In this document: positions 1 through 33,879 of the stretch, piece by piece
Layout: each line of letters opens with the position of its first letter
Position numbering within the stretch: position 1 is the first letter of the stretch
Source of the DNA: Halomonas sp.
GTDB lineage: Bacteria; Pseudomonadota; Gammaproteobacteria; Pseudomonadales; Halomonadaceae
DNA length: 33,879 nucleotides
Assembly: GCA_020201075.1 (NCBI GenBank)
Contig: JAIVHL010000138.1
Coordinates: 1-33,879 of the forward strand
Direction of reading: 5' to 3'
Translations under genes and position numbers: made by a program
Notes under the pieces: model-generated
Database searches by the model: none
Told to the model about the DNA's origin: nothing
What the model saw: the letters and a program-made list of their open reading frames with translations, nothing else

Positions 1-48
1 AAGGAGCAGGGCCATGCCGAGCAACCAGGCCGCACATCGTGAACGCAT
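1..48 (-). CDS. N-terminus of a truncated CDS with a signal-peptide-like start (MRSRCAAWLLGMALLL...)
   Basis: ATG at 48..46 on the minus strand, preceded by an AGGAG ribosome-binding site (about 55-59). Hydrophobic leader runs off the window edge. Confidence 0.45.
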   Translation of the reverse strand, partial: MRSRCAAWLLGMALLL

Positions 49-72
49 GGGGATCTCCTAATCCCGAGAGGA

Positions 73-95
73 GTGCTGGCATTGTCAGCCAGCAC
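73..95. terminator. 8-bp perfect hairpin (gtgctggc-attgtca-gccagcac) between two minus-strand genes
   Basis: Perfect inverted repeat 73-80/88-95 with 7-nt loop. No clear T tract. Confidence 0.4.
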
Positions 96-159
96 GCAGG
101 GCCACCACAAGATCATTAGCCAACGCCGGCAGGGCGCACTGACCGAGGTCAAGCCGGCG

Positions 160-375
160 TCAGACCTCCGCCGAGACGGCACCGAAGATCGCCTTGAGAT
201 CGGTCTCGGCATCGCGGGGACTCAGGTCAAGCAGATTCAGCAGGCTATCCAGATGCTTCACCACTGCGCTCCGAGCCCCTTCCGCGTTGCCGTTGCGCAG
301 CGCCTCAGCAGTCGCGGATGATCCTCCGCCAGATAGCACGGCGGCCTCCACGTCTTCTTTCCAGGTCTTGCCCAT
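160..375 (-). CDS. Small hypothetical protein (MGKTWKEDVEAAVLSGGGSS...)
   Basis: Minus-strand ORF 160..423 with probable internal ATG start at 375. Composition looks protein-like; no family recognised. Confidence 0.4.
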   Translation of the reverse strand: MGKTWKEDVEAAVLSGGGSSATAEALRNGNAEGARSAVVKHLDSLLNLLDLSPRDAETDLKAIFGAVSAEV

Positions 376-457
376 TGAACGCCCCCGAGTCACCCGGAAG
401 CACCTTCGCACGTTTCCCTGCACCTGGCCACATGGTGAAGGGATCCTGTATACAGGC

Positions 458-1942
458 TCAGACGTCGTGGCTTTCGTTCACGTCCAGGATCTTCAGGGTG
501 TTGGTGCCGCCGTGGGCGTTCATGTGGTCGCCGCGGGTCAGGATTACATGGTCGCCGGCGGCAGCGATGCCCTTTTCTACCAGCAGCGACAGCGCCCGCT
601 CGTTGAGTTCGAGGGGGGTCATGTCGCGGGTGTCGAAGGGCAGCGAGACCACCCCGCGGTAGAGCGCCATGCGCCGCTGGGCCACCGGGCTGTGGGCCAG
701 GCCGACGATGGGCAGGCCCGAACTGATGCGCGAGGCGATCAGCGGCGTGTAGCCGGTGGAAGTCATGCAGGCGATGGCGGCCACGCCCGACAGGTGGTTG
801 GCGGCGTACATGGCGGAGAGCGCGATGGTCTCGTCGATCCGCGAGAAGCCCTCATGGATGCGGTGGCCGGACTCCTGGGCGATCTTCTCGCGCTCGGCGC
901 CCAGGCAGACCCGGTCCATGGCCGCGATGGTCTCCACCGGGAAGTCGCCGGCGGCGGTCTCGGCGGAGAGCATCACCGCGTCGGTGCCGTCGAGCACCGC
1001 GTTGGCCACGTCGAACACCTCGGCCCGGGTGGGCAGCGGCGACTCGATCATCGACTCCATCATCTGCGTGGCGGTGATCACCGCGCGGTTCAGCGTGCGA
1101 GCGCGCTTGATGATGCGCTTCTGCATGCCGATCAGCTTGGCATCGCCTATCTCCACGCCGAGATCGCCGCGGGCCACCATCACCGCCTCGGAGGCCTCGA
1201 TGATGCCGTCCAGGGTCGCCTCATCCGCCACCGCCTCGGCGCGTTCCAGCTTGGCCACCAGGCCGATCTCGGCCCCGGTCTCGCCGAGCAGCGCGCGGGC
1301 CTCGTGCATGTCGGCGGCGCTGCGCGGAAACGACACCGCCAGGTAGTCGACGCCGATCTCGACGGCGGTGGTGAGATCCGCGCGGTCCTTGTCGGTAAGC
1401 GCCGGCGCCGAGAGGCCGCCGCCCTGCTTGTTGATGCCCTTGTTGTTGGAGAGCTTGCCGCCCACCACCACGGTGGTGTGGATCTCGCGGCCCTGGATAG
1501 CGGTGACGTCGAGCACCACCCGGCCATCGTCGAGCAGCAGGCGATCGCCCGGGGCGACGTCGTCGATCAGCTGCTGATAGTCGCAGCCGACCCGGGAGGC
1601 ATCGCCAGCGTTACCGTCGAGCGCCATATCGAGCACGAAGGGCGCGCCTGCCGACAGCTCGACGGCGCCCTCGCGGAAGCGGGCGATGCGGATCTTGGGG
1701 CCCTGCAGGTCGCCCAGGGCGGCAACGCTGCGGCCCAGGCGGTCGGCGATCTCGCGGACCCGCACCAGGCGCTGGCGATGGTCGTCGGGGCTGCCGTGGG
1801 AAAAGTTGAGGCGCACGACATCAACGCCGGCCGCGATCATGGCCTCCAGCACACCCTCGCGGTCGCTGGCCGGGCCCAGGGTGGCGACGATCTTGGTGCG
1901 GCGTATGGGGTCATGGATAGGAGCGTGGGGGGGAAGCGTCAT
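458..1942 (-). CDS. pyk: Pyruvate kinase
   Basis: Translation contains [40 protein letters not shown] and [10 protein letters not shown], all pyruvate kinase signatures. Confidence 0.95.
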
Positions 1943-2089
1943 GGTGTCCTCGGCAGGGCCAGAATGGCACGTGAATCGTTAACATGGGTGCGCGTCGGAC
2001 CGGTCTGGATATACCGGTCGTGCGACTGATGAAAAGTATACGCGTCAGTGGGTGATAGGTAAGCGCACGGGTCGAGGCCAGTGCACCGA

Positions 2090-2575
2090 TCAAAGGATGA
2101 TGCGCAAAGGCAGCGAAAACTCGTCGCAATTGTGCCCTTCCCCACCGCGGTCGACCACCAGAAACTCCCCTTCCCGCTCCAGCACCGACTGAATGGCGTG
2201 CCAGGTGCCGGCGCGGTAGTTCACCCCCTGTCGACCGTCGGTGACGAAGGCGCGCACCTTGGCGGGGTCGATCTCGTTGCCCGGCGGCGCAACGACTACC
2301 AGGAACCTCTCTTCATGAAGCGGCATAAAGGCCTGGCTGCCTAGGGGGTGGCGTTCCAGGAAGTCGAGCTCGAGGGGCATGGTCACCGGCTGACTGACGA
2401 AGATGCTGATCAACGTCCTCGCCCCCTCCCCCAGGGTCTCGACGTTTGCCAGGTCGTGGTGGCGCCGGGTGCGTCCGGCGTTGATGGGAAACCAGTCCGA
2501 TATGCGCGTGTCGATAACATCGCCGAAAGGGGCGAAGGCCTCGGGCGTCAGCGGCTCGGCTTTTAGTTCAAGCAT
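2090..2575 (-). CDS. allA: Ureidoglycolate lyase
   Basis: 161-aa ORF with AllA-like N-terminus (LTPEAFAPFGDVI), FVSQP..MPLELDFLERHPLGSQAFMPL, and a pathway-consistent neighbourhood. Confidence 0.9.
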   Translation of the reverse strand: MLELKAEPLTPEAFAPFGDVIDTRISDWFPINAGRTRRHHDLANVETLGEGARTLISIFVSQPVTMPLELDFLERHPLGSQAFMPLHEERFLVVVAPPGNEIDPAKVRAFVTDGRQGVNYRAGTWHAIQSVLEREGEFLVVDRGGEGHNCDEFSLPLRIIL

Positions 2576-2617
2576 ATCGATCTCCTGAAAAAAACAGCCT
2601 CGATAGTCGGGGCTGAT

Positions 2618-2719
2618 CCGGCGACAGACCTTTCGGGGGCGCTGTGAACCCCTCCCTGGGCGCTACCGATGCCATCCCTGGCATAGGACCCCCTCCAGCT
2701 CTGTCCCCGGCGCCCCTTA
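2618..2719 (-). repeat. Copy B of a ~100-nt structured intercistronic repeat
   Basis: Reverse complement (ggggcgccggggacagagctggagggggtcctatgccagggatggcatcggtagcgcccagggaggggttcacagcg...) aligns along its length with 15849..15950. Lies between the minus-strand genes allE and allA. Confidence 0.85.
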
Positions 2720-2732
2720 GGTTAGCGCCATA

Positions 2733-3566
2733 TCAGCGGCTACCTAATTGCAGTTTCGGGTGGCGATTGACGTCCTTGTAGAGCAGATAGCGGAACGGGC
2801 CCGGGCCGCCGGCGTAGCAGGCCTGGGGGCAGAAGGCGCGCAACCACATGAAATCGCCGGCCTCGACCTCGACCCAGTCCTGATTGAGGTGATAGACCGC
2901 CTTGCCTTCGAGCACGTAGAGGCCGTGTTCCATGACGTGAGTTTCGGCGAACGGGATCGCCGCACCCGGCTGCAGTGTGACGATATTGACGTGCATGTCG
3001 TGGCGCACGTCGGCGGGGTCGACGAAGCGGGTGGTGGCCCAGCGCCCCTCGGTGCCCGGCATCTCGTTGGGTGCGATATCGTTCTCGTTGACCACGAAGG
3101 CTTCGGGCACCTCGATGCCCTCGACTCGCTCGTAGGCCTTGCGCACCCAGTGAAAGCGCACCGGAGCATCGGTCTCATTCTTCACCATCCAGACACTGCC
3201 GGGCGGAATAAAGGCGTAGCCGCCCGGCAGCATTTCGTGGCGCTCACCGGCGAGAGTCAGGGTCATCTCACCTTCGACCACGAAGAGCACGCCCTCGGCT
3301 TCGGGGTCGGGTTCGGGGCGCTCGCTGCCGCCACCCGGGGAGACCTCCATGAGGTACTGGGAGAAGGTCTCGGCAAAACCGGAGAGTGGGCGCGCCAGCA
3401 CCCAGAGCCGAGTCCCCTCCCAGAACGGCAGGTTACTGGTGACGATATCGCGCATCACCCCCTTGGGAATGACGGCATAGGCCTCGGTAAACACCGCCCG
3501 GTCGGAGAGCAGTTGGGTCTGGGGCGGATGGCCGCCGTGCGGCGCGTAGTAGCTACGTTGGTTCAT
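2733..3566 (-). CDS. allE: (S)-ureidoglycine aminohydrolase, bicupin
   Basis: 277-aa double-cupin protein (MNQRSYYAPHGGHPPQTQLLSDRAVFTEAYAVIPKGVMRDIVTSNLPFW...) between allA and puuE. Confidence 0.88.
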   Translation of the reverse strand: MNQRSYYAPHGGHPPQTQLLSDRAVFTEAYAVIPKGVMRDIVTSNLPFWEGTRLWVLARPLSGFAETFSQYLMEVSPGGGSERPEPDPEAEGVLFVVEGEMTLTLAGERHEMLPGGYAFIPPGSVWMVKNETDAPVRFHWVRKAYERVEGIEVPEAFVVNENDIAPNEMPGTEGRWATTRFVDPADVRHDMHVNIVTLQPGAAIPFAETHVMEHGLYVLEGKAVYHLNQDWVEVEAGDFMWLRAFCPQACYAGGPGPFRYLLYKDVNRHPKLQLGSR

Positions 3567-3575
3567 GGTGTGTCC

Positions 3576-4505
3576 TCAAGCCCACGGTGCCGGATGATGT
3601 TCCGCCCAATGCCGTGCGATATCCACGCGGCGCGCCACCCACACCCGGTCATGGGCCTCGATATGGTCCAGGAAGCGCTGCAGGGCGCGGAAGCGGCCCG
3701 GGCGCCCCAGCAGGCGACAGTGCATGCCCACCGAGAGCATCTTCGGCGATTCCTCCCCCTCCGCGTATAGCACGTCGAAGGCGTCGCGTAGATAGGTAAA
3801 GAAATGCTCGGCGGTGTTGAAGCCCTGGGGCGCAGCGAAGCGCATGTCGTTGGTATCCAGAGCATAGGGGACGATCAGGTGGTCGTGCTCGACGCCCTGG
3901 CTGTCGGAGGCACGCGTCCAGAAAGGCAGGTCATCGCCGTAGTAGTCGCTGTCATAGAGGAAGCCACCCTCGTCGAGCACCAGGCGACGGGTATTGGGAC
4001 TGTCGCGGCCGGTGTACCAGCCCAGCGGCTTCTCGCCATAGAGACGCTGGAAGATCGTCATGGCCTTGTGGAGGTGCTCGCGCTCGACCTCCTCGGGCAA
4101 CTCCTGGTAGTGGATCCAGCGGTAGCCATGGCAGGCGACCTCGTGGCCCAGTTCCTTGAAGGCGTGGGCCACCTCGGGGTGGCGCTCCAGCGCCATGGCC
4201 ACGCCGAACACGGTGAGCGGCAGGCCGCGGCGCTCGAACTCGCGCAGGATACGCCACACCCCCGCCCGGGAGCCGTACTCGTAGATCGACTCCATGCTCA
4301 GGTGGCGATCCGGAAAGACCGGAGCCCCGATGATCTCAGAGAGGAACTGCTCGGAGCCCGAATCACCATGCAAAACGCAGTTCTCGCCGCCTTCCTCGTA
4401 GTTGAGCACGAACTGCACGGCGATCTTCGCCCGGCCCGGCCAGTTGGCATGGGGCGGGTTGCGGCCATAGCCGGTCAGGTCGCGGGGATAGCTGGAAGGG
4501 GTCAT
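3576..4505 (-). CDS. puuE: Allantoinase, PuuE type (polysaccharide deacetylase fold)
   Basis: PRDLTGYGRNPPHANWPGRAKIAVQFVLNYEEGGENCVLHGD...SEQFLSEI is characteristic of PuuE. Confidence 0.93.
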   Translation of the reverse strand: MTPSSYPRDLTGYGRNPPHANWPGRAKIAVQFVLNYEEGGENCVLHGDSGSEQFLSEIIGAPVFPDRHLSMESIYEYGSRAGVWRILREFERRGLPLTVFGVAMALERHPEVAHAFKELGHEVACHGYRWIHYQELPEEVEREHLHKAMTIFQRLYGEKPLGWYTGRDSPNTRRLVLDEGGFLYDSDYYGDDLPFWTRASDSQGVEHDHLIVPYALDTNDMRFAAPQGFNTAEHFFTYLRDAFDVLYAEGEESPKMLSVGMHCRLLGRPGRFRALQRFLDHIEAHDRVWVARRVDIARHWAEHHPAPWA

Positions 4506-4561
4506 GGCATCACTCTGTTAATAATTAACCAAGCAGATTGAACTCAGCGTACAAAAATTTC

Positions 4562-4574
4562 GTATACAAAAAAT
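4562..4574 (-). promoter_or_regulatory. Putative GntR-type operator ATTTTTTGTATAC (minus strand) in the puuE promoter
   Basis: 13-bp exact match, on the opposite strand, to 7188..7200 in the uraH/uraD divergent promoter. Confidence 0.5.
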
Positions 4575-4643
4575 GTTCCCTTCTGGTCTATCTGACGCAA
4601 GGCCGACCCGCGGGAGAGTATCTTCCTGGACTAGCCGCCAACG

Positions 4644-5378
4644 TCAGCGGGAGAAGATAGTATGCAGATCCGGCGCCTTGTCCTCCTCCTCGACCATGGA
4701 GAGAGAAGCCTCGATCGCCTTGAGGTGGCGGCTCATGAAGGCCGCAGCGCGTTCGCCGTTGCCTGCCTCGAGATAACCGATCAGGTCGTCGTGATCGTGG
4801 GACTCGCAGCCAAGATGGCCGGCGCTGCCGTAGACGGCAAGGATCAGCGAGGAGCGGGAGCACAGCCGGTCGACGAAATCGGCCAGGGTGGCGTTACCCG
4901 AGATCTCCGCCAGGCGAGCATGAAGGGCGGCGGAGAGCTTGATCGCCGCGCTCTGCTCGCCGTCCTTGAGCGCCTGGCGCTCGCAACGGGCCATGTCGCG
5001 CAGCTCCCGCACGTCAACCTCGCTGATGCGACGAGCGACCTCGGGCATCAGGCCGCACTCGATCATCTGGCGGGCATCGAAGACGTCCTTGGCCTCGTCG
5101 GCCGTGGGGCGGGTGACGCTGGCGCCGCGACGCGGTGTCAGGGTGACCAGCTGTTCCATGGCCAGGCGCTGCAGGATCTTGCGGATGCCGGTGCGGCTCA
5201 CTCCGAACACCTCAGTGAGCGCATCCTCGCGTAGGCGAGCTCCGGGCTTGAGGCGGTGTTCGATGATCGCATCGCTGATCGAACGGTAGATCACCTCTTG
5301 ACGCTCGGCTCCGTCACCGTCTTTCCCGCGGCGTGATAAGGAAGGCCCGCGCTTGGGCTCGCGCTGACGCTGGTTCAT
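4644..5378 (-). CDS. GntR-family (FCD domain) transcriptional regulator, probably of the ureide genes
   Basis: wHTH: IYRSISDAIIEHRLKPGARLREDALTEVFGVSRTGIRKILQRLAMEQLVTLTPRRGASV. ATG at 5378 with AGGAG upstream. Confidence 0.88.
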   Translation of the reverse strand: MNQRQREPKRGPSLSRRGKDGDGAERQEVIYRSISDAIIEHRLKPGARLREDALTEVFGVSRTGIRKILQRLAMEQLVTLTPRRGASVTRPTADEAKDVFDARQMIECGLMPEVARRISEVDVRELRDMARCERQALKDGEQSAAIKLSAALHARLAEISGNATLADFVDRLCSRSSLILAVYGSAGHLGCESHDHDDLIGYLEAGNGERAAAFMSRHLKAIEASLSMVEEEDKAPDLHTIFSR

Positions 5379-5427
5379 GAAGGCTGGTCTCCTGGGGTGC
5401 CTGAGGCATGACAGCAAGGCATCTGGC

Positions 5428-6627
5428 TCACTCCGTCCAGGCGGCGATGGCCGCGCGCTCCTCGTCGGTCATGCCGGTCATGTTGCCCAGCGGCATATAG
5501 CCGCTGGCCACCACCTGCTGGATCTGGGCACGCCGGGCGGCGGTCTGCTGCGGTGAGTCATAGGCGACCCCGGCCGGCGGCGCGCTGAAGCCGGGCTGGC
5601 TCGGCTGGCTGGCGTGGCAGGCCGCGCAGCGAGTCTCAACGATGGCATGGGCCTGCTCGAGGCCGACCGCGGCGCGATCCGGGTCGGCGGCGGGCGATGG
5701 GGACGGGGCGGCGACCCAGAACGCCACGGCGATCAGCGCCGTGCCGGCCACCGGATAGGCGGGCTTGATGCTACCGGCATGCATCAGCACGAAGAACTGG
5801 CGAATCAGCGCGCCGGCGAAGATGAACAGCGACATGATCACCCAGGCCTGCTCGTGGGAGTAGGCGAACGAAGTGTGGTTGCTGATCATCAGCAGCACCA
5901 CCGGCAGGGTGAAGTAGGTGTTGTGCACAGAGCGCTGCTTGCCGCGCTTACCATCCAGCGGGTTGGGCGTCTCGCCGGCCTTCATCGCCGCCACCATGCG
6001 CCGCTGGCCGGGGATGATCCAGAAGAACACGTTGGCCGACATGGCCGTCGCCATCACCGCACCGGTGAGCAGGAAAGCCGCGCGGCCGGTGAATATCTGG
6101 GTGCTCAGGTAGGCCACCACCACCATCATCATGGCGACCGCCAGGCTAAGCACCCCGTCTCGCTCCATGTTGGGGCTGAGGCGTTTGCAGAGCTCGTTGT
6201 AGACCACCCAGCCGCCGAGAAGGAACAGCAGCGCCATCGCGTTGGCCTGCCAGCCGCTCATACTGGCCGCCCACTCCCAGCTGGCGTTGGGGTTGACCAG
6301 GTAGAAGCTCGGGTTGGCCATGTAGAGCAGGATGAACAGGGCGAAGCCCGACAGCCAGGTGGTGTAAGCCTTCCAGAACGACCAGTGCAGGTCCGCGGGC
6401 AGCTTGGCGGGAGCCGTGGCGTACTTCTGGTTGTGGTAGAAGCCGCCGCCGTGCACCGCCCACATCTCGCCGAACACCCCCTTGTCGCGGTCCTCTGCGG
6501 CCTTGGGCGTGCGCAGGCCGTTGTCGAGCATCACGAAGTAGATTGATTCGCCGATCCAGGCGATGGCCGCAATGACGTGCAGCCAGCGCAGCATGAAGTT
6601 GGCAACGTCCAGCAGATAGGCTTGCAT
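5428..6627 (-). CDS. puuD: Membrane-bound urate hydroxylase (PuuD) with C-terminal cytochrome c domain
   Basis: Multi-spanning N-terminus (FMLRWLHVIAAIAWIGESIYFVMLD). C-terminal CAACH haem-binding motif. Confidence 0.92.
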   Translation of the reverse strand: MQAYLLDVANFMLRWLHVIAAIAWIGESIYFVMLDNGLRTPKAAEDRDKGVFGEMWAVHGGGFYHNQKYATAPAKLPADLHWSFWKAYTTWLSGFALFILLYMANPSFYLVNPNASWEWAASMSGWQANAMALLFLLGGWVVYNELCKRLSPNMERDGVLSLAVAMMMVVVAYLSTQIFTGRAAFLLTGAVMATAMSANVFFWIIPGQRRMVAAMKAGETPNPLDGKRGKQRSVHNTYFTLPVVLLMISNHTSFAYSHEQAWVIMSLFIFAGALIRQFFVLMHAGSIKPAYPVAGTALIAVAFWVAAPSPSPAADPDRAAVGLEQAHAIVETRCAACHASQPSQPGFSAPPAGVAYDSPQQTAARRAQIQQVVASGYMPLGNMTGMTDEERAAIAAWTE

Positions 6628-6693
6628 CGGGGGATGCCTCGTCCAGCGCGTGTTGTTATGGAAGTTGTTATGGAAATGAGCAGGGCCGAATAC

Positions 6694-7047
6694 TCAGCTG
6701 CCACGGTAGGTAGAGTATCCATAAGGCGACAGCAGCAGCGGCACGTGGTAGTGCGCTTCGCCATCGGCCACGCCGAAACGCAGCGGGATCACGTCCAGAA
6801 AGCGAGGTTCCTCCGCCGTGATGCCCTGCTGGCGAAGATAGTCGCCGGCGTGGAAGACCAGCTCGTACTCGCCGGCGGTGAATTCGCCCCCCTCAAGGAT
6901 CGGTGCATCGCAGCGTCCGTCATTGTTGGTGGTGACTTCCTTGAGTCGCTCTCGCGCCTGGTCCGCGAGGCGATATACCTCGATGCGGATTCCCCGGCCG
7001 GGGCGACCCTGAGCGGTATCGAGTACGTGGGTTGTCAAGCGTCCCAT
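6694..7047 (-). CDS. uraH: 5-hydroxyisourate hydrolase
   Basis: [27 protein letters not shown] and the C-terminal [19 protein letters not shown] signature (HIUase/transthyretin family). Confidence 0.96.
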
Positions 7048-7187
7048 GTTCAGTCTCCTGTTGTTCTATTGGCCGTCGTACTCCATCAACCCTCTATCCA
7101 GCGTTCTGCTAACTGTCTAACCGTTTCATAAATGCCGCAAATATCAGTGAAAACATTTTTAGATGTTTTTGGAGTACATTTCAAAAT

Positions 7188-7200
7188 ATTTTTTGTATAC
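7188..7200 (+). promoter_or_regulatory. Putative GntR-type operator ATTTTTTGTATAC in the uraH/uraD divergent promoter
   Basis: 13-bp exact match to the minus strand of 4562..4574. Confidence 0.5.
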
Positions 7201-7227
7201 ATTATTGGGCAGACATCATCCTAACAA

Positions 7228-7776
7228 ATGAGAACCAAGAGACCGACCATGATCCACCGCAACCTGACCCCGCGTCCCAGTCGGCTGGACAAGGCCAGCT
7301 TCATCGCCGGGTTCGGCGACATCTACGAGCACTCTCCCTGGGTGGCTGAACTGGCCTGGGACTGCGGGCTGGACGAGCGCCACGACACGCCCGAGCACCT
7401 GGCAGAGGTCATGGGACGAATGCTCACCGAGGCCGATGCGGAGAGCCAACTCGCCGTGATCCGCGCCCACCCGGATCTCGCCGGCAAGGCGGCAGTTGCC
7501 GACGAACTGACCGACGACTCCACCCGCGAACAGGTGGGGGCAGGCCTGGACCAGTGCTCTGCTGAGGAGATGGCCCGCTTCGAGCGCCTCAACGCGGCCT
7601 ACAGGGCGAAGTTCGGCTTTCCCTTCGTGATGGCCGTCAAGGGCAGCGACCGCCTTGCCATCCTCGACGCCTTCGAGGCACGTCTGCCCAACGACCCGGA
7701 CAAGGAGCGCCACACCGCCGTCGAGCAGATCAACCGCATCGCGCTGTTTCGCCTGCAGTCACGCGCGGAGGGCTGA
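7228..7776 (+). CDS. uraD: OHCU decarboxylase
   Basis: FIAGFGDIYEHSPWVAELAW, RAHPDLAGKAAV, KFGFPFVMAVKG: UraD motifs. Divergent from uraH. Confidence 0.94.
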   Translation: MRTKRPTMIHRNLTPRPSRLDKASFIAGFGDIYEHSPWVAELAWDCGLDERHDTPEHLAEVMGRMLTEADAESQLAVIRAHPDLAGKAAVADELTDDSTREQVGAGLDQCSAEEMARFERLNAAYRAKFGFPFVMAVKGSDRLAILDAFEARLPNDPDKERHTAVEQINRIALFRLQSRAEG

Positions 7777-7897
7777 TCACCACGTTATTCCAAGGTGACG
7801 CCGCCCATTAACTTCCCCCGAGGCGAACGGCGGCACGGTCATTTGCTCGACCCGACTCTCGGCTAAACTTTATCTGTGTCTCTGCGGGAGTTCCGCT

Positions 7898-8521
7898 ATG
7901 TACCAAGATCGACTCGATGCGGCCAGGCGCCTGGCCAAGGCCCTGGATCATCTGAAGGGGAAGAGGCCTTTGGTGCTGGCCATCCCCCGTGGTGGCGTGC
8001 CCATGGGACGGGCGATCGCCGACGCCTTGGAAGGAGAGCTTGACGTGGTGCTGATACGCAAGATCGGTGCTCCTGGCAACCCCGAGTACGCCATCGGCGC
8101 AGTGAGCGAGGACGGCAGCGTGCACCTGGAAGAGGAGGCCCAAGAATGCCGTCAGGAGTGGCTGGCCCAAGAGATCGCTCGGCAACGCGAGCTGATCGAT
8201 GAGCGCCGGCGCCGCTACACACCGGTGCGCTCGCCCATCGATCCAACCGGGCGGGTGGTGGTAGTGGTGGACGACGGCAGCGCCACCGGGGCCACCATGG
8301 CCGCAGCGCTCGCCACACTGCGCCAGCGCGATCCGGCCCGTCTCATCGCTGCCATCGGGGTAGCGCCGCCAGATACCCTGGCTCGGTTCGAGGCCCTGGC
8401 CGACGAGGTGGTCTGCCCACAGGCTCCTTCCCGCTTCGCTGCCGTGGGCCAGTTCTTTATCGACTTTGGTCAGGTGGAGGATGATGAGGTGGTCCGTCTG
8501 CTTGGTGAAGATGCCCCTTGA
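7898..8521 (+). CDS. Phosphoribosyltransferase family protein
   Basis: PRPP-binding motif VVVVVDDGSATGATMAAAL and N-terminal LVLAIPRGGVPMG. Confidence 0.88.
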   Translation: MYQDRLDAARRLAKALDHLKGKRPLVLAIPRGGVPMGRAIADALEGELDVVLIRKIGAPGNPEYAIGAVSEDGSVHLEEEAQECRQEWLAQEIARQRELIDERRRRYTPVRSPIDPTGRVVVVVDDGSATGATMAAALATLRQRDPARLIAAIGVAPPDTLARFEALADEVVCPQAPSRFAAVGQFFIDFGQVEDDEVVRLLGEDAP

Positions 8522-8553
8522 TCAAGGCAGACCCGCTGGTCGCAGAATACAGA

Positions 8554-8583
8554 AAGGGCCGCCCCCTGTGAGGAGCGGCCCTT
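8554..8583. terminator. Bidirectional intrinsic terminator between convergent genes
   Basis: Stem aagggccgc/gcggccctt (8554-8562/8575-8583). On the minus strand it is followed by TTTCTG. Sits between the PRTase gene (+) and the phasin gene (-). Confidence 0.7.
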
Positions 8584-8634
8584 GTGATTCAGCGACCGTC
8601 GACATTCCGGCGAAACTCGCTGCTTCTCAGCCGA

Positions 8635-8991
8635 TTACTTGGCGGCTTCGGTCACGGACTTCATGCTTTCTTCCACCAGCTTCTGACTCTTTTGCAGGTA
8701 ATCCTGACTCAGCTCGGAGAGCTTCTCGGCATCGGCCTTGAGATGGTCTCCCAGATCCTGGGCCACCTTCTGCTGGTCCTCCATGACCTTCTTGAGCCCC
8801 TCGGCATCACGTACATCGATCCAGGCGCGGGCCTGAGCCAGGCCAAAGTCGGCATAGCGGCGCGTCGCCTCAAGCTGGGCGGCCATCAGCTTCTCATAGT
8901 ACTCCAGGGTCAGAGAGCCGTAGGCGCGGGCCGGCTCGGCTAATAGGCCCTCGAATGTATCGGTGGCTTTCTTGGTGGTTGCCTTGGTCAT
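8635..8991 (-). CDS. Phasin family protein
   Basis: MTKATTKKATDTFEGLLAEPARAYGSLTLEYYEKLMAAQLEATRRYADFGLAQARAW...: helical phasin-like protein. ATG at 8991 with AGGTG RBS; the longer ORF start (9105) is unlikely. Confidence 0.85.
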   Translation of the reverse strand: MTKATTKKATDTFEGLLAEPARAYGSLTLEYYEKLMAAQLEATRRYADFGLAQARAWIDVRDAEGLKKVMEDQQKVAQDLGDHLKADAEKLSELSQDYLQKSQKLVEESMKSVTEAAK

Positions 8992-9049
8992 GGAACACCT
9001 CCGTCTCACTTGGGGAAACAAGCTTGGGCAGACAGAGCATTTTGCCCTG

Positions 9050-9088
9050 TGTTGCATTGCAACATAGCAGGCAGTTTTGTGCGGCGCA
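9050..9088. promoter_or_regulatory. Pair of TGCNNNGCA dyads upstream of the phasin gene (putative PhaR-like operator)
   Basis: tgttgcattgcaaca (9050-9064, perfect 15-bp palindrome) and TGCGGCGCA (9080-9088). Centres are 27 bp apart. Confidence 0.45.
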
Positions 9089-9188
9089 ACATAACGCCGG
9101 GCCATTTTTTTAATACCCCGGCCTCATCACTGAACGATGGCGTCCGGTGATTACCGAGCGTCATCTCGACAGCGGAAGTCGTGGCCCA

Positions 9189-9896
9189 TCAGCGGTAGGC
9201 GCCCTCGATATCGGTAATGCGCATCGCTCGGCGACCTAGGCCGTCGTGCAGGTCGAGCATACGCTCCAACCACCCATAAACGGGGTCGGCATTGGAGACC
9301 AGGTCGGCGCTCGATACGCAGCGTGCCCACATGAAGCAGCCGAACACCAGATAGTCCCCCGCTGCCGGCGCCTCGCCGTCGATGAAGTCGGCTTCTTTGA
9401 AGCGCCCGCGCAGCGGCTCCAGTGCCGCATCCAACTGGGAGAGACCCTTGGCCGGCGAGTGGAACTCCTCCAGTTTCCGGCCCAGCCGCTGCTCTCGGGT
9501 CTCGCGAAAATAGTCGCGATCATCGGGATGAATGGCATTAAGCAAATCCATGATAATGGTGCGTAGCATCGCCGGCTGCAGCGAACGCTCGGCATAGTGC
9601 TTGAGGAAGCGGGCCCGCTCCTCGGCCAGGGGGTCGCCTAGCAGAGGCGCCTCGGGGTAGACACGATCCAGGTAGCGCAGGATCTCGTAGCTGTCGGTGA
9701 TGACCGCATCGCCATCGACCAGCACGGGCACCTTGTCATGGTCGGCGAAGGCCAGCGCCGCCTTGTCATTGAAGCGCCAGGGACGGGTCTCTACCTCAAG
9801 CCCTTTGTGGGCCAGAGCGTAGCGAACGCGCCAGCAGTAGGGCGAGAAACGCAGCCCCTCGTCGATACCGCAGAGATCATAGAGCACCCGTGTCAT
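9189..9896 (-). CDS. Glutathione S-transferase family protein (beta-etherase-like)
   Basis: N-terminal thioredoxin-like domain FSPYCWRVRYALAHKGLEVETRPW...KVPVLVDGDAVITDSYEILRYLD. Confidence 0.85.
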   Translation of the reverse strand: MTRVLYDLCGIDEGLRFSPYCWRVRYALAHKGLEVETRPWRFNDKAALAFADHDKVPVLVDGDAVITDSYEILRYLDRVYPEAPLLGDPLAEERARFLKHYAERSLQPAMLRTIIMDLLNAIHPDDRDYFRETREQRLGRKLEEFHSPAKGLSQLDAALEPLRGRFKEADFIDGEAPAAGDYLVFGCFMWARCVSSADLVSNADPVYGWLERMLDLHDGLGRRAMRITDIEGAYR

Positions 9897-10110
9897 GACA
9901 TTCTCCCGTTTCAGTCGGCATAAGCAGAACAGTCTGCCAGCCTTTAGCTTGCCCTGTCATGCCGGTTGTCGGAACAGACCAAGGCGTCGTCGCTTTGTCT
10001 TTTAGTCTATAGCCGGAAAGCACCGTTTCTTTCCCGAACCGGGGCACGACAAAACAACCTATTGTTGAAAAAGACATTTTTTTAACACGGGCAGTTTGGA
10101 ACCCATCAGG

Positions 10111-10129
10111 GAATTGGTAATACCAATTC
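10111..10129. promoter_or_regulatory. LldR-type (FadR-subfamily GntR) operator upstream of the lactate permease
   Basis: gaattggtaataccaattc: perfect 19-bp odd-centred palindrome. Matches the known lactate-regulator site form AATTGGTNNNACCAATT in outline. Confidence 0.75.
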
Positions 10130-10255
10130 ACCAAGGCTGGCGAATCAACGCTTCCAGGGCGTATCTTTCGCGCATCCGCTGCGCCCTCGGCAGGCGGAGT
10201 CGTGCCACCTTATTGCAGACAACACCACCACAACAGTCGATGGGAAACCTGCCTC

Positions 10256-11956
10256 ATGAATAACACCCTACTTGCACTGCTGGCCTTCACGCCTCTGGTG
10301 CTGGCCGGTGTACTGCTGATCGGCCTGCGCATGCCGGCCAGGACCGCCATGCCGGTGGTTTACGTGGTCACCGCACTCATCGCCCTGTTCGCCTGGGACA
10401 TGAGCTTCAACCGGGTACTGGCGTCAACCCTTCAGGGGCTGATTCTCACCATAGCGATCCTGTGGATCATCTTCGGTGCCATCCTGCTGCTCAACACCCT
10501 GAAGCACTCTGGCGGCATCACCGCGATCCGCAACGGCTTCTCCGGCATCAGTCCGGACCGCCGCGTCCAGGCGATCATCGTCGCCTGGCTGTTCGGCTGC
10601 TTCATCGAAGGCGCTTCCGGTTTCGGCACCCCCGCCGCCGTAGCCGCCCCGCTGATGGTAGCGCTCGGCTTCCCGGCGCTGGCCGCCGTGGTCGTGGGTA
10701 TGATGATCCAGTCGACCCCGGTCTCCTTCGGCGCCGTGGGCACCCCCATCGTGGTGGGCGTCACCGGCGGTCTGGACCGCATCGGCATCACCGAAGCGCT
10801 GGAGACAGGCGGCTATACCTGGATGGAATATTTCCGCCTGATCGCCGCCGAGGTGGCCGTGATCCACGGTATCGTTGGCGTTCTGATGCCGCTGATCATG
10901 GTAATCATCATGGTCAGGTTCTTTGGCGCGAATAAGTCCTGGAAGGAAGGCCTCTCCATCGCCCCCTTTGCGATCTTCGCCGGCGTGGCCTTCGTGGTCC
11001 CCTACATGCTGGCAGGTGTTCTGCTCGGCCCGGAATTCCCGTCGATGATCGGTGCCATGGTGGGTCTGGCTATCGTTGTGCCGGCGGCACGCAAGGGCTT
11101 CCTGATTCCCAAGGACGTCTGGGAATTCCCGGACAAGACGTCCTGGCCCGACGAGTGGATCGGCAAGCTGGAAATCAAGCTGGATGATATTGCCGGCAAG
11201 GCGCCCATCTCCACCCTCATGGGCTGGGTTCCCTACGTGCTGCTGGCCGTGATTCTGGTGGCCTCTCGCACCGTCGAGCCGTTCAAGAATGCGCTCACCT
11301 CGATTTCCATCGGCTGGAGCAACATCCTGGGTGAAGCCGGGGTCTCCGGTGCCATCCAGCCGCTCTATCTGCCGGGGGGTATCCTGCTGATGGTGGTGCT
11401 GCTCACCGCCCTGCTTCACCGCATGCGCCTGGGTGAGTTGGGGGCCGCCTTCAGCGAATCCTCCAAGACCATTCTCGGCGCCGGCTTCGTGCTTATCTTT
11501 ACCATCCCGATGGTGCGGATCCTGATCAACTCCGGCGTCAACGGGGCGGACCTGGTTTCCATGCCGGTGTCCATGGCGCAGTTTGTGGCTGACAGCGTGG
11601 GCGGCGTCTATCCGTTCTTCGCTCCCGCCGTGGGTGCCCTGGGGGCCTTTATCGCCGGCTCCAACACCGTGTCCAACCTGATGCTGTCCGACTTCCAGTT
11701 CAACGTGGCGCAGCAGTTGGGGGTCTCCACCGCCATGATGGTGTCACTGCAGGCCGTAGGTGCTGCAGCGGGTAACATGATCGCCATCCACAACGTGGTC
11801 GCAGCGTCGGCGACCGTAGGCCTGCTTGGCCGCGAGGGCATCACCATCCGCAAGACCATCCTGCCGACCATCTATTACCTGGTGTTCTCCGGCATCCTCG
11901 CGCTGTTGGCCTTCTATGTGATGGGCATCTCCGATCCGCTGCTGCGGACAGGATAA
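10256..11956 (+). CDS. lldP: L-lactate permease (LctP family)
   Basis: 567-codon ORF from ATG 10256. [50 protein letters not shown] is the LctP signature. Confidence 0.95.
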
Positions 11957-11978
11957 GGGTACGAGCATGACGCACTTT

Positions 11979-12014
11979 GGGCCTCGCCGACTCTCGGCGG
12001 GGCCCGCTCGTTTT
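11979..12014 (+). terminator. Intrinsic terminator of the lactate permease gene
   Basis: 12-bp stem gggcctcgccga/tcggcggggccc (one G-T) with 3-nt loop, followed by gctcgTTTT. Confidence 0.85.
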
Positions 12015-12043
12015 GTCGTCCGAGCACACCGGCGACCCTAGTG

Positions 12044-12083
12044 ATGAAATAAATTTCCATATATTTATGGAAATTTATTTCAT
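12044..12083. promoter_or_regulatory. Long AT-rich perfect palindrome upstream of glcD (putative operator)
   Basis: atgaaataaatttccata-tatt-tatggaaatttatttcat: 18-bp perfect inverted repeat with 4-bp spacer, 48 bp upstream of the glcD ATG. Confidence 0.6.
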
Positions 12084-12131
12084 AAGATTGGTCCTAAACT
12101 GAAGAGATGTCTTTCTCGCTCAGGAGTCACC

Positions 12132-13434
12132 ATGAATACCCACTTCGACCCAAGGCTCGATGGCGGTCATCCCGGACGCGACCAGTCCGAGGTGCTGGCC
12201 GACCTCAAGCTGGCCCTGCCCGGGATGACCCTGCTGCACCGTGAGGAGGATCTGCGCCCCTTCGAGTGCGACGGCCTCTCCGCCTACCGCGCCCTGCCCA
12301 TGCTGGTCGCCCTCCCCGAGACCCTCGAACAGGTCGAGACCCTACTCAAGCGCTGTTGCGCCCTGGGCGTGCCGGTGGTGACCCGCGGCGCCGGCACCGG
12401 CCTCTCCGGCGGCGCCATGCCACTGGAGCACGGTGTGCTGCTGGTGCTGTCACGCTTCAATCGCATCCTCGAGATCGACCCCGATAGGCGCACGGCCCGT
12501 GTCCAGCCCGGGGTGCGCAACCTGGCTATCTCCGAGGCGGCGGCTCCCCATGGCCTCTACTATGCCCCGGACCCCTCGTCACAGATTGCCTGCTCCATCG
12601 GCGGCAACGTGGCCGAGAACGCCGGCGGCGTGCACTGTCTGAAGTACGGCCTCACCGTCCATAACGTTATCAAGGTCGAGGTGCTGACCATCGAAGGCGA
12701 GCACATGACCCTCGGCTCGGACGCCATGGATGCGCCCGGTTTCGATCTATTGGCGCTGTTCACCGGCTCCGAGGGCATGCTCGGGGTGGTCACCGAGATC
12801 ACCGTCAAACTGCTGCCCAAGCCGGAGAGCGCCAAGGTGCTGATGGCCAGCTTTGACGACATCGAAAAAGCCGGCAACGCCGTGGGCGCCATCATCGCCG
12901 CGGGCATCATCCCCGGCGGCCTGGAGATGATGGATAACCTGGCAATCCGTGCCGCCGAGGACTTCATCGGCGCCGGCTACCCGGTGGAAGCCGAGGCCAT
13001 CCTGCTCTGCGAACTGGATGGCGTCGAGGCAGACGTGGATGACGACTGCGCCACGGTTCGCCGCGTCCTGGAAGAAGCCGGCGCCACCGGCATCCAGCTG
13101 GCACGCGACGAGGCCGAGCGTGCGCTCTTCTGGGCCGGGCGCAAGAACGCCTTCCCGGCGGTGGGCCGCATGTCGCCGGACTACTACTGCATGGACGGCA
13201 CCATTCCCCGCCGCGAGCTCGCTCGGGTGCTCAAGGGCATCAACGACTTCGGCGAGGAGTACGGCCTGCGCGTGGCCAATGTCTTCGGCCAAGCGCGCCT
13301 TCGACCCCGACGCGCTGCTCAACCCGGGCAAGAATATCCCCACCCCGGCCCGCTGCTCCGAGTTCCGCCTGACCAAGAGCGCCGGCGACGCGCCCGCCCA
13401 GACCCAGGCCCAGATCCAAAAGAGCCACGGCTGA
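12132..13434 (+). pseudogene. glcD: glcD, glycolate oxidase FAD subunit, with an internal deletion and frameshift near 13287
   Basis: N-terminal 385 aa match GlcD. After VANVF (13281-13286) the frame breaks. The C-terminus AKRAFDPDALLNPGKNIPTPARCSEF continues in another frame (ORF 12949..13434). The intervening HAGDGN...GEHGxG region is absent. Confidence 0.88.
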
Positions 13435-13447
13435 GAGACAGGACAAT

Positions 13448-14563
13448 ATGGTGACCACTCACGACATCCCCCATCGCGACATTCCCGGCCATGACGCCAG
13501 CGAAGCGCTGGCAGACCGCGTCCGCCGCGCCGAGGCCGAGGGCACGCCCCTGCGCATTGTCGGCGGCGACACCAAGGCGTTTTATGGTCGCCAGGTCGTA
13601 GGCGAGACACTCTCGACCCGCGAGCACTGCGGCATCACCGAGTACGACCCGGTAGAGCTGATCGTCTCGGTACGCACCGGCACCCCGCTGAGTGAGCTGG
13701 AGTCCGCCCTGGCCGCTAATGGTCAGATGCTGCCCTGCGAGCCGCCCCACTTCGGCGAGAACGCCACGGTCGGCGGCATGATTGCCACCGGCCTCTCCGG
13801 GCCACGACGCCCCTGGGCCGGCAGCGTGCGTGACTTCGTGCTGGGCACGCGGCTCATTACCCGCCAGGGCAGCGAGCAGCGCTTCGGTGGCCAGGTAATG
13901 AAGAACGTGGCTGGCTATGACCTTTCGCGCCTGATGGTGGGGGCCCAGGGTACCCTGGGGCTGCTCACCGAGGTTTCCATGAAGGTGCTGCCGCTACCCG
14001 GCGCCAGCCGCAGCCTGCACCTGGACATGCCGCTGGCCGAAGCCCTGGAGAAACTCTCCGAGTGGGGCCGCCAACCGATGCCCATTACCGCCGCCGCCTG
14101 GCTGGAGGGCGCCCTTCACCTGCGCCTGGAGGGCGGGCCAAGCTCGGTGGCTGCCACCGCAAAGCGGCTCGGCGGCGACGAGCTCAAGGACGATTTCTGG
14201 GAGTCCCTCCGCGAACAGCGACTGGCGTTCTTCAGCGCCGAGGACTCGCGGCCATTGTGGCGTTTATCGCTGCCCAACCACACGCCGGCGCTCGAGCTGC
14301 CCGACGTCGACGAGACCGACGTGCTCTACGACTGGGCCGGCGCCCAGCGCTGGGTGCGCTGCAGACTGGATGCCAGTGCCCTGCGCGAGATTGTCGCCCG
14401 CGCCGGCGGCCACGCGACCTGCGTCCGCGGCGCCGGCGGGCAGCCGGTGGAGGAGCCCTTTACACCCCTAGCCCCGGTGGTCGAGAAATACCACCGCAAC
14501 CTCAAGGCCGAGCTTGACCCCCAGGGGATCTTCAACCCGGGCCGGCTCTACGCGGCATTCTGA
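13448..14563 (+). CDS. glcE: Glycolate oxidase FAD-binding subunit GlcE
   Basis: LRIVGGDTKAFYGR, GATVGGMIATGLSGPRRPW-like segment, and C-terminal KAELDPQGIFNPGRLY. Confidence 0.95.
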   Translation: MVTTHDIPHRDIPGHDASEALADRVRRAEAEGTPLRIVGGDTKAFYGRQVVGETLSTREHCGITEYDPVELIVSVRTGTPLSELESALAANGQMLPCEPPHFGENATVGGMIATGLSGPRRPWAGSVRDFVLGTRLITRQGSEQRFGGQVMKNVAGYDLSRLMVGAQGTLGLLTEVSMKVLPLPGASRSLHLDMPLAEALEKLSEWGRQPMPITAAAWLEGALHLRLEGGPSSVAATAKRLGGDELKDDFWESLREQRLAFFSAEDSRPLWRLSLPNHTPALELPDVDETDVLYDWAGAQRWVRCRLDASALREIVARAGGHATCVRGAGGQPVEEPFTPLAPVVEKYHRNLKAELDPQGIFNPGRLYAAF

Positions 14564-14582
14564 GACGGAGGGAAACGCCGAG

Positions 14583-15827
14583 ATGCAAACGCACTTTACC
14601 GAGGAAGACCTCAAGAAGCCGCATATCCGCGAGGCCGATCGAGTGCTGCGCAGCTGCGTACACTGTGGCTTCTGCAACGCCACCTGTCCCACCTATCAGC
14701 TGCTGGGTGACGAGCGCGACGGCCCCCGTGGACGTATCTACCTGATGAAGGAGATGCTCGAGGCACCTGAGGGCAGCGACAAGGTCACCGAGGAGACCCG
14801 ACTCCACCTGGACCGCTGTTTGACCTGTCGCAACTGCGAGACCACCTGCCCCTCCGGCGTGGAGTACCACAAGCTGCTCGACATCGGCCGCGCCGAGATC
14901 GAGCGTCGAGTACCGCGCAAGCCCGCCGAACGCGCCCAGCGCTATGGCCTGCGCAAGATGTTGGTAGAACCCAAGCGCTTCCAGGCGCTGCTCAGGCTCG
15001 GCCAGACCTTCCGGCCGCTGGTACCCGGCGCCCTCCGGGACAAGCTCCCCCCGACCCCTATCGATGCCGGCAAGCGCCCGGACGGCAGCCGCCACGCCCG
15101 GCAGATGCTGATTCTCGAGGGCTGCGTGCAGCCGGGGCTTTCGCCCAACACCAACGCCGCCACCGCCCGGGTGCTGGACCGACTAGGTATCGGCCTGATC
15201 CCGGCGGCGGAGGCTGGCTGCTGCGGCGCCATCGACTTCCACCTGAACGCCCATGACGCTGGCCGCGCCCGGGCGCGAGCCAACATCGACGCCTGGTGGC
15301 CGCATATCGAGAAAGAGGGTGGGTCCGGGGTTGAAGCCATCGTGCAGACTGCCAGCGGCTGCGGCGCCTTCGTGAAGGAGTACGGTGAGATCCTCAAGAA
15401 TGACCCGGCCTACGCCGACAAGGCCGCCAGAGTGGGCGAGCTGGCCAAGGATCTGGTCGAAGTGCTCTGCGACGAGGCCGTCGACGGCCTCGAGGTAACG
15501 CAGGGCCGTCGACTTGCCTTCCATTGCCCCTGCACCCTACAGCACGCCCAGAAGCTCGGCGGCGCCGTGGAAACCGTACTGACCCGGCTCGGTTTCAGCC
15601 TCACGCCGGTGGCCGATGCCCACCTCTGCTGCGGCTCGGCGGGCACCTACGCCATCACCCAGCCCGAGCTAGCCACCCAGCTGCGCAACAACAAGCTCGA
15701 CAATCTCGAGGCCGGCAGCCCCGAAGTGATTGTAACGGCGAATATCGGTTGCCAGACCCATCTGGCCGGCGCCAACCGCACCTCCGTGCGCCACTGGATT
15801 GAAATCGTCGATGAGGCCCTCGCGTAA
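14583..15827 (+). CDS. glcF: Glycolate oxidase iron-sulfur subunit GlcF
   Basis: Two ferredoxin-type clusters (CVHCGFCNATCPTY, CLTCRNCETTCPSGVEY) and two CCG domains. Start ATG 14583. Confidence 0.96.
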   Translation: MQTHFTEEDLKKPHIREADRVLRSCVHCGFCNATCPTYQLLGDERDGPRGRIYLMKEMLEAPEGSDKVTEETRLHLDRCLTCRNCETTCPSGVEYHKLLDIGRAEIERRVPRKPAERAQRYGLRKMLVEPKRFQALLRLGQTFRPLVPGALRDKLPPTPIDAGKRPDGSRHARQMLILEGCVQPGLSPNTNAATARVLDRLGIGLIPAAEAGCCGAIDFHLNAHDAGRARARANIDAWWPHIEKEGGSGVEAIVQTASGCGAFVKEYGEILKNDPAYADKAARVGELAKDLVEVLCDEAVDGLEVTQGRRLAFHCPCTLQHAQKLGGAVETVLTRLGFSLTPVADAHLCCGSAGTYAITQPELATQLRNNKLDNLEAGSPEVIVTANIGCQTHLAGANRTSVRHWIEIVDEALA

Positions 15828-15848
15828 CACCGGCCTCGTATCCTGACG

Positions 15849-15950
15849 AGGGGCGCCGGGGGCAAGCCGGAGGGGAGGTCCTACGCCAGGGAAGGCGTCG
15901 GTAGCGTACAAGGATGTATTCACAGCGCCTCCGGAAGGCCGGCCCCGCCC
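15849..15950 (+). repeat. Copy A of the ~100-nt structured intercistronic repeat (CsrA-motif-like hairpins)
   Basis: ggggcgccgggggcaagccggaggggaggtcctacgccagggaaggcgtcggtagcgtacaaggatgtattcacagcgcctccgg... aligns to the reverse complement of 2618..2719. Confidence 0.85.
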
Positions 15951-16026
15951 AAGGGCGTGCCGCCGAAACAGCCCTGAGTCTGCTGCTTCCTGCAACAGAG
16001 TTCCATCAAATAGAGGAATACCGCTC

Positions 16027-16428
16027 ATGAAGACCAAGCCCGCACTGACCCTGACCGACGTCAACGCCATCCTCGACGCCGCCCAGCAAGAAGCCGAGGC
16101 CAACGGCTGGGGCGTGACCATCGCCGTGGCCGATGACGGCGGCCACCTGCTCGGCCTGCGCCGCATGGACAACGCGCCGCCCTTCAGCGCCGACGTGGCG
16201 TCCCAGAAGGCCCGCAACGCCGCCATCGGCCGCCGCGAGACCCAGGCCTTCGAGGACATGATCAACAACGGCCGTACCGCCTTCGTCACCGCGCCCATGC
16301 AGTCGCTGCTGGCCGGCGGCGTCCCGGTGCTGGTGGACGGTGAGGTCGCCGGCAGCGTCGGCATCTCCGGCGTCAAGCCCGACCAGGACGTCCAGGTGGC
16401 CAAGGCTGGCGTCGCCGCCGTCGGCTGA
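16027..16428 (+). CDS. glcG: GlcG/HbpS family protein
   Basis: LTLTDVNAILDAAQQEAEANGWGVTIAVADDGGHLLGLRRMDNA...GGVPVLVDGEVAGSVGISG. Last gene of the glc operon. Confidence 0.9.
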   Translation: MKTKPALTLTDVNAILDAAQQEAEANGWGVTIAVADDGGHLLGLRRMDNAPPFSADVASQKARNAAIGRRETQAFEDMINNGRTAFVTAPMQSLLAGGVPVLVDGEVAGSVGISGVKPDQDVQVAKAGVAAVG

Positions 16429-16448
16429 ACCTCCTGCAGCCGACATGA

Positions 16449-16480
16449 CAGGGCCCCGCTGCTACCGGAGCGGGGCCCTG
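16449..16480 (+). terminator. Hairpin after glcG (terminator-like)
   Basis: 12-bp perfect stem cagggccccgct/agcggggccctg with 8-nt loop. No clear T tract. Confidence 0.65.
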
Positions 16481-16582
16481 TGCGTCATGGCGCCTAGACG
16501 ACACTTGAGTCTGTTTGGTTATCTCAGTCATCAACGGGCCAGACAGGGACAGGGGGCGACATCTTGATCGCGAGCCATCCCA

Positions 16583-17314
16583 TCAACTCACATAGGTAAG
16601 ATTGGTTTCCCAGCTTTCGCTACTGACGTCGATGGCCGCCTTCACCGCTTCCGCATCTCCCGCCAGAAAGGCCGCATAAATCGCCTTATGGTCCTTCAAG
16701 GCTACCTCTGGAAGGGTCTGCATGGAGGTTTCCAACGCGGCCTCAATAAGCTGTAGCAGCGTTGTCCCCACCCTGATGGTCATCGGATTATGGGTCGCAT
16801 GGAGTACCGCCCGGTGAAAGGCGACATCGTGGCGAGCCGTCTGCTCGCCGTTGGCGATCGCCGAGCCCATCGCCTCGATGCTCTGCTGGATGCGGACATG
16901 GTCCTCCGGACGGACATTGTCCATGGCCTGCAGGGTATAGGCGGGCTCAAACATCTTGCGAAACTCGAGCACATCTCGCGTCATCCCGCGCGCCAGGATC
17001 ATGCCGAAGGCCATTGGGTCCACCAGGGGGTCGCCGGGTTCGCGGCATATCATGGTCCCCTGACCCCGCTTGACCTCCACGATACCGATGGCCTGCAGCA
17101 TCTTGATGGCCTCGCGAACGCTCGACTTGCCGATTCCCAGGCTTTGAGTCAGTTCGGTTTCCGATGGCAAATAGTCGCCCGGCAAAAGCTCGCCACGAAT
17201 CAATGCCCCCTTGATGCGTTCAAGCAGTTGCTGGGCAACAGAGCTGCGATCGATGGAGCTGCCGAAACTCCCGATTGTGGTGAGCGGCAGTGTGGGCTGG
17301 CGTTTCAGGCTCAT
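16583..17314 (-). CDS. GntR-family (FadR/FCD) transcriptional regulator
   Basis: QQLLERIKGALIRGELLPGDYLPSETELTQSLGIGKSSVREAIKMLQAIGIVEVKRGQGTMI plus FCD C-terminus. ATG at 17314 preferred over the TTG at 17368. Confidence 0.88.
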   Translation of the reverse strand: MSLKRQPTLPLTTIGSFGSSIDRSSVAQQLLERIKGALIRGELLPGDYLPSETELTQSLGIGKSSVREAIKMLQAIGIVEVKRGQGTMICREPGDPLVDPMAFGMILARGMTRDVLEFRKMFEPAYTLQAMDNVRPEDHVRIQQSIEAMGSAIANGEQTARHDVAFHRAVLHATHNPMTIRVGTTLLQLIEAALETSMQTLPEVALKDHKAIYAAFLAGDAEAVKAAIDVSSESWETNLTYVS

Positions 17315-17474
17315 GCTGGCGTCTCGTGGTGGTATGGCGTGCCGCATCAAAAAAACGTTGTATACCAATGCATTGCTCGCAAGGCAGACAGTTTATCGAT
17401 GCCGAATGTTTGGACGTCCTGTCATTTCCCGCTTGCAGACGACTCAAGACTCAGTCTAGCATGAGCCAAGACAA

Positions 17475-17491
17475 CAGACATCAGATGTCTG
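17475..17491. promoter_or_regulatory. 17-bp odd-centred palindrome CAGACATC-A-GATGTCTG in the GntR/asparaginase divergent promoter
   Basis: Perfect inverted repeat in the intergenic region. Confidence 0.5.
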
Positions 17492-17525
17492 AACACTGAA
17501 ACGGCATAGCGGAGCTTCAGGCCCC

Positions 17526-18554
17526 ATGCCCGACACGGTGACAATAATGACAAGAATCAGCACAAGAACTCGAATCGTGGTCCTCACCACCGGTGGAACC
17601 ATCGCCAGTGGCCAGGACGCCTCGGGCCGGAACCGGTCAGGAGAGCTGAAGGGCGAAGACCTGATGAGTCGAGTCTCACTGCCGGCAGACGCAGACATCG
17701 ACGTCGAGGTTCGCTCTCTCCTGCAGAAGCCCAGCAACGCCATTACCCTCGACGACCTGATGACCCTGCGTCGGGAGTGCCAGGCACTGTCCAGGTCCTC
17801 CGACGTGGCGGGCATCGTGATCACGCACGGCACCGACACCCTCGAGGAGACCGCCTACTTCCTCGATATCACATTGCCGGCCTCTCCCACCGTCGTGCTG
17901 ACAGGCTCGCAGCGGGCTCCTCATGAGCCCGGCACCGATGCCTTTCGCAACATTGCGGACGCGGTGCTGGTAGCCGCCAGTGATCAGGCTGGCGGCCTGG
18001 GGGCTCTGGTCGTCTTCAACCAGTCGATCTTTGCCGCACGGCAAATCCGCAAGGTCAGCAGCTTTCAGGTGAACGGCTTTGCTGCACCCGAGACCGGCCC
18101 TCTGGGCTATATCGATGGGGAACGGGTGTATTTATCGATGCATCCCGCTCGGCCGGACGAGCTGACGCCCCCCGACGACGCCATGCTGCCCAGGGTCGAT
18201 ATCCTGCCCGCCTATCTGGACGCTTCGCCGGCACTCCTGGAGGCCGCCGCGGAGAGTGGCGCCGCCGGCCTGGTGATCGACGGCCTGGGGCGCGGCCATG
18301 TGCCTCCGGACTGGCTGGATGTCATCCCGAATATAACGGCGCGGGGCATTCCGGTAGTGGTCGTCAGCAGTTGCCCCACCGGTCCAGTCCATGCCAGCTA
18401 CGAATTCTTGGGCAGCCTGGCGAGCCTCGAAGCGGCCGGCGTCATCGCCGTGAACGACCTGAGCGCCCGCAAGGCCCGTCTTGCCCTCTCCGCCATCCTT
18501 GCCTCCGCCACGCACGGCGAGGTCGCCGAGAGACTGCGAACCCTGACGGCCTGA
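17526..18554 (+). CDS. L-asparaginase family protein
   Basis: IVVLTTGGTIASG and GIVITHGTDTLEETAYFLD, both asparaginase active-site motifs. Confidence 0.93.
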   Translation: MPDTVTIMTRISTRTRIVVLTTGGTIASGQDASGRNRSGELKGEDLMSRVSLPADADIDVEVRSLLQKPSNAITLDDLMTLRRECQALSRSSDVAGIVITHGTDTLEETAYFLDITLPASPTVVLTGSQRAPHEPGTDAFRNIADAVLVAASDQAGGLGALVVFNQSIFAARQIRKVSSFQVNGFAAPETGPLGYIDGERVYLSMHPARPDELTPPDDAMLPRVDILPAYLDASPALLEAAAESGAAGLVIDGLGRGHVPPDWLDVIPNITARGIPVVVVSSCPTGPVHASYEFLGSLASLEAAGVIAVNDLSARKARLALSAILASATHGEVAERLRTLTA

Positions 18555-18638
18555 GCATGGCCGGCAACATGCTCCGCCTGGCTGCGTCAGGCTGAAAGGG
18601 CCCGTACCGCGTACGGCTAGCACCGGGGCGACCCGGTG
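18555..18638 (+). other. Run of four consecutive short hairpins between asparaginase and TRAP SBP genes
   Basis: gcatg/catgc (18555-18572), gcctg/caggc (18576-18592), ccgtac/gtacgg (18602-18616), caccggg-gcga-cccggtg (18621-18638). Confidence 0.55.
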
Positions 18639-18687
18639 ACGAACACCACTCAATAATGCACACCAACAACCCCACAAGGTGCTGACA

Positions 18688-19689
18688 ATGAAAAGCAAAC
18701 TGATCAAGGTGTCACTGGTGACGGCAATTGCTGCCGCGTCCTTAGGCATGAGCCAGGCTCAGGCCGCCGACTACACCCTCAGCTTCGCCCACGTTCTGAT
18801 CGAGGAAACGCCCAACGGTCAGGCAGCACTTCGCTTCAAGGAGGAGGTGGAAGAGAAATCCGCAGGACGCATCCAGATCAACGTGCTGCCAGCGGCCCAG
18901 GTCGGTGGCGACGTGGAAATCATCGAGCAGATTCAGATGGGACTGGTAGATATCGGCATCCCGCCTACGGCCACGCTCGGCAACTTCGAGCCGCGCATGC
19001 AGATCCTCGACCTGCCGTTTTTGATCGCCGACTACGACACCATGGTGAAGACCCTAGATGGTGAGGTGGGCCGCGAGATCCTCGACACCCTCAACGGGCA
19101 CAACATGTATGGCGTGAACTTCTGGGGCGCCGGCTTCCGCCACATGACCAACAACGTGCGGCCCATCCATGGCCCCGAGGATCTCGACGCCATCCGCATG
19201 CGCACCATGCAGGCCCCGATCATCATCTCTACCTACGAGAACTACGGCGCCAATGCCACCGCCATGGCCTTCACCGAGGTTTACAACGGTCTGCAGCAGG
19301 GGGTCGTCGCCGGTCAGGAGAACCCGCTGGCCAACATCTACACCATGCGTTTCCACGAGGTTCAGGACTACCTGTCGCTGACCAACCACGCTTACCACGC
19401 CTACGCGGCGGTCATCAATCAGGACACCTGGGACTCGCTGCCCGAGGACCTGCAGGGCGTCATGCTTGAGGCCTTCGACAACGGGCGCACCGCGTCTCGC
19501 GAGCTGACTCTCCGGGACGAGACCACCATCCTCGAAGCCATTCAGGATGAAATCGCGATCAACGAGATCACTCCCGAGGCTCGCGAAGCTTTCATCCAGG
19601 CCAGCATGCCGGTGCATGAGGAGTACGAAAGCGTGGTCACCACCGAGCTTCTGCACACGGTCTACGACGCGGTAGGCATCGAGTACTGA
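18688..19689 (+). CDS. TRAP transporter substrate-binding protein (DctP family)
   Basis: Signal peptide, then ADYTLSFAHVLIEETPNGQAALRFKEEVEEKSAGRIQINVLPAAQVG. Confidence 0.94.
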   Translation: MKSKLIKVSLVTAIAAASLGMSQAQAADYTLSFAHVLIEETPNGQAALRFKEEVEEKSAGRIQINVLPAAQVGGDVEIIEQIQMGLVDIGIPPTATLGNFEPRMQILDLPFLIADYDTMVKTLDGEVGREILDTLNGHNMYGVNFWGAGFRHMTNNVRPIHGPEDLDAIRMRTMQAPIIISTYENYGANATAMAFTEVYNGLQQGVVAGQENPLANIYTMRFHEVQDYLSLTNHAYHAYAAVINQDTWDSLPEDLQGVMLEAFDNGRTASRELTLRDETTILEAIQDEIAINEITPEAREAFIQASMPVHEEYESVVTTELLHTVYDAVGIEY

Positions 19690-19733
19690 TCCTGCCATCC
19701 ACTCCGATGTCACTCTAACCCGGTGCACTCACC

Positions 19734-20255
19734 ATGTTCGAAGCACTCAACAAGGTGGTTGATCTCCTGGAGAGTGTGGCGATGGTCGCGTTCATGTCGA
19801 TCGCGACCATCATTACCACCATCCAGGTCGTTTATCGCTACGGCTTCAATGGCTCCCTGTTCTGGGCCGAGGAAGTCGTTATTTACTCCATCATCTGCAT
19901 GAGCTTCGTGGGGGCCAGCATGGGAGTACGCCATGGCGCTCACATTTCCGTGGATGTGCTCAATGCTTTCGTGCCCCCCGCCATCAATCGCTGGCTGCAT
20001 ATCATTGCCGCCTTGCTGGGCATTACCTTTGCCGGTTTCCTGACCTATTACGGGTTCGATCTCTACTTCAATACCCTGGGACGAGGACAGCTGACGGCCG
20101 CCCTACGTCTGCCCATGGCCTGGTTCTACCTGCCCATCGGCATCTCAGGGATCCTGCTGATTCTGCGCTATCTGTGGGTCATCCACGAAGCCTGGACCAA
20201 GCCGCCGGAAAGCCTCGCCGAAGAGCTTGCCGCCGGAAAAGACAAGCTTGTCTGA
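19734..20255 (+). CDS. TRAP transporter small permease (DctQ family)
   Basis: Four predicted TM segments. FWAEEVVIYSIICMSFVGASMGVRHGAHISVDVL. Confidence 0.93.
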   Translation: MFEALNKVVDLLESVAMVAFMSIATIITTIQVVYRYGFNGSLFWAEEVVIYSIICMSFVGASMGVRHGAHISVDVLNAFVPPAINRWLHIIAALLGITFAGFLTYYGFDLYFNTLGRGQLTAALRLPMAWFYLPIGISGILLILRYLWVIHEAWTKPPESLAEELAAGKDKLV

Positions 20256-20270
20256 CGATTGGAGATCCTC

Positions 20271-21545
20271 ATGATCACGGCACTTCTTCCCATCTTCTTT
20301 GCGGTGCTGCTGCTGGGTCTTCCGATCTTCGCGGCCCTGGCCTTCTCTGTCTTCCTGGCCATCGAATTCTTCGGCGCCACCAATCCCGTCATCGTGCCGA
20401 TGCGCATGTTTACCGGCATGAACAACTTCTCGCTGATGGCCATCCCGTTTTTCATCCTGGCCGCCGAGCTGATGCGCATCGGGGGGCTGTCGGACCGGCT
20501 CATCAATCTGGCCAAGGCGCTGGTGGGCTGGGTGCCGGGAGGGCTGGCGGCGGCCACCGTTCTCTCCTGCCTGTTCTTCGGGGCGATCTCCGGCTCCAGT
20601 CCCGCCACCGTCGTGGCTATCGGCTCGATCATGTTTCCTGCCCTGGTAGCGGCCGGCTACGACAAGCGCTTCGCCATCGGACTGATTGCCACCGCGGGAA
20701 CCCTAGGCCCCATCGTGCCTCCCAGCATTGCGCTGATCATCTATGGCTCAGTCACCGGCACCTCGGTGGGCAGGTTGTTCGCGGGCGGCCTGCTGCCGGC
20801 CATCCTGATCGGGTCACTGCTGATCGCCTACTGCATCGTCTACTCGTCCTTCAAGGGCTACGAGCGCTCGCCCTTCCCGACACTGCGTCAGATCGGGGCC
20901 GCGTTCAAGTCGGCCGCCTGGGGATTGGGTCTGCCGTTCATTCTTCTCGGCGGCATTTACAGCGGTATTTTCACCCCGACCGAATCCGCCGCGGTCGCCT
21001 GCATGTACGGGCTATTTGTGGGCATGGTGGTCTATCGCACCATCGACTTCCGGAACATGATCGGCACCCTGCGCAGTTCCGGCCTGATTTCGGCGACTCT
21101 GCTGCTGATTACCGCTGGCGCCTCGGCCTTTTCCTGGCTGCTGGCGATCACCGGCACCCCGACCCAGTTGGCGAGTCAGGTGCTCTCGCTGACAGACGAC
21201 CCGTTCGCGGTGATGGCCCTGTTCAACGTGGTCATGATCGTTGCCGGTTTCTTCCTCGACAGTGCCTCGGCGATCATCGTGCTCTCGCCGCTGCTGCAGC
21301 CGATCGCCGCACAGGTCGGCGTGGATCCTGTCCACTTCGGCATCATCACCCTGGTGAACTTCTCCGTCGGCATGATCACACCGCCGGTCGGATTGAATCT
21401 GTTCGTGGCCATGGCGATTTCGAAAATGTCACTGCAGGAGGTCTTCAAGGCCTGCCTACCGCTGATCCTGATCATGCTGATTGCCCTGATGGTCATCACC
21501 TATGTGCCGTGGATCAGCGTCTATCTGCCTTCGCTGCTCTACTGA
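20271..21545 (+). CDS. TRAP transporter large permease (DctM family)
   Basis: Hydrophobic protein with GAISGSSPATVVAIGSIMFPALVAAGYDKRFAIGLIATAGTLGPIVPPSIALIIYG. ATG 20271. Confidence 0.95.
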   Translation: MITALLPIFFAVLLLGLPIFAALAFSVFLAIEFFGATNPVIVPMRMFTGMNNFSLMAIPFFILAAELMRIGGLSDRLINLAKALVGWVPGGLAAATVLSCLFFGAISGSSPATVVAIGSIMFPALVAAGYDKRFAIGLIATAGTLGPIVPPSIALIIYGSVTGTSVGRLFAGGLLPAILIGSLLIAYCIVYSSFKGYERSPFPTLRQIGAAFKSAAWGLGLPFILLGGIYSGIFTPTESAAVACMYGLFVGMVVYRTIDFRNMIGTLRSSGLISATLLLITAGASAFSWLLAITGTPTQLASQVLSLTDDPFAVMALFNVVMIVAGFFLDSASAIIVLSPLLQPIAAQVGVDPVHFGIITLVNFSVGMITPPVGLNLFVAMAISKMSLQEVFKACLPLILIMLIALMVITYVPWISVYLPSLLY

Positions 21546-21556
21546 GGAGACCGACC

Positions 21557-22840
21557 ATGCAAGCGAGTTCATCCCTGGCAAGGGCGGTCGACGGTGACCG
21601 CTTCTGGGCCGATATCGAAGCCCAGGCGATGATCGGCGCCCTCTCTCCTCGCGGCATTCGCCGCCTGGCGCTGGACGAACAGGACAATCTTGCGCGGCAG
21701 TGGCTGATGGACCAAGGCAAGGCGCTCGGCTGCAGCGCGCACTACGATGCCATGGGCAACGTTTTCCTGCGCAGGGAGGGTCAGGATCTCTCGCTAGCCC
21801 CCCTGCTGATTGGCAGCCACCTCGATAGCCAGCCCAGCGGTGGGGCCTACGACGGCACCCTGGGGGTGGTGGCCGGTCTTGCCGTACTGCGTGCTCTGAC
21901 GGAGCAGCAGATCGTCCACGACCGACCGGTCGAAGTCGTTTCCTGGACCAACGAGGAAGGTGCGCGCTTCGCGCCCGGCGCCTCTGGCTCCTCCTGGTTT
22001 GCCGGCCGCCGCGATGCGGAGACGATCCTCGCCGCCCGGGACGATAACGGCGTGACCTTCCAGGACGCGCTGTCCGACTGCTTGGCGCTGCTCGAGGCAC
22101 AGGGAGCTCAGTTTCGAACCACGCCGGTCGTACCCCACGCTTTCCTGGAGCTGCATATCGAACAGGGCCCCGTGCTGGAGGAGCAAGGCGCCCCCGTGTG
22201 TGTCGTTACCGGCATCCAGGGCGTCAGCTGGTACGAGGTCGAGGTCAATGGCCAGGCCAACCATGCGGGCACCACGCCGGAGGCGTCGCGTCGCGATGCG
22301 TTCATGGGGGCCCATGCCCTGGTCGACGCCCTGAATCAGGTCGTGGCGGCATATGACGATCAGGTGCGCTTCACCATCGGCAAGTTCGCCCTGACGCCCA
22401 ATTCGGTGAATACCATCGCCCAGCAGGCCCGCTTCACCATCGACCTCCGCCACCCCGACCCGGCGGTGCTGAGCGCCCTGGATGCGGCATTCCAAAAGCT
22501 GGCAGAACGGGAGTGGTCCAACTGCACGGTCCGACTGGAGACGACCTCGAGGGTGGCCCCAGTGGCCTTCAATGATCACCTGGTCGCGGTTCTCGACGAT
22601 GCCGTCAAGGCCTTCTGGCCCCAGGCCCCGCGGCTGGTATCCGGGGCCTTCCATGACGCCATCCACCTCGCCCACCTGTGTCCCACGGCGATGCTCTTCG
22701 CCCCCTGCCGGGCGGGGATCAGCCACCACCCCGATGAACACATTGAGCGCGCTGACGCAGAGGTCGCTGTCCGCGTCCTGGCCCACGCCGTCGAGCGGCT
22801 GCTCACCACAAGGAGAGATTCCCGTGACCCAGACCATTGA
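21557..22840 (+). CDS. M20-family Zn-dependent amidohydrolase (N-carbamoyl-amino-acid hydrolase/ureidopropionase type)
   Basis: GSHLDSQPSGGAYDGTLGVVAG, TNEEGARFAPGASGS, LELHIEQGPVLEEQG, NHAGTTPEASRRDA. True start is ATG 21557 within the longer spurious ORF 20174..22840. Confidence 0.9.
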   Translation: MQASSSLARAVDGDRFWADIEAQAMIGALSPRGIRRLALDEQDNLARQWLMDQGKALGCSAHYDAMGNVFLRREGQDLSLAPLLIGSHLDSQPSGGAYDGTLGVVAGLAVLRALTEQQIVHDRPVEVVSWTNEEGARFAPGASGSSWFAGRRDAETILAARDDNGVTFQDALSDCLALLEAQGAQFRTTPVVPHAFLELHIEQGPVLEEQGAPVCVVTGIQGVSWYEVEVNGQANHAGTTPEASRRDAFMGAHALVDALNQVVAAYDDQVRFTIGKFALTPNSVNTIAQQARFTIDLRHPDPAVLSALDAAFQKLAEREWSNCTVRLETTSRVAPVAFNDHLVAVLDDAVKAFWPQAPRLVSGAFHDAIHLAHLCPTAMLFAPCRAGISHHPDEHIERADAEVAVRVLAHAVERLLTTRRDSRDPDH

Positions 22841-24184
22841 AGCGGCCGTGGCCGCACAGGGCCTTACCCTCCCCGCCATCCCGCGCCCCCGCGGCGCGGC
22901 GAACATGACCATGCCTACCTGACCTGGAACGGCGAGTCCGCCCTGGCCTTTGCCGAGGCCACCGATGCGGTGATACGCCAGGGCGGAGACGCCGGGGCCC
23001 TGATGGGCATCCCTGTTTCGGTCAAGGATATCTATGCGGTACCGGGCCTGCCGACCTATGCCGGCTCGTCACGGCGACTCCCCCAGCAGTGGGAACAGCC
23101 GGGGCCCATGATCGCCGCCCTGCTCGCCCAGTTGCCCAGCGTCATGGGCAAGACCCACTCGGTGGAGTTTGCCTTTGGCGGGCTGGGAACCAATGCCCAC
23201 TGGGGCGCTCCCCGTAACCCATGGGACCGCGAGGCCCACCGCACGCCCGGCGGCTCCAGTGCCGGGGCGGGCGTCTCTCTGATCGGCGGCACTGCAAGCC
23301 TGGCCCTGGGCACCGATACGGCTGGCTCGGTGCGCGTTCCAGCCGCCATGACCGGCGTCGCCGGACTCAAGACCACCGTCGGCCGCTGGTCGACGAACCA
23401 GATCGTACCGCTCTCTAGTACTCTGGATACCCCGGGCCTGCTGGCCCACCGCGTCGATGACCTGGCCTTCGCCTTCGACGCCCTTGATGGCGCACTGACA
23501 AGGCATGGCACCCGCGTACCGGCCCCGCCGGCGCTGGCCGATCTCACCTTCGGCGTCCCCGGTGCCTTCTTCTGGGACGATTGCAGCCCCGGCGTCGCCG
23601 AAGCCGTCGAAGCTGCCATCCGCCAACTCGAGGCCGCGGGGGCTCGCCTGATCACGTTTGACCTGCCACACACCGATGAAGTCTTCACGCTATTCCAGCA
23701 GGGAGGTCTCGCCGCTGCCGAACTGGCGGCGTTCCTCAAGACCGAACTGCCCGAGATGATCGAGGCCCTGGACCCCAATGTCGCCGCCCGGGTCAAGGCC
23801 GCCGACGACATGCCGGCCTGGGAGTACGTGCGCCGCCGCGCCGTCATCGACAAGCTGACATCTGCAGCCGCAACGCGTCTGTCCGACGTGGATGCCATGC
23901 TGACTCCCACCGTGGCCCTCACCCCGCCCACTCTGGAGAGCCTGCTCCCCGAGGGAGCCTACGCCAGGGCCAACATGCACGCCCTGCGCAACACTGTGAT
24001 TGCGAATTTCATGGGGCTCTGCGGGCTGACCATGCCGGTCGGCAAAGACAGCGCCGGCATGCCGGTCGGGCTTCAGGTACTGTCGGGGCCCTGGCAGGAT
24101 GCCAGGCTGCTGGCCATCGGTCAGGCCATCGAGGAGCAGTTGGGCACCGGTATTACCCTGCTCGGCGAGCCACCCGCCCCTTGA
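22824..24184 (+). pseudogene. Amidase (amidase signature family) with an apparent 5' frameshift
   Basis: Body ORF 22970..24184 has Lys-Ser-Ser motifs (PVSVKDIY, TPGGSSAGAG, DTAGSVR). Upstream coding sequence in the same frame (HAYLTWNGESALAFAEATDA) has no good start. The probable GTG start (22824) is in a different frame and stops at 22922. Confidence 0.7.
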
Positions 24185-24250
24185 TCGCTCGCTGGACCGT
24201 GGCACCCCTCGTTCATCTTCAAACAGCAGGTCAGTCAGGAGCCAACGCTT

Positions 24251-25516
24251 ATGACCGATTGGAACCGCATGACCCTGGCCGGTTTTCAACGCCGTCTCGC
24301 CGACGGCGAGCTCTCGCCGCTCGACTGGTGGATGGCCTGCCGGGCACGCATCGACGCCATGGATCCAAGCCTTCAGGCCTGGGAGTGCCTGGCCCCCGAG
24401 CCCGCCATCGAGAGGCGTGATGACGGGCTGCCCTGTCCTGCCCTGTACGGTGTCCCGGTAGGCATCAAGGACATCATCGACACGGCCAGGCTGCCCACCA
24501 CCTGGGGAACACAGGGATATCACCACGTCGACGGCTCCGACCTGGACGCGGCCATCGTCACCCAGTTGACTCGCCTCGGCGCCCTGCCCATGGGCAAGAC
24601 GGTCTCGACCGAGTACGCCTACTTCCAACCCAGCAGGACGCGAAACCCCCATGACCCGGCGCGCACGCCGGGCGGCTCCTCGAGCGGTTCGGCGGCCGCC
24701 GTCGCCGCCGGCATGGTACCGGTGGCGCTAGGCACCCAGACCGTGGGCAGCATCATCCGTCCCGCCAGCTACTGCGGTGTCGTGGGTTTCAAGCCCAGCC
24801 ACGGCACGCTCAGCGTCGCCGGCGTGAAGGCACTCGCCCCGTCACTGGACACCCTGGGCTGGTTTACCCGACACATGGAGGACACGCGCACGCTGTTCAC
24901 TGCCCTCACCGGCAGCGATCCGATCACTCCTCGGGAGAGGCTCGAGGGGGTGCGCGTCGGCCTCTGCCGGGTGCCCAGCACTCCTCTGCCATCGCCGGAC
25001 ACCACCGCCGCCCTGGAAGACGCCGCCACGAAGATGGTCGCGCTCGGCGCCCACCTCAGCCCCGTTGATCTGGGCCCGTCATTCGACGAGCTCGTGACAC
25101 ACCAGAAGGTCATTCTGGCCTATGAAGCCGCGCGCGCCCTGGCCAGCGAGCGTGCCCGCTTCGAGGCGTCGATGAGTCCGGCTCTGATAGCGCTGCTGGA
25201 CGAGGGACAAGGCATCTCCCTGGGGCGTTACTGGCAGTCAAGACAGGCCACCGATCTCGCGAAGCTCGCAATGTCACAACAGTTTGCAGAACGTTACGAC
25301 GTCCTCCTTGCCCCCAGCGCGCCGGGCGTTGCCCTCGAAGGCCTCGAAAGCACCGGCGACCCGATCTACTCGCGTGCCTGGACCCTGCTGGGGGTTCCCT
25401 GTGTGAACCTGCCGCTGCACTGCACGCCCCAGGGACTCCCCGTCGGCGTGCAGCTGATCGCCGACCATTATCAGGATCAGCGGCTATTGAGCATCGCCAG
25501 CGCTCTGATGCCTTAA
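24251..25516 (+). CDS. Amidase (amidase signature family)
   Basis: GVPVGIKDIIDT, RTPGGSSSGSAAAVAAG, TQTVGSIIRPASYCGVVGFKPS. Confidence 0.92.
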   Translation: MTDWNRMTLAGFQRRLADGELSPLDWWMACRARIDAMDPSLQAWECLAPEPAIERRDDGLPCPALYGVPVGIKDIIDTARLPTTWGTQGYHHVDGSDLDAAIVTQLTRLGALPMGKTVSTEYAYFQPSRTRNPHDPARTPGGSSSGSAAAVAAGMVPVALGTQTVGSIIRPASYCGVVGFKPSHGTLSVAGVKALAPSLDTLGWFTRHMEDTRTLFTALTGSDPITPRERLEGVRVGLCRVPSTPLPSPDTTAALEDAATKMVALGAHLSPVDLGPSFDELVTHQKVILAYEAARALASERARFEASMSPALIALLDEGQGISLGRYWQSRQATDLAKLAMSQQFAERYDVLLAPSAPGVALEGLESTGDPIYSRAWTLLGVPCVNLPLHCTPQGLPVGVQLIADHYQDQRLLSIASALMP

Positions 25517-25560
25517 TCCGAATAACAATGATCCGAATTACAACGATCCCGATCACAGCG
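25516..25560 (+). repeat. Three imperfect 15-bp tandem repeats after the amidase stop
   Basis: atccgaataacaatg / atccgaattacaacg / atcccgatcacagcg. Confidence 0.65.
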
Positions 25561-25606
25561 AGGAGTGGCAACGACCCGTAGAGTGTTCGATCACGAATTC
25601 AGGGCT

Positions 25607-26131
25607 TCAATCAAGACGCACCAGATCACGGGTATGCAGGCGGCCGCGCTCCACATAGCCAGCCGCGTTCTTCTTAAGCCCCTGGATGGCCTCCTGCGAG
25701 AGCTCGCGGATCACCTTGGCCGGCGCGCCGACGATCAAAGAATTGGGGGGAAACACGGCGTTCTCCTTGACCACGGCCCCGGCCGCCACCAGGCAATTGT
25801 CGCCGATCACCGCGCCGTTGAGGATCACCGCCTGGATGCCGATCAGGCTACCGTCGCCGACGGTGCAGCCGTGCAGCATCGCCTGGTGTCCCACCGTCAC
25901 TCCCTTTCCCACCTTGAGTGGGGAGCCGGGGTCGGCATGCAGCACGGCGCCGTCCTGGATGTTGCTCTCCTCACCGACCTCGAGATGATCGGTGTCACCG
26001 CGCAGCACCGCTTGGTACCAGACGCTGGCGCCGCGCTTGAGGGTGACCTGACCGATCACGTCGGCCGTATCGGCCACATAGACATCGTCATGAATCTCGG
26101 GGCGGTGCTCCCCGTATTGGTAGATCGCCAT
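25607..26131 (-). CDS. Gamma-carbonic anhydrase family protein (left-handed beta-helix)
   Basis: Hexapeptide repeats: [83 protein letters not shown]. Confidence 0.92.
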
Positions 26132-26229
26132 GGGGTTGCTCCTGCAAATAGGGATGGGGTGAGGATGCCACGCCAGGCCATGACGGGCGAGCCGGCGTTG
26201 GCCAGACTTGCCCGACGTGGCCCCGCGGT

Positions 26230-29226
26230 TCAGGCCAGCGCCAGTTCCAGCAGGCGGGCCACGTGGAGCGCCTCGCGGCCGCTGCCATCGCGGATCTGGT
26301 GCCGGCAGCTAGTGCCGTCGGCAACCAGCACGGCATCGTCGTCGGCCTCGCGGATCGCCGGCAGCAGTGACAGCTCGGCCATCGCCAACGAAGCGTCATA
26401 GTGCTCCACCTCGTAGCCGAAGCTGCCCGCCATACCGCAGCAGGAGGACTCGATGGTCTCGACCTCGAGATCGGGGATCCACGACAGCACCGCCTCGACC
26501 GGGCGCAGCGCGTCGAAGGCCTTCTGGTGGCAGTGGCCATGGAGCATGGCGCGGCGCTGGGGAAGCGCCTTGAGGGGCAGAGGCAACTCGCCGGCGTCGC
26601 GCGCCTTGACCAGGAACTCCTCAAACAGGAAGGCCGAGCGAGACAGCGCCTCGGCCTCCTTGCCGAAGCCGTACTGCAGGAACTCGTCGCGCAGGGTCAG
26701 CAGGCATGACGGTTCGAGACCGACGATGGCCACGCCCCGCTTCACATGGGGCATTAGCTGATCGAGGGTCCGACGCGCCTCCTGCCGGGCCTTGTCGAAC
26801 TGCCCGGAAGAGAGGTAGGTGCGACCGCAACACAGCGGCCGCTCGCCCTTCCTGACATTCAGATGCACCCGGTAGCCGGCGGCTTCCAGCACTCGTCTGG
26901 CGGCCCGGGCGTTATCCCCCTCCTGGTAGTTGTTGAAGGTGTCCACGAACAGCAGCACCTCCCGCGAGGCGAGGGCCGGAGTGTCGTGCGGCTCGGACAG
27001 GAAGTTTCCGCTGAAGACCGGCAGCGCCCGCAGCGGAGCCAGCCCGAGCGCCCGCTTGATCCCTCGGGCCAGCGGGGGCACACGTTCGACGCCATTGACC
27101 AGCCCGGCAAACCGGCTGGCCCAGGGCGCATAGCGCGGCATCTCGCCGACCAGGCGATCGCGCAGCGACAATTCCTTAGCCCGAACCCGGGCGGTGCGCG
27201 CCTCGATCTTGAACTTGGCCATGTCGACTCCGGTGGGACAGTCGCGTTTGCAGCCCTTGCAGGAGACACACAGGTCGAGCGCCTCCTTGACGTCGTCGCT
27301 AGCCAGCCCCTCCTCGCCCAGCTGACCCGTGAGCACCAGCCGCAGGGTGTTGGCGCGCCCGCGAGTGAGGTGCTGCTCGTCCAGGGTGATGCGATAGCTT
27401 GGGCACATGGTACCGGCGTCGAACTTGCGGCAGTGGCCGTTGTTGTTGCACATCTCCACCGCCATGGCCAGGCCGTGGGTAGCGTCGCCGGCGCTGCCGG
27501 GCTCGCCCTGCTCACCGGTCAGCGGGTCGCGGGTGACGTTCCAGGCCGACCAGTCGAACACCGGCGACAGCGGGATCCTGCGGGATGACGGTGGAAAGCG
27601 GAAGTAGCGCTCGTCATCCATCTTCGGCGTATCGACGATCTTGCCCGGGTTGAGCAGGTTCTCCGGGTCGAAGGCGCCCTTGACCGCCTTGAAGGCGTCG
27701 TTGACGGTGGGCCCGAACTGCCAGGCCACCCACTCGCCGCGGCACAGGCCATCGCCGTGTTCGCCGGAGTAGGCGCCCTTGTACTCGCGCACCAGCGCAG
27801 AGGCCTGCTCGGCGATCTCGCGCATCTTTTCACCGCCGTTGCGGCGCATGTCGAGGATGGGCCGCACATGCAGGGTGCCCACGCTGGCGTGGGCATACCA
27901 GGTGCCCTCGGTGCCGTAGCGGTGGAAGACCTCGGTCAGCTTGTCGGTGTAATCGGCCAGGTGCTCCAGCGGTACCGCACAGTCCTCGATGAAGGACACC
28001 GGCTTACCGTCGCCCTTCATGCTCATCATGATGTTGAGGCCAGCCTTACGTACATTCCACAGCGCCTTCTGCTCGGGGGCCTCCGGCATGTTCACCACGC
28101 TGTCGGGCAGCCCGAGGTCGGCCATCAGCTCACCAAGGCGCGCCAGCGATGCGATCTGGGCCTCGCGGTCCTGGCCGGAAAACTCCACCAGCAGCACGGC
28201 CTGGGGTCTGCCGATCAGCGCCTTCTCGATCACCGGGCGGAACGCCGGGTTCTCCAGCGAGAGGTCGATCATGGTGCGATCCACCAGCTCCACGGCGGTA
28301 GGCCCCAGGGTGACAATGTGCTGGGTAATATCCATGGCCTGATAGAAGGTGGGGAAATTCACCACCCCCAGCACCTTTTGCTCCGGAAGCGGCGAGAGCC
28401 GCAGCGTGATGCGCCGGCTCACCCCCAGGGTGCCCTCGGACCCCACCAGCAGGTGGGCCAGATTGGCCCGCCCGTCCGGGTCGTAGGGCTTGGGGTTCTG
28501 GCAGTCGAAGAGGTCGAGGTTGTAGCCGCCGACGCGTCGCAGAACCTTGGGAAAATGCTCCCGGATCTCGGGGGCCACGCCATCGGCGATGGCCTTCACC
28601 CGGTCGGCCAGCTCACGCACCCTGCCCGAGGCCGGCAGCCGATCGACGAAGCCGAAGTGGCCCTCGCTGCCGTCGGCCAGCCAGGCGTCCACGCCCAGCA
28701 CGTTGTGCACCATGTTGCCGTAGTAGATCGAGCGCGAGCCGCAGGAGTTGTTGCCGGTCATGCCCCCGAGAGTGCACTGGGCGCTGGTGGAGACATCCAC
28801 CGGGTACCAGAGCCCGTGGGGCTTGAGCCAGGCGTTGAGATGGTCGAGCACGATGCCCGGCTCCACCACCACGGTGCGACCCTCGGGGTCGAACTCGATC
28901 ACCTGGTTGAGCCAGCGGGTGCTGTCGATCACCAGCGCCTCGCCCACGGTCTGGCCGCACTGGCTGGTGCCGGCGCCGCGGGCCAGTATCGGCAACCGGG
29001 CATCCCGTGCGATCTCCAGCGCCGCGGTCAGATCCCGCTGGTGGCGGGGTATCACCACCCCTACCGGCATCACCTGGTAGATCGAGGCGTCGGTCGAGTA
29101 GCGCCCGCGCGAGGCCTGGTCGAACAGTACCTCGCCTTCCATCTCCCGGGAGAAGCGGGCCGCCAGCTCGGTCACTGGCTTGACCCGCGCATCCGGGGAA
29201 GCGTTCTTGCCCGTCAGAGACGTCAT
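26230..29226 (-). CDS. Fused FAD-linked oxidase / Fe-S oxidoreductase (D-2-hydroxyacid dehydrogenase type)
   Basis: 998 aa. FAD_binding_4-like [26 protein letters not shown]. Fe-S motif [17 protein letters not shown] and C-terminal CCG domains ([11 protein letters not shown]). Confidence 0.92.
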
Positions 29227-29268
29227 CCTGCCTTCCTCAGCTCAGCCATGGGAAAATATGAGGTAGGA

Positions 29269-30339
29269 TCACCGGGCATCGAGCGGATGCTGGGCGAAGT
29301 AGTCCAGCGCCGCTATCACGCCGCTGCCTTGCAGGGGCACGCCGGCCAGCTTCATGCCCGCCTCGCATCCGCCCAGGGTCGCGATCAGGGTCAGGTCGTT
29401 GCAGTCGCCCAGGTGGCCGATGCGGAACATCTTGCCCTTGGCCTTGCCCAGGCCGGTGCCCAGCGAGAGATCGAAGCGCTCATAGATGATCCTGCGCACC
29501 GCATCGGCGTCGATTCCCTCCGGCATCACCACCCCGGTCAGCACCGGGGAGTAGACCGCCGGCAGGTTGGTGCTGGGGGTGTAGGGCCAGTAGCCGTTCT
29601 GGTTGGCCTCGAGGATCTCGTCCCAGGCCCAGAAGCTCTTGGGCATGCGATTGTGGCGACTCGCCTCTATCGCTTTCTCGGAAATCGCGTTGAAGCTGAT
29701 GCCCGGCGGCAGCATCAGGCCCTTCTGGGAACCGGATATGGTCACGTCCACGCCCCACTCGTCGTGGCGATAGTCGGCGCTGCACAAGCCCGAGATGGTG
29801 TCGACCAGCAGCAGCGCCGGGTGGCCCGCGGCATCGATGGCGCGTCGCACCGCGGCGATATCGCTGGTCACCCCGGTGGAGGTCTCGTTATGCACCACGC
29901 AGACCGCCTTGATCGCGTGGTCGGCATCCTCCCTGAGACGCGCCTCGATCATGTCGGCCTGCACGCCGTGGCGCCAGCCTTCATAGCCGGGCAGCCCGAT
30001 GAACTCGGGCTCGAGCTGCAGGCGACGCGCCATCGCGAACCACAGGCTGGCGAAGTGGCCGGTCTCGAACATCAGCACCCGGTCCCCCGGCGACAGGGTA
30101 TTGGCCAGCGCGGCCTCCCAGGCGCCGGTGCCGGAGGCCGGATAGATCATCACCGGGCTCTCGGTTTTGAAGACCTTCTTGATCTTGCCGAGGAGCTCCA
30201 GGCCGAGGGCGCCGAACTCCGGCCCTCGATGGTCGATGGTCGGCAGACTCATGGCCCGCAGGATGCGGTCCGGCACCGGCGACGGGCCGGGAATCTGCAG
30301 GAAGTGGCGGCCGGAAGGATGAAAATCGAGCTTGAGCAT
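29269..30339 (-). CDS. Serine/alanine/aspartate--glyoxylate aminotransferase family protein
   Basis: IPGPSPVPDRILRAM, DHRGPEFGAL, YPASGTGAWEAALANTLSPGD, PLP-lysine region SGSQKGLMLPPGISF. Confidence 0.92.
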   Translation of the reverse strand: MLKLDFHPSGRHFLQIPGPSPVPDRILRAMSLPTIDHRGPEFGALGLELLGKIKKVFKTESPVMIYPASGTGAWEAALANTLSPGDRVLMFETGHFASLWFAMARRLQLEPEFIGLPGYEGWRHGVQADMIEARLREDADHAIKAVCVVHNETSTGVTSDIAAVRRAIDAAGHPALLLVDTISGLCSADYRHDEWGVDVTISGSQKGLMLPPGISFNAISEKAIEASRHNRMPKSFWAWDEILEANQNGYWPYTPSTNLPAVYSPVLTGVVMPEGIDADAVRRIIYERFDLSLGTGLGKAKGKMFRIGHLGDCNDLTLIATLGGCEAGMKLAGVPLQGSGVIAALDYFAQHPLDAR

Positions 30340-30383
30340 GGGGTCTCTCCGTAGGGTTCGTCGTATCGGGGGCGGCGTAGGGG

Positions 30384-31598
30384 CTATTTGATGCAGCCCT
30401 CGTCACGCAGCGTGGCGAGTTCGTCAGGCGTCAGGCCGAGACCTCCCAGGACATCGTCGGTGTGCTGGCCGAACAGCGGGGCCGGCGACCGGATCTGGGA
30501 GGGCGTGGCCGAGAACTTGCTCGGAAAGCCGATGGTCTTCATCTTGCCGATCACCGGGTGCTCCATCTCCTGCACCATGCCCCGCGCCAGGTAGTGCTCA
30601 TCCGCCATGGCCTGGGCAAAGTCGTTGATCGGCCCGGCGGGTACGCCGGCCCGATCGCAGCTCGCCAGCCAGTCATCCACGTCCCGGTCGGACATCATCG
30701 TCTCCAGCAGCGCCTCGAGTTCCTCGACGTTCTGGCCGCGATCGGAGTTGGTCATAAAACGCGGGTCTTCCATCAGCGCCGGGCGCTCCAGCACATCGCC
30801 GCAGAAACGCTCCCAGGTGCGCTGGTTGGCGCAGCCCAGCATCAGGTAGCCATCCCGAGCCTTGACCGCCTGGTAGGGCGCCGAGACACGATGCCGCCAG
30901 CCGGTGGGCTCGGGCACCTTGCCCTCGGAGAAGTAGGCGGCGGCTTCCCAGGTGAACCAGGGCAGGCCGCACTCGGTGATCGCGATGTCGATGTGCTGCC
31001 CTTCCCCGGTGGCCATCCGGTGGATATAGGCGGCCAGGATCGAGTAGACGGCGGTGATGCCCCCGCCGATGTCATACACGGCCACACCGGTCTTGAGCGG
31101 CCGCCGCCCCTTCTCGCCGGTCATTGACATCAGCCCGGTCATGCCCTGGGCCACCAGGTCGAAGCCGCCGCGATGGCTGTAGGGGCCGGTCTGGCCGTAG
31201 CCGGAGATCGAGCAGTAGATGATGCCGGGATTGATCGCCTTGATGGTGTCGAAGTCGATCTTAAGAGAGGTGGTCACGCCGGGGCGATAGTTCTCGACGA
31301 TCACGTCCGCCTCCCGGGCCAGCCGGTAGAAAATCTCCCGGGCCCGCTCCTCCTTGAGGTTGAGAGAGATGCTCTTCTTGTTGCGGTTGATCTGCGAGAA
31401 GCAGGTCGACTCGTCGTTGACGTAGGGGCCCATCTGGCGGCTGTCGTCGCCGCCGTTGATCTTCTCGACCTTGATCACCTCGGCCCCCATGTCTCCCAGC
31501 ACCATGGTGCAGTAGGGGCCGGCCATGATCTGCGAAACGTCCAGGACCTTGAGTCTTTCCAGGGGAAGCATCGGCCTCACCTCACTTGTTGTTGTCAT
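30384..31598 (-). CDS. CaiB/BaiF family (class III) CoA transferase
   Basis: LKVLDVSQIMAGPYCTMVLGDMGAEVIKVEKINGGDDSRQMGP, NRNKKSISLNLK, VENYRPG, SGYGQTGPYSHRGGFDLVAQGMTGLM. Confidence 0.94.
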   Translation of the reverse strand: MTTTSEVRPMLPLERLKVLDVSQIMAGPYCTMVLGDMGAEVIKVEKINGGDDSRQMGPYVNDESTCFSQINRNKKSISLNLKEERAREIFYRLAREADVIVENYRPGVTTSLKIDFDTIKAINPGIIYCSISGYGQTGPYSHRGGFDLVAQGMTGLMSMTGEKGRRPLKTGVAVYDIGGGITAVYSILAAYIHRMATGEGQHIDIAITECGLPWFTWEAAAYFSEGKVPEPTGWRHRVSAPYQAVKARDGYLMLGCANQRTWERFCGDVLERPALMEDPRFMTNSDRGQNVEELEALLETMMSDRDVDDWLASCDRAGVPAGPINDFAQAMADEHYLARGMVQEMEHPVIGKMKTIGFPSKFSATPSQIRSPAPLFGQHTDDVLGGLGLTPDELATLRDEGCIK

Positions 31599-31631
31599 GT
31601 CATGCCAGCCTCGGCCAGCCCGGTGATCGGC

Positions 31632-32420
31632 TCAGCGGCCGGTCCACTCGAAGGGCGTCTTGTGCAGGAACTTGGCCACCGCCGCCTTGAAGTCATCGCT
31701 CATGTAGCAGGTCGTGACCCAGTCGTCGCTGGCCTCCCGCGCGAGGCGGCGATGCGCCAGCACCCGGCCCACCAGTGCCTTGCTGGCCTGGAGGGTGAGC
31801 GGCGCCCGCCGCCCCAGCTGCTCGGCCACGGCGGCCACCTCTGCGTAAATGCTTTCGGGTGCCAGAACCGCGTTGACCAGCCCGGCCGCGCTGGCCTGAT
31901 CCGCATCAAAGAGGGTGCCCAGCATCAGCGCCTCCTTGGTACGGGCTACCCCCAGCATGTCGATCAGCCGCGAGACGTTGGTGATGGAGAGGGTGTTGCC
32001 CAGGGTGCGAGCGATCGGCACACCGAACTGGAGACTCGGCGTGGCGTAGCGGAAATCGCACACCAGGGCGAGGGCCGCACCGCCGCCCACGCAGGCCCCT
32101 TCCAGCAGGGCGATGGTGGGCTTGTCCAGGACCTCGAGCTTGCCGACCACCGCATCAATACGCTGCTCGTAACCGATGCCATCTTCGGGCTCGCTGAAGT
32201 GTTCGAACTGGCCGATGTCGGTGCCCGCCACGAAGGCCTCGCCGCCCACGCCATGGAGCACTACCGCGTGGATGGCATCGTCCAGGGCAATACGGTCGAA
32301 GTGGTTGGAAAGCGCGTCATACATCTCCCAGGTCATGGCGTTGCGGCTCTCGGGGCGGTTGAAGCCCAGCCAGGCCACGCCGTCGCGCACCTCATACAGC
32401 AGGGTGTTGGCTGTCATCAT
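31632..32420 (-). CDS. Enoyl-CoA hydratase/isomerase family protein
   Basis: GVAWLGFNRPESRNAMTWEMYDAL, AFVAGTDIGQF, LEGACVGGGAALALVCDFRYATPSLQFGVPIARTLG. Confidence 0.93.
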   Translation of the reverse strand: MMTANTLLYEVRDGVAWLGFNRPESRNAMTWEMYDALSNHFDRIALDDAIHAVVLHGVGGEAFVAGTDIGQFEHFSEPEDGIGYEQRIDAVVGKLEVLDKPTIALLEGACVGGGAALALVCDFRYATPSLQFGVPIARTLGNTLSITNVSRLIDMLGVARTKEALMLGTLFDADQASAAGLVNAVLAPESIYAEVAAVAEQLGRRAPLTLQASKALVGRVLAHRRLAREASDDWVTTCYMSDDFKAAVAKFLHKTPFEWTGR

Positions 32421-32504
32421 GCCTCTCCCTCGAACCGGCCTGATGCCGGAAATGAATAATGAATGCTTTTTTTACGATTATCATCTTCCCCCCTCGTGTG
32501 ATCT

Positions 32505-32531
32505 GCCCGGCGGAGAACAAACCCGCCGGGC
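32505..32531 (-). terminator. 9-bp hairpin between the TRAP permease and enoyl-CoA hydratase genes
   Basis: gcccggcgg/ccgccgggc perfect stem with 9-nt loop. No clear T tract. Confidence 0.5.
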
Positions 32532-32540
32532 CCCTTTCCG

Positions 32541-33824
32541 CTAGCGGTAGAAGAACTCCACCAGGGCCATCGGAATGGCGGGGATATAGGTCACCAGCAG
32601 CAGGATGAAGAGCAGCACGCCAATGAAGCCAAGGTTCGAGCGAGTCACCGACCAGACATCCGTCTTGGCGATCGAGCAGGCTGTGATCAGCACGCTCGCC
32701 ACCGGCGGGGTCTGCTGGCCAATGGCCAGGTTGAGGCAGACCACCAGGCCGAAATGAACCGGATCAATCCCGGCCGCCCCGACCAGCGGCATGACGATGG
32801 GCACCACCAGGATGATCGCCGCGGCCGAGTGCAGAAAAAGCCCGATCAGCAGGAAGAAAACGTTCAACATCATCAGGATGGCGTATTTGTTGTCGGTCAG
32901 GCCGAGCACCGCCTGGGCCAGCTGCTGGGGCAGGCGCATCTCGGTGAGGAAGACGCCGATCAGGGCCGAAGCCGCTACCAGCAGCATCACCACGGCAGTC
33001 TGCTGGCCGCCGTCGATGATCGCCTTGTAGAGGGTGCGCAGGTCCAGCTCACGGTAGATCACCGCGCTGATGAAGATCGCCGCCGCCACCGCCAGCCCGG
33101 CACCTTCGGTGGCCGTCACGAAGCCACCGAAGATGGAACCTAGGATGATGATCGGCAGGGTCAGGGCCCAGCTGGCATCCTTGGCCGTCTGCTTGACGCG
33201 CTTGAGCTGGAACACCTCTTCCACCGGCCAGTCGTACTTTCGGGCATAGTAGTAGCTCAGCGCCGCCAGGCCCGCCGCCCCCAGCAGACCAGGCACGATA
33301 CCGGCGACGAACAGCTGAACGATGGAAGCCCCCGACATCACCCCGTAGAGGATCATGGGAATCGAGGGCGGAATGATGATGGCCAGGGAGGCCGACGAGG
33401 AGGTCACGGCCGCGGCGAAGGCGCTGGGATAGCCGCGCTTCTTCATAGCCGGAATCAGCACTGACCCCGTGGCCGCCACGTCGGCTACCGCGGAGCCCGA
33501 TATCTCGGCGAAGAACAGCGAGACGCCGATGTTGATCATCGCCAGGCCGCCGCGAATGAAGCCGAACAGCGCCGAGGCAAAGGCAATCAGTCGCTTGGAG
33601 ATGCCGCCGGTATTCATGATGGCCCCGGCCAGCACGAACATGGGGATGGCCAGCAGCGGGAAACTGCTCGCTCCTTCGAACATGGTCAACCCGATATTGG
33701 GAAGCATATCCACGCCCTGGTGGACCACGATGGCCACCGTGGCCACGACAGCCAGCGCCACCGCGATGGGCAGCCCCATCAGGATCAGCCCGAGCAGGCC
33801 GATTATCATAAAAGGCAGTGTCAT
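32541..33824 (-). CDS. TRAP transporter large permease (DctM family)
   Basis: FAEISGSAVADVAATGSVLIPAMKKRGYPSAFAAAVTSSSASLAIIIPPSIPMILYG. Confidence 0.95.
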   Translation of the reverse strand: MTLPFMIIGLLGLILMGLPIAVALAVVATVAIVVHQGVDMLPNIGLTMFEGASSFPLLAIPMFVLAGAIMNTGGISKRLIAFASALFGFIRGGLAMINIGVSLFFAEISGSAVADVAATGSVLIPAMKKRGYPSAFAAAVTSSSASLAIIIPPSIPMILYGVMSGASIVQLFVAGIVPGLLGAAGLAALSYYYARKYDWPVEEVFQLKRVKQTAKDASWALTLPIIILGSIFGGFVTATEGAGLAVAAAIFISAVIYRELDLRTLYKAIIDGGQQTAVVMLLVAASALIGVFLTEMRLPQQLAQAVLGLTDNKYAILMMLNVFFLLIGLFLHSAAAIILVVPIVMPLVGAAGIDPVHFGLVVCLNLAIGQQTPPVASVLITACSIAKTDVWSVTRSNLGFIGVLLFILLLVTYIPAIPMALVEFFYR

Positions 33825-33840
33825 GGCTGATCCCTCCTGG

Positions 33841-33879
33841 TCAGCGCATCCGCGGTGAAGCCGGCCCGGGCATTGTCAC
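33841..33879 (-). CDS. C-terminal end of an upstream minus-strand CDS, probably the TRAP small permease (truncated)
   Basis: In-frame ...VTMPGPASPRMR followed by TGA (33843..33841), 16 nt before the DctM start. Position fits a DctQ gene. Confidence 0.4.
   Translation of the reverse strand: MTMPGPASPRMR

Follow-up and report, generated by a model that had tools for sequence, protein, structure and literature searches.

Two Copies of One Element in the Window

The allE (2733-3566) and allA (2090-2575) genes lie on the minus strand of the window, the 33,879-nucleotide stretch of Halomonas sp. DNA analyzed here, and the gap between them holds an imperfect palindrome, referred to as copy B (2611..2717), in sense orientation on the same strand. 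A second copy, copy A (15849..15970, plus strand), is situated between a gene for an iron-sulfur subunit of the glycolate-oxidase type (14514-15827) and an HbpS-like/GlcG gene (16027-16428). In a repeat search, the pair ranks first among the inverted repeats of the window (82% across 65 nt).

Copy B, which reads AGGGGCGCCGGGGACAGAGC...CAGCC on the minus strand from 2717 to 2611, comprises an outer stem and two hairpins. Based on the fold and the family consensus, the 5′ arm of the stem (2691..2717, minus strand) includes GACAGA and the 3′ arm (2611..2640, minus strand) includes UCUGUC. The sequence and a motif scan place hairpin 1 at 2669..2684 (minus strand; ATGCC-AGGGAT-GGCAT), which contains a first CANGGANG site (CAGGGATG), and hairpin 2 at 2648..2661 (minus strand; CCC-AGGGAG-GGG, with the loop at 2652-2657), which contains a second (CAGGGAGG); the two GGA motifs are separated by 19 nt. 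The corresponding hairpins of copy A are ACGCC-AGGGAA-GGCGT (15883..15898, plus strand) and TAC-AAGGAT-GTA (15907..15918, plus strand), the latter resembling the SELEX consensus of the global regulator CsrA, RUACARGGAUGU (PMC7652899).

Read directly from the sequence, the loops of copy B and its stem changes relative to copy A are exactly as the initial annotation had described them, and the outer pairing of GACAGA with UCUGUC that it had proposed is present in the MFE structure. The distance of ~43 nt that it gave from the element to allA applies if the element is ended at 2618; measured from the end at 2611, the distance is ~35 nt. No promoter-like site was found in the allE-allA gap. Taken singly, neither copy shows an exceptional fold (copy B, z = -1.66, with 15 of 200 shuffles equally good; copy A, z = -0.30), and the case for a conserved structure is therefore a comparative one.

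Copy A contains an extra small hairpin within its 3′ arm. Alternative 3′ arms with such a hairpin (CCTCCGGAAGGCCGG or CCGATGGTCCGACACTTCGGGG) occur at 15925-15955 of the window and at five other loci (L013, L017, L022, L025, and L026), giving the 3′ arm the appearance of an interchangeable part.

A Dispersed Family

BLAST searches of the source assembly (2.8 Mb, 86% complete) recovered ~27 copies of the element on many contigs, with E values from 2e-55 to 3e-4. The ends of these copies are marked by roughly GAGGGGC...GCCCCGAG, beyond which the flanking sequences diverge. In five of them (L027, L031, L032, L033, and L034), as well as at one locus of a relative (L205), hairpin 1 carries an insert of ~80 nt that disrupts the original AGGGAT loop (CAGGGGTG) and that forms a long hairpin of its own, tipped by an AUGGAU or AGGGAU hexaloop. 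Two GGA hexaloops were retained in all four long copies scanned, and the long variant folds with z = -5.25.

A covariance model (R1), built from 20 copies of this genome, was run on 25 genomes of the same genus and recovered 12-70 copies in each of 24 of them. Within the order, R1 matched 84 of 245 genomes, distributed over 44 of 112 genera, and within the class it matched 52 of 369 genomes; a pattern scan also located the element in Microbulbifer and Aquisalimonas. A second model (R2) was derived from 55 genomes, with all copies from the Pseudomonas genus search left out. Among 25 Pseudomonas-type genomes, assigned as such by their RsmY matches, it detected the element in 16, at up to 46 copies per genome. 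The dispersed family that had been suggested from two operons is thus borne out on a far wider scale, in the genome itself as well as in the genus, order, and class. Plasmid and phage records contained practically no copies except on a 1.8-Mb Halomonas replicon, and the possibility that the element is a phage or plasmid part was rejected on the basis of this near-absence.

Pairing Is Conserved and Strand-Specific

Among the 20 short copies of the source genome, RNAalifold yielded 31 consensus pairs, 12 of which have changed on both sides; the CG/UA and GC swaps noted between copies A and B are among them. The outer stem spans 26-31 bp in nearly all copies, with a sequence that is almost free and a pairing that is kept. 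Across the 55 genomes, 87.7% of alignment cells pair, compared to 55% after shuffling and 36-48% in slid registers, and the covariation score is 0.81, compared to 0.21 and 0.12-0.24, respectively; kinship inflates these covariation figures, and the slid-register controls retain that kinship. The stems of the Halomonas copies allow alternative pairings.

Because palindrome repair at the DNA level might also yield compensatory changes, a strand test was applied. Pairing by RNA, or by one DNA strand, predicts that the sense strand tolerates G.U mismatches and not A.C mismatches. With one copy per genome, stem mismatches comprised 39 G.U and 4 A.C (p = 3e-8). Since model searches favor G.U pairs, a further sample of 82 copies was collected solely by exact match to a 26-nt core, which does not include the outer stem; the reversed core pattern, used as a control, gave no matches in all genomes listed. 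In this sample, G.U outnumbered A.C by 82 to 8 (p = 1e-16), with 43 copies richer in G.U and 3 richer in A.C, which argues that selection sees the sense strand in single-stranded form. The consensus pairs of the BLAST-found copies from the source genome showed the same tendency (20 G.U and 5 A.C; p = 0.004). A symmetric alignment of the arms of Halomonas copies gave no G.U excess (21 to 27), a result attributed to mismatches that are constitutive in the Halomonas stems and to misalignment of these stems.

The proposal in the initial annotation that RNA structure is under selection is supported by the covariation in both sets of copies and by the strand test. Of the two outcomes that it had named as arguing against this proposal, a REP/MITE-like scatter of copies is real, whereas covariation is by no means absent, with two-sided changes in 36 of the 38 consensus pairs across the 55 genomes.

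Two Invariant Loops of the CsrA/RsmA Type

The hairpin 1 loop was located in the 55 genomes by stem pairing alone, blind to sequence and with narrow anchoring, and a motif scan was carried out separately. Entropy is 0.31-0.45 bits at the C, A, G, G, A, and G positions of C-ANGGAN-G, the recognition consensus of RsmE/CsrA, and 1.3-1.9 bits at almost all remaining positions, including both free N. Hairpin 2 conforms to an ACARGGAYGU-like sequence. Most loops in the source genome read ARGGAN, and a few copies have AUGGAU.

Two sense CANGGANG sites are present in 23 of 24 copies of this genome, in 50 of the 55 genomes, and in all 29 Pseudomonas copies. On the opposite strand, the total is two such sites in the set from the source genome and two in the 55-genome set. 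The spacing between the GGA motifs is 19 nt in Halomonas and 20-21 nt elsewhere. CsrA dimers have a preference for the spacing of their sites, and 19-21 nt suits a single dimer clamping both loops. In the motif scan, the GGA hexaloops agree with the Rsm consensus for CsrA/RsmA sites, A/U-CANGGANG-U/A (PMC4353343), a match that the initial annotation had not recognized.

The source genome encodes a csrA gene of canonical sequence (PF02599, E = 1e-26). Overall, csrA was found in 48 of 52 element-positive genomes, compared to 313 of 369 genomes in total; one element-positive genome that is 98% complete (G461) gave no match. This co-occurrence is compatible with a CsrA-based reading but too weak to discriminate across 369 genomes, and it was set aside as support. 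Two features are not required for CsrA binding alone and count against such a reading, namely the long outer stem and a conserved AGCG...TTCACAGCG around hairpin 2.

Position and Orientation Relative to Genes

Based on gene calls from a simple codon-usage caller, 2 of 111 copies in a first sample and none of the 82 core-pattern copies fall within called genes. Of 109 copies, 74 have a stop codon and 35 a start codon as their nearest gene end, the median distance being 56 nt to the upstream stop in sense and 37 nt to a stop in antisense orientation. Convergent gaps are common among the element sites. Between co-directional genes, 42 copies were sense and 22 antisense in the first sample (p = 0.017), and 29 were sense and 18 antisense in a second sample from partly overlapping genomes (p = 0.14). 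The description of the element as lying in the direction of transcription therefore stands as a bias, with about a third of such copies being antisense and the second sample falling short of significance. Placement follows stop codons more than start codons.

Orthologous loci differ between species. In the allE-allA gap, the element has the same orientation in two relatives (L196 and L197) and the opposite orientation in four (L201, L202, L203, and L205), and it is absent from three (L199, L200, and L204). A regulator specific to allE and allA is not supported by this comparison, since an element that is flipped or missing in relatives is not a dedicated switch for these genes. In the gap that harbors copy A, six relatives have sense copies with quite different stems, and several others have none.

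In place of the element, several relatives (L228, L229, L231, and L233) have at the copy A locus either tandemly duplicated ends of the upstream gene or short tandem repeats, and short GTAGCCC/GAAGCCC tandem repeats were seen in L232 and L233. Inverted pairs of elements were observed at L117, L122, L125, L126, L128, and L131, and also at L133, L134, and L151. They are mostly arranged minus then plus, with a start-to-start distance of ~235-240 nt at the first six of these loci.

Relation to Known RNAs and Repeats

An outer stem with two hairpins, each bearing one GGA hexaloop, and a gammaproteobacterial distribution are shared with TwoAYGGAY (RF01731; Weinberg et al. 2010, PMC2864571), which was described on publication as a probable RNA without an assigned function. 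CsrA binding was proposed for it in 2014 on motif grounds (PMC4333381). The Pseudomonas copies described above score 57-60 bits with RF01731 (gathering cut-off, 43). The Halomonas-only model R1 matches those same Pseudomonas palindromes (L280, E = 5e-6), and R2 matches both branches. The Halomonas copies differ in falling below the RF01731 cut-off and in having loops that are mostly ARGGAN rather than AYGGAY: RF01731 gave no matches at cut-off in the source genome and none to copy B at E <= 10, and Rfam as a whole gave none at its gathering cut-offs in the window or at 8 divergent loci. Matches to MEG3_2 and Ysr224 were far under the Rfam cut-off and were treated as chance. High copy number, dispersal, and variable orientation are not mentioned in the accessible sections of the TwoAYGGAY literature.

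The RsmY and TwoAYGGAY families belong to one Rfam clan (CL00106), and RsmX/RsmY/RsmZ and CsrB/CsrC likewise present hairpins with GGA loops to CsrA/Rsm proteins. These sponge RNAs are encoded by one or a few discrete sRNA genes, each with its own promoter and terminator. In contrast, the element occurs as tens of intergenic copies with two sites each and, in the allE-allA gap, lacks a promoter-like site; a sponge sRNA gene of the CsrB/RsmZ type was rejected on this ground and on that of the ~27 copies. REP/BIME, ERIC, and MITE sequences are also imperfect palindromes with many intergenic copies, some in inverted pairs. The element differs from them in its directional core with two invariant loops of the protein-recognition type, its strand-specific tolerance of G.U, and the near-complete compensatory replacement of its stems.

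A Model for Element Function

Together, these data suggest that the element probably represents, in the Halomonas lineage, one branch of a dispersed TwoAYGGAY-type RNA repeat, a putative docking site for CsrA/RsmA that would be transcribed with the preceding gene. The transcript of that gene would carry the element, whose RNA is predicted to fold into a long stem presenting two C-ANGGAN-G hairpins, and one CsrA dimer could clamp both hexaloops across the 19-21 nt between them. In cis, the element may act as a CsrA-dockable 3′ UTR or intercistronic barrier that alters the stability or translation of neighboring cistrons, such that the 3′ end or the next cistron would be protected or exposed. 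The 20-70 copies of a genome could jointly titrate CsrA. Dispersal would be REP/MITE-like.

The copies in antisense orientation between co-directional genes count against a CsrA-based reading, as the CsrA-binding RNA would be absent at these sites unless transcription enters from the other side. Alternatively, the element would be a REP/MITE-like mobile palindrome, the fold of which is read as single-stranded DNA by a recombinase or transposase, with the GGA loops serving that enzyme rather than CsrA. High copy number, near-absence from genes, flipping and presence/absence at orthologous loci, and the almost constant spacing of the inverted pairs in several genomes all speak for this account, single-stranded DNA could also account for strand-specific tolerance of G.T, and P. 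putida palindromes have been described as ISPpu8 insertion sites (PMC7937890). Nevertheless, we consider this account unlikely. No recurrent transposase family was found among 801 neighboring proteins, and for the 65 proteins that flank Pseudomonas copies, the 25 commonest Pfam families included no transposase. No clean target duplication was seen, although the intergenic gaps, the empty orthologous ones included, are so diverged that one could hardly be read. Plasmid and phage records are essentially free of copies. An exact CANGGANG with a free N, together with the replacement hexaloop of the long variant, fits CsrA better than it fits a recombinase or transposase.

A stem that blocks exonucleases after the stop codon, as in a REP-like stabilizer or processing site of mRNA 3′ ends without a role for CsrA, would explain the proximity to stop codons and the preservation of a 26-31-bp stem in nearly all copies. 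It is an improbable explanation, because such a barrier needs no invariant C-ANGGAN-G and its loops could drift. Most improbable of all is a cis-acting switch dedicated to the allE/allA operon, with a second, separate one for the glycolate operon. The sense orientation at both loci of the window, the ~35 nt to the allA start, and the sense copies at the copy A locus of six relatives agree with such a switch, but the ~27 copies adjoin varied genes, and three relatives lack the element in the allE-allA gap while four have it inverted.

More generally, and more tentatively than the model of a dispersed CsrA/RsmA-docking repeat itself, to the extent that we would sooner doubt than assert it, a transposable-like RNA element may seed 3′ UTRs and intercistronic gaps throughout the Gammaproteobacteria with ready-made docking platforms of high affinity for CsrA/Rsm, recruiting new transcripts to the Csr network and forming a distributed chromosomal sponge for CsrA. 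If the copies bind CsrA, a mobile RNA part can rewire global post-transcriptional networks, and titration models must add tens of chromosomal sites to the known sponge RNAs. TwoAYGGAY has been without a known function since 2010, the sole hint of CsrA binding being the motif match of 2014. It now acquires a repeat biology, with up to 70 dispersed copies per genome in many genera. A clean strand test for single-strand function and a Halomonas branch missed by Rfam are new.

The family also offers a link to a pull-down with Rsm proteins in Pseudomonas putida whose outcome had lacked an explanation. In strain KT2440, RsmA, RsmE, and RsmI were recovered on intergenic RNAs adjoining ISPpu8 or presumed insertion sites, and the list of Rsm targets includes a "long palindromic region" (PMC7937890). 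Like the element, these palindromes are long and intergenic, and they associate in vivo with RsmA, RsmE, and RsmI (PMC7937890). The Pseudomonas copies identified in this analysis are palindromes of just this kind, and the KT2440 palindromes probably belong to the same family, judging from relatives within the genus Pseudomonas rather than from the KT2440 sequence. At the Pseudomonas-type loci L249-L278, the TwoAYGGAY-type palindrome is situated within a compound repeat of ~300 nt with REP-like borders (GCGAGCAAGCTCGCTCCTAC).

Follow-up and report, generated by a model that had tools for sequence, protein, structure and literature searches.

A palindromic repeat with two GGA hairpins between glcF and glcG

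We analyzed a 33,879-nt stretch of a Halomonas sp. contig (hereafter the window), in which the gap between glcF and glcG is occupied by copy A of an imperfect palindrome enclosing two short hairpins, H1 and H2 (Table 1). The glcF–glcG synteny is kept in 69 of 70 relatives, and the longest glcF open reading frame begins at 14514. The first-pass annotation had located both hairpins here, in sense orientation between the two genes, and direct reading of the DNA, together with the open reading frames and Pfam matches, bears this out, as it does the match of GUACAAGGAUGU to the CsrA SELEX consensus; the window contains RTACARGGATGT a single time, where dinucleotide shuffles predict 0.01 occurrences. 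The limits proposed for the element, 15849–15950, need revision, with the alignment to our covariance model R1 placing them at approximately 15847–15978. Including a 16-nt insertion in its right arm (15937–15952), related forms of which are found in about six copies from the same genome, copy A measures 132 nt as against about 116 nt for the element.

Table 1. Coordinates of the repeat copies, their parts and the neighboring genes in the window
Feature	Position	Strand	Evidence
glcF, glycolate oxidase iron-sulfur subunit (upstream gene)	14583..15827	+	Pfam CCG, Fer4 (4Fe-4S); ORF
Whole element, copy A (YPAL-type palindromic repeat, very probable)	15847..15978	+	R1 101.4 bits, model 1-116
Left arm of outer palindrome	15847..15882	+	covarying helices 1-4 of consensus
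Hairpin H1, ACGCC-AGGGAA-GGCGU, loop A-N-GGA-N	15883..15898	+	direct reading; covariation
Hairpin H2, G-UAC-AAGGAU-GUA, exact CsrA SELEX consensus	15906..15918	+	direct reading; shuffles; copy comparison
Right arm of outer palindrome	15928..15978	+	cmsearch alignment; own-copy alignment
glcG, HbpS-like protein (downstream gene)	16027..16428	+	Pfam HbpS-like; synteny
Copy B, same element	2606..2719	-	R1 115.8 bits; inverted repeat I1

In the H1 stem, the pairs 40–53 and 41–52 covary in the copy alignments, while the closing pairs are invariant. H2 is extended by a GC/GC pair (15904–15905 with 15925–15926), and its stem alternates among copies from UAC/GUA to CCC/GGG or UCC/GGA, with the loop remaining A-N-GGA-N. 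Copy A by itself folds no better than its shuffled versions (z = −0.02), and the structural support therefore comes from comparison among copies. A search of the window against Rfam at gathering cutoffs gave zero matches.

A dispersed family in Gammaproteobacteria

A DNA search of the same genome recovered about 28 copies of the element, a long outer palindrome of about 116 nt with internal mismatches around H1 and H2. Two of these lie within the window; copy B is likewise in sense orientation, between two codirectional minus-strand genes coding for a ureidoglycolate lyase and a cupin protein. The R1 model, built from Halomonad copies alone, found matches in 154 of 201 Halomonadaceae genomes from 15 of 24 genera; at most 18 candidates were scored per genome in this search, making the copy numbers minima. 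The named carriers are Halomonas, Billgrantia, Modicisalibacter, Salinicola, Vreelandella and Franzmannia, and 400 kb surveyed in a complete relative contained five strong and two weak copies. Among 274 genomes drawn from across Gammaproteobacteria, 37 had R1 matches. A second model, R2, built from remote copies, matched 31 of 399 phylum-wide genomes, all labeled as the same class or closer, and the viral contigs searched for the element gave no match. The copies analyzed below are the best-scoring ones.

Two arrangements depart from the single element. One locus (L412, G679:C1) is a tandem array of six copies in a single strand orientation at a spacing of about 228 nt, a possible many-site decoy RNA. 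Three copies from the Halomonas genome itself (L023, L025 and L026 on contigs C214, C232 and C52) are variants in which an extra domain of about 85 nt replaces the H1 loop; this domain contains a further hairpin whose loop is AUGGAU or AGGGAU (e.g., GGCC-AUGGAU-GGCC), giving a third A-N-GGA-N loop.

The GGA strand folds by itself

We assessed the consensus structure in three copy sets. In the alignment of copies from the same genome, 95.9% of the cells of a 35-pair structure were paired as against 88.5% in shuffled alignments, with 63 doubly changed, i.e., compensated, cells as against 18 in the shuffled ones and 2–7 when the partner was slid. The 32 remote copies share the fold, their arm sequences having next to nothing in common: here 95.8% of the cells were paired versus 56.3%, with 429 versus 121 doubly changed. 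For 34 copies aligned with R2, the majority of them independent of that model, the corresponding figures were 94.2% versus 54.8% and 472 versus 144. The two latter alignments were fitted to the model and their counts lean to the structure, a bias bounded by the slid controls, in which 37–48% of the cells were paired. Over the 171 copies taken together, the arms change freely and with compensation, and both hairpin loops remain A-N-GGA-N with a few exceptions at H1.

Among the non-Watson–Crick pairs, G·U exceeds A·C by 42:12, 23:2 and 45:12 in three counts. A cruciform would give no such bias, and the GGA strand therefore folds alone, as RNA or single-stranded DNA.

Two nearly invariant loops and the CsrA rule

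The conservation of the GGA loops, on which the first-pass annotation depended, proved to be extreme. The H2 loop is A-N-GGA-N in 105/105 Halomonad copies and in 32/32 and 34/34 of the two remote sets, with one of the last 34 having a longer H2 loop. The H1 loop has this form in 104/105, 28/32 and 32/34 copies, respectively. Loop positions 2 and 6 tolerate several or all bases, and the two GGAs are spaced 19 nt apart in all Halomonad copies (108/108) and 19–22 nt in the others.

CsrA/RsmE recognizes an A-N-GGA-N hexaloop with variable N; in its SELEX consensus, RUACARGGAUGU, the AC pairs with the GU, mostly in stems of four or fewer base pairs, and the protein bridges sites separated by 10–63 nt, best at more than 18 nt (PMC7652899). 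The element agrees with this description at every point, in its loops, its hairpins and their spacing, and by its form its sense RNA would probably bind CsrA in vitro. The host does possess csrA (G000:C52, 94.6 bits), as the CsrA proposal presupposed, coding for a canonical protein retaining V42, H43 and R44. In the class-wide genomes, csrA fails to separate carriers (34/37) from non-carriers (201/237). It was not detected in one genome with eight copies of the element (G396, 98% complete), which may be an assembly gap.

In its A-N-GGA-N hexaloops, short stems and sites more than 18 nt apart, the element resembles both the SELEX ligands of CsrA and the CsrB, CsrC and RsmX/Y/Z sponge RNAs (PMC7652899). 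It differs from these sponges in being a dispersed two-site repeat without a conserved promoter, for which the arms appear too variable, and a predicted ligand rather than the product of one dedicated sRNA gene. The RNAs in a paper on CsrA sRNAs of Alcanivorax are unrelated to the element.

Relationship to YPAL and other repeats

The closest known relative is YPAL/RU-2, a Yersinia repeat of 167–168 bp with the same core order, which is likewise intergenic, multi-copy and palindromic; our information on it is drawn from PMC2759123 and PMC2229807. Its core comprises a closing stem GUAAAG/CUUUAC, H1 GCGCC-AAGGAU-GGCGC, CGAG and H2 GCC-UAC-AUGGAU-GUA-UUUACGGCG. The published sequence, GUAAAG-CGUCC-GCGCC-AAGGAU-GGCGC-GGCUCGAGCC-UAC-AUGGAU-GUA-UUUACGGCGU-CUUUAC, folds well (z = −4.1). 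R1 recovers a YPAL-like copy, L399, at full length from an E. coli plasmid stretch (35.3 bits; 53.9 bits with R2); this copy is 84.7% identical to YPAL over 72 nt.

The Halomonad element has the two-hairpin core within a closing palindromic stem and is multi-copy, intergenic and mobile, and we consider it very probably a YPAL-type mobile palindrome on these features of its sequence. It does not share the length of about 167 bp or the arm sequence of YPAL: it is about 116 nt long (the model length is 116), its arms are unrelated, its junction is CGGUAGCG as against CUCGAGC in YPAL, and its host range extends far beyond Yersinia and Erwinia. Because length and arm sequence differ, we label it YPAL-type and not YPAL itself. 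In the papers found, YPAL is described for Yersinia and a small number of other enterobacteria, with no reader known for it, and the open-licence papers mentioning it showed no link to CsrA. YPAL is a known miniature mobile element. PMC2229807 describes it as recently mobile, with target duplications of 3–26 bp; it also describes YPAL and ERIC as cotranscribed, with ERIC acting on mRNA stability in an orientation-dependent manner.

Rfam family RF02770 (Ysr224, Yersinia sRNA 224) matches the YPAL-type copies L399, L420 and L421 above its cutoff. It is modeled on the opposite (UCC) strand, and copy A scores a sub-threshold 11.7 bits (E 5.3) in a permissive search. By these matches, Ysr224 is itself a YPAL-type element, read from the complementary strand, and since the family matches mobile elements of this type, it is not a unique sRNA gene. 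ERIC/RU-1 (127 bp) is similarly a multi-copy, MITE-like intergenic palindrome in transcribed gaps; it has TA ends (PMC2229807), and the literature found describes no two-hairpin A-N-GGA-N core for it. The GTAG/CGTC-tagged REPs mobilized by RAYTs are also palindromic, of high copy number and near gene ends, and GUAG precedes the Halomonad H2; the element differs from them in being much longer and multi-helix, and in that several complete carriers lack a Y1 transposase.

Orientation and placement relative to genes

Using a home-made, retrained gene caller for the orientation counts, we classified 174 independent loci into 78 sense, 39 antisense, 35 convergent and 20 divergent. The expectation that copies would be non-randomly oriented is thus upheld in direction, sense being favored 78:39 (p = 4 × 10−4; 33:14 in the loci new to the analysis), and limited in degree, the bias being 2:1. 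Copies lie about 27–33 nt past stop codons, not at start codons, and divergent gaps are depleted (20 versus 35 convergent, against a background of 47 versus 25). This placement, and the cotranscription and stability effects described for YPAL and ERIC, would suit an intercistronic element for RNA stability or processing, such as an RNase target or 3′-end protector, of the kind that has been proposed for ERIC and YPAL and operating without CsrA. A stability hairpin requires no invariant loop, yet the loops are the most conserved part, and we regard this explanation as improbable.

Orthologous gaps in relatives include filled, empty and flipped sites. Between species, 36 pairs were flipped and 64 had the same orientation, with leuD–leuB and gcl–hyi among the gaps showing flips. 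Genome G267 has near-identical copies (L379–L389) in which the core runs opposite to longer outer arms, a sign of inversion via the palindromic arms.

We then compared sense and antisense orthologues whose 30-nt flanks had diverged to 53–57% identity; pairs inside a cluster are non-independent. Over both orientations, the A.GGA positions changed at 1/248 sites and the N positions at 36/124. The A.GGA changes were 0/152 in antisense versus 1/96 in sense copies, and the N changes 23/76 versus 13/48. Among the changed pairs, 40/53 were compensated and 3 broken in antisense orthologues, and 21/25 compensated and 1 broken in sense ones. Antisense copies being equally constrained, regulation of the flanking mRNA cannot be what maintains the loops, so they are maintained by something intrinsic to the element. 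Either its own propagation needs the loops, or functional copies homogenize the others through conversion or re-insertion, or the element acts in trans as RNA from either orientation.

These observations bear directly on the first proposal for copy A, a CsrA-controlled leader specific to glcG. The element is in the glcF–glcG gap of 21 of 70 relatives, in sense orientation in 21/21 species, which span several subfamilies and at least three genera; four of these copies from the same subfamily (L162, L163, L172 and L189) have cores differing almost solely at the loop N positions. Against a dedicated leader, the gap lacks the element in about 48 of 69 syntenic relatives, two of which (L164 and L167) have an apparent deletion scar, and copies also occur in the gaps between many other, unrelated genes. 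With copies following stops, antisense copies equally kept and orthologous sites flipped, we abandon the dedicated leader as very improbable.

The glcF–glcG gap has further peculiarities. In several species (L182, L189, L191, L202 and L220), the final stretch of glcF, about 100 bp, has been duplicated in tandem downstream of the gene, between one and four times. In L178, L187, L198, L203 and L212, the gap is filled with a 7-nt unit, CCGTAGC or CCGAAGC, repeated in tandem, which makes this gap a hot spot for unrelated kinds of repeats.

Mobilization or CsrA binding

The main rival to a role for CsrA is that the two loops serve to be recognized when the element itself is mobilized as a single strand, ssDNA or RNA, with the match to CsrA sites being coincidental. 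A constraint independent of the orientation to host genes, the single-stranded folding of the GGA strand and the recent mobility of YPAL all suit this explanation, as do the flips and the recurrent occupation of the same gaps, which show mobility or in-place inversion. It leaves unexplained why both loops free exactly the two positions that CsrA leaves free, as well as the SELEX-type H2 stem and the 2:1 sense bias. A mobilizing system of the IS200/RAYT type was considered and rejected: we found no Y1 (HUH) transposase in the Halomonas genome itself (G000, 85.6% complete) or in the single-contig carriers G141, G149, G157 and G167. Nor is there a clear target duplication at the Halomonad copies, with direct repeats of at least 7 nt in 3.9% of the flanks versus 1.5% of shuffled ones. 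Flanking inverted repeats of at least 8 nt are enriched (8.7% versus 1.7%), in agreement with YPAL targets near dyads. On balance, we hold recognition by a mobilizing factor to be a serious, if not the favored, possibility.

The reading we prefer, at roughly even confidence, is that of a YPAL-type mobile element whose sense RNA would be a built-in bipartite CsrA ligand. In its favor we count the folding strand, the loop rule, the spacing, the host csrA, the sense bias, the sense copies at glcF–glcG and the YPAL core; against it stand the antisense constraint, the flipped sites, Ysr224 on the UCC strand, the csrA distribution and the G396 genome. That CsrA binding is also the reason why the loops are kept is a more tentative proposition. 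Under the preferred bipartite-ligand reading, sense transcription, available to both window copies and to the roughly two-thirds of copies between codirectional genes that are in sense, would yield an RNA with two preformed sites for a single CsrA dimer. The element would then work at scattered loci as a binding site or decoy for CsrA and as an mRNA-end element, not as a switch particular to glcG.

Implications

The YPAL core is common across Gammaproteobacteria, one strand of it folds, and its two invariant loops fit the CsrA rule at bridging distance. This offers a candidate route for a mobile element to occupy a global RNA regulator. Should CsrA fail to bind, these results still indicate the loops that a mobilizing factor must read. 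More speculatively, YPAL might be one branch of a family of mobile palindromes that extends over the whole class and spreads preformed bipartite CsrA/RsmA ligands through gammaproteobacterial genomes, with transposition rewiring or buffering the Csr network; alternatively, CsrA, or a protein of the same specificity, might take part in the propagation of the element.
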